52,644 bases of DNA from Verrucomicrobiota bacterium. Its GTDB lineage: Bacteria > Verrucomicrobiota > Verrucomicrobiia > Palsa-1439. A program made the position numbers and the translations under genes. Below the pieces are notes generated by a model, which saw nothing but the letters and a program-made list of their open reading frames with translations, was not told the origin of the DNA and made no database searches. Positions 1 to 52,644 of the stretch are shown piece after piece. The stretch covers positions 1 to 52,644 of the forward strand of contig VHCW01000025.1 in the NCBI GenBank assembly GCA_016871575.1. The letters are read 5' to 3'. Each line of letters begins with the position of its first letter. The stretch's first letter is position 1.

Positions 1-288
1 CGCCTCAATCCTTATTGGATCCTCCATGTGCGCGCCGTCCACACTGTCGCCAAGGTGCAACTGGAGAAAGACCGTCTGTCGCTGGTGCCGATGAGTTTCA
101 ATTGGTTCAAGAAATCGCTCGCCGCCAAACAGGTTGACCTGCCGCACCTGAAAGGGAAGACGGAGGATGAGTTCCTTGTCACTGCCACCCCCGACCAGTG
201 GGCGAAGTTCCTCAGCGAATACGCCGCCGACACCAATGCGTTCCCGCAAAGCGCCGCCTATGTTCTGCGGAAGCGCGCTACGCCTTGA
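1..288 (+). CDS. 3' end of an unidentified protein (5' truncated by window edge)
   Basis: The frame is open from base 1 to a TGA at 286-288, giving 95 residues. A GTG at 28 exists, but the open frame before it suggests that the gene starts upstream of the window. The visible part is soluble, mixed charged and hydrophobic, with no membrane segment, cysteine pair or motif that I recognise. It ends 47 nt before the thioredoxin-like gene on the same strand. Function unknown. Confidence 0.55.
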   Translation, partial: RLNPYWILHVRAVHTVAKVQLEKDRLSLVPMSFNWFKKSLAAKQVDLPHLKGKTEDEFLVTATPDQWAKFLSEYAADTNAFPQSAAYVLRKRATP

Positions 289-335
289 CTTTCACGCGAC
301 AATTGGCAAGCTATGGCCACAAAGGATTACACAGC

Positions 336-1019
336 ATGAAAATATTTCCCTACGCTCTCTCCCTGGTGTTCGCGTTCGCTGTCCAGGCCGATGTCATTAA
401 TCTGACCAACGGCCAGAAGCTCAACGGCATCGTCAGCGGCTACGGCAACATGATGTTTGATATTACCCTCGACACTGGCGGTGACATGCGCCAGTCCGCC
501 GCCACGATCAAGTCCATCGAGTTCGTCGCGCGCCCCAGCAAGCTGGAAGTCCGCAGCCGCGGCGCCATCGAGGGCACCGTCACCACGTTCGAAGGCGGCG
601 TCTTCACCGTCGAGCAGGAAGGCGGCAAAACCGAGAAGTTCCAAGCCATGATGGTCAGCGGCGCCAGTTTCGGTGGGAGCAGCAAGAAGTTCATGATCAT
701 CCCCGGAGGCAACCCGGTGGACTTGCGCAAACTGCTCGCGCCGCAGAAGGTGACCATCCTGTTTTTCTACACGGAAACTTCCGGCCCCGCCAAGGCGGTC
801 GCGTCGCAACTGGAAAAGATCAACAAGGAAGACCCCGTCGTGGCGCTGCGCAAGGTGGACATCGTCAAGACGGGCAGTCCCGTCTGCAAACAATTCGACA
901 TCAAGTCCGTTCCCCGCACGGATATTTATGACCGGAGCGGCAAGCTTATTGGAAGCGTCAGCGGCAACAGCTTGGATGCCTTCAACACCTACCTGCGGGT
1001 CGCCAAGGAAGGAAAGTAA
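336..1019 (+). CDS. Exported thioredoxin-fold protein lacking the CXXC pair
   Basis: The 227-residue protein starts at ATG 336 with a short signal peptide (residues 1-18, cleavage after VQA). Residues 19-95 carry motifs like NLTNGQKLNG, typical of small beta-barrel domains found in PVC exported proteins. Residues 130-225 look like a thioredoxin fold: a beta strand ILFFYTE, a cis-proline motif KSVPR and a closing strand with a YDRSGK turn. The position of the redox CXXC reads TSGPAKA, so thiol-disulfide exchange by the usual pair is impossible. It could be a structural or binding variant. The neighbour downstream is an aminopeptidase 12 nt away. The frame is open further upstream, but the signal peptide fixes the start. 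Confidence 0.75.
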   Translation: MKIFPYALSLVFAFAVQADVINLTNGQKLNGIVSGYGNMMFDITLDTGGDMRQSAATIKSIEFVARPSKLEVRSRGAIEGTVTTFEGGVFTVEQEGGKTEKFQAMMVSGASFGGSSKKFMIIPGGNPVDLRKLLAPQKVTILFFYTETSGPAKAVASQLEKINKEDPVVALRKVDIVKTGSPVCKQFDIKSVPRTDIYDRSGKLIGSVSGNSLDAFNTYLRVAKEGK

Positions 1020-1031
1020 CCGAAAACCTTT

Positions 1032-2153
1032 ATGAAAGATCCACGAGTCGAGAAGCTCGCCCAGCTTCTCGTTGATTATTCTGTCAGGCTCAAACCACGC
1101 GACATCGTCGCCATCAACGGCGAAGCCATTGCCGCACCCTTGATCCGCGCCGTCTATCGCGCCGCCCTGCGGCGCGGCGCATTCGTCATCTCCGACGTCG
1201 CGCTCGACAGCATCACCGAGATTTTCTACGCGGAAGCGAACAAGGAACAACTCCAGTGGCTCTCCCCGTTCGCACTCCACAAGGTCCGCAAGATTGACGC
1301 CTCCATCGGGATTTGGGCCGATGAAAACACCAAGGGCCTCAGCAACGTTGACCCCAAACGCCTCGCCCTCGCTTCCTCCGCCCGCAAGCCGATCAGCAAA
1401 CTGTTCATGGACCGGGCCGCCGCCGGCAAACTCCGCTGGTGCGGCACGCAGTGGCCCTGCCACGCCAGCGCTCAGGACGCCGAGATGTCGCTCGAAGAAT
1501 ACGAGGATTTCGTGTTCGGCGCCGGACACCTTGACGATGCCAACCCGATGAACACCTGGAAACGCATCTCCAAACAACAACAAACGCTCACTGACTACCT
1601 CAATCGTTGCCGCCAGATTCGCATCGTCGCCGAGGACACCGACATTCGTTTCTCCGTCAAAGGCCACAAGTGGATCAATTGCGACGGCCATTACAACTTC
1701 CCCGACGGCGAAATCTTCACCGGCCCCGTCGAGGACAGCGTCGAAGGCCACGTCGCGTTTAGCTTCCCCGCTGTCCACGGCGGACGCGAAGTGGACGGCA
1801 TCCGGCTCGCTTTCGAAAAAGGCAAAGTCGCCAAAGCCGAAGCTGGCAAAGGCCAGGAGTTCCTGCGCGCCATGATCGCGATGGACAAAGGCTCCTGCTA
1901 CCTCGGCGAAGCGGCGTTTGGTGTCAACTACAACGTGAAGCGGTACACCAAGAACACGCTCTTCGACGAAAAGATCGGCGGCACCATCCACCTCGCCCTC
2001 GGCGCCGGCTATCCCGAAACCGGCAACAAGAACCGCAGCGGCCTCCACTGGGACATGGTCTGCGACCTCCACAAAGGCGGCGAGATCTACGCCGATGGCG
2101 AACTCATTCAAAAGAACGGTCGCTTCCTCAACAAGAAGTTCCCGCAGCCGTAA
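1032..2153 (+). CDS. M29-family metallo-aminopeptidase (aminopeptidase T type)
   Basis: The protein has 373 residues, close to the usual length of peptidase family M29, which removes N-terminal residues using two metal ions in the cytoplasm. The expected ligands are visible in the C-terminal half: Glu227 in PDGE, Glu293 in LGE, His320 in GGTIH, and His339 and Asp341 in LHWD. No signal peptide is present. It follows the thioredoxin-like gene by 12 nt, so the two may be co-transcribed. Its stop codon lies in a hairpin shared with the convergent epimerase gene. The family call is secure; the substrate range is not visible. Confidence 0.9.
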   Translation: MKDPRVEKLAQLLVDYSVRLKPRDIVAINGEAIAAPLIRAVYRAALRRGAFVISDVALDSITEIFYAEANKEQLQWLSPFALHKVRKIDASIGIWADENTKGLSNVDPKRLALASSARKPISKLFMDRAAAGKLRWCGTQWPCHASAQDAEMSLEEYEDFVFGAGHLDDANPMNTWKRISKQQQTLTDYLNRCRQIRIVAEDTDIRFSVKGHKWINCDGHYNFPDGEIFTGPVEDSVEGHVAFSFPAVHGGREVDGIRLAFEKGKVAKAEAGKGQEFLRAMIAMDKGSCYLGEAAFGVNYNVKRYTKNTLFDEKIGGTIHLALGAGYPETGNKNRSGLHWDMVCDLHKGGEIYADGELIQKNGRFLNKKFPQP

Positions 2154-2169
2154 ACGCTACGGTTACGGC
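2147..2169. terminator. Hairpin between convergent genes, possible bidirectional terminator
   Basis: GCCGTAA at 2147-2153 pairs perfectly with TTACGGC at 2163-2169 across a 9-nt loop. The stem contains the TAA stop of the aminopeptidase on one arm and the TAA stop of the minus-strand epimerase on the other. There is no U-tract on either side, so intrinsic termination is only a guess. Confidence 0.35.
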
Positions 2170-3413
2170 GCGCCAAACGCTTCCACAAATTTCACGATGG
2201 CCCGCACATCGTGGTAGTTTGCCTTCCAGTTGTGCGCTTTCGCCGGATTCTTTGGCTGGCCGTCGGCGGTAACGCTGTCATACCAGACGCCGTCCTTCGG
2301 GTCAGCCTGATACTTGGCGATGAAGTCCAGCAGCTTCACCAACGCCGTTTCATATTTCGGATTCGGCTTGTGCTGCAACGCATCAGTCAGCGTCGCCAAC
2401 ATCTCCGCCTGCACCCACCAGACTTTCTTCGTGTCGTTGGCCGGCTCGTTGCCGATGCCGCGATGATAGAGGCCGCCGCGTTTGATGTCCCAACCGTACT
2501 CCAATGCGTGGTTGAGATGCATGTAGAACTCCAGCCACGACAGCTCGCATTCGAGCACTTTCTCCGCGCGAATCATCAGCCATGCAAACTCGACGTTGTG
2601 CCCGTATGAGAGTCCTGCGCTCCGCGGGTCGGTTACCGCCGACCAATCCGGGTTCCGGTGGAAACACAACTGCCCGGCGACGACAGGGTAGAAGTACATC
2701 ATGTTGATCATCAACGCTTCCTCCAGCGACTTGCGTACTCCAACCACGTGGGTGGTGTCGTAAAGCTCCGTCAGCGCCTCCATCAGATGCAAATGCGTGT
2801 TGGCGCTCTTCAATCCCGCGACTTCGACTTCGCCCGACGGGTCGCGCAACGGCAACGGCGTCCAGTCGCGCGTGAAATGCTCCACCCAGCCACCGTGTTT
2901 TGCGTCGTGCGCCCGCTTCTGCAACGTCTGCCAAAGCTCCATCGCGTGTTGGAGCGCCGCCTTGTCGCCGCTGGCCCGGTGATACTCGACTAACGCGTAG
3001 ATCACAAACGACTGGCCATAGACGAACTTGTGTTGCTTCACCGGCTTGCCGGCGAGGTCGGTCTTCCAGAAATAGCCGCCGTGTTCCTTGTCGAGGAAAT
3101 GCTCGATCAGGAAGCAATACCCCTGCGCTGCTGCCTTGAGATAGTTGCGGCGCGAATCGGAGAAACCTTTCTGATGCACCAGTGAGAACGTCCAGATCAT
3201 CCGTGCCTGTGTGACGATGGCTTTCTCCTTTGCCGGACCGGGGTCGGCGAGGAGGTAACCGCCGTTCGTCTTGTCCTGCGCCGTGTCGTACCAGTACGGC
3301 AGAATTTTTTCGGCCAACTGCGTTTTGTATTCGCGAGCACGCTCGGGCAGCGGCACAGCGTTCGCTGCCTGCAATACCAAGCACGTCAAAATGACGGACC
3401 TAGTAATTCCCAC
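2163..3413 (-). CDS. Exported AGE-family (N-acylglucosamine/cellobiose 2-epimerase-like) protein
   Basis: I chose the GTG at 3413 because it gives a clean signal peptide (VGITRSVILTCLVLQAANA) and a mature protein of about 400 residues, the usual AGE length. Upstream in-frame codons are a shadow of deoC. Motifs of the (alpha/alpha)6-barrel epimerases are visible: GGYLLAD, EHGGYFWKTD, FVYGQSFVIYALVEY, SYGHNVEFAWLM and NWKANYHDVRA near the C-terminus. Members interconvert sugars at C2 (GlcNAc/ManNAc, cellobiose/Glc-Man) or isomerise mannose to fructose. A secretory leader is unusual for this normally cytoplasmic family. The start overlaps deoC by 14 nt, implying a two-gene operon. Substrate not determinable. 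Confidence 0.82.
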   Translation of the reverse strand: MGITRSVILTCLVLQAANAVPLPERAREYKTQLAEKILPYWYDTAQDKTNGGYLLADPGPAKEKAIVTQARMIWTFSLVHQKGFSDSRRNYLKAAAQGYCFLIEHFLDKEHGGYFWKTDLAGKPVKQHKFVYGQSFVIYALVEYHRASGDKAALQHAMELWQTLQKRAHDAKHGGWVEHFTRDWTPLPLRDPSGEVEVAGLKSANTHLHLMEALTELYDTTHVVGVRKSLEEALMINMMYFYPVVAGQLCFHRNPDWSAVTDPRSAGLSYGHNVEFAWLMIRAEKVLECELSWLEFYMHLNHALEYGWDIKRGGLYHRGIGNEPANDTKKVWWVQAEMLATLTDALQHKPNPKYETALVKLLDFIAKYQADPKDGVWYDSVTADGQPKNPAKAHNWKANYHDVRAIVKFVEAFGAP

Positions 3414-4086
3414 TGGCCTGACCTCCGTCCAACACGGCTTCCGTCGAGCCGACACCGAGCCGGTCAACGCCTTGTTGGAGATAACCCACCGCTGTCTTCC
3501 AATCGCGAATGCCGCCGGAGGGCTTGATCTTCACCCGGCCGCCAACCGTCTTCTTCATCACTTCGATAATCTCCGGCGTCGCGGTGCCGTTGGCGAAACC
3601 GGTTGAGGTCTTCACAAAGTCGGCACCAGCTTCCTCCGCGATGAGACACGCCTTCGCGATTTGATCGAGCGTCAAATAGGCGGTTTCGAAAATCACTTTC
3701 ACCAGCACGCCCTTCGGCTTGGCAACGGCCACCACGGCGGCGATGTCCTTCTTCACGGCGTCGAAGTCGCCGCTGAGGAACTTGCCGACGTTCATCACCA
3801 TGTCCAGTTCGCGCGCACCGTCCCGGATCGCAAGCTCAGCTTCAAGCGCCTTCACTTCGGGGCGGTGGTGTCCGTGCGGGAAACCGATGACGACGGAGAC
3901 GAGCACGTTGCTGCCCTGGAGACAACCCGCAGCCAGCGCCGCGTCGGACGGGCGGACGCACATGCTGAACACGCCGCGCGCGATGCACATCTTCGCGTGC
4001 TTCTCGACATCGGCATTGGTGAAGTTCGGTTTCAGAACCGCATGGTCAATCGTCGCGGCGACTTCGGCAACAGTGAATTGTTTCAT
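3400..4086 (-). CDS. deoC: Deoxyribose-phosphate aldolase
   Basis: The protein has 228 residues from ATG 4086, the normal length for DeoC, which cleaves 2-deoxyribose 5-phosphate to glyceraldehyde 3-phosphate and acetaldehyde in the cytoplasm. Visible family motifs are TIDHAVLKPN at the N-terminus, VIGFPHG, ELDMVMN, the Schiff-base lysine in FVKTSTGF, and KPSGGIRDW with LGVGST near the end. It is transcribed ahead of the epimerase gene, whose start overlaps its last codons. The 163-nt divergent gap to the Gfo/Idh gene (4087-4249) should hold its promoter; I cannot point to a convincing -35/-10 pair there. Confidence 0.95.
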   Translation of the reverse strand: MKQFTVAEVAATIDHAVLKPNFTNADVEKHAKMCIARGVFSMCVRPSDAALAAGCLQGSNVLVSVVIGFPHGHHRPEVKALEAELAIRDGARELDMVMNVGKFLSGDFDAVKKDIAAVVAVAKPKGVLVKVIFETAYLTLDQIAKACLIAEEAGADFVKTSTGFANGTATPEIIEVMKKTVGGRVKIKPSGGIRDWKTAVGYLQQGVDRLGVGSTEAVLDGGQASGNY

Positions 4087-4249
4087 GGCGAGACTATTAC
4101 CCGCCCTCAATCCGTTATTCGACAAAATTATCAGCTTGTCTGGATGCGCCTCGACGCTTCTGCGGCAGGGCGGCATGGTGGGACAAGATACAGAGTTTCC
4201 CATTCCAGGTTCTTTCTGCTACCATGCGCCTGCCCCAAAAGTGACAACC

Positions 4250-5638
4250 ATGAACACAACCACCATCTCCCGCCGCAACTTCATTCGTTCATCTGCCGTG
4301 CTCACCGCCGCCGCTTGGGGAATGCCCGCCATCGTGCCGGCCTCCGTGCTCGGCGGGCCGGGGCAGTCGCCACCGAGCAAACAGGTCAATCTCGCCGGTG
4401 TGGGCGTTGGCGGCGTCGGATTCGGCCAGCTCAAGTCTTGCGAGCAAACCGGGTTCAACATCGTTGCGCTTTGCGACGTGGACGATGTTTATGCGAAGAA
4501 AGCTTATGACAGGTGGCCACAAGCGCGACGCTACCGCGACTACCGCGAGATGCTCCACGCCGAAGGCGACAAGATTGACGCCGTTTATTGTGGCACGCCT
4601 GACCACACGCACGCGGTGATCGTGCTCGCCGCCCTGCGACGGAGGAAACACGTCTGTTGCGTGAAACCGCTGACGCGCACCATCGAGGAATGTCGAGCCG
4701 TGCTCGCCGCTTCACGCGAGGCCGGCGTGTGCACGCAAGTCACCGCGTCGCCCAACACCAGCGAAGCAGCCTGTCGAACCTGTGAGTTCATTTGGGCCGG
4801 TGCCATCGGCGCGGTTCGCGAGGTCCACATCTGGAGCAACCGGCCGCTTTGGCCGCAAGGCATGAGGCGGCCACCGGGTCAAGACGAGGTTCCGGCGACG
4901 CTCGACTGGGATTTGTGGATTGGCCCCGCGCCGATGCGGCCGTTCAAGAACCAATGGTCCGATGAGGACGTGGCACTACTGCAAATCGCCGGTAACCGAG
5001 GCAGGACACCGCACTCCAAGGGCGTCTATCATCCGTGGAATTTTCGCGGCTGGTGGGACTTCGGCTGCGGGGCGCTTGGCGACATGGGCTGTCATCATTT
5101 CAACACGCCGTATCGCGCATTGAAACTGGAGCACCCCGTCGCTGTGGAAGCCACCGCCACGCGCCTGTTCGATGAGACTGCGCCGCTGGCGTCCATCGTC
5201 ACCTACGATTACCCCGCGCGCGGCGACATGCCGCCGGTGCGCGTCGTCTGGTATGATGGCGGCCTGAAACCGCCGCGCCCGTCGGAACTCAACAACCCGT
5301 TGACCGATGAAGGCGTGCTCTACATCGGCGACGAAGGCAAGATGTTCACCCCGGCAATTCTCTCACCGGAGCGGGCGAAGAAGTTCGAGGACGTGCCGAG
5401 GATGCTGACGCGACGCGGTGGTGTCTGGAAGGAATGGATGGAAGCGATCCAAGGCGGCGAGAAGGCCGGCTGTCATTTTGAGTGGGCCGGTCTGCTCACC
5501 GAAGCCGTGTTGCTCGGCAACATCGCCATCCGCGCCGGCAAACGCATCGAATGGGACGCCGCCGCTGCCCGCATCACCAACATCGAGTCCGCCAACCAGT
5601 ACCTGCGAACCGAATACCGCGCGGGCTGGACGTTATGA
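4250..5638 (+). CDS. Tat-exported Gfo/Idh/MocA-family oxidoreductase
   Basis: The 462-residue protein starts at ATG 4250 with a twin-arginine leader (SRRNFIRS followed by a hydrophobic stretch, about residues 7-35). A Rossmann glycine motif GVGVGGVG follows at about 51-58 and CDVDD at its second strand. The sugar-binding domain includes YCGTPDHTHA. The conserved EKP motif reads VKP here (CCVKPLT): the catalytic lysine is kept but the glutamate is lost. Members oxidise or otherwise act on sugars with NAD(P); Tat export of folded, cofactor-loaded enzymes is frequent in Verrucomicrobia and Planctomycetes. It is divergent from deoC. The substrate is unknown. Confidence 0.88.
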   Translation: MNTTTISRRNFIRSSAVLTAAAWGMPAIVPASVLGGPGQSPPSKQVNLAGVGVGGVGFGQLKSCEQTGFNIVALCDVDDVYAKKAYDRWPQARRYRDYREMLHAEGDKIDAVYCGTPDHTHAVIVLAALRRRKHVCCVKPLTRTIEECRAVLAASREAGVCTQVTASPNTSEAACRTCEFIWAGAIGAVREVHIWSNRPLWPQGMRRPPGQDEVPATLDWDLWIGPAPMRPFKNQWSDEDVALLQIAGNRGRTPHSKGVYHPWNFRGWWDFGCGALGDMGCHHFNTPYRALKLEHPVAVEATATRLFDETAPLASIVTYDYPARGDMPPVRVVWYDGGLKPPRPSELNNPLTDEGVLYIGDEGKMFTPAILSPERAKKFEDVPRMLTRRGGVWKEWMEAIQGGEKAGCHFEWAGLLTEAVLLGNIAIRAGKRIEWDAAAARITNIESANQYLRTEYRAGWTL

Positions 5639-5728
5639 CGAGGATTCGAACGCGCTGAAAGTACTCATCACGCTCCGCGTGCTGATCCCTTGTCATCCGG
5701 TTTGCGACGAGTTTGGTGATGTCGGATT

Positions 5729-8404
5729 TCAAGTGCCAATCTTTGAACAGATGACAGCCCAGTTGCGCTCAGTGGGCATGACGAACAAACACTTGCCGTT
5801 ACTGCGGCCTTCCCAAACAGCACCAACGTCACGCTTTTCCTGCGCATCAATCCCGTCGTAGCGATCTTTCCCTTTGTACTCGACGACGAGTCTTCGACCA
5901 TCTTGAAGCAAGCACAGGAAGTCGGGATAAAAATAGTCCGTTGCAGTTTGCAGCCGGAATGAATCTGGCCGCTTGGCAAGGTTGCGGATCCAGTATTTCA
6001 CTTCCGTCAAGTTGTCGAGGAACACCGCGCATTCATATTCCTCGCCACTTGACTTCAATTCACCGGGCTTTCCAAAGTAGTGTTTCTTAAACTCGAATCC
6101 GCCCTCGTACCACGACGACGGGTCGTAGATGATCTTCGAGAACTCCACCGCCTTCTCGGCGCTCACCACCAACGCCCCACCCAGCAGTTCTTGGAACGCT
6201 ATTTTGTGTTCAGCTTGCCGGTGCTGTTCGATCTTCCTTGCAATTGCATCCCTCAACCGGTGCCGATCCAACACCAACGCGCTCACATCCGCCAAGCCTC
6301 GACTTGCCTTCAAACCTTGAATCACTTTGCGCAGGAATACTGCCGACTCCGCCGCTGTGATGTCGTTATGCTCGATGTGCTGGTCAAGCCACTGAATCAA
6401 GTCCTCATCCGTCCAGTTCTGGTCACTGGCGATGGCCCAAACCTGCTGGTGCAGTTTGCCCACAAAGTCTTCCGTCCCGGTTTCGTGGACTTCGTTTGCT
6501 TTGACTTTGCCGGAGTCGTCCACGTCGAGTGAAGCCAACCGTCCGGTGGGACGTTTGCTTGAATACTCCACATCGCCGAGCGTTGCATCCTTCTCCGACA
6601 GCTTCCAATCCCGCTCCAACAAATCAGTCTTGCCAAGCTCCCACAACAGCGAGCCTTGCCGCAGCGCGAGCAATGGTACGATAAAACTCTCCTGCTTCTC
6701 GTAGCCCGTAGCCGGGCGTGGCTTGCCAGCACCGAAAGCTTCGGCAATCGCTGCCACTTCATTCACCGCCGCCTCCGCTTTCTGGCGGGCGGTGTCTGTG
6801 CGAAAACAAACATAAAGGGCTTGCTTCTCGTCCTCGGTCAATGGCGCGAGCACTTTCACGTCACCGGTTGTTGTGTCGAACGTGACCTTGCCCATCAATA
6901 CTGGCGCGTTGGTTTTCACCAAAGCCGCATCGAAATCTTTCTTCGGATCCAGACTTACGGTACGGGGTTGGCTCCCCAGCGCCAGCGATGGTGTGGCTGC
7001 CGGTATGACAATCTCCTCGGCTTCGGCGCGTGTGAAGCCGTTTGCTTCCAATGCCTGTTGAAACTCCGCCAGCACTGCCGGCAACGAATCCGACACCGAA
7101 AATACATAGGCGTGGTTCAACTCCGCGCGTTGCTTAAACTCGACGTTTGGCAACCGCAGGACACGCCCGACAATTTGCTCGATGGCCGTGGCGGAACGCG
7201 TTTCCTTCAAACTGCACAGCACATAAGCAAACGGACAATCCCAGCCTTCCTTCAACTTCTGCACCGTGATGATGAAGCGCACTGGGCAATTCGCCGCCGC
7301 GATGTCTTTGATGTCTTTCAACTCATCCAGCGCGCCGGTGGAAATTTTGATCTCATCTTTTGGGAGTTTGAAATCATTGACCATCTGTTCCCGCAACGGC
7401 TCCGCGTCGTCCACACGTTCCGCCTGAATCAACAGAATGGGACGAATGTATTCCCCGGTCGCCTGTCCTTCCGCCAGCGCCAGCTTCTCCAAGTCTGCCC
7501 GCAATGTCACCGCCTCCGCCAATGCCTGTTCCCGCTGGCTTGGCGGACGCGTGAACACCCGGATTGGCAGCTTGATCATCGCCGCCTTCTTCAATTCGGC
7601 AGCCGATGTGCGATGCAAAACGTTCGATGGATAACGGCCTTCCAATGGCTTGTAGATCGTTGCCGGTGTCGCGGTGAATTCCACAATGCAGGCCGGCCGC
7701 AAACGCGCCAGCGTCACAAACGACAACTCCGCCCGCGCGCTGTGCGCTTCATCCACGATCACGATGGGACGGCGCAGCCGCAGCACATTTGCCAACGACC
7801 TTACCGGCTTGCCATCGGAACCTTTCTCCAAATCAGCCAATACCGCATCCGGCCAGCCGTCGAAATGCGCCTGCAAGTGCCCATTGTCCTCATACACTTT
7901 CCGACCGGCAGTGTCTTCCACGCGGAAACTCTGAATCGTGGCCACGATGACCACCGTCTGGCCGTCCGCCGTCGCCCGCGACATCCGCAATGCCTCATCA
8001 ATTGTCAGCACTTCCACCGGCCCGCCCACGCCAATTTCCAGCGCCCGCCGGTAAGCGTGGCGGTTGTCGGACAGAGCTTTTGCTGTTTGATCGAGAATCG
8101 TATTGCTCGGCACAAGCCACAACACGAGCGACCGGTCAACCTGCGCGAAATCCTTCTGCGCGATCCCAACGGCATGACTGGCCAACAACGTCTTGCCTCC
8201 GCCCGTCGGCACCCGCAAACAGACATACGGCAGTCCGCTCAATTCCGGCATCGGCACCGGAAAGTATTGCTGAAATGTCCCGTCAGACCGCTTGACCATC
8301 TTCTCGAATGTGTCGCGCGGGCTTTTTGTCCGCACGCTTTCCCGCAAGTATTCCCGAAGACTGTCCAACACGCGCTGTTGATAATCTTTCAAGGTAACAT
8401 TCAT
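5729..8404 (-). CDS. res: Type III restriction enzyme, Res subunit (helicase-nuclease)
   Basis: The 891-residue protein has superfamily 2 helicase motifs: Walker A PTGGGKT at 66-72, DEAH at 218-221, motif III-like FTATPA, and motif VI in EQIVGRVLRLP. The C-terminus carries a PD-(D/E)XK nuclease signature, with Asp828 in FYPDF and Glu842-x-Lys844 in VEYKGK. Res uses ATP to communicate between two methylation-site copies and cleaves unmodified DNA, in complex with Mod. Its ATG overlaps the stop of mod by 4 nt (ATGA), so the two are translationally coupled in mod-res order as usual. Both key activities look intact. It ends 90 nt from the convergent Gfo/Idh gene. Confidence 0.92.
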   Translation of the reverse strand: MNVTLKDYQQRVLDSLREYLRESVRTKSPRDTFEKMVKRSDGTFQQYFPVPMPELSGLPYVCLRVPTGGGKTLLASHAVGIAQKDFAQVDRSLVLWLVPSNTILDQTAKALSDNRHAYRRALEIGVGGPVEVLTIDEALRMSRATADGQTVVIVATIQSFRVEDTAGRKVYEDNGHLQAHFDGWPDAVLADLEKGSDGKPVRSLANVLRLRRPIVIVDEAHSARAELSFVTLARLRPACIVEFTATPATIYKPLEGRYPSNVLHRTSAAELKKAAMIKLPIRVFTRPPSQREQALAEAVTLRADLEKLALAEGQATGEYIRPILLIQAERVDDAEPLREQMVNDFKLPKDEIKISTGALDELKDIKDIAAANCPVRFIITVQKLKEGWDCPFAYVLCSLKETRSATAIEQIVGRVLRLPNVEFKQRAELNHAYVFSVSDSLPAVLAEFQQALEANGFTRAEAEEIVIPAATPSLALGSQPRTVSLDPKKDFDAALVKTNAPVLMGKVTFDTTTGDVKVLAPLTEDEKQALYVCFRTDTARQKAEAAVNEVAAIAEAFGAGKPRPATGYEKQESFIVPLLALRQGSLLWELGKTDLLERDWKLSEKDATLGDVEYSSKRPTGRLASLDVDDSGKVKANEVHETGTEDFVGKLHQQVWAIASDQNWTDEDLIQWLDQHIEHNDITAAESAVFLRKVIQGLKASRGLADVSALVLDRHRLRDAIARKIEQHRQAEHKIAFQELLGGALVVSAEKAVEFSKIIYDPSSWYEGGFEFKKHYFGKPGELKSSGEEYECAVFLDNLTEVKYWIRNLAKRPDSFRLQTATDYFYPDFLCLLQDGRRLVVEYKGKDRYDGIDAQEKRDVGAVWEGRSNGKCLFVMPTERNWAVICSKIGT

Positions 8405-9978
8405 GACACTTTGATCTCATAAGGCGTCTGTCGGAATGTGATTTGTTCAGCCCGCAACGTTTCCTTGCCCAACCGGCAACCCGCCGCATAAACCACCTTT
8501 GGCCCGTCGTGCTTTGGAAGTTTCTCCAGCACGGCGCGCGTCAACACGTTGCCGCCATTCACGCTCTTGTCGGCGAGGATGCCGTTGAACAGGAGATAAA
8601 CGCCCACACCTCGGCAAACACCGAGTCTCGGTGTGTTCGGCACACGTTCGCGCGGCAACGGTTCGCCCGTCTCGGTGAAATAGACATGCCTCGCCAAGTC
8701 CGCAAACCGCACCGACGGCTTGATCTGCCCGCGCTCATCAAACAACGGCTCGCCAAGCTCGCAATACCGGAAGCCGCCACCGAGACCGGGCGTGTCGCCG
8801 TAGCCGTTGATGACACGACGAACACGCTCGGCGGTGATGTCCCGACAAATGGAAGATTCCATTTCCACAAGGATAAACCGGCGGTTTCCGCCATCTTCCT
8901 TGTTCTGCGCTAGAACTGCATGTGCTGTTGTGCCGCTTCCACCGAAGGAATCCAACACCAACGAATCACTGTCCGTGCTCTGCTGCACCAATTGCTGAAC
9001 CAAGGAGCGCGGTTTTGGAAACATGAAGACTTCATCTCCAAGAATTTGTCGCACCTCCAATGTTCCTTCGTTTGTGTTGCCACAATCAACAAGCGAAGAG
9101 AAACCCGTAAAGTGCTTCTGTAAGTCGGCGAGAAACTTCTTGTTGCGCGGTCTGCCAGTGGAGCTTTTCGGCCAGAGAATCCGCCCTTCGGAAATCATCT
9201 GAGCCATTGTCTCCTTCGAGTAACGCCACCCCATACGCGGACATGGGTAAGCAATCCCTGTTTTGGGATTCACCAACTCGTAGTGCAGGTTGGGACGGCG
9301 GTCTTTGGTCGCCAATCCAACCAAATTGTCACTAGTCCACGGCCCGCGCGGGTCGTTATCCGGGTTTGTGTAACGATCCTTATCTGTGGCCAGACCTCGA
9401 AATGCGGCCTCCGGGCCGGAATAGACAACGATGTACTCGTGGTCAACAGAGACATTGTGAAGACTGCGGTTGTCGAGGTTGCGGCGACTCTTCCAGACAA
9501 GACTGCACACATAACGTTCTTTAGCCAGCATCTCATCCATCATTACCCGGAAGCGAGCGACCTCACCTTCATCGTTCAACGCAACCATTAGGAAACCATC
9601 GTCTCTGAGAAACTCGAGCAACAACTTCACACGCGGATACATCATGCAAAGCCACTTGTCGTGACGCGACAAGTCCGTCGCTTCGTCACCAACAGTCTTG
9701 CCAAGCCACGCGCTTATTAACGGGCTGTTGACTTGGTCGCTGTATGTCCATTTCTGTTCGCCGGTATTGTATGGCGGATCAACGCAGACGCATTTTACTT
9801 GCCCGGCGTAGTACGGGAGCAGCGCCTTGAGCGCGACGAGGTTGTCGCCTTGGACAATTAGGTTCCCGCTGCCGGGATCGCCGACCGAAAGGTCTGGCAC
9901 ATCCTTGAGCAGGTGGAAAGGCACCTTGTGGTGATGATTCACCACCGCCTCTTTCCCGATCCAGTTGAGTGTGGGCAT
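8401..9978 (-). CDS. mod: Type III DNA methyltransferase, Mod subunit
   Basis: This is a 525-residue beta-class N6-adenine methyltransferase. Motif IV (DPPYNTG) is at 67-73 and motif I (DSFGGSGTT) at 343-351, the order expected for Mod proteins. The target recognition domain should lie between them, about residues 160-310. That stretch of DNA (roughly 9050-9510) is visibly poorer in G+C (45-50% in sampled lines) than the flanks (about 60%), which fits exchange of recognition domains. The start is ATG 9978; no good Shine-Dalgarno sequence is seen. Together with res it forms a complete, probably functional, type III system. The recognition sequence cannot be predicted from here. Confidence 0.92.
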   Translation of the reverse strand: MPTLNWIGKEAVVNHHHKVPFHLLKDVPDLSVGDPGSGNLIVQGDNLVALKALLPYYAGQVKCVCVDPPYNTGEQKWTYSDQVNSPLISAWLGKTVGDEATDLSRHDKWLCMMYPRVKLLLEFLRDDGFLMVALNDEGEVARFRVMMDEMLAKERYVCSLVWKSRRNLDNRSLHNVSVDHEYIVVYSGPEAAFRGLATDKDRYTNPDNDPRGPWTSDNLVGLATKDRRPNLHYELVNPKTGIAYPCPRMGWRYSKETMAQMISEGRILWPKSSTGRPRNKKFLADLQKHFTGFSSLVDCGNTNEGTLEVRQILGDEVFMFPKPRSLVQQLVQQSTDSDSLVLDSFGGSGTTAHAVLAQNKEDGGNRRFILVEMESSICRDITAERVRRVINGYGDTPGLGGGFRYCELGEPLFDERGQIKPSVRFADLARHVYFTETGEPLPRERVPNTPRLGVCRGVGVYLLFNGILADKSVNGGNVLTRAVLEKLPKHDGPKVVYAAGCRLGKETLRAEQITFRQTPYEIKVS

Positions 9979-10045
9979 AGGCTGACTGCTTGAGTAGATG
10001 GCAGTTCAGCCGTTGTCACAGACTGCTCCCGCGTGGTGCTCTCCC

Positions 10046-10194
10046 GGTGCCTGAAAAACAAGAGGACGCGCTTTACTCGCGTCCTGTAACAGGCACCTCG
10101 GAGGGCCCACGCAGAAACGCTTTCGGCGCGCCCCCGTGCGGGGCGCGCTTCGAGCGATGTTCTGCGTACCGAAATTTCCGAGGTTTCGTTACAG
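10046..10194. repeat. Nested inverted repeats, structured intergenic element of unknown type
   Basis: This lies in the 419-nt gap between mod and the dehydratase gene. Hairpin A: GGTGCCTG (10046-10053) pairs with CAGGCACC (10090-10097), enclosing AGGACGCG (10063-10070) with CGCGTCCT (10078-10085). Hairpin B: ACCTCGGA (10095-10102) pairs with TCCGAGGT (10177-10184), enclosing ACGCAGAA/TTCTGCGT (10109-10116/10160-10167), CGCT/AGCG, and GCGCGCCCC/GGGGCGCGC (10126-10134/10140-10148). CTGTAAC (10084-10090) also pairs with GTTACAG (10188-10194), so A and B compete for 10084-10097. It could be a regulatory RNA, a mobile repeat or an attachment region. An 85-codon frame across it (from 9990) shows no coding features. 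Confidence 0.7.
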
Positions 10195-10267
10195 ACAGCA
10201 GCCGAAGCTGCGCAATCAATTGTTGGTTCTCAGTTTACTGTGTTTAGTTCTTTCCTCCTGTCGCAAA

Positions 10268-10286
10268 CGCGCCTGAGACAGGCGCG
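10268..10286. repeat. G+C-rich hairpin with TGTAG flank
   Basis: CGCGCCT (10268-10274) pairs with AGGCGCG (10280-10286) around GAGAC, and is followed by GCTACA. Read on the minus strand it is TGTAGC followed by the hairpin, the same architecture as elements near 28256 and 40754. The rest of the gap up to 10397 shows no gene; it must contain the promoter of the dehydratase operon. Confidence 0.5.
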
Positions 10287-10397
10287 GCTACAACGAGCGG
10301 CAGTGTAACAAAACGGGTAACAAGTGGCAAACCGGAACTTTCGCGGAGATTGCGACGTTGCGAATCGCAGAGCGGCCTGTTATCGTGTTGAACCAGA

Positions 10398-11642
10398 ATG
10401 AAAACGCCAAGCCGATTGCAACAGATGGTTTCGCGAAGGGAAGCGATAGCACGGGCAACTGGATTTTTCGGCGCAGGCGCTTTGCTGGCGGACCCGCGCA
10501 CATCGTTCGCCCACGCGCCCATTGCGCCTCGCGATCCACTGAAGATCACCAAGCTGGAACCGTTTCTCGTCAAGCCCCGGTGGTTGTTCCTGAAGGTTCA
10601 CACCAACGCCGGTATTGTCGGTCTCGGCGAGCCGATTCTCGAAGGCCGCGCGCTCACCTGCAAGACGGCCATCGAGGAAATCGCGCCGTACCTCATTGGC
10701 AAGGACCCGCGCCGCGTCGCGCATCACTGGCAGGCGATTTATCGTCACGCCTTTTATCGCGGCGGCCCGATTCTGACCAGCGCGCTCAGCGGCATTGACC
10801 AGGCGCTCTGGGACATCAAAGGCAAGGCGCTCGGCGTGCCGGTGCATGAATTGCTCGGCGGCCCGACGCGCGACCGTGTGCGGGTGTACGCCCGTGGTGG
10901 CACACCGGAAAAAATCACCGAGGGCAAGAAACGCGGCTTCACTGCGTTCAAGACCGGGGTCAGTATTGGCCGGTCGGGCCGTTTCGTCCAGACACAGGCG
11001 GCCATCGAACAGGTTGCCGAAGAATTCGCCGCGCTCCGGAAAGCCGCCGGCAAGGACTGTGACATCGCGATTGATTTCCACGGCGCCATCCAGCCGCAGA
11101 CGTCCAAGCTCCTGATCAAGGCGCTCGAACCGTACCAGCCGTTCTTCATTGAGGAGCCGGTCCAATGCCAGAACGCGGACGTGCTGGCCGACATTGCCCG
11201 CGGCACTCACCTGCCCATCGCCACCGGCGAGCGGGTTTTCACGAAGTGGGGGTTCCGCGAGATTCTCGAAAAACGCGCCGCCAGCATTCTTCAGCCAGAC
11301 CTGAGCCATGCCGGCGGCATCACCGAGTGCCGGCTCATCGCTGGGATGGCGGAGGCCTATTACGTGCCGATTGCGCCGCATTGTCCGTTGGGACCGATCT
11401 CGCTGGCGGCAGGACTGCAACTGGCCGCGGCGATTCCCAATTTCCTTTGTCAGGAACAGGTCTCGCTCGGCGATGGGTATTTGAAGCAGCCGTTCCACGT
11501 CGAGAACGGCTGCGTGCCAATCCCCAGCGGACCGGGGCTGGGCATCGAGCTGGATGAGAACGCCGTGGCCGACAAGATCAACCACGACTGGCGCAACCCC
11601 GAGACCTACGACCGCGAAGACGGCTCGGTTGTTGACTGGTAA
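10398..11642 (+). CDS. dgoD: Exported D-galactonate dehydratase-like enolase-superfamily protein
   Basis: The 414-residue protein has a full set of mandelate-racemase/DgoD active-site residues: Asp226 and His228 in DFHG, Glu252 in FIEEP, Glu278 in ATGER, Asp301 in QPDLSHAGG and His328 in APHCPLGP. The close resemblance of QPDLSHAGGITE and DWRNP to characterised galactonate dehydratases supports that substrate; the enzyme dehydrates D-galactonate to 2-keto-3-deoxygalactonate. Residues 1-40 add a Tat-like leader (VSRREAIARATGFFGAGALLA), placing the enzyme outside the cytoplasm, unlike E. coli DgoD. It opens the 10.4-17.3 kb gene run. Related sugar-acid dehydratases remain possible. Confidence 0.82.
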   Translation: MKTPSRLQQMVSRREAIARATGFFGAGALLADPRTSFAHAPIAPRDPLKITKLEPFLVKPRWLFLKVHTNAGIVGLGEPILEGRALTCKTAIEEIAPYLIGKDPRRVAHHWQAIYRHAFYRGGPILTSALSGIDQALWDIKGKALGVPVHELLGGPTRDRVRVYARGGTPEKITEGKKRGFTAFKTGVSIGRSGRFVQTQAAIEQVAEEFAALRKAAGKDCDIAIDFHGAIQPQTSKLLIKALEPYQPFFIEEPVQCQNADVLADIARGTHLPIATGERVFTKWGFREILEKRAASILQPDLSHAGGITECRLIAGMAEAYYVPIAPHCPLGPISLAAGLQLAAAIPNFLCQEQVSLGDGYLKQPFHVENGCVPIPSGPGLGIELDENAVADKINHDWRNPETYDREDGSVVDW

Positions 11643-11714
11643 TATCTCGACGAGCAGTTTATGAATAAACAGCAAGCTCAACGCATCAATCATTAGTAGA
11701 CAGGAGACACCAAC

Positions 11715-13730
11715 ATGAAACGAACCGCAACGACACGCATATTGACCCTCGCCGTCTCATGGGCGCTGACGCTGCCGTCCGCACTCTTCGCGGCTGGCGA
11801 CCGCGGCATTGACGTGGACCAACGCTACCCCGATGATACCCTCGTCCAAAACGGCGGCCCGATTTACGACGTGACTCGCCCACCCCAGGGTTCTCGCGCC
11901 GCCAAGGGCGACGGCGTGACGGACGACACCGAGGCGCTGCGCGACGCCTTTGATTTTCTCAAGAAACGCCATCAAGAGGGTTTCATGACCGGCGCGGGCA
12001 ATCTGCACCTCTATCTGCCCAATGGCACCTATCTGGTCAGTGGCCCGGTGTTTTACCGGGGAGACGTCGCGCTGGACCGCGGCAACCGCCCCAATGCCGA
12101 AAACCAGGACCGCCGACATGATATTCTCCGCGTGCGAATCATCGGCCAAAGCCGCGCCAAGACCGTTCTGCGACTCGCCGACAAGGCTCCCGAATTCAAC
12201 GACCCAGCGAAACCTCAAGTCCTCCTCTCCTACCAACACCCCAAAACCACCTTCAACAAGGGGCCGGGACACAACATTCTCCGCAATCTCACCATCAACA
12301 CCGGCAGCGGAAATCCCGGCGCCATCGGCGTGCGTTTTCAGGGCGCCCGGCGCACCGACCTGCGCAACGTGACGATTCTCTCCGGCGACGGAGCCGGTGT
12401 CTGCGGCCTCTGGATGCCGTCCGGGCCGATGCAGGGATGTTCCATTGATTTCAGCATTGGCGGATTCGATTACGGCATTCACGTCACCAAGTTGAACGAG
12501 GCGCCCGAAATAAGCCCCGGTTTTGAACACTGCACGCTCGTGGGACAGAAGAAAGCCGCCATCCGCATTGACAATGGCGGCACCTCGATCCGACGACTGC
12601 GCAGCGACCAGACGCAGACCGGCGCAACCGCGCTCGAAATCGCCGGCGACGGCGTGCAAGTGGTGCTCATTGAAAGCGCGCTCGCCGGCAAAAAAGGAAT
12701 ACCATCGGCCATTGTCCTTACCCAGAAAGATCAACAGTGCGTGTTCGTTCGCGACGTGGTGCTGGGCGGCTACACGGTCGCCATCCAGCAACCGGAACGC
12801 CAGCCCGTGCCGGGACCCCAGATTGCGGAATACCTGAATTACGCTCCCATCATCATCAACACCGGCGCGCCGCCGCGCTCGATGAGGCTGGAAGTCAAGG
12901 AGACGCCGATTGTGCCGGTGTTTCCGCCGCAACAGTGGGCGAATGTCAATTCCTTTGGCGCCAAGGGCGACGGCGAGACGGATGACTTTGAAGCCATCCA
13001 GAAGGCGTTCCTCAGCGGCAAGCCGGTGGTCTATTTCCCGTCCGCCACGTACAAGACGGGCGACCGCATCCGCGTGCCCGCGGGCGTGCAACGCATCGAA
13101 CTGCTCGGCACCACGTTTCGCTACGAACATCCGCACAACCGCGGCTTCTCCATCGGGGAAAACTCCCAGCAGCCGATTCTGATCACCGATTCCGATGGCC
13201 ACATCAGCACGTGGCTTCACACGTCACGCACGGTGGTTTACCGCAACATGACCGGCTCGCTCTGGACCGGCGCGCGCGCGCCCGTCGAAACATTCATCGA
13301 AAACTGCTCCCAACTCGGCAACCACCAGAGCTTCTGCATCTCGGTCCAAAAGATATGGGGACGCGGATTGAACAACGATTCCGGCGCCGGCTCCTGTTTC
13401 ATCAGCAACGGCGGCACGCTTTGGGTGTTCAACTTCAAGACCGAACACCATGAATGCCCGGCATTTGAAGTAAAACAAGGGAGCCGCGTGGAAGTTCTCG
13501 GCGGCTGCGCCAACGCCGCGCAAAGCGGAATCGGCTTTTCCCCGATGATTGTTCTCAGGGACGCCGAAGCCTCCATCACCATGTTCACCGACCACTCAGC
13601 CGCGTTCGGCAACATCACCGAGGAACGAAAAGGCAAACTCCAGACGCTTCGTCACAAGGAACTGCCGCGCCGCATGACAGCGCAACCAAATCTCGTCTTC
13701 GTGCCCCTGTACATCTCCGGAAAACCGTAA
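11715..13730 (+). CDS. Exported double pectate-lyase-3/GH28-like beta-helix protein
   Basis: The 671-residue protein starts at ATG 11715, with AGGAGA at 11702-11707. It has a Sec signal peptide (residues 1-27, ending LFA-AG). It contains two copies of the Pectate_lyase_3 start motif: GDGVTDDTEAL near residue 66 and GAKGDGETDDFEAIQKAF near residue 416, each followed by beta-helix-type sequence. Members bind or cleave pectin-like acidic polysaccharides. Catalytic residues cannot be assigned by eye. It precedes the dehydrogenase-like gene by 3 nt. Supply of galacturonate or galactonate-type sugars to the neighbouring enzymes is a reasonable inference. Confidence 0.8.
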   Translation: MKRTATTRILTLAVSWALTLPSALFAAGDRGIDVDQRYPDDTLVQNGGPIYDVTRPPQGSRAAKGDGVTDDTEALRDAFDFLKKRHQEGFMTGAGNLHLYLPNGTYLVSGPVFYRGDVALDRGNRPNAENQDRRHDILRVRIIGQSRAKTVLRLADKAPEFNDPAKPQVLLSYQHPKTTFNKGPGHNILRNLTINTGSGNPGAIGVRFQGARRTDLRNVTILSGDGAGVCGLWMPSGPMQGCSIDFSIGGFDYGIHVTKLNEAPEISPGFEHCTLVGQKKAAIRIDNGGTSIRRLRSDQTQTGATALEIAGDGVQVVLIESALAGKKGIPSAIVLTQKDQQCVFVRDVVLGGYTVAIQQPERQPVPGPQIAEYLNYAPIIINTGAPPRSMRLEVKETPIVPVFPPQQWANVNSFGAKGDGETDDFEAIQKAFLSGKPVVYFPSATYKTGDRIRVPAGVQRIELLGTTFRYEHPHNRGFSIGENSQQPILITDSDGHISTWLHTSRTVVYRNMTGSLWTGARAPVETFIENCSQLGNHQSFCISVQKIWGRGLNNDSGAGSCFISNGGTLWVFNFKTEHHECPAFEVKQGSRVEVLGGCANAAQSGIGFSPMIVLRDAEASITMFTDHSAAFGNITEERKGKLQTLRHKELPRRMTAQPNLVFVPLYISGKP

Positions 13731-13733
13731 GCA

Positions 13734-14300
13734 ATGAAGATTGGATTTGTCGGACTCGGAATCATGGGACGCCCGATGGCGTTGAACCTCATCAAGGCGG
13801 GACACGAGTGGAAGGTGTTCGACATTACGCCGGCACGGATGGCGGGGATGACCGCGGCCGGCTCGGCGCGGGAAGCCGCGGTGGGCAGCGAGATCGGCAG
13901 CGGCAACGTAACGAAGCTCGCGAACCAGATCATGGTGGCGTTGCACATCGCGGCGCTGTCCAAGGCGATGGTGTTGGCCGCCAAGGCCGTCGTGAATCCG
14001 GAAAATGTTTATCGCGCGATTCGCGGCGGACTGGCCGGCAGCGCGGTGCTCGATGCGAAGATGCCACTGGCGTTGAAGGGCAACTTCAAGACGGGCTTCC
14101 GCATCGAGCTTCACATCAAGGACCTGATGAACGCGCTCGACACGGCGCACGGCGTGGGTGTTTCGCTGCCGCTCACGGGCAGCGTGCTGGAGTTTTTGCA
14201 GGCATTGAAAGACGGCGGACACGGCGGCGACGATCACGGCGGCCTGATCCGGTTCTACGAGCAGTTGGCAGGAGTGGAGGTTCGTCGTGCCACAATCTGA
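13734..14300 (+). CDS. 3-hydroxyisobutyrate dehydrogenase/GarR-like protein with large internal deletion
   Basis: This family (tartronate semialdehyde reductase, 3-hydroxyisobutyrate dehydrogenase) is normally about 290-300 residues; this protein has 188. The N-terminus GFVGLGIMGRPMA is intact (NAD(P)-binding Gly motif) and the C-terminal helical domain from GNVTKLANQ onward is intact, including the catalytic lysine (Lys61) and HIKDL. About 100 residues between SAREAA (near residue 49) and GSGNVTK (near residue 55) are missing, including the second half of the Rossmann fold and the conserved SGG substrate motif. The frame is preserved. It overlaps the permease start by 14 nt. Probably inactive as an oxidoreductase; possibly a decaying gene kept for coupling. 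Confidence 0.8.
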   Translation: MKIGFVGLGIMGRPMALNLIKAGHEWKVFDITPARMAGMTAAGSAREAAVGSEIGSGNVTKLANQIMVALHIAALSKAMVLAAKAVVNPENVYRAIRGGLAGSAVLDAKMPLALKGNFKTGFRIELHIKDLMNALDTAHGVGVSLPLTGSVLEFLQALKDGGHGGDDHGGLIRFYEQLAGVEVRRATI

Positions 14301-15801
14301 GAAACATGCAACTTGGGGATTGATGGCGGCGGCGGGACTCGTCGCGTGCGGCTCGGTCGCCGGCGCGATGCTCGGCAGCCGGGCCGAGTGGGCCGACTGG
14401 ATGGCGCGTGTCTGGCCGTTTGTGATTCTGGCGCTCAGCGTGACGGTGATTGTTCTCCTGATCAGCGTGGCGCGGCTTCACGCGTTCTTTGCCTTGGTTC
14501 TGTCCGCGATGGCCGCCGGTTTCATGGCACGGCCCGGCACATTGCCCGGCGAGCCGTCAATGAGTCATTGGATCGCTGCCGTCGAACAAACCGGCCTCTC
14601 CTTCGGCGTCATGGCGGGCCGAATCGGCGTGATCATCGCGCTGGCGTCGGTCATCGGCGTCTGCCTGTTGGAAAGCGGCGCCGCCGAGAAGATCGTGCGC
14701 CGGTTCCTGGCTGTCTTCGGCGCCAAACGCGCTGGGCTGGCGCTGACGCTGGGAACCTACGTGGTTTCCATTCCCATCTTTTTCGACACGGCATTTCTGC
14801 TGCTCGTGCCGTTGGCGCGCGCGCTCCGGCTTCGCACGGGCCGCGATTATCTGTTGTATCTGATGGGGATTTCGGTGGCGGCATCGGTCACGCATGTTCT
14901 CGTCATTCCGCATCCCGGCCCCGCGGCGGCGGCGGATTCGTTGCGCGTGGATCCGGGATTCAGCATTCTGGCGGGTCTTGTCACCGGGCTTCTTCCCCTC
15001 GCTGGCACGTGGCTCTTTTGCGTCTGGCTCAACCGTCGAAGGGAGATCGTGCCGGCTGAGATGCCCGGTGTGTCGGCGGACGACTTGCGCGCGCTCACGG
15101 AGACACCGGAAGACCGGCTGCCGTCGTTGCGCGCCTCCTTGTTGCCAATCGTGTTGCCGCTGGCGTTGATTTGGTTCTCGTCTGCCGCGGAAATGGCTGG
15201 CAACCGTTGTCCCACAACCCTGCGCGCGTGGGCCGCTTTCGCCGGGAACCGCAACGTGGCGCTGCTCATCGGCGCGGTGTTGGCTGCCGCGGTCATGATG
15301 CGGCAGCGCGGCCTCGGCATGGCAGCCCTCGCCGGGCGGCTCGCACCGGCGGTGGAGACCGCCGGCGTCATCATTCTCATCACGAGCGCCGGCGGCGCGT
15401 TTGGCGCGATGCTGACTTATGCGGGCATCGGGCGCGCCATCGAGACGCTTGCGGCGGGCGGCTCGGTGAATCTGGTGTTGCTGGCGTGGTTCGTGGCCAT
15501 GGTGATTCGCGTGGCACAGGGGTCGGCAACGACGGCCATCATCACGGGCGCAGCCATCATGGCGCCGATGGTTGGACCGGGACTGCCCGTCCATCCGATC
15601 TACTTGTTCATGGCGGTTTGTTACGGCGGGCTTTTTGTTTCCTGGATGAACGACAGCGGATTCTGGGTCATCAGCCGGGTTGGCGGAATGACAGAGCGCG
15701 AGACTTTGGCGAATTGGACGGTTGTCAGCGGCGTGCTTTCACTCAGCGGATTGCTGGTGACCTATGTCCTTTCGCTTCTGTTTCCACTGGTGCAACGGTA
15801 A
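14287..15801 (+). CDS. GntP-family gluconate/sugar-acid permease
   Basis: The 504-residue inner-membrane protein has about a dozen hydrophobic segments. Family features include the half-repeat with YVVSIPIFFDTAFLLLVPLARAL, SVTHVLVIPHPGPAAAA, and the late segment QGSATTAIITGAAIMAPM with MNDSGFWVISR. GntP proteins import gluconate or related aldonates by proton symport. The start is a GTG at 14287 inside the preceding gene (14-nt overlap). Placement after a galactonate dehydratase-like and a hydroxyacid dehydrogenase-like gene supports sugar-acid uptake. Exact substrate unknown. Confidence 0.88.
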   Translation: MPQSEKHATWGLMAAAGLVACGSVAGAMLGSRAEWADWMARVWPFVILALSVTVIVLLISVARLHAFFALVLSAMAAGFMARPGTLPGEPSMSHWIAAVEQTGLSFGVMAGRIGVIIALASVIGVCLLESGAAEKIVRRFLAVFGAKRAGLALTLGTYVVSIPIFFDTAFLLLVPLARALRLRTGRDYLLYLMGISVAASVTHVLVIPHPGPAAAADSLRVDPGFSILAGLVTGLLPLAGTWLFCVWLNRRREIVPAEMPGVSADDLRALTETPEDRLPSLRASLLPIVLPLALIWFSSAAEMAGNRCPTTLRAWAAFAGNRNVALLIGAVLAAAVMMRQRGLGMAALAGRLAPAVETAGVIILITSAGGAFGAMLTYAGIGRAIETLAAGGSVNLVLLAWFVAMVIRVAQGSATTAIITGAAIMAPMVGPGLPVHPIYLFMAVCYGGLFVSWMNDSGFWVISRVGGMTERETLANWTVVSGVLSLSGLLVTYVLSLLFPLVQR

Positions 15802-15823
15802 ACCTGTATTGGAAAAACATCTT

Positions 15824-17272
15824 ATGAAAACGCATCGAACACTGACGAGCATCGTTCTGGCGGTGCTGATGGCGATTCCGCTCCTGGCGGCAACGCCCAA
15901 AACAAAAACACCGCAGAAAAAGCAATTCATGGCCGGCGCGGCCACGAGCAACATCACGCCGTGGCTGGGCGATGGGCTGGTCGGCAACTTCGGCACGCCG
16001 CCCCCGGCGAAGCACGTCCACGATGAACTGTACGCGCGGTGTTTCGTCCTCGACGATGGCGCGACGCGGATTGCGCTGGTGGTCGCCGACAACATCTACA
16101 TCAGCCGGGAAGTGCTCGACGACGCGAAGCGGCAGATCACCGAGGCGACCGGCATCACCGGTGAGCGGATATTGATCTCCGGCACGCACACGCATTCATC
16201 GGTCAGCGCGCGATGGAAGAATCCGCTGCAACCGGAAAAAGAGTTTACGGAGTATCAACGTTTTGTGGCTCACCGCATTTCCGACGGTGTGCGTTGCGCC
16301 GTCAACAATCTCCAGCCGGCTCGCGTGGCGTGGGGGACCGTTGACGTACCGGGCCAAGTGTTTTGCCGGCGTTGGTTGATGAAGCCGGGCACCGAATTAT
16401 TCAACCCGTTCGGCGAGCCGGAACAGGCCAAGATGAATCCGGGCGACAGCCCGAACCTCCTGAAGCCGGCCAGCCCGGTGGATCCGCAGATCGGTTTCCT
16501 GGCGCTCCAGACGCTCGATGGCCGTCCGCTCGGTCTGTTGGCGAATTACTCGCTGCACTATGTCGGCGGAACCGGTCCCAGTCACATCTCGGCGGATTAT
16601 TTCGGGATGTTCTGTGATCGCATCCAGGAGTTGCTGGGCGCAGACCGTCAAGACCCGCCGTTCGTGGCGGCCATGAGCAACGGGACCAGCGGCAATATCA
16701 ACAACCGCGACCAGTCCCAACCCCGCGTGAGACGCCCGCCGTACGAGCAAATGCGCTTTGTCGCCAACGAATGCGCGCAGGCCGTTTTCCGTCAGTACAA
16801 AAACCTTGTCTGGCAGGACGCGGCGCCGCTGGCCATGCGCCAAGGGGAATTGGAACTGGCCGTGCGCAAACCGACACCCGCGCAACTGGCGCACGCCAAG
16901 AAAGTGCTGTCCGAGCCGGAGCGGCGCGACAAGTTTCCGCACGAACGCAATTATGCCGGCAAAGCCATTCAGCAACTTGAATCTCCGAAAACGGTTCGCG
17001 TCATTTTACAAGCTGTGCGCATTGGGGAACTTGGCATTTCCGCCATTCCCTTCGAGGTGTTTTCGGAGACCGGCCTCGAATTGAAAGCGCGCAATCCGTT
17101 CAAGCCGAGTTTCACGGTGTCGTTCGGCAACGGCGGCTACGGTTATTTGCCGACGCCCGATCAACACAAACTGGGCGGATACGAGACGTGGCTCGGCACC
17201 AGCAAGGTGGAAGTGCAGGCCTCGACCAAGATCGTCAAGGCCCTGCTGGAGATGTTCAGTGAGTTGAAATGA
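15824..17272 (+). CDS. Exported neutral/alkaline ceramidase-like protein
   Basis: The 482-residue protein starts at ATG 15824 with a Sec signal peptide (about residues 1-23, LLAATPK). The N-terminal domain resembles neutral/alkaline non-lysosomal ceramidases: AGAATSNITPW, HDELYARCFVLDDG, the zinc-ligand-like ISGTHTHSS and, later, LANYSLHYVGG and NGTSGNINNRD. In PVC bacteria such proteins are abundant next to sugar genes and their substrates are rarely known; an amidase or esterase on glycans or lipids is possible. It is 22 nt downstream of the permease. The following 207 nt (17273-17479) show no gene. Confidence 0.75.
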   Translation: MKTHRTLTSIVLAVLMAIPLLAATPKTKTPQKKQFMAGAATSNITPWLGDGLVGNFGTPPPAKHVHDELYARCFVLDDGATRIALVVADNIYISREVLDDAKRQITEATGITGERILISGTHTHSSVSARWKNPLQPEKEFTEYQRFVAHRISDGVRCAVNNLQPARVAWGTVDVPGQVFCRRWLMKPGTELFNPFGEPEQAKMNPGDSPNLLKPASPVDPQIGFLALQTLDGRPLGLLANYSLHYVGGTGPSHISADYFGMFCDRIQELLGADRQDPPFVAAMSNGTSGNINNRDQSQPRVRRPPYEQMRFVANECAQAVFRQYKNLVWQDAAPLAMRQGELELAVRKPTPAQLAHAKKVLSEPERRDKFPHERNYAGKAIQQLESPKTVRVILQAVRIGELGISAIPFEVFSETGLELKARNPFKPSFTVSFGNGGYGYLPTPDQHKLGGYETWLGTSKVEVQASTKIVKALLEMFSELK

Positions 17273-17479
17273 TGTCTGGCCTGCCGGCGCGGGTTGCACT
17301 CGCCAACCGTTGGACGGCTGAAGCGAGCGGATCCGCCAGCACAGGGTTCTTGCTTGCCGCCCCCGGAGCGTCAGAAACGGTCAGGCGAATCGGACGAGAT
17401 GGCAGCGGGCCTTTGGTCAACGGCACCGGCAACCGTCCGCAGGCTTGTCAGCGCCGTTGGTTCTGGTAGAGTGGCGCCG

Positions 17480-18433
17480 ATGAAACCGTCCTTGACTATC
17501 ACCGCACTCCGCAGCCGATTGAAACGGGTGCGGTGTCTCTTGATGGACGTTGATGGCGTATTGACTGACGGCAAGCTGCACGTGGCTGAGGACGGGCGTG
17601 AATTCAAGAGTTTTGATGTTGTTGACGGGCACGGCATTGCGGTGGCGCAACGAGCAGGGGTTCTGGTCGGATTTATTTCGGGACGACCTTCGGGCGCCAC
17701 GACAAAACGTGCTGCCGACTTGGGCGTGAAGATCGTGAAGCAATCGACGGCCAACAAAGGCAAGGTCTTGGCGGAGGTCTGCCAGGAGCACAACCTGCGC
17801 ACGGAGGAAATTGCGTACATCGGCGACGAACTTCCGGATCTTCCCGTGCTGACCCGGGTGGGATGCGCCGTGGCGGTCGCCAATGCGGTTCCCGAGGCGA
17901 AAGCTGTCGCGCATTATGTGACCCGCCGTCGTGGCGGTGCCGGGGCGGTGCGTGAAGTGGTGGAGTTGCTCTTGAAAGCGCGTGGCGATTGGAAGAACGT
18001 GGTGGCCAAACATCTGGCGCTGCTGCCGCTGTTGTTGCTCGGCTGCTGGAAGTCGCCGCCTCCCAGCGCGACGGGAACAAATGCCGCGTCAGGTTATATT
18101 GAGAAATTTGAGTTTCCGGACCGCGACGAGCATGGCATGTTGCGTCGGAAGATTTCCGGCGACCGCGCGTTGATATTGTCGGACGGGACGCTGGACATTG
18201 ACAATGTGCGGATGGAACTGTATTCCAGCAACAAGCTGGTGATGGTGTTCACCTCGCCGCGTTGCGTGATGGACCGCTCGAAGAACCGGGCGATGACCGA
18301 TGCGCCGGTGCGGTTGGAGCACGAGGACATGCTGATTACGGGTATGGGCGGCGATTGGGATGGCAACAAGGCGGAAGTGAACATCCACAGCAACACGCAG
18401 ATGCTCCTGCGCAGGGGCAATTGGACGAAATGA
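17480..18433 (+). CDS. kdsC: KDO-8-phosphate phosphatase (KdsC) fused in frame to LptC-like protein
   Basis: This is one continuous 317-codon frame from ATG 17480. Residues 1-170 are KdsC (HAD superfamily, cytoplasmic KDO synthesis): DVDGVLTD 23-30, SGR 67-69, NKGK 92-95, GDELPD 115-120. Residues 176-189 (AKHLALLPLLLLGC) look like a signal peptide with a lipobox, and 205-317 resemble LptC, the periplasmic bridge of LPS export. No stop separates them. GTG codons at 17999 and 18002, preceded by GGAAG, could start LptC separately as a lipoprotein. Otherwise a KdsC-LptC membrane fusion is made. The stop overlaps lptA by 4 nt. The KdsC call is firm; LptC rests on position and low-level similarity. 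Confidence 0.8.
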   Translation: MKPSLTITALRSRLKRVRCLLMDVDGVLTDGKLHVAEDGREFKSFDVVDGHGIAVAQRAGVLVGFISGRPSGATTKRAADLGVKIVKQSTANKGKVLAEVCQEHNLRTEEIAYIGDELPDLPVLTRVGCAVAVANAVPEAKAVAHYVTRRRGGAGAVREVVELLLKARGDWKNVVAKHLALLPLLLLGCWKSPPPSATGTNAASGYIEKFEFPDRDEHGMLRRKISGDRALILSDGTLDIDNVRMELYSSNKLVMVFTSPRCVMDRSKNRAMTDAPVRLEHEDMLITGMGGDWDGNKAEVNIHSNTQMLLRRGNWTK

Positions 18434-18981
18434 AACAGGTAAAGACAACCTTGAGTGGATTAACGCTGTTGGGCGCGGCGCTGGCTGCCCCGTTGCACGC
18501 GCAGACGAACATGGTTCCGCCCGCCGGCATGACCCTGGGCGCGACGAATGAGCCGACAACGATCACGTGCCGGCGCTGGAAGTTTGAGTACACGCGCAAT
18601 GTGGTGCGGTTCGAGGGAGATGTGCTCGCCGTGAATCCGCGCGCCACCTTGCGGGCAGACCTCATGTGGGTTTTCCTCGACCAGTCGCGTTCGATTTCCA
18701 ACATCGTCGGCCAGGGCAACGTCGTCATCGTCACACCAAACAACGAAAAGGCCACCGGCGGCCACGCCGAGTACACCGTGGCCAAGCACACCCTCGTGTT
18801 GACGGAAGAGCCGAAGGTGAATGCGCGCGGCACGCTCTGGACGGGACAGCGCATCACGTTCCTGATCCAGAGCAACGGCATCCAAGACGTCGAGGTCGAG
18901 ACGGACCTCACCAGCACGAACCGGTCGCAACTGGTGATCTTCCCCGATGCGCAACAGGAGCCGGCAAAGAAAGCGCCATGA
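18430..18981 (+). CDS. lptA: LptA-like periplasmic LPS transport protein
   Basis: The 183-residue protein starts at ATG 18430 (ATGA overlap with the kdsC-lptC stop). It has a Sec signal peptide of about 24 residues (LAAPLHA-QT). The mature part is OstA-like beta-jellyroll sequence with alternating strands, for example NVVRFEGDVLAVN, and GQGNVVIVT and ATGGHAEYTV. LptA polymerises in the periplasm to carry LPS from LptC to LptD. The gene order kdsC-lptC-lptA-lptB matches the E. coli cluster, which supports the call more strongly than sequence alone. Confidence 0.8.
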   Translation: MKQVKTTLSGLTLLGAALAAPLHAQTNMVPPAGMTLGATNEPTTITCRRWKFEYTRNVVRFEGDVLAVNPRATLRADLMWVFLDQSRSISNIVGQGNVVIVTPNNEKATGGHAEYTVAKHTLVLTEEPKVNARGTLWTGQRITFLIQSNGIQDVEVETDLTSTNRSQLVIFPDAQQEPAKKAP

Positions 18982-19718
18982 CCGACGCCACCAACAACAT
19001 CCTGCTTCGCACGGACGCCCTGGTGAAAATCTACGGCGGCCGGCGCGTCGTCAACGGGGTGGACATCAACGTGAAACGGGGCGAAGTGGTCGGCCTGCTC
19101 GGGCCGAACGGCGCCGGCAAGACGACGACGTTTTACATGACCGTCGGCTTGATCAAACCGGACGGTGGCAGCGTTTTTTTTGATGGCACCGATATTACCC
19201 ATGTTCCGATGCACCGCCGGGCGCTCATGGGGATCGGTTATCTCGCACAGGAGCCGAGTGTCTTCCGCAAGCTGACTGTCGAGGAAAACATCATGGCGAT
19301 TCTGGAGACGCTGCCGCTGACCGCGAAGCAACGAAAGCAACGGCTGAACGAACTGTTGGAGGAATTGAACATCGGGCACCTGCGCCAGAACAAGGCGTAC
19401 ACGCTCAGCGGCGGCGAGCGGCGGCGGTTGGAAATCACGCGGGCGCTGGTGATCGCGCCGAAATTGATGTTGCTCGACGAGCCGTTCAGCGGCGTGGATC
19501 CAATCGCAGTGTATGAAGTGCAGCAGATCATCGCCGATCTGAAACAAAAGGGGTTGGGGATCCTTGTTACCGACCACAATGTGCGTGAGACGTTGTCCAT
19601 CGTGGACCGGGCCTACTTGATCTGCGAAGGAAAAGTGGAAGTGGAAGGCACGAGCGAATATTTGATCAACGACCCCAAGAGCCGCGAACTGTACCTGGGG
19701 CCGAGATTCAGCATGTGA
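18978..19718 (+). CDS. lptB: LPS export ABC transporter ATP-binding protein
   Basis: The 247-residue ATPase starts at ATG 18978, overlapping lptA by 4 nt. Walker A is GPNGAGKTT at 42-50, then YLAQEPSVFRKLTVEEN (Q-loop region), signature LSGGERRR, Walker B LMLLDEPF and switch VTDHNVRE. The FRKLTVEEN and DHNVRETL wording is characteristic of LptB. It powers LPS extraction with LptF/LptG, which are not in this window. Codons overlap the hprK region by 4 nt if hprK starts at the GTG at 19715. Confidence 0.96.
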   Translation: MTDATNNILLRTDALVKIYGGRRVVNGVDINVKRGEVVGLLGPNGAGKTTTFYMTVGLIKPDGGSVFFDGTDITHVPMHRRALMGIGYLAQEPSVFRKLTVEENIMAILETLPLTAKQRKQRLNELLEELNIGHLRQNKAYTLSGGERRRLEITRALVIAPKLMLLDEPFSGVDPIAVYEVQQIIADLKQKGLGILVTDHNVRETLSIVDRAYLICEGKVEVEGTSEYLINDPKSRELYLGPRFSM

Positions 19719-19729
19719 GGAACAAGACC

Positions 19730-20686
19730 ATGAGCAATCCCCTTCCCCAACCTGTCGTCACCGTCGAGCGGTTTTACCTGAACCACGCCACGAAACTCCA
19801 GATGACTCTGGTCGGCGGCCACGAGGGATTGCCGCGCAAGTTGGAAGAAGGTTCCGTCCACCGGCCCGGCCTCGGCCTGGCAGGATTTTTCCAATATTTC
19901 GCGCACAAACGGGTGCAGGTCATCGGCGGCGCGGAATCGCGCTACTTGAAGTCCCTGGGCGAAGAGGAAGCCGCGCGCCGGATCGAAACACTGTTGAAGC
20001 AGAAAATCCCCTGCTTGGTGTACACTCGCAACATGAACCCGCCGACTTACGTCCGCGAACAGTGCGAGGCAGCCAAAGTCCCCTTATTCCGGAGTCCGAT
20101 CGTAACGTTGAAGTTTCTCAATGCCGCCACCATCGCGCTCGAAATGGAGTTTGCGCCGCAGGTAACGGAACTCGGCTCGATGGTGGATATTCTTGGCATT
20201 GGCGTCCTGATCCGCGGTGAAAGCGGCATCGGCAAGAGCGAAACCGTGCTCGGACTCCTGGAGCGCGGTTATTCACTGGTCAGCGACGACGTCACCCGCT
20301 TTCGACTCATTGAAGGGCGCGAATTGATCGGCACAGCGCCGGAGACCACCCGTTATCACATGGAAGTCCGCGGCATCGGCATCATCAGCGTGCCCGCCGT
20401 GTTTGGCGTGGCCAGCGTGCGCCCTGACAAACGCCTCGACATGGTGGTGACGTTGCAGGACTGGAGCCAGGCGGGCGACGTGGACCGCATCGGCATGGAT
20501 GAGCAGCAATACGACATCCTCGGCATCGCCCTGCCCCACACCATCATTCCGATACGGCCGGGACGCGACATCGCCCGCATCATCGAAGTCGCCGCGCTCG
20601 ACCAGAAACTCAAGAGCCTCGGCCACAATGCCGCCCGTGAGTTCAACGAGCGGCTCATCGAACGGATGCGAACCCCCAACCATTGA
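19730..20686 (+). CDS. hprK: HPr kinase/phosphorylase
   Basis: The protein has 318 residues from ATG 19730, chosen because GAGG at 19717-19720 sits 9 nt upstream; a GTG at 19715 overlapping lptB is the alternative. The N-terminal domain is followed by a P-loop GESGIGKSE at 163-171, the conserved Asp187 in LVSDD, the signature MEVRGIGII at 211-219 and the K-loop RPGRD at 276-280. It phosphorylates or dephosphorylates Ser of HPr. The conserved active-site His that lies in an IHGVLVD-type motif in Firmicutes aligns with Leu148 (TELGSMVD), so catalysis may differ. It is followed by ptsH after 6 nt. Confidence 0.93.
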   Translation: MSNPLPQPVVTVERFYLNHATKLQMTLVGGHEGLPRKLEEGSVHRPGLGLAGFFQYFAHKRVQVIGGAESRYLKSLGEEEAARRIETLLKQKIPCLVYTRNMNPPTYVREQCEAAKVPLFRSPIVTLKFLNAATIALEMEFAPQVTELGSMVDILGIGVLIRGESGIGKSETVLGLLERGYSLVSDDVTRFRLIEGRELIGTAPETTRYHMEVRGIGIISVPAVFGVASVRPDKRLDMVVTLQDWSQAGDVDRIGMDEQQYDILGIALPHTIIPIRPGRDIARIIEVAALDQKLKSLGHNAAREFNERLIERMRTPNH

Positions 20687-20692
20687 CCCCCT

Positions 20693-20974
20693 ATGGCCTC
20701 CACGATCCAAGTCAAAAGAAACTGCACCGTCATCAACCGCCTGGGCATCCACGCGAGACCGGCCGCGTTGTTTGTGAAAGTCGCCAACAAGTTTGAAAGC
20801 AACGTGCTCGTCGAAAAAGATGGCGAACAAGTCAACGGCAAGAGTATCATGGGCCTGATGATGTTGGCAGCCGGGCAAGGCTCGAAATTGACCCTGATTG
20901 TCCAGGGGCGCGATGCCGAGGCCGCAGCCCGCGAACTGGAGCAATTGTTTCTGCAGAAATTCAACGAGGATTAA
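20693..20974 (+). CDS. ptsH: Phosphocarrier protein HPr
   Basis: The protein has 93 residues. It has both regulatory sites: His20 in GIHARPAA (phosphorylated by enzyme I) and Ser51 in NGKSIMGLM (target of HPr kinase). The presence of the Ser site together with hprK upstream indicates a regulatory circuit. The stop TAA shares its last A with the ATG of ptsI. Confidence 0.97.
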   Translation: MASTIQVKRNCTVINRLGIHARPAALFVKVANKFESNVLVEKDGEQVNGKSIMGLMMLAAGQGSKLTLIVQGRDAEAAARELEQLFLQKFNED

Positions 20975-22737
20975 TGACAGGCACGGCAACAACCGAGCGA
21001 ATCTTTCAAGGCATCGGCGTTTCCCCCGGCGTTGCCCATGGAAAGGTGCTCGTCTATCGCACGGCCGAGGAAGTGATCCCGGAATACGACGTCACCCCGG
21101 AACAGGTCGCGCAGGAAGTCGTCCGCTTCGAAAAAGCCCTTATCAGGACCCGCGAGCAACTTCACGAACTGCAAGGGCGCATTGCAAGCGGAGTCGGTTC
21201 CGAGGCCCCCTCCAGCATCATGGAGGTGCACCTCTCCATCACCGAGGACCCGGCCTTGATCGAGCCGGTCATGCGACGGCTCGCGACGGAACAGAAAAAT
21301 GTCGAGCACATTCTCCATGATGTCGTCCACAAGTACGTCAACGCGCTCCAGTCTCTTCCTGACGAGTATCTTCGGGAACGCGTTGCCGATGTTCAAGACG
21401 TCGGTCACCGCATCCTGCGCAATCTTCTCGGACGCGAACACACCGGCCTGGCCAATGTGCCTCCGGGCACCATTGTCATCGCCCACGATCTTTCCCCATC
21501 GGACACATCTTCGATCAACCGGCAAAACGTCCTTGGCTTTGCCACGGATGTCGGCAGTCACACGTCGCACACGGCCATCGTGGCCCGTTCGCTGAACCTG
21601 CCGGCCATTGTCGGCTTGCGCGACCTCAGCCAGCGGGTTCGCGATGGTCAGAACGCCTTGCTCGACGGCTACAGTGGCACACTCGTCATCGAGCCTACCC
21701 AGCAAACGCTGTTTGTTTACGGCCAGATCACGCAAAAACGCCAGAGCGTCGAAGACCGCCTCGCATCCCTCCGCGATTTGCCCGCTGAAACACTCGATGG
21801 TCACCGCATCGTCCTGGCCGGCAACATCGAACTGCCCACCGACGTTCCTTCGCTGCATGCCGCCGGCGCTGAGGGCATCGGGCTGTTCCGCACCGAATTC
21901 CTTTACCTGAATCGGAAGGATTACCCGAGCGAAGACGAACAATACGAGAAGTATCTCGCTGTCGCCCGCGCCGTCAAACCGCATCCGGTCGTCATCCGCA
22001 CGCTTGACATCGGCGGTGACAAGTTTCGCGGGGACGACGCGCCGTCTGAGTCCAATCCATTCCTGGGTTTTCGAGCCATACGTTTTTGTCTTGCCAATGT
22101 TGCTTTATTTACGGCGCAGTTGCGCGCCATCGTTCGGGCCAGCGCCGAGGGAAATGTCCGATTGATGTATCCCATGATCAGTGGGCTGTCGGAAGTCATC
22201 CAGGCCAACGACCGCCTTGCCTCGGTCAAGGACGACCTTCGACGGGAGGGCATTCCCTTTGACGAGGCCATGAAAATCGGCGCGATGATCGAAATCCCCT
22301 CGGCCGCGCTCACTGCTGAAATGATTGCCAAGGAGGTGGACTTCTTCAGCATCGGCTCCAACGATCTCATTCAGTACACCATGGCCGTGGATCGCGTGAA
22401 CGAAAAAGTCGCCAACCTCTACGACCCGACGCACCCCGCGATACTCCGCCTCATTCGATCCGTCGTCGAGGCCGCCCACAACAACGGAATTCATGTCGCC
22501 GTCTGCGGCGAAATGGCCGGACAACCCCTTTATGTTCCGCTGCTCGTCGGCATGGGTGTGGACGAGCTTAGCGTCGGCGCCTCAAGTCTCCCGCGCGTGA
22601 AGGAAGTAATCCGCCGCCTGAGGCTGACCGAAGCGCAGGAACTTGCCGCCACCACGCTTCACGTCACACACGGCCACGAAGTCCAAGCCATGCTCAATGC
22701 ATTGCTGGAGCGCATTGACCCCGACCTCGCACATTGA
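20974..22737 (+). CDS. ptsI: PTS enzyme I (phosphoenolpyruvate-protein phosphotransferase)
   Basis: The 587-residue cytoplasmic enzyme has the usual length. The N-terminal domain begins GIGVSPGVAHG. The active-site His199 lies in GSHTSHTAIVARS, and the C-terminal PEP-binding barrel shows LFRTEFLYL, GIRTLDIGGDK-type sequence, FRAIRFCL, MIEIPSA and SIGSNDLIQYT. It transfers phosphate from PEP to HPr. No EIIA, EIIB or EIIC gene is near, so with hprK it may serve regulation rather than sugar uptake. It is coupled to ptsH by a 1-nt overlap. Confidence 0.97.
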   Translation: MTGTATTERIFQGIGVSPGVAHGKVLVYRTAEEVIPEYDVTPEQVAQEVVRFEKALIRTREQLHELQGRIASGVGSEAPSSIMEVHLSITEDPALIEPVMRRLATEQKNVEHILHDVVHKYVNALQSLPDEYLRERVADVQDVGHRILRNLLGREHTGLANVPPGTIVIAHDLSPSDTSSINRQNVLGFATDVGSHTSHTAIVARSLNLPAIVGLRDLSQRVRDGQNALLDGYSGTLVIEPTQQTLFVYGQITQKRQSVEDRLASLRDLPAETLDGHRIVLAGNIELPTDVPSLHAAGAEGIGLFRTEFLYLNRKDYPSEDEQYEKYLAVARAVKPHPVVIRTLDIGGDKFRGDDAPSESNPFLGFRAIRFCLANVALFTAQLRAIVRASAEGNVRLMYPMISGLSEVIQANDRLASVKDDLRREGIPFDEAMKIGAMIEIPSAALTAEMIAKEVDFFSIGSNDLIQYTMAVDRVNEKVANLYDPTHPAILRLIRSVVEAAHNNGIHVAVCGEMAGQPLYVPLLVGMGVDELSVGASSLPRVKEVIRRLRLTEAQELAATTLHVTHGHEVQAMLNALLERIDPDLAH

Positions 22738-22786
22738 GTACTCAGGCGCCTTTACGAGAGGCGCAAATGCGGGTAGAATGCCCGGC

Positions 22787-23434
22787 ATGACAATACGAAT
22801 CCTTGCACTCGCCGTACCGTTGCTGCTGCTGTGCGCCGGCACCGGTTGCCGTAGCACCTACTACTCAGCCATGGAGAAGGTCGGCATCTACAAGCGCGAC
22901 TTGTTGAAGAAACGGGTGGTCGCTGCGCGCGACGACCAAAAAGAAGCCAGCCAGCAGTTCAAGAGCGCCATGACCCGGATGAAGGAACTCTACGGCTTTC
23001 AGGGCGGCAACCTTGAGAAAGTGTACGACGCCCTGAAGCGCGACTATGACCGTTCCGTGAGCAAGTCAGAAGACGTGCACAAACGGATTCGCGATGTCGA
23101 GACCGTGTCGCAGGACCTTTTCAAGGAATGGGAAGAAGAGATCCAGCAGATTTCCGCTGAGAACCTCCGGGCGAACAGCCGGAATCAACTGCAAGAAACC
23201 CGCAGCCGGTACAACGAGATGCATCTCGCGCTAAAACGCGCCGAGAAAAGCATGGAACCGGTCCTGACGGCTTTGCGCGACCACGTGCTCTACCTGAAAC
23301 ACAACCTCAACGCCCAGGCCATTGCCTCCCTCAAAGGTGAAGCAGCCAGCATCCAGTCCGACATCGCGAAGTTGATTGCCGACATGAACGCAGCCATTGC
23401 CCGAGCCGACGAGTTTATCAAACAGATGCAGTAA
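22787..23434 (+). CDS. DUF2959-like lipoprotein with coiled coils
   Basis: The protein has 215 residues from ATG 22787, with a lipoprotein signal ending LLLCAGTGC (Cys at about 21). An ATG 9 nt upstream is also possible. The body is almost entirely helical with long charged coiled-coil stretches (QQFKSAMTRMKELYG, EDVHKRIRDVE) and resembles DUF2959 proteins (YYSAMEKVG.HKRD pattern near the N-terminus). Function is unknown for the family. It lies 49 nt after ptsI, possibly same transcript, and converges on yhbY. Confidence 0.8.
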   Translation: MTIRILALAVPLLLLCAGTGCRSTYYSAMEKVGIYKRDLLKKRVVAARDDQKEASQQFKSAMTRMKELYGFQGGNLEKVYDALKRDYDRSVSKSEDVHKRIRDVETVSQDLFKEWEEEIQQISAENLRANSRNQLQETRSRYNEMHLALKRAEKSMEPVLTALRDHVLYLKHNLNAQAIASLKGEAASIQSDIAKLIADMNAAIARADEFIKQMQ

Positions 23435-23453
23435 GCGACCGGCGCAAGAACAC

Positions 23454-23723
23454 TCAAGCGGTCTTCGGGCGATAAAACACCGCGACTTTGCCGACTTGCC
23501 AGATCAACTCTGCGCCTGTGGCCTCGGCGACCTCCCTCGCCAGAACATCGCGCTCATCGCGTTCGTGGTCGAGCCGCACCTTGATCAACTCGCGCGCCCT
23601 CAACGCCTGTTCGACGCTCGCCAACACCGATGCCGACAACCCTCCCTTGCCCACACGGACAACCGTTTCCAAATGGTGCGCTTGCTCCTTCAGCCTGCGT
23701 TTCTCTTGGTTCGTTAGAGGCAT
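23454..23723 (-). CDS. yhbY: CRM-domain RNA-binding protein YhbY
   Basis: The 89-residue protein is a single CRM domain, with the typical start LTNQEKRRLKEQAHHL, the basic turn VRVGKGGLS, the ALRARELIKV segment, and the end VFYRP. YhbY associates with pre-50S ribosomal particles. It sits 10 nt downstream of the nucleotidyltransferase gene on the same strand. Confidence 0.93.
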   Translation of the reverse strand: MPLTNQEKRRLKEQAHHLETVVRVGKGGLSASVLASVEQALRARELIKVRLDHERDERDVLAREVAEATGAELIWQVGKVAVFYRPKTA

Positions 23724-23733
23724 GGCATTACTT

Positions 23734-24216
23734 CTATTTCTGTTGCTTTAGCCAAAGGAGAGTCTCTCGGTCAACCCGGTCTTGCTCCCGGTAGGTGGAC
23801 TTGCTCTTAATGCGAGTATCGAGTCCGTCGTAAATGATTTCCACGCCGTCAACCGTCAATATCTTCGCGTCGCAACTGGCCTCGGTGTAATCCACCGTCC
23901 ACGTTTGTTTGGCCACATCCACTTCAACGGCATCAGCAACTTTCACCACGATGTTGTCTTGAAGATCTTTCACCGTCAGTTCGCGGGCGGCGTGATCCGG
24001 TAATTCGCTCAGCGCGTCAATCACACGTTGCAGGTTCCCGGCAGACGGCTCGACGAGCAGATCAACATCCTGCGTGGAGCGCACCATGCCGTGAAGAATG
24101 CAGGCACGCGCGCCGACCAGTACGCACTTCACATGATGCTTTTGGAGGAGGGAACAGACCTGCCAGAGCGCTTCGGGTGTTACCGGAGACGCGGATTGGT
24201 TTGGCTCTGTCGCCAT
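23734..24216 (-). CDS. Minimal nucleotidyltransferase-fold protein
   Basis: The protein has 160 residues from ATG 24216. It shows the nucleotidyltransferase fold: VKCVLVGARACILHG (helix after the first strand), then the metal-binding pair in STQDVDLLVEPS (D-x-D), and a later strand VEVDV. Similar proteins act as AbiEii-like or MNT-type enzymes in toxin-antitoxin or defence pairs, or as orphan enzymes. Its start lies inside the end of a 66-codon ORF (37-nt overlap), a layout typical of two-gene modules. Substrate unknown. Confidence 0.75.
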   Translation of the reverse strand: MATEPNQSASPVTPEALWQVCSLLQKHHVKCVLVGARACILHGMVRSTQDVDLLVEPSAGNLQRVIDALSELPDHAARELTVKDLQDNIVVKVADAVEVDVAKQTWTVDYTEASCDAKILTVDGVEIIYDGLDTRIKSKSTYREQDRVDRETLLWLKQQK

Positions 24217-24380
24217 TTGTCGAGGTCTTCCCAAGTGCCGAACTTGAAAACTTTGCCGCGGGGACGCGGGTAAGGGTTCCACCGTTCCAAGCTCTCGTAC
24301 AACTTAGCTCCTTGCTGGTAATACTCCGCCGGTGTTTCCGCGATTCTGTTGCCAACGACTTTCACGTCGCCAGTGTACAC
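24180..24380 (-). CDS. Small conserved-looking protein upstream of nucleotidyltransferase
   Basis: The protein has 66 residues from GTG 24380. It is hydrophilic and rich in aromatic residues, with the segment YYQQGAKLYESLERWN, then PYPRPRG and FGTWEDLDKWRQ. It overlaps the nucleotidyltransferase gene by 37 nt in another frame, implying translational coupling. It is not an obvious DNA-binding protein. Partner of the nucleotidyltransferase is the most likely role; this is inference from context. Confidence 0.55.
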   Translation of the reverse strand: MYTGDVKVVGNRIAETPAEYYQQGAKLYESLERWNPYPRPRGKVFKFGTWEDLDKWRQSQTNPRLR

Positions 24381-24390
24381 GCCGCTCCGA

Positions 24391-24406
24391 GTGCCGTCAA
24401 CGGCAC
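24391..24406. terminator. Short perfect hairpin downstream of the HAD remnant
   Basis: GTGCCGT (24391-24397) pairs with ACGGCAC (24400-24406) around a 2-nt loop. It lies between the end of the broken HAD gene and the small ORF on the minus strand. No U-tract is present. Confidence 0.25.
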
Positions 24407-24438
24407 CACAGGTTGCACGATGGATTCACGGCTACTGT

Positions 24439-24773
24439 TCACGGTGGCGGTGTTACGAGTAAGCCGAGGACACCGGCACGCTTACAATCGGCGATGATTT
24501 CCGTGTCATCGTCAATCATAAGCAGCACTTTGTGTTTCCGTCACATTTCAACTTTCCACGCGACGAAATCAGTCTGAGAATACGACAGGTTTCAACTGTG
24601 ACAGATGTAGTCTTCAGTACCTCGTTGGCAAGCTCTGGGGTTATGTCGTCATTGATCGTGATGACCACACAGGCATCGAAGTGTGCTGCTAGAACTGACC
24701 ACGCCTCTGGATACGCAGATACCGTGTCGTCCCAATCAAGACCGATGATGTTTCGATGGTGTCGAGGATTCAT
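24439..24773 (-). pseudogene. HAD-like hydrolase broken by a frameshift
   Basis: The minus-strand frame starting at ATG 24773 begins with an HAD motif I (IIGLDWDDTVSAYPEAW) and a motif II-like strand (CVVITIND). It stops at 24516 after 85 codons. A different frame continues directly from about 24530 to a stop at 24439-24441 and reads VLLMIDDDTEIIADCKRAGV, the expected HAD motif III/IV end with paired aspartates. Joined, they make a protein of about 110 residues. A one-base indel near 24525-24535 explains both parts; a sequencing error is possible. Confidence 0.7.
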
Positions 24774-24788
24774 TGAGTAGAACAGAGA

Positions 24789-24941
24789 TCAGTCTTTGGG
24801 CAGAGCTTTGAAAGTGAGGCGGCGTAAGCGAGCGATTGCTTCGCTCTGTTCACTGAGGGGCACTTTTTCTAAATACGAATCGACATCATTCCAAGCATCC
24901 GCGATGGCGTGAAGCTTTTCGAACGTGAGCGATTTAGGCGG
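24789..24941 (-). pseudogene. 5'-truncated ORF remnant fused to the icd tail copy
   Basis: An open minus-strand frame ends at 24789 and encodes 50 residues with coding-like composition, including [15 protein letters not shown] and SEAIARLRRLTFKALPKD. No ATG precedes it. Upstream, the frame runs out of phase into the icd-tail duplicate, so its N-terminus appears lost. It ends 15 nt before the HAD start codon. Origin and function unknown. Confidence 0.4.
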
Positions 24942-25039
24942 GCGAAGTCGCAGGTGACGGTTTTGGTGTTGCTGGCTCCGCCGATGCCTTTGATGATGAG
25001 ATCGGCGGTTTCGATCCAGCCCATGTAGCGCAGTTTCAT
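24941..25039 (-). pseudogene. Duplicated fragment of icd 3' end
   Basis: The 99 nt at 24941-25039 match 25682-25780 inside icd at 83 of 99 positions, same orientation, without gaps. Translated on the minus strand it reads [15 protein letters not shown] then KGIGG and TVTCDFARL, corresponding to icd [15 protein letters not shown] onward. The last 20 or so codons of icd are missing. Its first codon overlaps the stop of the DUF4926 gene. Confidence 0.85.
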
Positions 25040-25269
25040 CCGACTGGGGCCAGCTCTCGGGCGTGCAGCACTTCGTGTCCCGACAGAGGACGTACCCTAT
25101 TGGCAGTCAACGACAGCACGGCAATGGTGTCGCCATCGGAGGTCATGAATTCGACCTCGCAACCTTCGTTCTTGCCGTGGACCATGACGACTGTGCCTAC
25201 GTCGCCAGCCACCAAGCCGTGTAACGGGTCGTCTGCTACCAGCGCCACTAAATCCAGTTCCTTGATCAT
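25036..25269 (-). CDS. DUF4926-family small protein
   Basis: The protein has 77 residues from ATG 25269 (a TTG at 25275 extends it by two). The sequence [23 protein letters not shown], read in two parts around PLHG, and [14 protein letters not shown] match the DUF4926 pattern, a small SH3-like beta-barrel domain of unknown function. It lies 12 nt behind the DUF6883 gene. In many genomes these two domains are adjacent, which has led to suggestions of a toxin-antitoxin-like pair; nothing here proves it. Its stop codon is inside the icd-tail duplicate. Confidence 0.75.
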
Positions 25270-25281
25270 GGCCAAAATCTA

Positions 25282-25608
25282 TCACCTCTTTGCCGGATAT
25301 GCAGTAACAAAGTACGGCGGCGGTTTTCCCTCACGCAGCATCCAGATTGTGATGACCACCAAGCGGCCCGTGCGCGACGGAATCAACCCGCGCACGGCAA
25401 ACTTCCGACCGAAAGGCGATGGCAATTCCTGAGTGTCATCGGATTCTCGTGCGACTTGGAGCAAGGAGTTCGCGAGGCTCCGCGCGTTGTAGCCAGCGGC
25501 AGCGAAGACGCGTCGCTTGTGTCGGCCGTGTGCGTGCGTTGTGCTGAGCAAGTAATGCTCAACTTTGCTCTCCTCGACCACCGCTCGTTCGGCATGAGGC
25601 AAGCGCAT
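25282..25608 (-). CDS. DUF6883-family protein
   Basis: The protein has 108 residues from ATG 25608. It starts MRLPHAERAVV and contains the family-like motif HAHGRHKRRVFAAAGYN, then FGRKFAVRG and a C-terminal strand VVITIWML. DUF6883 proteins are small and of unknown function, often next to DUF4926. The start codon is 4 nt downstream of the icd stop, so it is placed as if read from the icd transcript. Confidence 0.72.
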   Translation of the reverse strand: MRLPHAERAVVEESKVEHYLLSTTHAHGRHKRRVFAAAGYNARSLANSLLQVARESDDTQELPSPFGRKFAVRGLIPSRTGRLVVITIWMLREGKPPPYFVTAYPAKR

Positions 25609-25612
25609 CGCG

Positions 25613-26797
25613 TCACATGTAATTGATCACCGCGTCGCCGAACTCGGAGCACTTCACTTCCTTGGCGCCTTCCATGAGACGGGCGAAGTCGTAGGTGACG
25701 GTCTTGGCGTTGATCGCGCCGTCCATGCCTTTGACGATGAGATTGGCGGCTTCGATCCAACCCATGTAACGCAACATCATTTCACCACTGAGGATGACGC
25801 TCCCGGGATTGACGACGTCTTTGTTGGCGTACTTCGGCGCGGTGCCGTGTGTTGCCTCGAAGATGGCGTGGCCGGTAAGGTAGTTGATGTTGCCGCCGGG
25901 GGCGATGCCGATGCCGCCCACTTGCGCAGCGAGCGCGTCGCTCAGGTAATCCCCATTGAGGTTGAGCGTGGCGATGACGTCGAAGTCGGTCGGACGAGTG
26001 AGAACTTGCTGGAGCGTGATGTCGGCGATGGCGTCCTTGATGACAATGCCATTCGGCAACTGGCACCACGGGCCGCCGTCAATCTCGACAGCGCCGAATT
26101 CTCGTTTCGCGAGTGCGTAGCCCCAGTCGCGGAAGGCGCCCTCGGTGAACTTCATGATGTTGCCTTTGTGGACGAAGGTGACGGACTTGCGCTTGTTGGC
26201 GATGGCGTATTTGATGGCGGCGCGGATGAGGCGTTCGGTGCCTTCGCTGCTCACCGGTTTGATGCCGATGCCGCTGGTCTCTGGGAACCGGATTTTCTTC
26301 ACGCCCATTTCGTTCTGGAGGAACGCGATCACCTTCTTCACTTCCGGCGACCCGGCAGGCCATTCGATGCCGGCGTAGATGTCCTCGGTGTTCTCGCGGA
26401 AGATCACCATGTCCACCTTTTCCGGATGTTTCACCGGCGACGGCACGCCGTTGAACCAGCGGACGGGACGCAGGCAGACGTAGAGGTCGAGCATCTGGCG
26501 AAGGGCGACGTTAAGCGAACGGATCCCCTTTCCCACGGGCGTGGTCAGCGGGCCTTTGATGCCAACCAGATATTCCTGAAACGCCTTGATCGTCTCCTCT
26601 GGCAGCCCCATTTCGCCGGCGAAGACTTCGAGCCATTCGATTGTGCGATGGCCGGCGTAGGCTTTCTGGACCGCAGCATCGAACACGCGGACGCTGGCGG
26701 CCCAGATATCGGGACCGGTGCCGTCTCCGCGAATAAACGGGATGGTCGGATTGTCGGGCACGAGAAGTTTTCCATTTTGAATTGTGATTGTTGCCAT
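25613..26797 (-). CDS. icd: NADP-type isocitrate dehydrogenase
   Basis: The protein has 394 residues from ATG 26797. It oxidises isocitrate to 2-oxoglutarate in the TCA cycle. Visible are [14 protein letters not shown] at the N-terminus, the phosphorylatable-serine motif [40 protein letters not shown], the catalytic Asp strand [17 protein letters not shown] and GTAPKYA near the cofactor site. The E. coli enzyme is about 416 residues, so this is slightly short but complete. A partial copy of its 3' end lies 0.74 kb downstream. It is divergent from the SUMF1-domain gene. Confidence 0.96.
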
Positions 26798-26803
26798 GAA
26801 ACA

Positions 26804-26877
26804 CGAATTACACGAAGACAACGCGAATTACACGAAAGAAATCGCGTTTCGCGCGTTTCTCTGTCGCGCGTTTCTCT
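26804..26877. repeat. Short direct repeats in the icd/SUMF1-gene gap
   Basis: The 130-nt divergent gap contains two copies of CGAATTACACGAA (26804-26816 and 26824-26836) and two of CGCGCGTTTCTCT (850-862 and 865-877 of 26.0 kb, i.e. 26850-26862 and 26865-26877). They could be protein-binding sites for divergent promoters or simple slippage products. Confidence 0.45.
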
Positions 26878-26927
26878 TGCTACGCCGGGCGGGCGTGGCT
26901 ATAGTTGCACGCAAGAGGAAGGTTCGC

Positions 26928-27812
26928 ATGAAAACAACACTCAGAATGATGGCGGGTGCCATGACGCTCGGACTGGCCGGCGCAGTGTACGCCGCCAGCG
27001 CCACGACCACCGACCCCAGGGCGGCCAGCAAACAAACTCCCTGGGAAAACTCGCTCGGCATGAGATTTGTGCCGGTCAAGGATACCGAGGTTCTCTTTTG
27101 CATCTGGCTGACACGCGTGCAGGATTTTACGACATTCGTGAGAATCACTGGCCATGATGCCAAAGCCGGCATGTACTCGTTAACCCCCGATGGCATCAAG
27201 CAGGGCGTAAACACATGGGATTCACCCGGATTTCAGCAAGGGCTTACGCATCCGGTATCGGGCGTAAACTGGGAAGATGCGCAGGCATTCTGCAAATGGT
27301 TGACGAAGCAGGAACGCGATGCCGGGCGTTTGCCGTCAGGCTATGAATACCGCCTGCCCAAGGATGCCGAGTGGAGCGCGGCTGTCGGTTTGCCGTCGGA
27401 ATTCGGCAAAACGCCGAAGGAGAAGCACCGACGAATCCGAGGCATTTATCCCTGGGGCATGGAATGGCCGCCACCCATTGGCGCCGGAAACTTTTCGGGC
27501 ACGGAATCAAAAGTGGATATGCCGGCCGACAGGGAAATAATCCGGAACTACACGGACCCTCACCCTCGCACCTCAACGGTCGGGAGTTATGTGGCGAATC
27601 CGTTGGGTTTGTATGACATGAGCGGCAACCTTTGGGAATGGTGCGAGGACATTTTCACTCCCAATGAGCCATACCGGGTGTTGCGCGGCGGAGCGTGGAA
27701 CACGCATGACGGCGACGACTTGCTGTCCTCCAGCCGCAATCATGTTATGCCGGGAATTCGCGCTGCGGGGAACGGGTTCCGTTGTGTGTTGGCTCCGGCG
27801 GCCTCACCGTAA
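26928..27812 (+). CDS. Exported SUMF1/formylglycine-generating-enzyme-like domain protein
   Basis: The protein has 294 residues from ATG 26928 with a Sec signal peptide (AVYA-AS). The body is a SUMF1 fold: NSLGMRFVPV, HPVSGVNWEDAQAFCKWLT, YRLPKDAEWSAA, NPLGLYDMSGNLWEWCED and VLRGGAWN near the end. True FGE enzymes activate sulfatases through a cysteine pair in the RGGS... segment; here that segment has no cysteine, so FGE activity is doubtful. SUMF1 folds also serve in other roles. It stands alone between icd and ychF. Confidence 0.85.
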   Translation: MKTTLRMMAGAMTLGLAGAVYAASATTTDPRAASKQTPWENSLGMRFVPVKDTEVLFCIWLTRVQDFTTFVRITGHDAKAGMYSLTPDGIKQGVNTWDSPGFQQGLTHPVSGVNWEDAQAFCKWLTKQERDAGRLPSGYEYRLPKDAEWSAAVGLPSEFGKTPKEKHRRIRGIYPWGMEWPPPIGAGNFSGTESKVDMPADREIIRNYTDPHPRTSTVGSYVANPLGLYDMSGNLWEWCEDIFTPNEPYRVLRGGAWNTHDGDDLLSSSRNHVMPGIRAAGNGFRCVLAPAASP

Positions 27813-27816
27813 TCGC

Positions 27817-27831
27817 CGCATCACAGATGCG
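27817..27831. terminator. Small hairpin between convergent genes
   Basis: CGCATC (27817-27822) pairs with GATGCG (27826-27831) around ACA in the 30-nt gap between the SUMF1 gene and ychF stops. Weak and without a U-tract. Confidence 0.25.
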
Positions 27832-27842
27832 CCGTGTCCTTG

Positions 27843-28886
27843 TCAACTGCTGTGGCGGATGTGCACGATGTCGCCGTCTTCCACGATGTACTCTTTGCCT
27901 TTCACCAACAGTTTACCGGTTTCCTTGAGGACCACTTCGGCTTGGTGGCCTTTCGCGCCGGCGGCGATGAGATCGGGGTATTTCATCACCTCGGCGCGGA
28001 TGAAACCGCGGGCGAGGTCGCTGTGGATGGCGTGGGCGGCCTCGACGGCGGTCGCGCCGTGGCGGATGGTCCACGCCCGGACCTCGTCTTCGCCGGTGGT
28101 GAAGAAGCTGATGTAGCCGAGCGCCTTGTAAAGGAGGCGCGTGAGGAGGTGAATCGCCGGTTCTTCAACGCCGAGGGCGGCGAGGAATTCGGTGCGCTCC
28201 TTCGGATCCTCAATCTGGGCGACTTCGAGTTCGAGTTTGGCGTCAAGCTCGCAACTGTAGGCCGCGTCACCCGACGCGGCGCCGCGTGAGGTCACGTGGC
28301 CTACAGGCCCGTTGTACGCGATGACCAACGGTTTGAGCGTGAGAAACTGTAGTGACCGGACGCGTTTCTCTTCGCCTTCGGCCCACGCGTAATCGCGCAA
28401 CAGTTGACCGGCTTCGAGGTGGGGTTTCAGAAGTTCGAGGAGGGCGGCTTCCTTGGCACGGTCGTCGTCCCGCTTCTTCTTCTGGTCCTCGGCAATGCGG
28501 TCGAGGCGTTTTTCGATGAGGCTGAGGTCGCTGATGGCCAGTTCGAGGTTCATCTTGTTGATGTCCTCGTGCGGATCGGTCTCGCGGTCGAATGCGCGCA
28601 CCACGTGACAGAGCGCATCCATGTTCTTGAGCGTTTGCAGCCACTGGTCGCGCGCCTTGGCCTGCTGGGGCGGCGCGGGGGCAAGCGTGCACTCGATTTC
28701 GGCGTACTTGGTCTTCTTCGGGTTGTACATCGCCGAGAGCCGATCCACGCGGGAGTCGGCAACCTTGACGGCGCCGATGTGGTATTCGCCGGGGCGGACG
28801 AGAAGGTGGCTCAATCCCATGCCGGTGAGCAGCGAAAACACGGTCTTCTTGCCGGTTTGCGGCAGGCCGATGAGGGCAATCTTCAT
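27843..28886 (-). CDS. ychF: Divergent YchF/Obg-family P-loop protein with TGS domain
   Basis: The 347-residue protein has P-loop GLPQTGKKT at 7-15, the YchF-like helix region NLELAISDLSLIEKRLDRI at about 113-131, a long charged coiled-coil insertion, and a C-terminal DUF933/TGS region with ALGYISFFTTGEDEVRAW, HSDLARGFIRAEV and GDIVHIRHSS. YchF hydrolyses ATP and binds ribosomes. Two switch elements are degenerate: the DxxG of G3 is not visible between residues 60 and 90, and the NxxE of G4 reads AYNGPVG. A 52-bp palindrome encodes residues 194-211 at that point. The start overlaps the aminotransferase stop by 4 nt. Confidence 0.85.
   Translation of the reverse strand: MKIALIGLPQTGKKTVFSLLTGMGLSHLLVRPGEYHIGAVKVADSRVDRLSAMYNPKKTKYAEIECTLAPAPPQQAKARDQWLQTLKNMDALCHVVRAFDRETDPHEDINKMNLELAISDLSLIEKRLDRIAEDQKKKRDDDRAKEAALLELLKPHLEAGQLLRDYAWAEGEEKRVRSLQFLTLKPLVIAYNGPVGHVTSRGAASGDAAYSCELDAKLELEVAQIEDPKERTEFLAALGVEEPAIHLLTRLLYKALGYISFFTTGEDEVRAWTIRHGATAVEAAHAIHSDLARGFIRAEVMKYPDLIAAGAKGHQAEVVLKETGKLLVKGKEYIVEDGDIVHIRHSS
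28255..28306. repeat. 52-bp near-perfect palindrome inside ychF coding sequence
   Basis: Bases 28255-28306 fold onto themselves with 22 Watson-Crick pairs, one G-T pair and three mismatches out of 26. The outer arms are CTGTAGGCC and GGCCTACAG; the centre is ACGCGGCGCCGCGT. It is in frame and encodes about 18 residues (PVGHVTSRGAASGDAAYS) at the usual G4 position. It looks like an inserted interspersed repeat. Confidence 0.85.
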
Positions 28887-30052
28887 TTCAGCGAACCACA
28901 AAAAGCCGCAATGCGTTCGAGGCCTTTGGTGATGTTCTCCATCGAGCAGGCGTAGCTCAGGCGGATGTGCGCGTCGCTGCCAAAGGCAATACCGGGCACA
29001 CACGCGACCTTTTGCTCCTCAAGGAGTCGTTCGCAGAACTGGACGCTGCCGAGGCCGAAGCTGGAAATATTCGGAAGCATGTAGAACGCGCCCATCGGCT
29101 TGACACACGTGACGCCAGGGATACTCGCCAGTTTCTCGTGCATGAACGCGCGGCGCTCGACGAAAGCGCGATGCATGTCGCTGATGAACGATTGGTCGCC
29201 CTTGAGCGCTGCGATGGCGCCTTTTTGGGCGAAGCTGGTCGGATTGCTGGTGGAGTGGGATTGAATGGAATCAATGGCGGCCGCGATGGGGTCAGGCGCG
29301 GCGATGTAGCCAAGACGCCAGCCCGTCATGGAGTAGGCTTTGGAAAAACCGTTGACGGTGATGGTGAGATCGTAAATCTCCTGCCCAAGGGATGCGAGAC
29401 TGACGTGCGGCGTGTGGTCGTAGGTGATCTTCTCGTAAATCTCATCGGACAGAATCAGGATGTCCTCTTCAACCGCGACTTCGGCAAGCGCCTGCAGTTC
29501 TTCCTTCGTATAGACCGCGCCAGTCGGGTTGCTGGGGGAATTGAGGATAATCAATTTCGTGGCGGGCGTCATGGCAGCACGGAACTCATCCGCCGTCAGT
29601 TTGAAACCGTTCGCCTCCTGCGTCGGCACGATGACCGGCGTGGCATCCGCGAGCTTGACCATCTCCAGGTAGCTCAACCAATACGGCGCGGGAATGACAA
29701 CTTCATCCCCCACCCCGCAGGTGGCGATGATGGCGTTGTAACACGAATGTTTGGCGCCGCAGTTAACGATGACCTGGCTGGGTTTGTAGTTGAGGCCATT
29801 TTCCTTCTTGAGTTTCTCCGCGATGGCGGCGCGCAATTCCGGCGTGCCGCTGGAAGGCGTGTACTTGGTGAACCCGTCGGCGAGCGCGGCAGCGGCGGCG
29901 TCCTTGATGTGCTGCGGCGTGTCGAAATCCGGTTCGCCGGCGCCGAAGCCGCAGACGTCAACGCCTTCGGCCTTGAGTTTCTTGGCCTTCGCGTCAATGG
30001 CAAGGGTGAGCGACGGGGTGAGGGTCGTGGTTCGTGGAGCTAGTGAGTTCAT
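28883..30052 (-). CDS. Class I/II pyridoxal-phosphate aminotransferase (aspartate type)
   Basis: The 389-residue cytoplasmic enzyme is close to bacterial subgroup Ib aspartate aminotransferases. Motifs are GAGEPDFDTP, SSGTPELRAAIA, VNCGAKHSCYNAI, NSPSNPTGAVY, the internal aldimine lysine in NGFSKAYSMTGWRLGY, and HIRLSYACS at the C-terminus (substrate carboxylate arginine). It exchanges amino groups between aspartate and 2-oxoglutarate; related prephenate or LL-DAP aminotransferase activity cannot be excluded. It overlaps both neighbours by 4 nt in the minus-strand run. Confidence 0.92.
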   Translation of the reverse strand: MNSLAPRTTTLTPSLTLAIDAKAKKLKAEGVDVCGFGAGEPDFDTPQHIKDAAAAALADGFTKYTPSSGTPELRAAIAEKLKKENGLNYKPSQVIVNCGAKHSCYNAIIATCGVGDEVVIPAPYWLSYLEMVKLADATPVIVPTQEANGFKLTADEFRAAMTPATKLIILNSPSNPTGAVYTKEELQALAEVAVEEDILILSDEIYEKITYDHTPHVSLASLGQEIYDLTITVNGFSKAYSMTGWRLGYIAAPDPIAAAIDSIQSHSTSNPTSFAQKGAIAALKGDQSFISDMHRAFVERRAFMHEKLASIPGVTCVKPMGAFYMLPNISSFGLGSVQFCERLLEEQKVACVPGIAFGSDAHIRLSYACSMENITKGLERIAAFCGSLK

Positions 30053-31218
30053 GTGTGTTTGTAGGACTTTTCGATCAGGGGTTTGAGGTTGTTTTCGCGG
30101 ATGTTGATGATGTTCATCTCGCGTTTGGCGTTTTCGGGTGAATCGCTGGCATGCGCGGCATTGACCATGACGTCCTGGCCAAGTTCGCGGCGGATGGTGC
30201 CGACCGCAGCCTTGTTCGGGTCGGTCGCGCCGAGGACATTGCGGATCTTGGCGACGGCATCGGGGCCTTCATAGACAAGCGCGACTATTTTACCGGGGTC
30301 GCCGGAAACGTCCTGGCCAGCCGCGTGGCCGGTCATGAAGTTGACGATCCGGTTGAACTGATGTTCGGCGGCACACGGGGCCAACATTTCACCAAGCTTC
30401 TTCTCCGAACCCCGCGGCAACTCGAAGCCGAATTCCTTTTCCAGCGCCGTCTTGGCGCGCGGCCCGGTGAGGCCGAGATACACGGACGGCAACAGTTCAC
30501 GGACGGGCCCGTAAAACTCACGCGCTTCCGTCACGCTCATGTGATGGACTTTGATCGCAATGATGAAAAGGCCGGTGCGCGAGATCAGGTCCACAATACT
30601 GCCGGGACGCGCGCTGGCGAAACGGAAGTTGTCGGGCTTCAGCAGAACAAGTGTCTGCTGGACTTTGCTTTTGTCGGGATAACGGACAACGCCTTCGAGC
30701 AAACCGCCGTCGGTGTCGGAATACTTCGCCCAAATCTTCAAGCGCTGCTCGACATCTTCGGCCGTGCGCGCCGCGAGGACGGCCGGCTCGAAGTAGCGGA
30801 CTTCGTTGTCGGGACCGAGGATAAAATCGCCGTAGGTGTCGCGGATGGTCTCGCCGGCCACGGTTCGCCCCGGCTCGATCGGACCAACGGCGGCGCGCAC
30901 CTTCTTCCCCGCGTCCTCGCCGCGGAACAGCAGCATCATCACGCGGCGGCGCTGGCCGGTTTGCGGGTGCGGCGCGTAGTTGTCGAGGATGTACTGGCGG
31001 ATGAGCATCTGGATGCGACGGTTCTCCGTGTCCTTGGCAGTCACGATGACGGAGGCATACTCCTCCACCAGTTCACGGCTCGGCGCGAACATCCGCGCAG
31101 CGACAAGGTCGAGCGCTGTCCGGGTGAAAAGGCGCGAGATGACGCCGCCCGTGCGCGATTTGTAAATCGTGTACGGGTTGATCAGGACGTAGGCGAGTTG
31201 GTCGCTGCCGTTGCTCAT
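30049..31218 (-). CDS. Double-domain nucleoside diphosphate kinase-like protein
   Basis: The protein has 389 residues from ATG 31218. The C-terminal half (from TLVLLKPDNF) is a recognisable NDK with the active-site His in NAAHASDSPENAKRE. The N-terminal half (LAYVLINPYTIYKSRTGGVISRLF onward, with VGPIEPGRTVAGETIRDTYG) repeats the NDK pattern but lacks an evident H-x-SDS motif, so it is probably a structural or regulatory copy. Standard NDK is about 140 residues. NDK balances NTP pools using ATP. It is coupled to the zinc-ribbon gene by a TGATG junction and to the aminotransferase by ATGA. Confidence 0.85.
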   Translation of the reverse strand: MSNGSDQLAYVLINPYTIYKSRTGGVISRLFTRTALDLVAARMFAPSRELVEEYASVIVTAKDTENRRIQMLIRQYILDNYAPHPQTGQRRRVMMLLFRGEDAGKKVRAAVGPIEPGRTVAGETIRDTYGDFILGPDNEVRYFEPAVLAARTAEDVEQRLKIWAKYSDTDGGLLEGVVRYPDKSKVQQTLVLLKPDNFRFASARPGSIVDLISRTGLFIIAIKVHHMSVTEAREFYGPVRELLPSVYLGLTGPRAKTALEKEFGFELPRGSEKKLGEMLAPCAAEHQFNRIVNFMTGHAAGQDVSGDPGKIVALVYEGPDAVAKIRNVLGATDPNKAAVGTIRRELGQDVMVNAAHASDSPENAKREMNIINIRENNLKPLIEKSYKHT

Positions 31219-31370
31219 CACTTCTTGGGGGGCGCCATGATGCGGAACAGTTTCGTCCCGCAATCCGGGCAAACGCCCTGGACTGCCGGACGGCCATTCT
31301 TCATCGTCACCTGTTCCGGTTTGGCGATTTCTTTTTTTGCTTTGCATTTTACACAATAGGCTTCAGCCAT
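31218..31370 (-). CDS. DUF5679-like zinc-ribbon protein
   Basis: The protein has 50 residues. Two cysteine pairs, CVKC at 6-9 and CPDC at 34-37, are separated by a basic hinge (TMKNGRPAVQG), typical of a small zinc ribbon. Family members are uncharacterised; nucleic-acid or ribosome association is plausible. It is the first gene of the minus-strand run, with NDK starting 1 nt into its stop codon. Confidence 0.85.
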   Translation of the reverse strand: MAEAYCVKCKAKKEIAKPEQVTMKNGRPAVQGVCPDCGTKLFRIMAPPKK

Positions 31371-31466
31371 GGCGGCCTCCTTCGGGGAAAGTGCGCGTAT
31401 CTTAGAGATGCGGATGTCGCGCGTCAAGCGTTGAACTCGCGTCGCGGCTCTGGTACAGTGGGAGCG

Positions 31467-32147
31467 ATGAAACGCCTGTTGCCCATTCTGCTGTTGGCGC
31501 TCTCGGGCTGTCAGCCTGTCGGGACAAATCCGGAACAAAGCGCCGCGTACAACCAGGCCCGCAAATCCGCCGATGCCGGCGAATGGAAGGCTGCGGTGGC
31601 GTTTTACCGTCAAACACTGGACGAGCATCCGCGGTTCGCCCGCGCGCATCTGGAACTGGCCTTGCTCTACGATGAGAAACTCAACGACCCGATTGGCGCG
31701 ATCTACCACTATCGCCGCTACCTCGACTTGGAGCCGAACAGCGACAAACGCCGCGTTGTTGACGATTTTATCGAACGGGCGCGACTCTCGCTGGCCTCCA
31801 AGCTCCCGCAAAATCCCGGCACGGACGTGAACGAACTTCTCCGCCTGCAACAACAGAACACCGCCCTGGCCTCCGAGGTGGCCGCGTTGAAAACGAAACT
31901 TGCCGGCTACGAAGCGGTCATCAACGCTCCCGCCCTGCCAGCACCCACCGACCCCACACCTCCGACGCCCACCCCAAACCCCGCGAAACCGCGCACACAT
32001 GTCGTGGCAAAAGGCGATACGCTTCACTCGCTTGCGTTGCGTTACTATGGCACCCGTGCTGGTTGGGAAAAAATCTACCAGGCCAACCGCGCCACTGTAC
32101 CCGTCAAGGATCAGCTTCGCGTCGGCCAGTCGCTGGTGATCCCGTGA
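31467..32147 (+). CDS. Lipoprotein with TPR-like and LysM domains
   Basis: The protein has 226 residues from ATG 31467. The lipoprotein signal ends LLLALSGC (Cys18). Residues 30-100 form a TPR-like pair (AAYNQARKSADAGEWKAA; YRRYLDLEPNS), 125-150 a short coiled coil, 155-180 a proline/threonine linker, and 183-226 a LysM domain (HVVAKGDTLHSLALRYYG...IYQANR...LRVGQSLVIP). LysM binds peptidoglycan, so the protein probably links outer or inner membrane to cell wall. It is divergent from the zinc-ribbon gene. Confidence 0.88.
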   Translation: MKRLLPILLLALSGCQPVGTNPEQSAAYNQARKSADAGEWKAAVAFYRQTLDEHPRFARAHLELALLYDEKLNDPIGAIYHYRRYLDLEPNSDKRRVVDDFIERARLSLASKLPQNPGTDVNELLRLQQQNTALASEVAALKTKLAGYEAVINAPALPAPTDPTPPTPTPNPAKPRTHVVAKGDTLHSLALRYYGTRAGWEKIYQANRATVPVKDQLRVGQSLVIP

Positions 32148-32196
32148 TGTCGCGCCTCCGCGTTGTCTTCGGTCTGCAACCCTCGTATTCTGGGCC

Positions 32197-34368
32197 ATGC
32201 CCATGCGATTGCTTCTTCTTCTCACGGTAGCTGCCAGTGCCGTGGCGCAGGACAAGATCGTTTTCGTCAAACGGTTTCAGTTCAACTCGAACCACTATTA
32301 CACCGACTTCATCAACAGCCAGTTCCTGCCGGGCGGGAACATTTGCCTCCTTGACACGAAGTCGGGAAAGGTAACCGAGGTGGTGAAAGGACTGGAAGGC
32401 GGCGTGTTCGGGCGGTTCGATTTGAGCTTCGATGCGAAGCGGATTGTGTTCGCGTGGAAAAAGGGCGCTGATGATGGCTATCGAATCTACGAATGCGGCA
32501 TTGACGGCTCAGGGTTGCGGCAGTTGACGTTTCCGGAGCCGAACGAGACGGAGTTGGTGCGGAAGTACCAGAAGGGCTATCACCACGGCACCGATGACAT
32601 GGATCCGTGTTATCTCCCAGATGGCGGGATTTGTTTTATCTCGACGCGCTGCCAGTTCGGAATTCTATGCGACGGCGCGGACGTTCTCACGACAACCGTG
32701 CTGTACCGGATGGACGGCGACGGAAAACGAATCGAGAAATTGACGAACAGTTCCGTCAGCGAAGCGACTCCCGTGGTGATGCACGACGGACGGATCATGT
32801 ACACGCGTTGGGAATACGTGGACAAGGGCGCGGTCAGCGTGAAATGCCTCTGGGCAATGCGCCCCGACGGCAGCGGTTCGTCGGAGGTTTACGGCAACGA
32901 CATTTCGTTGCCGCCGACGTTGATTCAAGGACGGCCAATTCCCGGTTCGAGCATGGAGTTTGTCGTGCTTGGCACACCGCATTACCCGCAGAGCGCAGTC
33001 GGCACTGTCATCCGCATTGACACGACGAAGAACATTCGCACCCGCGAGCCGATGACGTACATGACGCCCGACGTGGATATTCAGTCGGAGGGGGGCTTCG
33101 CGTTCCGTCAGGCGGACGGCAGTTGGAAACAGGACAGGACAGGCAAAGGACCGCTTTTCCGGGACCCGTACCCGCTCTCGAAGAAGTTGTTCCTTGCATC
33201 GCACAAGCCCGAAGGTGCGGAATGGAACGCCGCGAAAGGCTACGCGCTCTATCGCATCGAAGAAGGCGGACGAACCGAGTTGATCTACCGCGACGAAGCG
33301 ATCAGTTGTTTCCAGCCGGTGCCGTTGCAGCCGCGACAACGTCCGCCGGTGTTGTCGGAGGCGCGCGATCTGCAACTGGCGGCGAAAGGGTTGGCGGTCT
33401 GCGTCGTGCAGGACGTGTATCACGGGCTGGAGAACGTTCAGCGGGGCGAGGCGAAATGGCTCCGCGTGATGGAGCAGGTGCCGCGTCCGTGGGCCGCGCG
33501 TTACTCCTGGAACGGCGACTCGTACGACCAGCAGCACGTTGTCGTCAGCAAGGACGCTGCGCTCGGCCTGAAAGTGCAGCACGGTATCGTGCCCGTCGAA
33601 GCGGACGGCTCGGCGCATTTCACCGTGCCGGCGGACCGGAACATTTATTTCCAGCTTCTCGACAAGAACTTCATGGAACTCCAGCGGGAGCGCACCTACG
33701 TCAACTATCGCCCCGGCGAGAAGCGTTCCTGCATCGGCTGCCACGAGATGCCGCACACCGTCCCGCCGCCGAGCAACCGATCACCGCTCGCTTCGCTTCG
33801 ACCGCCATCAGCGCCGGAGCCGGCGCGACCGATTCATTACCCTGCGGACGTGCAGCCGGTGTGGGACAAGCATTGCATCAAGTGCCACGGCGGCAAGACG
33901 CCAAAGGCGAGACTGGATCTGACAGGGACGCCGACGGCGTTGTTCTCGCGTTCCTACGAGAGCCTGATGCCGGAACGGCGGAAACAACCCCGAACGGATC
34001 GAGGTTTGCTCGGCCCGATCATCGGCGAGAACCATCCGAAGACCGGCAACGTCCATTACCTCCCGGCGAAGTCGCTCGGCTCGCACGCGAGCGTGTTGGT
34101 GGCGATGCTCAGCCGCGGGTTGGTCCGTCTTGCCGATCCGAAGGACGCCGAGCGGGCAAAGAAACTTGAACAAATCCACAACAATGTTAGTCTTAGCTCC
34201 GAAGAAATGCTGCGCGTGACGACATGGATTGAATCGAACGGCCAGTACTACGGCTCGTACTGGGGACGCCGGAATGTGCAGCACAAAGATCACCCGAATT
34301 TCCGTCCGTCACCGACGTTTGCCGTTGCGACCAGCATGGTGTCGCCGGTGCCGGAAGCGGAACGTTAA
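32197..34368 (+). CDS. Exported HzsA-like diheme protein
   Basis: The protein has 723 residues with a Sec signal peptide (ASAVA-QD). Residues 20-300 are TolB-like beta-propeller repeats (YLPDGGICFISTRC; PDGSG). A middle domain resembles that of hydrazine synthase alpha subunit-related proteins (VPVEADGSAHFTVPADRNIYFQLLD, split by G474). Two c-type heme sites follow: CIGCH at 512-516 and CIKCH at 560-564. Such proteins are common in PVC bacteria that make no hydrazine, so a periplasmic redox or binding role is more likely. It is 19 nt before the cupin gene and first in a four-gene operon. Confidence 0.82.
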   Translation: MPMRLLLLLTVAASAVAQDKIVFVKRFQFNSNHYYTDFINSQFLPGGNICLLDTKSGKVTEVVKGLEGGVFGRFDLSFDAKRIVFAWKKGADDGYRIYECGIDGSGLRQLTFPEPNETELVRKYQKGYHHGTDDMDPCYLPDGGICFISTRCQFGILCDGADVLTTTVLYRMDGDGKRIEKLTNSSVSEATPVVMHDGRIMYTRWEYVDKGAVSVKCLWAMRPDGSGSSEVYGNDISLPPTLIQGRPIPGSSMEFVVLGTPHYPQSAVGTVIRIDTTKNIRTREPMTYMTPDVDIQSEGGFAFRQADGSWKQDRTGKGPLFRDPYPLSKKLFLASHKPEGAEWNAAKGYALYRIEEGGRTELIYRDEAISCFQPVPLQPRQRPPVLSEARDLQLAAKGLAVCVVQDVYHGLENVQRGEAKWLRVMEQVPRPWAARYSWNGDSYDQQHVVVSKDAALGLKVQHGIVPVEADGSAHFTVPADRNIYFQLLDKNFMELQRERTYVNYRPGEKRSCIGCHEMPHTVPPPSNRSPLASLRPPSAPEPARPIHYPADVQPVWDKHCIKCHGGKTPKARLDLTGTPTALFSRSYESLMPERRKQPRTDRGLLGPIIGENHPKTGNVHYLPAKSLGSHASVLVAMLSRGLVRLADPKDAERAKKLEQIHNNVSLSSEEMLRVTTWIESNGQYYGSYWGRRNVQHKDHPNFRPSPTFAVATSMVSPVPEAER

Positions 34369-34387
34369 CCATCGAACAGGAGACAAC

Positions 34388-35053
34388 ATGAAAAAACTGC
34401 TGACCGCACTGATCGTTCTCACCGTCATCGCCGCCATCACGGCCAATGCCGCCAAGGACAAACTGCCGCGATTCACCAACGCGCAGTTCTACGACGCCAA
34501 AGGCAATTTCCTTCCCGAGAAGGCGAAGGACGCCTACTTCACGCTGATGAAGTTCCACGGCTACCCAGTGTTTCCGGGACTGCGCGAGAAAATGGCCGTG
34601 ACTGACTTCGGCGCCGGCAGGTTTCTCGAATGCGGCCTTGGGTGCATGATGTTTCACAATAACGAAAAAGACCGCTACATGTTGATGGACCTGTTTCTGT
34701 TGCCGAAACAAATGTTGCCCGAACACTGGCACGTGGCCACCGACAAGAACCCCACCAAGCTCGAAGGCTGGCTCGTCCGCCACGGCATGTCCCACATCGT
34801 CGGCGAAGGCGAACCCAACCTCAGCAGGGACGTCGTCATCCCGAAATGCCATGCGAACGGCACCGTGACCGTCAAACATGAAGTCCTTGCCAGCCCCGGC
34901 GACTTTGTCCCCCTCAACCGCGCCGACGCGCACCACTGGCAATACGGCGGCCCCGAAGGCGCCATCATCACCGAGGCCGCCAATGTCCACGACGATTCCG
35001 GCGTCCGCCTGCTCGACAAGAAAATGAACGACGCCTATCACGGCAAGAAATGA
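34388..35053 (+). CDS. Exported cupin protein, D-lyxose-isomerase-like
   Basis: The protein has 221 residues from ATG 34388, with AGGAGA at 34378-34383. Signal peptide about 1-21 (ITANA-AK). The cupin metal motif is visible as PEHWH (two histidines), followed by EGW and a later DAHHWQYGG, matching the H-x-H...E...H ligand pattern of lyxose isomerase-type cupins. A periplasmic sugar isomerase or a binding protein is possible. It overlaps the next gene by 4 nt. Confidence 0.7.
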   Translation: MKKLLTALIVLTVIAAITANAAKDKLPRFTNAQFYDAKGNFLPEKAKDAYFTLMKFHGYPVFPGLREKMAVTDFGAGRFLECGLGCMMFHNNEKDRYMLMDLFLLPKQMLPEHWHVATDKNPTKLEGWLVRHGMSHIVGEGEPNLSRDVVIPKCHANGTVTVKHEVLASPGDFVPLNRADAHHWQYGGPEGAIITEAANVHDDSGVRLLDKKMNDAYHGKK

Positions 35054-38000
35054 AGTGGCGGCGGTTACTGTTGATTGGAGTAGCGGTTGCGCAGATCAGC
35101 GTTGCTGACGAAGCGCAAACGAAAGCGTTGCGGCTGGCGATTCAAGACCTCTCGCAATCGTTCCCCGACAAGTACACTCGCGCCGCTGACTTCCTGAAAC
35201 GGCTCGATGGCGTCAAGGACGATGCCGAGTTCCGCGCGCTTCAGCGTGAGGCGTTGTTGGCGAATCCGCTCCTGGATTTCGACAAAATGTTGGTCGTCCG
35301 TCGCCGTGAGATCGAGAAGGTGGATGCGAAGGGCAAGAAGGTGCGCGGTTCAAACGGTCTCCCGCAAAACTGGCAGGGCAACTCGACGCTGCCACGCAGT
35401 GGTTTTCACAACGAGATCGCCGTGCTGCAACTCGATGGCACGTTGACGACACTCTACCAACCGGAGCGCGACGTATTCGTCGGCGACGTGGACTTGCATT
35501 GGGACGGGAAACGGATGTTGTTCTCATCCGTCGCCGCCGACAACACCTGGCAGGTCTTCGAGATCGGCGTTGATGGCAAGGGACTGCGCCAGGTCACACC
35601 CGGCGACGACAAAGACGTTGACAACTACGACGCCTGTTATCTTCCGGACGGCGCAATCCTGTTTGGCTCCACGGCGACGTTCCTCGGCGTGCCGTGCGTG
35701 TTCGGCAGTTCGTTCATCGCCAACCTCTACCGGCTTGAACCGAACGGCTCAATCCGCCAGATCACCTTCGAGCAGGAACACGACTGGCATCCGACCATGT
35801 TGCCCGACGGCCGCGTCCTGTACCTGCGCTGGGAGTACACCGACTCCTCGCACTCGAACTCCCGCATCCTCTTCCACATGAACCCCGACGGCACCGACCA
35901 ACGCGCCTATCGCGGCAGCGGTTCATGGTTCCCCGGCTCAGTGTTCTACGCGCGTCCGATTCCCGGCAAACCGAACTGGGTCTGCGGCATCGGCACCGGC
36001 CACCACGGCGTCGCCCGCGCGGGACGTTTGCTCATCTTCGACACGGCACGGGGGCGCGCTGAAGCGCGCGGCATCGTGCAGGAGATTCCACGGCGCGGCC
36101 AGCCCGTCGAGCCGATTGTGCGCGACCAGCTCGTTCAGGGCTATCCGCAGTTCCTCTCGCCGTGGCCGCTCAACGACAAATATTTCCTCGTCTCCTGCAA
36201 GCCCGACGCCAAAGCGCCGTGGGGCATTTACCTCGTGGACGTCTTCGACAACATGACGTGCATCAAGGAGCTTCCCAACGAGATGTTGATCGAGCCGGTG
36301 CCGTTGTGCCCCACGCCAATGCCGCCGGTGATTGTGCCGCGTGTTGACCTTGCCAAGAATGACGCCATCGTCCACATCCATGACATCTATCAAGGTCCCG
36401 GCCTCGCCGGCGTGCCGAAGGGGACAGTGAAATCGCTGCGGCTGGTCGAGTATGTTTTCTCGCGCCGCAAAATGGGCGGCCTCTATGGCACGCTCGGCGC
36501 CGACGGCCCGTGGGACATCCGCCGCATCCTCGGCACTGTGCCCGTGCGCGAGGACGGCTCCGCACGCTTCAAGATACCGGCCAACACCCCCATCATGTTC
36601 CAACCGCTCGACGACCAACAGCAAGCGCTCCAGATCATGCGCACGTGGATCACCGCCATGCCCGGCGAAACGCTCTCGTGCGTCGGTTGCCACGAAGACC
36701 TGAGCGCCGCGCCGTTGACGCGCGCCAGCCACGCCTCGCGCGAGCGCCCCGACGAAATCAAACCATGGTACGGCCCGACACGCGGTTTCGGCTTCGAGCG
36801 CGAAGTCCAGCCCGTGCTCGACAAGTATTGCGTCGGCTGCCACAACGACAAACACGCGCTCGACCTGCGCGGCGGCCGTTTGTTGACCGACTGGAAAACC
36901 CAGATGGCCGGCCACTGGCGTCCTGGCGGCAAATTCACCGAGTCATACTGGCAATTGCAACGCTACGTCCGCCGCCCCGGCATCGAGAGCGACCGCCCGA
37001 TGCTCACGCCGATGGAGTTCCATTTCAGCACGACCGAGCTTGGCCAGCGTCTTCGCAGCGGGCACCACGGCGTCAAACTCGACACCGAATCGTGGGATCG
37101 TCTGGTGACGTGGGTGGACTTGAACGCACCGTTCTTCGGTCGCTGGAGCGACGTGCCCGGCATTGATACGAACCACCTGTTCGCCATGAACCAGCGATTG
37201 ATTGACTGCCGCAAAAAGTTTGCCCCGCAAGGCCCCATCGTTGACCCCGAACTCATACCCGAAACTCCACGCTACGATTCGACGCCAGTTACTCCTCCGC
37301 CACTCACCACTCACCACTCACCACTCACCAACTGGTCTTTCAGCACCGACGAAGCCGTGCGCCGTCAGCAGCAAACAGCGCCTCCGGGCACCGGCGCCAA
37401 GCTCATAATCGCCGCTGCCACGCCAGAACACCAGCCCGTGCAGGTGAAAGCAAAGCATCTTCGCATCTGGGCAGGTCCGTCGCGCTGGCTACAAATTGCC
37501 GAGGCGGAAGTGTTCTCCGGCAATCAGAACATTGCCCGTGGCCAACCAGCACGACAGTCGAGCATCTACGGCGGCGCCGACGCCAAGCGCGCCGTTGACG
37601 GCAATCCCGACGGCCGATGGAGCGCCGGCTCCATCATGCACACGATGAACGGCGCCAGCGAATGGTGGGAAGTGGATTTACCGGACGATGCCGTCATCGA
37701 GCGAATCGCCTTGTGGCCGCGCACCGGCCTCCAAGAACGCCTCGCCAGCGCGAAAGTCCAACTCATGGACGCTCAGCGCAAAATCATTTGGGAACAAACC
37801 ACGCCGTCGAAGATTGCCGACAAGGTTGTCTTCAACGTCAGCGAACCCCTCAAGGACTCGGGTATTGCGATGAGGTGGATTCCCCCCGGCGAATTCAACG
37901 GCACGAAGATCGAAAAAGGACTCTGGATGAGCCGTTGCGAGATCACCAACGAACAGTTTAAGCGATTCAACCCCGCGCACAACAGCGGCACCGAGGAGCG

Positions 38001-38610
38001 CCACGGCTACCAGTTCGGCGTCACCGGCTACGACCTCGACCAGCCGCAACAACCCGTCGTCCGCGTCTCATGGACCGACGCGATGGCTTATTGCCAATGG
38101 CTCTCACAGAAGATCGGCAAGAAAGTGACGCTGCCGACCGATTCGCAATGGGAATGGGCCTGCCGCGCCGGCACCGCGACGCCGTTCTGGTTCGGCGACC
38201 TCGACACCGACTTCTCGAAGCGCGCCAATCTTGCTGACCCGATGCTCGCCCATTTCTCCGGCAACCCCTATGTGCAGGATTGGAAAGCCGCCGCGCACAA
38301 AGCCCCAAACAGATACGACAACTGGATTCCGCAGGACCCGCGTTTCAACGATGACGGTTTCGTGACCGAGCCGGTCGGCAAGTATTTGCCGAATCCGTGG
38401 GGACTCTGCGACATGCACGGCAACGCCGCCGAATGGACTGCGTCCGCAGCGGGCGACGAGAGGATTGTTCGTGGCGGTTCCTGGCGTGACCGTCCATCCC
38501 GCGCCACCTCCAGTTTCCGCCTCTCGTACCGTCCCCACCAGAAAGTCCACAACGTCGGTTTCCGCATCATCTGCGAAGAACCGTCCGTTGTAAACGTCGC
38601 AACTAAATGA
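35050..38610 (+). CDS. Giant fusion: HzsA-like diheme + discoidin-like + SUMF1 domain protein
   Basis: The protein has 1186 residues with a signal peptide (QISVA-DE). Residues 120-300 are beta-propeller-like, with the same WEYTDSS/WEYVDK motif as the first HzsA-like protein. Residues 430-540 are the HzsA-like middle domain. Hemes are at CVGCH 544-548 and CVGCH 594-598. Residues about 800-900 are F5/8 type C/discoidin-like (NIARGQPARQSS, AVDGNPDGRW, WWEVDL), a carbohydrate-binding type. Residues about 945-1180 are a SUMF1 fold (MRWIPPGEFN, LPTDSQWEWACRAGT, MHGNAAEW, IVRGGSWRDR) without FGE cysteines. A 7-bp repeat at 37301 sits in the linker. It overlaps the cupin and glycosidase genes by 4 nt each. 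Confidence 0.85.
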   Translation: MKWRRLLLIGVAVAQISVADEAQTKALRLAIQDLSQSFPDKYTRAADFLKRLDGVKDDAEFRALQREALLANPLLDFDKMLVVRRREIEKVDAKGKKVRGSNGLPQNWQGNSTLPRSGFHNEIAVLQLDGTLTTLYQPERDVFVGDVDLHWDGKRMLFSSVAADNTWQVFEIGVDGKGLRQVTPGDDKDVDNYDACYLPDGAILFGSTATFLGVPCVFGSSFIANLYRLEPNGSIRQITFEQEHDWHPTMLPDGRVLYLRWEYTDSSHSNSRILFHMNPDGTDQRAYRGSGSWFPGSVFYARPIPGKPNWVCGIGTGHHGVARAGRLLIFDTARGRAEARGIVQEIPRRGQPVEPIVRDQLVQGYPQFLSPWPLNDKYFLVSCKPDAKAPWGIYLVDVFDNMTCIKELPNEMLIEPVPLCPTPMPPVIVPRVDLAKNDAIVHIHDIYQGPGLAGVPKGTVKSLRLVEYVFSRRKMGGLYGTLGADGPWDIRRILGTVPVREDGSARFKIPANTPIMFQPLDDQQQALQIMRTWITAMPGETLSCVGCHEDLSAAPLTRASHASRERPDEIKPWYGPTRGFGFEREVQPVLDKYCVGCHNDKHALDLRGGRLLTDWKTQMAGHWRPGGKFTESYWQLQRYVRRPGIESDRPMLTPMEFHFSTTELGQRLRSGHHGVKLDTESWDRLVTWVDLNAPFFGRWSDVPGIDTNHLFAMNQRLIDCRKKFAPQGPIVDPELIPETPRYDSTPVTPPPLTTHHSPLTNWSFSTDEAVRRQQQTAPPGTGAKLIIAAATPEHQPVQVKAKHLRIWAGPSRWLQIAEAEVFSGNQNIARGQPARQSSIYGGADAKRAVDGNPDGRWSAGSIMHTMNGASEWWEVDLPDDAVIERIALWPRTGLQERLASAKVQLMDAQRKIIWEQTTPSKIADKVVFNVSEPLKDSGIAMRWIPPGEFNGTKIEKGLWMSRCEITNEQFKRFNPAHNSGTEERHGYQFGVTGYDLDQPQQPVVRVSWTDAMAYCQWLSQKIGKKVTLPTDSQWEWACRAGTATPFWFGDLDTDFSKRANLADPMLAHFSGNPYVQDWKAAAHKAPNRYDNWIPQDPRFNDDGFVTEPVGKYLPNPWGLCDMHGNAAEWTASAAGDERIVRGGSWRDRPSRATSSFRLSYRPHQKVHNVGFRIICEEPSVVNVATK
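37301..37330 (+). repeat. 7-bp tandem repeat (CACTCAC x4) within coding sequence
   Basis: Four exact copies of CACTCAC (37301-37328) plus CA. The unit is not a multiple of three, so gain or loss of one copy shifts the frame and removes the discoidin and SUMF1 domains. It encodes the LTTHHSPLTN part of the linker between the cytochrome and discoidin regions. Confidence 0.9.
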
Positions 38611-40715
38611 AGCGCTTGCTGATTCTCAGCCTCCTGCTCGCTGTCGCTCGCGCGGACGACAACTGGCCCGCGTTCAGTGTCGAGTGGAACAAGGCTGCGT
38701 CGTCGCCAGCCGACGTGTCGTTCCTGCTGAAACCCGCCAATGATCGGATCACGGTCAAGAATGGCCACTTGGTACGCGGCGACGGCTCGCGTTTCCGTAT
38801 CTGGGGCATCAACGCCACTGGCCAAGCTGGTTTACCGGCGACAAATGCGGCGCCGATCATCGCAGCGCGGCTCGCGGCACTCGGCATCAACTGCGTCCGC
38901 TTCCATTTCCTCGACAAGCCCGGCGCGCTCATCGTCGGGGACCGCAACGACACGCGCGCTCTCGACCCCGACGCCTTCGCGCGGCTTGACCGGTTCATCT
39001 TCGAGTTGAAGAAGCGCGGCATCTACACCGACCTGAATCTCAATGTTTATCGCACTTACAAGTCCGGCGACGGCGTCCGCGAGCACGAACAACTCGGCAT
39101 TGGCAAGGGCGCGACCTATTTCGACGAGCGGCTCATCGAACTCCAGCGCGAGTATGCTCGTCAGTTGCTCACGCACGTCAACCCGCACACCGGCCGCGCC
39201 TACAACGACGAACCCGCAGTGGCCATCGTCGAATTCGTCAACGAAAACTCGCTGGTCGAGGCGTGGTTGAACGGGCGTCTCGAAGGCACGCAGACGAAGA
39301 AACCTGCCGGCACATGGCACGACATCCCGCCCAGCTACGCCGAGGCGTTGACGGAGAAGTACAATGCTTGGCTCAGACGCCACCAGATTCCCGTTTTAGA
39401 TGAAACAATTGTTTCACGTAAAACGGGAATTCAGGGGGCGGTGCAACGGCTGCGCAAGAACGAGATCGCGAAGGCCGAGGCGAAACGATTTGCCGCCGAA
39501 GCCGCCTTTTACATGGAGATTGAGCGCGACTACTTCCGCGACATGGCGAAGTTTCTGCGGGACGACCTCGGCGTGAAAGCGTTGCTCGTCGGCAACAGCG
39601 ATCACGGGCACTATCACTCCTGTTACCCGCTGGTCGCGTCGCTGGCGCAACTGGATGTTGTGGACAGCCACGTTTATTGGCAGCATCCGAGCTACATCAC
39701 GGATCCGAAAACCGGCCGGCGCACTGGCTTCAGGATTCCGAACACACCGATGGTGGATAACCCGCTGCACAGCAGCGTCGTCCAGTTGTCACGAACGGCC
39801 GTCGCCGGCAAACCGTTCACGGTATCCGAAGTGAACCATCCGTTCCCGCACGAGTACGCGGCCGAGGGCGTGCCGATTTTGGCCGCCTATGCCGCGTTGC
39901 AGGACTGGGACGGCATATTCTGGTACACGCTGGCGCATCAGGACATGACGGCGATGGAGAAGACGGCGCTGGCGCACTTCGATTTCGCCAAGGACCCGGT
40001 GAAGATGAGCCAGCTCGCCACCGGCGCATTGCTCTTTCTTCGCGGCGATGCGCAACCGGCGCGACGCACGGTGTCGCGCACCTACAGCCGCGAACAGATT
40101 ATCGAGAGCCTGCGCCTGCCCAGCAGTGAACGACCGTATTTCACGCCCGGTTTTCCGCTGGCGTTGCCGTTAGTGCACTCCGTTCGTGTCACATCCTTCG
40201 ATGGTCCGCCGACGGGCAAGTTTGAACCGATCAGCGGCGATGAGTTCGTGTCCGACACGCGCGAACTGACGTGGCGCAAGGGTCTGGTGACGATTGACAC
40301 GCCGCGTTCGCAAGCGGTTGTTGGACGCGGCAGCGGACAGACGAAGAATCTTCGCACCGAACTCCAGACATCGTTTGCTGCTGTCACGCTCGGCGCGCTC
40401 GACAACAAACCGGTCGCTGCCGCCTCGCGTTTGCTGCTGACGGTTGGCGCGCGCGTTGCCAACACCGGGATGGTTTGGAACGAGAAGCACACCTCGCTCG
40501 ACAAGTGGGGCACTGCGCCGACACGAATCGAGCCCGTCACCGGTACGATTGTGCTCACTGGTCTGGAGTCAGCGCGCGCTGTCGTCGCACAGCCGCTTGA
40601 TGGCGCCGGTCAACCGCTCGGTCGCCTGATTGCACTACAGCAGGTTGACGGCAACTGGGTACTCGACCTTGCACAACGACCGACCACTTGGTTCGTGATT
40701 CAAGTCAGCCGGTGA
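38607..40715 (+). CDS. Exported glycoside hydrolase (TIM-barrel, GH5/clan A-like)
   Basis: The protein has 702 residues with a signal peptide (AVARA-DD). The barrel shows FRIWGINATGQAG, INCVRFHFLDKPG, an acid/base pair Asn212-Glu213 in EFVNENS and a nucleophile candidate Glu408 in FTVSEVNHPF, the arrangement of clan A retaining glycosidases. A beta-rich C-terminal region follows. The start overlaps the preceding stop by 4 nt, making it the last gene of the operon. Residues 261-275 (IPVLDETIVSRKTGI) are encoded by an A+T-rich palindrome that looks inserted. Substrate unknown. Confidence 0.8.
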   Translation: MKRLLILSLLLAVARADDNWPAFSVEWNKAASSPADVSFLLKPANDRITVKNGHLVRGDGSRFRIWGINATGQAGLPATNAAPIIAARLAALGINCVRFHFLDKPGALIVGDRNDTRALDPDAFARLDRFIFELKKRGIYTDLNLNVYRTYKSGDGVREHEQLGIGKGATYFDERLIELQREYARQLLTHVNPHTGRAYNDEPAVAIVEFVNENSLVEAWLNGRLEGTQTKKPAGTWHDIPPSYAEALTEKYNAWLRRHQIPVLDETIVSRKTGIQGAVQRLRKNEIAKAEAKRFAAEAAFYMEIERDYFRDMAKFLRDDLGVKALLVGNSDHGHYHSCYPLVASLAQLDVVDSHVYWQHPSYITDPKTGRRTGFRIPNTPMVDNPLHSSVVQLSRTAVAGKPFTVSEVNHPFPHEYAAEGVPILAAYAALQDWDGIFWYTLAHQDMTAMEKTALAHFDFAKDPVKMSQLATGALLFLRGDAQPARRTVSRTYSREQIIESLRLPSSERPYFTPGFPLALPLVHSVRVTSFDGPPTGKFEPISGDEFVSDTRELTWRKGLVTIDTPRSQAVVGRGSGQTKNLRTELQTSFAAVTLGALDNKPVAAASRLLLTVGARVANTGMVWNEKHTSLDKWGTAPTRIEPVTGTIVLTGLESARAVVAQPLDGAGQPLGRLIALQQVDGNWVLDLAQRPTTWFVIQVSR
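39387..39430. repeat. 44-bp near-perfect palindrome inside the glycosidase gene
   Basis: Twenty of 22 base pairs match around a centre at 39408/39409; arms ATTCCCGTTTTA and TAAAACGGGAAT, core TGAAACAATTGTTTCA. It is far richer in A+T than its surroundings and in frame. The right half contains TGTTTCACGTAAAACG, 14 of 16 bases of the consensus parS site. Confidence 0.85.
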
Positions 40716-40746
40716 AGAGCCGCCGAGACGGCGGCCACGACACTTT

Positions 40747-40777
40747 CTGCTGGTGTAGCAGCGTCCGTCACGGACGT
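40747..40777. terminator. Two adjacent hairpins between convergent genes
   Basis: CTGCT/AGCAG (40747-40751/40757-40761) and CGTCCG/CGGACG (40762-40767/40771-40776) stand back to back in the 74-nt gap between the glycosidase and the sugar isomerase-like gene. The second is preceded by TGTAGCA. No clear U-tract; possible bidirectional terminator or interspersed repeat. Confidence 0.4.
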
Positions 40778-40789
40778 TATCATGCCGTG

Positions 40790-41782
40790 TCAGCGAAACT
40801 GCTGCACGTAATCGAGGAACGCCTTCGCGCATCGGTCGAGATTCTCCATCGAGCCGCCGCCTTCGAGCACTTCGCACATTTCGTACGCGATGTAGCCTTG
40901 GTAACCGATCTCCTTCAACGCGTTGAAGAAGGTCTTGTAATCGAGGAACCCCTTCCCCATTGGAACAGCCCGCATCTGCGGCAACAGCGGAGTGTAATTG
41001 GTCTGTTCATGCACGTATTTGTATCGCGGCAACCGTTTGTAGTCGGCGGCAATGGTGTGGACGATGTGCGGTTTGAGGGTGTGAACCGCCTTCTTGAGTT
41101 CCGCAGCGTTCAACCCGACCAGCGCCGGCGCCCAGCAATCGAAGCCAGCCTTCACATTGGGCAGATTCACTTCGTCGAGCAACCATTTCATCGCCTCGTG
41201 ATCCAGCGCGATGTCGTGGTGATTCTGCACCGCCAGCGTGATGCCGTACTTGGCCGCCTGCTGGCCGGACATCCTCAATCCGTCCACCACGGCGGCATAC
41301 TGTTTGTCGTACGGAACATCGGGACGCTCATAGCCGGTAAAAATCCGAATCATCTTCGTGTCGAGATCGCGCGCCAGCCGCGCCAGTTCACCCACGTAAG
41401 CGGCTTGAATCTCGGCATTCGGGATCCCGGCCTTGTCCATGCCAGCGGTGAAATCCGTGTACCCGGCCAGGCACACGAGTTCCAAGCCGAGTTCCTTGAT
41501 GCGCGCGCGCAGTTTCCGACGGGCCGCATCATCGTATTCGAGCAGGGCAAGGTGCGGACGTTTCGCAGCGATCATCACGCCGTCGTAGCCAAGTTCCTTG
41601 GCTTTCACGAGGAACTGGTCAACGGTCAGGATGGGTTGACCGCGCCAGACTCCCATGTAACTGACGGAATGAAGGCAGGTCTTGACCTTGAAATCCTTTG
41701 CCTTGCCCGTGGGTGTTTGTTGGGCATTCAAGCCAAAGGTGAACATCGTCAGCAATGCAAGAATTGAGGAGGTGGTTTTCAT
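40790..41782 (-). CDS. Exported xylose-isomerase-like TIM barrel (sugar phosphate isomerase/epimerase family)
   Basis: The protein has 330 residues with a signal peptide (FGLNA-QQ). It has the AP endonuclease 2/xylose isomerase-like barrel: KELGYDGVMIAAKRPHL, LELVCLAGYTDF, a metal-binding-like ITLAVQNHHD, NVKAGFDCWAP, and IAYEMCE as the final glutamate strand. The fold serves epimerases, isomerases and hydroxypyruvate isomerases; secreted copies are numerous in PVC bacteria. It lies 63 nt downstream of the racemase-FGase fusion on the same strand, the likely end of that operon. Confidence 0.82.
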   Translation of the reverse strand: MKTTSSILALLTMFTFGLNAQQTPTGKAKDFKVKTCLHSVSYMGVWRGQPILTVDQFLVKAKELGYDGVMIAAKRPHLALLEYDDAARRKLRARIKELGLELVCLAGYTDFTAGMDKAGIPNAEIQAAYVGELARLARDLDTKMIRIFTGYERPDVPYDKQYAAVVDGLRMSGQQAAKYGITLAVQNHHDIALDHEAMKWLLDEVNLPNVKAGFDCWAPALVGLNAAELKKAVHTLKPHIVHTIAADYKRLPRYKYVHEQTNYTPLLPQMRAVPMGKGFLDYKTFFNALKEIGYQGYIAYEMCEVLEGGGSMENLDRCAKAFLDYVQQFR

Positions 41783-41845
41783 GGGAGAAGAAAGTAAAGA
41801 ACGAGGCGACTGAATACAAGCTTTCTCGCCATGGGCTTGCCCATC

Positions 41846-43888
41846 TCAGCGTGTCGGCGATGGTGCGGCGAGATACAACTTGCTGAACGCCACGATGGCA
41901 TCCGCGACCTTTGCTGCCGTGTCTTTGAGGTTTTCCTTCTTGCGCAAGTTCGATCCAAACTCCAGTTGGATAGCGCCAATCCCCGCGCGTTCACCGGAGG
42001 CTTGCACAATGTAGCCGCCGGTGTAGGCGGATGTCTCGCCGCTGGCATCGGCAGGAACAACCGTCAATCCCTGCGCGGCCAGCAGTCCGCAAAAACTTTT
42101 GGGGCCAATGTGCGCCTTCTCTCCCAACCGCTCGACCAGCAAGCGTACGGTCTTGCCGTTTTGCGTGCCGCGAAAGATAGTGTCCGGCGCCGACGATTGT
42201 CCGTGAATGTCCAGCACCAGCCCGCAACCGTGCTTTGTGTAAACAGCTTCGCAAAACCGGGCCAGCGCCTGATGATAGGCGTCGTACACCCGACCGGCTT
42301 TCGGGTCCTCGTAGGCGCCTTCTGAGCGTCGGTTGGCGTCAACGAACTTGCGGTGAAACCTGGCGACCACGTAGTAGGGTTTCTTGCCCGTCCGCGCTTC
42401 CAACGCCGACACTATCTCCTTCGTCAACTCTTCCGTATTCATGTCCCGCGCGGTCACGAATTTGCCGGCACCTTTCGGCAGACCAGTGCCGGTGCGGGGA
42501 GGCACGCCGGGAATGTCAACCCGACCGCCATGCGGGGCGGAAAGGATAATCGGCAGTTCGCCTTCCTGAATCGCCAGCAGGTTGTCGTCCGCTGACAATC
42601 CGCTGACCACGGCCTTCAACTTTTCGTGCACACGCGGCAACACATCGCGGAACCGACGGTAGGCTTCTGCCGGAACATTCCGCGTGTCGAACGGCAGATA
42701 TCGGACAAATGGCAGGTTCGTTCCCGCCTGGCGTCCGTACTTGTAGTCATACGTAAACCAGCCATCCGGTTGGAGTTGAACTCCCGTCAATGACGTGTTC
42801 GGCACACTGATGAAAAACGCATCCGCCACGGCACCGCCGCCGGTGCGCTGCAAGTTTTGCCTGCGCAATTCCAGATACGCTTCCTTGGCCGTCTCGACAG
42901 CGGGATCAATCAACTCGACATGCGCCGCCAAAACGTCGCGGTAGCGGTGTTCGTGCAGTTCCTTCAGCACCGTGGCGATGGTCTCCCGCAAGTACGGGTA
43001 ATGCGTGCAGCCGAGAATCAGCGTGTTGAGCGGCGCCGTGTAGCGTTCTCGTCTCATCGTCTCCAGCATCGTGACGAGATGATACCGGACATAATTGGCG
43101 GAGTCATTCAGTTGCAGCTCGACGCAGTTCCCCGACGCATCGAGCCGACGCAACAGTTTGTTCTTCTCCGCGCTGAAATTGTACACCGGCAGCAGCGACG
43201 GATGAATCGGCAATTGCTTGTTCGTCAGCGACGGCCCTTTGTATTCTGTTCGCACTGTCGCCGCCGTGTCGCTGAAGTAACTCCAGTCCCGGTCAATGCA
43301 CTCCGCAAGCCCAACGCATCCCTGACTGACGATGGACGCGCCCGCCGCAATCTTCCTGATGGCGTTCGGATACCCGCCGGAGGCGACCGTGCCGGCCGTG
43401 GCGAAGACGCCGATCGTGCCCGGATGTTTCTTCTGGTGCTCCATCGCCGCTTTGACGCCGGCGTTGATGACACCCACCACGGGAACACCGCTGTTCTTGA
43501 CATCGTCCAACCCGTACGCAGTGGCTGTGTTGCAGGCGATGACGATCATCTTGACGGACGGCTTGTTCGAGTTGCTCAGGAGGAAACTCGCGCTCCTGAC
43601 GATGTGTTCCCGCAACAGATCCACCTTGTTGACGGATGCGTAGTGCCCGTAGGGCATGTTCGCGTGGTCGGCAAGATAGTGAAATGATTCCGCAACGAAA
43701 TCGGGAACGCCATCGGTTCCCGTCGCGCCGGTTTGGTTGTTGAAACTATCGAGCGCGAGGATCGCCTCCAGGACCGTGAGTCCGCCGGTGCCGGAGTCGA
43801 ACACGCCGATCGGTTTCTCGCGCGGGGCGGCCCCGAACGCGACCGCAGCCGCAATGAATAAACAGAAAAGGAAACAGGCTCTTTTCAT
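41846..43888 (-). CDS. Exported fusion of glutamate racemase-like and N-formylglutamate amidohydrolase-like domains
   Basis: The protein has 680 residues with a signal peptide (VAFGA-AP). Residues 26-345 are Asp/Glu racemase-like: DSGTGG 31-36, CNTAT 119-123 and GCTHYP 293-298, so both catalytic cysteines (119, 293) are present. They are interrupted by an insertion of about 60 residues around 200-260. Residues 440-672 match N-formylglutamate amidohydrolase: ILSAPHGG 448-455, DANRRS 517-522, DIHGQ 560-564, and a late QLEFGSNLR. MurI normally works in the cytoplasm for peptidoglycan, so an exported copy joined to an FGase is odd. Roles in D-glutamate or pyroglutamyl/formyl-amino-acid turnover are inference. 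Coupled to the sulfatase gene by ATGA. Confidence 0.85.
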   Translation of the reverse strand: MKRACFLFCLFIAAAVAFGAAPREKPIGVFDSGTGGLTVLEAILALDSFNNQTGATGTDGVPDFVAESFHYLADHANMPYGHYASVNKVDLLREHIVRSASFLLSNSNKPSVKMIVIACNTATAYGLDDVKNSGVPVVGVINAGVKAAMEHQKKHPGTIGVFATAGTVASGGYPNAIRKIAAGASIVSQGCVGLAECIDRDWSYFSDTAATVRTEYKGPSLTNKQLPIHPSLLPVYNFSAEKNKLLRRLDASGNCVELQLNDSANYVRYHLVTMLETMRRERYTAPLNTLILGCTHYPYLRETIATVLKELHEHRYRDVLAAHVELIDPAVETAKEAYLELRRQNLQRTGGGAVADAFFISVPNTSLTGVQLQPDGWFTYDYKYGRQAGTNLPFVRYLPFDTRNVPAEAYRRFRDVLPRVHEKLKAVVSGLSADDNLLAIQEGELPIILSAPHGGRVDIPGVPPRTGTGLPKGAGKFVTARDMNTEELTKEIVSALEARTGKKPYYVVARFHRKFVDANRRSEGAYEDPKAGRVYDAYHQALARFCEAVYTKHGCGLVLDIHGQSSAPDTIFRGTQNGKTVRLLVERLGEKAHIGPKSFCGLLAAQGLTVVPADASGETSAYTGGYIVQASGERAGIGAIQLEFGSNLRKKENLKDTAAKVADAIVAFSKLYLAAPSPTR

Positions 43889-46782
43889 CGTCGCTCAACT
43901 GTCACATAAAACGCGCCGCACAACTCGCGCCCTTGGGCGTCATAAAACCACGTCTGCAACCGGGTTTTTCCGGCTCGCAGGCGGGTTTCAAACACGGCCT
44001 CCGTATCGGCGGAACGCACCGGCACGCGGCCGTCAAACCGGCCCACGCACAAACGCGCCGACGCAATGGGCAACGCCTTGCCTTCCGGAAACGAACCGTC
44101 CACGCCCTTGTACGCGGACACGCTTCCCGCCAGCGGCGCATCGGCTTCGCGCGGCCAGCGACGCAGGCTGATCCGATACATGCCGTCGCGAACGACGCGA
44201 ACGTTCCAAAAACCATTCATCACCGGCTGCGGACGCCCGCCGGGCAATGAACCTTCCTTGACCAGCGTCTGGCCGAGCAGCCGGATGTCAAACGGTTGCG
44301 AGGCGGGCGTCAGTTTCGGCGCGAGCCAGTCTATCGAGGTCAGCACGGCGAGATTCTCCTGCTGGGAGCCGATGTCCATCGTCTCGTATTGCCGCAACCC
44401 CGGCGCCGCGGCCGCCCACCATTTCTCGTAGTGCGCACGCAGCGCCCTTGCCAGGTCGGGATGCTGCGCGGCAACGTCCGTCTGCTGCGACGGATCGGCT
44501 AGGATGTCGTACAACTCGCGTCCGTGAACCAGCCGCCAGTTTCGGTGCAGCACGGCGGCGTCCCACTTGACGGGGTCACTTTCCGTCAGGCCGCCGTATT
44601 GCACCACCAACTTCCGCTCCGCAAGCACCGGCTGCGGTTGTCCCCGCAGCAACGGCGCAAGGCTCACACCGTCAAACCTGACCCGATGCCGCGGCTTCAC
44701 GCCGCACAGCTCCAGCAGCGTCGGCAACACATCCTGCGCCTGCGTCAATTCCGGTACGTCGCCGGCGGGACGCAATTTGCCGGCCGGCCAGCGGAGGAAC
44801 CAGGGGGCGCGATGGCCGCCGTCGTAAAGGCTGGCTTTCGCGCCGCGCAACCCGGCGTTGAAGACGGAGATGCCGCCGGTGCCGCCGTTGTCGCCCATGA
44901 AAATCAGGATCGTGTTCTCGCGCAGCCCCGACTGGCGCAACATCGCCTCCAGCCGTCCGACGTTCTCGTCGAGATTGGCCATCATGCCGAAGAAACCCGC
45001 CACGTCGGGCGGAAGATGTTTGTACGGCTTCTTGTAGCGGTCGGCGACCCAGAACGGGCCGTGCGGGGCGTTCGGCGTGAGGTAACAGAAAAACGGTTTG
45101 CCGGCCGACGCGCAGGATTTCATCCATCGCTGCGCCTCGTTGAAGAACACATCGGTGCAGTAGCCCTTGAACTGTTTGACTTCGCCGTTGTGACGGAAGA
45201 AATCATCGAAGTAATCGTTGTTCCAATGATCCGGCGTGGAGGTGATCCCCCAACTGAGATGATAGACCGATTCGTGAAACCCGCGGTCGTTGGGCCGGTG
45301 CGGGTAATTGTCGCCGAGATGCCATTTGCCGAACAGCCCGGTCTGATACCCCGCGCCGGCGAACAGTTCCGCCATCGTCGGCACGTCGCGCCGCACAAAC
45401 GTCCGCCCCGAACAGACGGAACTGGCGCCGTTGACCAGCGCGTCGCGACCGGTCAGAAGCTGGCCGCGCGTCGGCGTGCACATCGGCGCGACGTGGAAGT
45501 CGGTGAACCGGATGCTTTCCGCGTGCAGCTTGTCGAGCTGCGGCGTCTTCAACACCGGATTGCCGTGACACCCCAGATCGCCGTAGCCCTGATCGTCGGT
45601 CAGGATGATGATGATATTCGGTTTCACGGCGGCAGACGGCTTCTCCCGCGCGGCGTTGCGGTTCACATCCACGACGGCGTTGTTGTTGACCACGATGCGC
45701 TGGCACTTGTTGGTACGCCGCACCGGTTCGCCTTCCAAGCCGCTGAAGCTGTTGCCGGTGATGATGATGTCGCTCGTGCCGTCGAGCAGAATGCCGCTGC
45801 CGGCGTCGCGCCCCATCGGATGTTTGCTCTCGGCGGGGCGCCGGTCCTTGCCGCCGATGTAGCTGTTGCAAAAATGATTACCGGTGATGGTGAGGCGACC
45901 GCTCGCCGGGCCGACCGTGATGGAGTTGCTGTGGACCAGCGTGAACGTGTTGGCGGAGATGGCGCAACCCCAGGCGTCGCGCAGGTCAATGCCGCCGCCG
46001 AGATGATGGGCGATGACGTTGGCGCTCAGCGTGATGCCGTAGCAGTCGCGGTCGAGGATGATGGCGATGCCGTTGCATTCCTCGATCATGTTGCCGCTCA
46101 GGACGGAGCCATACGTGTTTTCGATGATGACGCCGTGGCGCAGATGGTCGTCCACGTTGTTGCCGTTCATCGTCAGGTTGAACGAGTCCGCGCAACGCAC
46201 CGCGTCGAGGTTTTCCTCGAACTGGTTCGCGTTGACCACAATGTCGTGGCAGTTGGTGAGGTTCAGTCCCGCTTGTCCGTTGTAGGTGATGTTGCAGTGA
46301 GCGATGCGCGGGTTCTCGTAGCAGTTGACCAAGTTGATGCCGTGACCGCCGTGGCGCTCCACGCTGAGGCCGTGGATGAAGATTTCCTGCACAAGCTCGG
46401 CGCGGATGCCGTCGCCGCTTTGCGGGTTGCCGGTGACGCGGAAATTCCCGAGTTGAACGCGCCAGAGCCGCGCTTTTTTGTTTGTCGCCGCATCAGCGGG
46501 CGCGATGACGAAGGCCGGCAGGCCGTTGGTGTTCTTGTTGATGAGATGCGTGGCCGGACCGGCGCCTTCGACGAAGGTGTTCTCGCGGCTCAGGCGCAAC
46601 GGCTCGATAAGTTCAAAATCGCCGGGCGGCAGCACGACCTTCCCACCGGCGGCAGGCAGCGCATCGAGCGCCGCCTGCAGACTCGGCCATTTCGCGGCGT
46701 CAATCGCCGCGCGCGGCGGCCCGGAGGTCGCGGCGAGCGCCGTCAACGCCAAAAGGACAACGAATGGTGCGCAAAGTTTCAT
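43885..46782 (-). CDS. Exported fusion of right-handed beta-helix domain and S1 sulfatase
   Basis: The protein has 965 residues from ATG 46782, with AGGAGG 5 nt upstream. Signal peptide about 1-19. Residues 35-375 are parallel beta-helix repeats (GINLVNCYENPRIAHCNITYN read as successive rungs; NSITVGPASGRLTITGNHF), like pectate lyases and C5 epimerases. Residues 387-800 are a type I sulfatase: LTDDQG 394-399, CTPTR 435-439 (C-x-P-x-R, formylglycine site), GKWHLG 485-490 and MGDNGG later. A C-terminal beta region follows. It would remove sulfate esters from a polysaccharide held by the helix domain. Maturation needs an FGE or anaerobic maturase that is not evident here. Confidence 0.88.
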   Translation of the reverse strand: MKLCAPFVVLLALTALAATSGPPRAAIDAAKWPSLQAALDALPAAGGKVVLPPGDFELIEPLRLSRENTFVEGAGPATHLINKNTNGLPAFVIAPADAATNKKARLWRVQLGNFRVTGNPQSGDGIRAELVQEIFIHGLSVERHGGHGINLVNCYENPRIAHCNITYNGQAGLNLTNCHDIVVNANQFEENLDAVRCADSFNLTMNGNNVDDHLRHGVIIENTYGSVLSGNMIEECNGIAIILDRDCYGITLSANVIAHHLGGGIDLRDAWGCAISANTFTLVHSNSITVGPASGRLTITGNHFCNSYIGGKDRRPAESKHPMGRDAGSGILLDGTSDIIITGNSFSGLEGEPVRRTNKCQRIVVNNNAVVDVNRNAAREKPSAAVKPNIIIILTDDQGYGDLGCHGNPVLKTPQLDKLHAESIRFTDFHVAPMCTPTRGQLLTGRDALVNGASSVCSGRTFVRRDVPTMAELFAGAGYQTGLFGKWHLGDNYPHRPNDRGFHESVYHLSWGITSTPDHWNNDYFDDFFRHNGEVKQFKGYCTDVFFNEAQRWMKSCASAGKPFFCYLTPNAPHGPFWVADRYKKPYKHLPPDVAGFFGMMANLDENVGRLEAMLRQSGLRENTILIFMGDNGGTGGISVFNAGLRGAKASLYDGGHRAPWFLRWPAGKLRPAGDVPELTQAQDVLPTLLELCGVKPRHRVRFDGVSLAPLLRGQPQPVLAERKLVVQYGGLTESDPVKWDAAVLHRNWRLVHGRELYDILADPSQQTDVAAQHPDLARALRAHYEKWWAAAAPGLRQYETMDIGSQQENLAVLTSIDWLAPKLTPASQPFDIRLLGQTLVKEGSLPGGRPQPVMNGFWNVRVVRDGMYRISLRRWPREADAPLAGSVSAYKGVDGSFPEGKALPIASARLCVGRFDGRVPVRSADTEAVFETRLRAGKTRLQTWFYDAQGRELCGAFYVTVERR

Positions 46783-48437
46783 GGTTGCCTCCTGCTTTTG
46801 CAAATGGTCAGTCGCGCGCCGCGCTGGTCGGGAATCGTCACGCCGGGCAAGGTGACTCGTCCGTTCGCGTCCGCCGTGACAGCAACGGGCTTGGCCTCGC
46901 CGACACGCAGTTGGAGTGTTTCGCCGGGACGCGGCTTGAATTGTTGGAGCCGGCGAAGCGTGACATCGGTGCGCACGGGATAGTCGAGGCCGGGATAATC
47001 AGCAAGGACGGTGAGGGCGTACCGGTCGGGCGTGTCTTCGATGTCTTTCCAATCCATGCCGCGATTGATCCAGCCGATGATGTCGCCGTCATCAGGCGCG
47101 CCGTTGCCGGGGTTGCGGTCGGAGGAAGTGTTGGTAAACGCCGGATAACTTTCATCGAGACGGAACTGGTGGAAACGTTTCGACCACGCCTTCACGTCGG
47201 CGGGCGCGTCCTTGCCGCTGGTGGAATGAATTCCATTGTCCCAATAGACTGCGTACCCCTGGCGCGCGGCGCTCAGTGCGCGGTAAAACGGCGGGTTGTT
47301 CTCCCACGGAATCGAGCTGTCCTGCCGGCCATGAATCAGAAACAGGTACGGCAAGTCTTCTTTCGTTTCCGCGACGAACTTTGTGGCATTCATCCGGTCG
47401 AGAAGCGGCACGCCGTCGCTCATCTTCAGTCCGGGCGTGATCGTGCCGGTCCAGCAGGACGGCTCCAATCGCGTCGCGCTCCCCTTGCCGAGGTAGGTGT
47501 AACTGACAATCGGCACGTGCGCGTGGCACGCAGCGAACAGTTCCGGATGTTGCCAGCCGAACGAGACCGTGCCGCAACCGCCCATCGAACTGCCGGAACA
47601 AAACCAGCGACTCGTATCGGGCTGATAGTGACGGCGAACCCAATCGAGAATCCACAGGTTGCGTCGCTCGGTGTAGTTTACGGGCGTGCCACTGGCCATG
47701 AGTTTCTGGTCGAAGATGTTTGAGTTGTAGCCGAACCAGAACGTCCAGATCGCCGGTGTGCCGGCGTCACTGGCTTCGTTGTGCGGGCGGTTGATCCAGA
47801 CGCGGTCGGTCGGACGGACAACGACTTCGTTGTTCTGGAGGCTGACGCTGAACTTGAACGGCAATCCTTCGCGCCAGCCCATTGTCGCGTCGCCGAAGAG
47901 CAGATACTCGCTATTGGCGACCACGCCGCCCTTGGCGTGGAGGCTCAACCACAATGGTTTCCCTTTTCCCACACCGGGCGGTGGCGGCTGGCCGTCGCAC
48001 TGCCAGATCGGTTCGATTTTGCCGCGCGTCGCGACGACGCTTGTGGCAGCGATGGGCTGCGCGTCCTCGTTGGTCGTCACGGCAAAGAATAGTTTACCGT
48101 CGCTCTTCACCGTGTGGACGAACAAACCGTCCGCTGGATCAAGCCGTTCGCCGCCGTTTTGGATGCGGAAGCCGACGGGCTTGCCGGACGGGGCGCCTTT
48201 CTTGAACGATGCGGGGTCCTCCCACCAATCGCGCGCGCTGTGCCGCTCGATGTGATGACCGATGCGCGTTGCCTTCGCGACATCGGTGATGGGCTTCTCG
48301 GCGAGATAGATGTTGAACGTCATGCCCGGCGGCGTCTCGGCTTCCTTCCACGTCAGGAAGACCTGACCATTGCGAGCCGTTGCCTTCAACTCGCTGAGCG
48401 GCGCCATCGCGGCCAAGATGAGACACAGCATCATCAT
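46779..48437 (-). CDS. Exported alpha/beta-hydrolase esterase with FnIII-like N-terminus
   Basis: The protein has 552 residues from ATG 48437 (three consecutive Met codons). Signal peptide MMMLCLILAAMA. Residues 15-60 resemble a fibronectin type III strand set (LKATARNGQVFLTW). The hydrolase core has a nucleophile elbow GSSMGGCG, DLPYLFLIHGRQD as the acid region, and NGIHSTSG as a candidate histidine, similar to feruloyl or acetyl xylan esterases. It may deacylate the glycan attacked by the neighbouring sulfatase. Overlaps both neighbours by 4 nt. Confidence 0.75.
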   Translation of the reverse strand: MMMLCLILAAMAPLSELKATARNGQVFLTWKEAETPPGMTFNIYLAEKPITDVAKATRIGHHIERHSARDWWEDPASFKKGAPSGKPVGFRIQNGGERLDPADGLFVHTVKSDGKLFFAVTTNEDAQPIAATSVVATRGKIEPIWQCDGQPPPPGVGKGKPLWLSLHAKGGVVANSEYLLFGDATMGWREGLPFKFSVSLQNNEVVVRPTDRVWINRPHNEASDAGTPAIWTFWFGYNSNIFDQKLMASGTPVNYTERRNLWILDWVRRHYQPDTSRWFCSGSSMGGCGTVSFGWQHPELFAACHAHVPIVSYTYLGKGSATRLEPSCWTGTITPGLKMSDGVPLLDRMNATKFVAETKEDLPYLFLIHGRQDSSIPWENNPPFYRALSAARQGYAVYWDNGIHSTSGKDAPADVKAWSKRFHQFRLDESYPAFTNTSSDRNPGNGAPDDGDIIGWINRGMDWKDIEDTPDRYALTVLADYPGLDYPVRTDVTLRRLQQFKPRPGETLQLRVGEAKPVAVTADANGRVTLPGVTIPDQRGARLTICKSRRQP

Positions 48438-49396
48438 CCCCGCCACGGACGCGGTCGGGATTTGATGGACGCGAGCGTATCGCGCGTGATCTGCGCGTCC
48501 TCGGCAATCTGGAAGTCGAACACCCCGGCGAGAATGAAATCCGCGCCATGGGCAAAAGCGTAGCGGAACGCATCGCGCGGCGGAATCGCCCCGGCGGCCA
48601 TCACCTTGAACGCGATCCACGGCTTGGTGACGCTCTTCATGAAGTCCGCAGTCTCATCCGGGTTCCGGCACCAGAAGCCGGGCACCTCGGCGTAATCGGT
48701 CGCGATGGTTTCCGGTTTCGGCGCAGTGGGATACTTGAGGTGGTGGAACGTTTTCACGTAGAAGTCCACCGGCAGTTTCTCCTTCTCGCAAAACCGCACG
48801 ACATCGAGCGAGTGAGCGGATATTCCCGTGGGCACCCCGGCAGCCTTGATGACTTCCAACAGATCGGCCACGACGGCGCCTTTGCCTTCCTTGAGTAACG
48901 GTTCCGCCAACATACCCGGTACGTAAAGCGCATCTGCGCCGTTCTCCACCAACTTCGGCACCAGCCGCCCGTAACCGGCGGAATCAGTCGCCCGTCCATC
49001 GTCGCTGAGCCATGGCGCGAGAATCCATTTCATCTTGCTGGCGTGGCGGTTCCGGTATTCCTTGAACAACTTTTCGATCTTTGCTTCCGAGTGCGTGATG
49101 AATGTATTGATGCCGTGGGCCTCGGCGGACGCAAATGTTTCGATGATCTTTTCGTCGGTGTTGTAGTGCTGTGACAATTCACGGACGTAACGCAAATCAC
49201 GGCTGTGCATGTAAAACGTGATGTGATTGGTGCCAAGCATCAACCGGCTCAACTCCAGATTGCCGATCTTGCCGGTGGGTATCGTGCCCGCGGTTTTCGG
49301 GGGCGCTGCAGATGCGGTCTGCGGCGCGACGGCGGCCGCCACCGCGCCGGCGCCAACAAGTTTCAGGAAATCACGGCGTCGAAGATGATCGTTCAT
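48434..49396 (-). CDS. Tat-exported TIM-barrel-like protein, copy 2
   Basis: The protein has 320 residues with a twin-arginine leader (RRRDFLKLVGAG... to TASA). The body resembles aldo/keto-reductase-like or xylose-isomerase-like barrels: LELSRLMLGTNHI, THSEAKIEKLF, VPTGISAHSLDVV, PWIAFKVMAAGAIPPRDAFRYA, ILAGVFDFQIAED. It is about 40% similar by eye to the upstream gene and arose by tandem duplication. The start is fixed by the TGATG junction with copy 1. Enzyme activity unknown. Confidence 0.75.
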   Translation of the reverse strand: MNDHLRRRDFLKLVGAGAVAAAVAPQTASAAPPKTAGTIPTGKIGNLELSRLMLGTNHITFYMHSRDLRYVRELSQHYNTDEKIIETFASAEAHGINTFITHSEAKIEKLFKEYRNRHASKMKWILAPWLSDDGRATDSAGYGRLVPKLVENGADALYVPGMLAEPLLKEGKGAVVADLLEVIKAAGVPTGISAHSLDVVRFCEKEKLPVDFYVKTFHHLKYPTAPKPETIATDYAEVPGFWCRNPDETADFMKSVTKPWIAFKVMAAGAIPPRDAFRYAFAHGADFILAGVFDFQIAEDAQITRDTLASIKSRPRPWRG

Positions 49397-50391
49397 CACG
49401 CCATCCACGGACGCGGACGCCCTTGTTTCGCCACAGCCTTCAACGCAGCCTCGGCGATGGCGGTATCCTCAACGACCTGGAAGTCGAACATTCCGACGCA
49501 CAGGATATCCGCGCCATTCTCGAAGCACCACTGGAAGGCGCGCCGCGGGTGAATCGCCCCGGCCGCGAGAACCTTGAACGCGATCCACGGCTTCTTCAAC
49601 CTCGCCATGAACTCAATGGTCTCTTTCGGGTCAATGCACCACATGTTGTCGTGCGTCTGACCATGTTCTTTTTCGCGGCGAAGTTCGTCGAAAATCCGGC
49701 GGTTCTCCACCGGCGTGGCCGACCAGTAATCGTCGCGATGAAGCGTCTTGACCCAGAAATCCGGCTCAAACTTAGCGAGGACGCATTCGCGCACCGTTTC
49801 CAGGCAATGCGCTCCGAGGCCGCACGGCACCTTCTGGTTTTGCATGAAGCTGAGCGTCTTCTCGATCTCGCCGAGATTGCCGTCTTTGACCAGCTTGTCG
49901 CAACGGCCGCCCTGCAAATAAACCGCGTGCGCGCCGCTGTCCACCGAGCGCTTGATGCCGTCCTGGATGTTGCCGGTGGCGCAGTCCGAAATCCACTGGA
50001 TTTTGCCACCGCGTTTCCAGTACTCGTTGATCACGCGGTCGGAGGCCGGATTCGTGAGCACGGTGTTGACGCCGCGCTGCTCGGCGAGGCGGAACGTCTC
50101 AAAGACTTTTTCGTCAGTGTGATACGCCTTGACCAGCGGCGAGACGTAGATCAAATCGCGGGCGTGCGCCCAGCCGCCGATGAGGTTGCCGCCGCAGATG
50201 ACGCGGCTGATTTCAAGGTTCTTGATTTTTCCCTTGGGAAGCGTAAGCGGATCAACCGTCGCACCCGCTGGGGCGCCAGACTTGCTCTCGGCACCGAGCA
50301 CCCTTTCCTCGAAGCTCTGTCCCGCCAAGGCGGCGCCGCCGATTGTCAGCGACGTTTTCAGGAATTTCCGGCGACCGATGTTCTCTGGCAT
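49396..50391 (-). CDS. Tat-exported TIM-barrel-like protein, copy 1
   Basis: The protein has 331 residues from ATG 50391 with a Tat leader (GRRKFLKTSLTIGGAALAG). It shares with copy 2 the sequence LEISRVICGGN, YHTDEKVFETF, GLGAHCLETVREC, PWIAFKVLAAGAIHPRRAFQW and CVGMFDFQVVED. Aldo/keto-reductase-like barrel is my best fold guess. It is the first gene of the five-gene coupled operon. The promoter should lie in 50392-50491, the divergent gap to the pyrophosphorylase gene. Confidence 0.75.
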   Translation of the reverse strand: MPENIGRRKFLKTSLTIGGAALAGQSFEERVLGAESKSGAPAGATVDPLTLPKGKIKNLEISRVICGGNLIGGWAHARDLIYVSPLVKAYHTDEKVFETFRLAEQRGVNTVLTNPASDRVINEYWKRGGKIQWISDCATGNIQDGIKRSVDSGAHAVYLQGGRCDKLVKDGNLGEIEKTLSFMQNQKVPCGLGAHCLETVRECVLAKFEPDFWVKTLHRDDYWSATPVENRRIFDELRREKEHGQTHDNMWCIDPKETIEFMARLKKPWIAFKVLAAGAIHPRRAFQWCFENGADILCVGMFDFQVVEDTAIAEAALKAVAKQGRPRPWMA

Positions 50392-50491
50392 ATGTTTGTC
50401 TCCGTTTGGGCGTAGCAATCTTACCGGCAAAACACAATTGGTCAAGCGCAGGGTTGCCAACTACGACCGGTTTGGCTACAAAGCAGGAGAC

Positions 50492-51568
50492 ATGCGACAC
50501 GCCGTCATCATGGCAGGCGGTTCCGGCACGCGGCTCTGGCCGATGAGCCGGGCCAACCTTCCGAAACAACTGATTCCCTTTATCAAGGGCAGGAGCCTGC
50601 TCGACATTGCGGTTCATCGGCTGGAAGGGTTCGTGCCGGCGGAACGCTGTTACGTTTGCGCCGGTCACTCCCACGCCGCGCTGATTCCCAAGCACCTCCC
50701 TTTCCTCGGCGAACCGGCAGGCCGGGACACGCTCAACGCCGTCGGGTTCAGCGCCGCGGTCATCGCCAAGCGCGATCCCGACGCCGTCATCGCCGTGTTC
50801 ACCGCCGACCATATCATCGAGCCGGTCGAAGAATTCCAGAAGATCGTGGACCACGGCTATCGTCTCGCCGAGCAATCACCGAACACGCTCGTCACCTTTG
50901 GCATCACGCCGACGGCAGCGGCAACCGGCTACGGCTACCTCCAACTCGGTAAACCGATTGACGAGTCAGCGCGCGTCGTCGAGCAGTTCAAGGAGAAACC
51001 CGATCCCGCCACGGCGCAGCAGTATTTCGAGGCCGGCCCGACGAATTATCTTTGGAACAGCGGCATGTTCGTCTGGCGCGCGGCAACGCTTCTCGACTGC
51101 ATCCGTCGTTATCATCCCGACAACCATGCTGGTTTGATGCGCATCGCTGATGCGTGGGACACGCCGCAACGCGATGCGGTGCTGGCAGACGCCTTCCCGA
51201 AACTGAAGAAGATCAGCGTGGATTTCGCCGTGATGGAACCGGCGTCGCGCGACCCACGGGTGCGCGTCGCCGCCGTGCCGATGCCGTTGCAATGGCTCGA
51301 TGTCGGCTCATGGCCGTTCTTTGCCAAGACCTGCCCGAAGGATGCCAGTGGCAACTTCATCGCCGGCGAACGGGTCCTGCTGCTCGACACGCACCGCACC
51401 CTCGTTGCGTCCAGCGATCCGAAACACCTCATCGCCACCATCGGCTGCGACGATCTGATTGTCATCCACACGCCCGACGCCACGCTTGTCTGCCGCGCCG
51501 ACCAAGCCGAGGCCATTAAGGAACTTCACAGGCAGGTCGGTGAACGATTTGGCAAGGAAATGCTCTGA
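50492..51568 (+). CDS. Mannose-1-phosphate guanylyltransferase-type nucleotidyltransferase
   Basis: The protein has 358 residues from ATG 50492, with AGGAGA just upstream. The nucleotidyltransferase signature MAGGSGTRLWPMSR and the PKQL lysine region are typical of GDP-mannose pyrophosphorylases. TADHIIEP, GITPTAAATGYGYLQ and WNSGMFVWR also match. The C-terminal mannose isomerase domain of bifunctional enzymes is absent. It makes GDP-mannose from mannose 1-phosphate and GTP for glycan synthesis. It heads a run with the Nudix and RbsD/FucU genes. Confidence 0.9.
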   Translation: MRHAVIMAGGSGTRLWPMSRANLPKQLIPFIKGRSLLDIAVHRLEGFVPAERCYVCAGHSHAALIPKHLPFLGEPAGRDTLNAVGFSAAVIAKRDPDAVIAVFTADHIIEPVEEFQKIVDHGYRLAEQSPNTLVTFGITPTAAATGYGYLQLGKPIDESARVVEQFKEKPDPATAQQYFEAGPTNYLWNSGMFVWRAATLLDCIRRYHPDNHAGLMRIADAWDTPQRDAVLADAFPKLKKISVDFAVMEPASRDPRVRVAAVPMPLQWLDVGSWPFFAKTCPKDASGNFIAGERVLLLDTHRTLVASSDPKHLIATIGCDDLIVIHTPDATLVCRADQAEAIKELHRQVGERFGKEML

Positions 51569-51570
51569 CC

Positions 51571-52170
51571 GTGAAGCCTTGGAAAACAGTTTCGCGGAAG
51601 GTCGTCCAGCGGTTTGGCAAGTTCCTCACGGTCGAGGCGCACGAAATTGAATTGCCCGACGGACGGCGGCTTCACAACTGGCCCTGGTTGATCTCGCCGG
51701 ATTTTGTTCTCGTGTTGCCGCGCACCACCGACGGGCGGTTTCTCATTTTTCGCCAGACCAAGTACGCCGTCAAAGGCCTCTCGCTCGCGCCCGTCGGCGG
51801 CCACATGGACGACGGTGAACAACCGCTGGCCGCCGCCAAACGCGAAACGCTGGAAGAAACCGGCTACACTGCCGCGAAATGGGTCCTCCTCGGCAGCTAC
51901 GTCCTCCACGCCAATCGCGGAGGCGGCCACGGACATCTCTATCTGGCGCTTGACGCCCGCCGCAAATGCGCACCGCACGCCGATGATCTGGAGGAACAGG
52001 AATTGTTGTTCCTGACCCATCGCCAACTCGAACTTGCCTTCGACCGCCACCAATTCAAAGTGCTCTCATGGAGCACGCTGATCGCACAAGCGCTGCGTTA
52101 CCTCAACAAACCAGAAAAACCATCATGCTCAAAACCGGCATTCTCAACCCGCAAATCAACTCGCTGCTGA
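51571..52170 (+). CDS. Nudix hydrolase (ADP-ribose pyrophosphatase-like)
   Basis: The protein has 199 residues from GTG 51571, 2 nt after the preceding stop. The Nudix box GGHMDDGE...RETLEETGY (G-x5-E-x7-RE-x2-EE-x-G) is complete at about 76-98. The family cleaves nucleoside diphosphates linked to another group; the domain layout resembles ADP-sugar pyrophosphatases. The last 15 codons overlap the next gene in another frame, so the conserved domain ends before the tail. Confidence 0.88.
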   Translation: MKPWKTVSRKVVQRFGKFLTVEAHEIELPDGRRLHNWPWLISPDFVLVLPRTTDGRFLIFRQTKYAVKGLSLAPVGGHMDDGEQPLAAAKRETLEETGYTAAKWVLLGSYVLHANRGGGHGHLYLALDARRKCAPHADDLEEQELLFLTHRQLELAFDRHQFKVLSWSTLIAQALRYLNKPEKPSCSKPAFSTRKSTRC

Positions 52171-52514
52171 GCCGCATCCGCCACACCAACACGCTCGTCA
52201 TCGCCGACCGCGGTTTCCCCTTCTGGCCGGTGATTGAGACCGTGGACATCTCGCTCGTGGACGGCATCCCGAGCGTGCTCGACGTCATCAACGCGATCCG
52301 CTTGAACTTCGTCACCGGCAACGCGTGGATGGCGCAGGAGTTCCTTGCGCAGAACAACGCCAAAACCCGTGCCGCGTTTGCCAAGGCGCTCGCGGGCACC
52401 TCACTCGCTTATGAGCCGCACATCGAGTTCAAAAAGCGCGTCCCGCGCGCCATCGGCCTCATCCGCACCGGCGATACCATCCAATACGCAAACGTGATCC
52501 TCGAATCGGCCTAG
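52125..52514 (+). CDS. RbsD/FucU-family sugar mutarotase/pyranase-like protein
   Basis: The protein has 129 residues from ATG 52125. It matches RbsD/FucU across its length: LNPQINSLLSRIRHTNTLVIADRGFP (two pieces around RIRHT), VDGIPSVLDVI and IRTGDTIQYANVIL at the C-terminus. The family interconverts sugar anomers or pyranose/furanose forms of ribose and fucose. The start lies within the Nudix gene (46-nt overlap). Confidence 0.85.
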   Translation: MLKTGILNPQINSLLSRIRHTNTLVIADRGFPFWPVIETVDISLVDGIPSVLDVINAIRLNFVTGNAWMAQEFLAQNNAKTRAAFAKALAGTSLAYEPHIEFKKRVPRAIGLIRTGDTIQYANVILESA

Positions 52515-52644
52515 CCACAATACCGATTAGATTTTTCGTTCTTTGCTGGGGATGATTTCATATTGGATTGCGCCCTGCCATTCTTGGCGACGTAACAACC
52601 GGGGCCAACTTCCCACGGGTTGGCGCACCGCTCGTGGACAACTC
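52515..52644. other. Window edge, no confident gene
   Basis: The last 130 nt are less G+C-rich. The minus-strand frame ending at 52529-52531 encodes QYEIIPSKERKI at its C-terminus and is open to the window edge. It might be the end of a gene transcribed from beyond the window, but the visible 38 codons show no motif. Confidence 0.25.

Follow-up and report, generated by a model that had tools for sequence, protein, structure and literature searches.

The window, the whole stretch of 52,644 nucleotides that was analysed from a Verrucomicrobiota bacterium (contig VHCW01000025.1), carries at positions 39,387–39,430 a 44-bp palindrome, to which no strand was assigned. Its two arms (39,387–39,408 and 39,409–39,430) match at 20 of 22 pairs with a loop of 0 nt. 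The palindrome lies within an open reading frame (ORF) of 702 amino acids on the plus strand (38,607–40,715) and is translated in frame as IPVLDETIVSRKTGI; its G+C content is 34% as against 61% for the host ORF. The sequence-only reading had described an A+T-rich, in-frame palindrome of these dimensions in a G+C-rich ORF, which we confirmed. It had also called the host ORF a glycosidase, and this label was not confirmed since we found no Pfam family in the ORF at E<=1e-3. Two other large ORFs of the window (32,197–34,368 and 35,050–38,610) gave domain-level matches to PF18582, the middle domain of the hydrazine synthase alpha subunit; an FGE-sulfatase domain and F5/8-type domains were also present in the second one.

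We recovered six orthologs of the host ORF (58–71% identity), all of them from other families. At the residues encoded by the palindrome, these orthologs had an unrelated stretch of nearly equal length. In this ORF the palindrome takes the place of host residues without adding to their number. The insertion at this site was therefore accompanied or followed by the loss of host sequence.

When the palindrome and its flanks were used as a query, related places were detected on four other contigs of the same genome. The genome search for copies that had been proposed was carried out with patterns and recovered six copies of the window palindrome, as against none with a reversed pattern used as control. 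The core TGAAACAATTGTTTCA (39,401–39,416 in the window) was identical in five of the six copies and had one mismatch in the sixth. The alignment of the six copies delimited a left outer arm ATTCCCGTTTT (39,387–39,397) and a right outer arm AAAACGGGAAT (39,420–39,430), separated from the core by two 3-bp spacers that differ among the copies, AGA (39,398–39,400) and CGT (39,417–39,419). We found no copies of this family in 56 relatives, and a search of the GTDB contigs for the exact sequence of the window palindrome returned no match.

The sequence-only reading had noticed that half of the palindrome lies within two bases of the consensus parS, which is literally true (TGTTTCACGTAAAACG, 14/16). 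The conserved TGTTTCACGTGAAACA was matched at just 11–12 of 16 positions in the other copies, and parS identity was rejected; the resemblance comes from the CGT spacer, and none of the other sequence types of the family shares these letters. That the palindrome is a parS site, or an A+T-rich palindrome that arose by chance or evolved locally, thus appeared highly improbable to us. The 14 shared letters and the near-equal length of the corresponding stretch in the orthologs would fit such an origin, but the parS letters are not kept in the other copies, no palindrome as good arose in 200 copies of the window simulated with a first-order Markov model (the best one with 22-nt arms had at most 17 of 22 pairs), and the existence of six near-identical copies, with none in the control, refutes it.

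Two of the six copies bracket a single gene on another contig (C27:23113-23886), one of them being located a few bases past the stop codon and the other roughly 50 bp ahead of the start codon. The product of this gene (258 amino acids) matched the Pfam domain PaaX_M, a central Cas2-like domain according to its Pfam description, and more weakly PaaX_C. A protein search recovered about 15 paralogs of this PaaX-like gene in the genome of the window. Another genome (G002) gave four matches and a few more gave one or two each, but a genome of the same genus (G001) gave no match, a patchy distribution that fits mobility. The genome of the window is thus unusually rich in these genes, as no other genome searched had more than four matches.

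Most of these paralogs are enclosed by a pair of palindromes, each about 40 bp long, the sequence of the pair being usually specific to the paralog. For instance, the gene at C4:85611 is flanked on both sides by CCGGTGAATCAGAGGAACGATCGTTCCTCTGATTCACCGG, while the palindromes at C210 have TATAATTATA as their centre and those at C36 have TACATATGTA. End to end, eleven units of this genome measured 881–920 bp, and the master unit, about 0.9 kb long, can be described as a palindrome, 30–75 bp, one PaaX-like gene, usually 2–40 bp, and a second palindrome.

Palindromes without a gene were also found for other members of this ensemble. A core, GGAACGATCGTTCC, occurred exactly 13 times in the genome and never in the control. 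The solo copies with this core fell into three outer-arm types, and each type matches the palindrome arms of a single PaaX-like gene, its presumed parent (TGTCCGG for the parent on C79, CCGGTGA for C4 and TACCGG for C31). In the TGTCCGG type, the spacer changed together on both arms above the level of shuffles (5/500), hinting that the paired form of the palindrome may matter; such covariation was weak or absent in the other arm types.

Several sites exhibited the traces of insertion. The solo copy in mutY is a clean in-frame insert of about 15 codons that is absent from 19 relatives. One of these is the ortholog of the same genus, with 80% identity over the matched part, and the other 18 are more distant. 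The copy in hypF, also in frame, corresponds to a stretch 3–9 codons longer than in most relatives of the same family. A complete unit of 915 bp on C4 separates the gene of an ABC ATPase from that of its permease, whereas only 23–40 bp lie between these two genes at the empty sites of three relatives (G010, G003, and G006). The suggestion that the invasion of ORFs is a habit of this genome was thus supported, with copies of related families inside mutY and hypF in addition to a distinct repeat in ychF.

We found no target-site duplication, and direct repeats in the flanks were not above the control (permutation p 0.96). A target preference for inverted repeats was detected (permutation p=0.001), carried mainly by one site (L119, C31:14220), where inverted repeats of the host, 12 bp each (GCCAACCTTTCC and GGAAAGGTTGGC), directly enclose a solo palindrome. 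This single case provides a lead, suggesting insertion into the loop of a hairpin. At one of two other sites, a chromate transporter gene that is complete has a palindrome behind it (C64:9498, L013/L006), and at the second site the same palindrome is found again in front of a decayed 3′-end fragment of a chromate transporter gene (C2:56215, L009/L008), as if the palindrome and the adjoining host DNA had been copied together.

Surveys of the class (34/384 genomes) and of the phylum (26/388 genomes) yielded 70 non-redundant PaaX-like loci. We recovered a strong palindrome upstream of 51 of them, downstream of 39, and on both sides of 31, the distance between the palindrome centres having a median of 866 bp. 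Only 2.7% of null windows reached the palindrome score, so that the chance of palindromes on both sides is well under 1%. Palindromes were detected on both sides at 31 of the 70 loci only, and some palindromes are decayed. In 22 class-level pairs, 16.1 of the central 18 bases agreed within a locus, as against 7.4 between loci. The similarity of the cores also followed that of the proteins (Mantel r=0.23, 0/2000 permutations). Phage records contained no palindrome-PaaX unit, viral contigs no relative of the PaaX-like units, and plasmid records no unit, only two weak matches, one of which bears the annotation of a PaaX-family regulator. No two full units turned out to be near-identical, so that no instance of recent transposition was recovered.

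The PaaX family takes its name from a repressor of transcription, and an operator could lie where the upstream palindrome is found. The palindromes could thus be operators and the PaaX-like proteins ordinary repressors of themselves and of a few targets, the dispersed copies being the sites of a regulon. The location of the upstream palindrome, some 30–75 bp before the start, fits this reading, as do the matches of all 31 aligned members to both PaaX_M and PaaX_C (Pfam, E<=0.01) and the fact that E. coli PaaX is their nearest solved relative (E 3e-18, together with 3kfw). We nevertheless considered it unlikely, because a matching palindrome is also present past the stop codon, copies lie in the middle of ORFs (mutY, hypF, and the window ORF), the full unit on C4 is an insertion with empty sites in relatives, and an operator does not need a near-perfect palindrome of 40 bp. 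Moreover, no palindrome pair was present at ten paaX genes of the ordinary kind, taken from E. coli and from plasmids and including several close relatives in Sinorhizobium; none of them had a downstream palindrome and three had an upstream one.

The proteins themselves also differ from the regulators. All 70 members of the survey carry both the Asp of [FY]D[LIVF] and the Gln of LQxS; a motif search recovered these in 66 and 69 members, respectively, and inspection of 4 misses supplied the rest. E. coli PaaX reads LLLSEG and LAPSLM at these motifs, and both residues are also absent from 3kfw and from a Pseudarthrobacter PaaX. All 70 members thus exhibit the hallmarks of Cas2-like proteins, an Asp ending strand 1 and a QxSV motif, their nuclease function being putative. 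Judging from these motifs, the palindrome-bracketed group keeps a Cas2-type signature that the regulators compared appear to have lost. The Pfam Cas2 model (PF09827) was matched by 4 of the 31 aligned members, and one member reached the NCBIfam Cas2 cut-off. The PaaX repressor equivalog model (TIGR02277) scored 43–72 bits in five members, below its curated cut-off of 264.55 bits. No PaaX-like member had a Pfam match to Y1_Tnp, and the alignment contained no invariant His. An AlphaFold model built from three sequences had a pLDDT of 52.6, too poor for a fold search. The N-terminal part is presumably a winged helix, as in PaaX proteins in general.

The PaaX repressor of phenylacetate degradation (8a39) is homologous to the PaaX-like proteins over most of its length, with PaaX_M and PaaX_C in common (PF20803/PF08223). 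In E. coli, however, its gene is part of the paa operon and has no palindrome pair, and the protein has neither the Asp nor the Gln that are invariant in the PaaX-like group. With the nucleases of the Cas2 and VapD type, some members share a middle domain that can be aligned to Cas2 models over the invariant Asp and the QxSV stretch; in contrast to these nucleases, the PaaX-like proteins combine this domain with a fused N-terminal domain and PaaX_C, and the unit of about 0.9 kb contains neither a Cas1 gene nor a CRISPR array.

Among known mobile systems, the closest parallel is provided by the GTAG REPs or REPINs that form “REPtrons” with RAYT transposases (PMC3733652, PMC3116915). Both systems consist of short palindromic repeats scattered as solo copies, together with a gene flanked by those repeats, and both exhibit occasional insertions into genes, among them DNA-repair genes. 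As in REPtrons, the scattered non-autonomous copies match the repeats that flank the gene. Here, however, the partner is PaaX/Cas2-like without a Pfam Y1/HUH match, and the repeats are near-perfect palindromes of about 40 bp, with essentially no loop, present in few copies and nearly always with a sequence of their own for each paralog. Their ends were of the ATTTCCG, TTGTCCGG, TCCGGTG and TCTACCGG types, and none of these carries the GTAG tetranucleotide. The CGTC REPs, which have a CGTC tag, loops of 4–5 nt and no known dedicated transposase (PMC3733652), and the Rickettsia palindromic elements, which invade genes in frame (PMC10969869), share with the present repeats the presence of translated palindromes in frame in unrelated genes, as seen here in mutY (a clean addition of 15 amino acids), hypF, and the window ORF. 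The gene-invading Rickettsia elements, which are of the CGTC type, likewise have no known mobiliser. They differ in that the repeats described here bracket a partner gene; the loop is also 0 nt here and the CGTC tag is absent from the family. The lack of target-site duplications distinguishes them from DDE-type MITEs and insertion sequences.

The palindromes might alternatively be moved by another enzyme, such as the RAYT that would be expected for the GTAG-type REP repeats of this genome, the PaaX-like gene being cargo or a regulator. The very presence of GTAG-tagged REP-type repeats in the genome and the precedent of CGTC REPs without a dedicated transposase (PMC3733652) speak in its favor. 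We judged it a little less plausible even than a role as operators, since the sequence of the palindromes tracks the PaaX-like protein, units of about 0.9 kb leave no room for a second gene, and the GTAG tag and the REP loop are absent from these palindromes.

The palindrome-bracketed PaaX-like genes found across the phylum thus suggest a family of miniature mobile elements that had not been described before. The window palindrome is probably a solo, non-autonomous copy of such a miniature mobile repeat, and the PaaX-like protein would be what mobilises the units and palindromes; we infer this role because it is encoded by the sole gene of the unit. According to this scenario, the N-terminal part would read the core of the palindrome, each PaaX-like protein recognising its own, and the Cas2-like part would cut, presumably at a hairpin or cruciform formed by the palindrome, thereby moving palindromes or whole units. 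Single palindromes would be copied to new sites more often than whole units, and the new sites would include in-frame positions inside genes. Counting against this scenario are the lack of target-site duplications and of near-identical full units, the operator-like position of the upstream palindrome, the detection of both palindromes at just 31 of 70 loci, the replacement of host residues in the window ORF, and the absence of units from phage records and viral contigs. Since most paralogs carry their own palindrome, this specificity is directly testable.

By analogy with REPtrons, whose behavior it shares, we rated the system as resembling a known kind with a different putative mobiliser. More tentatively, the PaaX-like proteins may form a new class of DNA-mobilising enzymes, a possibility to which we give somewhat less than even weight, in which the palindrome would be recognised by the N-terminal domain, and a nuclease domain of the Cas2 type, working without Cas1, would cleave its hairpin or cruciform form and insert a new copy; ordinary PaaX repressors could then be relatives that have lost the active-site Asp. 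In open-access papers we found no link between PaaX and either palindromic repeats or transposition. If such an activity were shown, the mobiliser itself would be of a new class, and a second palindrome mobiliser besides RAYT would come from the PaaX/Cas2-like superfamily. PaaX-like genes annotated as regulators would then have a function beyond transcription, and a Cas2-like protein would be working outside CRISPR.

The window contains a second palindrome (28,255–28,306), located in the YchF ORF on the minus strand (27,843–29,003), which starts with CTGTAGGCCGCG and ends with GGCCTACAG. The sequence-only reading was right in considering the two palindromes unrelated, the one in ychF being a separate GTAG-tagged doublet of the REP type. 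A search of the genome with this repeat gave about 51 match rows, and on contig C20 the repeat recurs at regular intervals.
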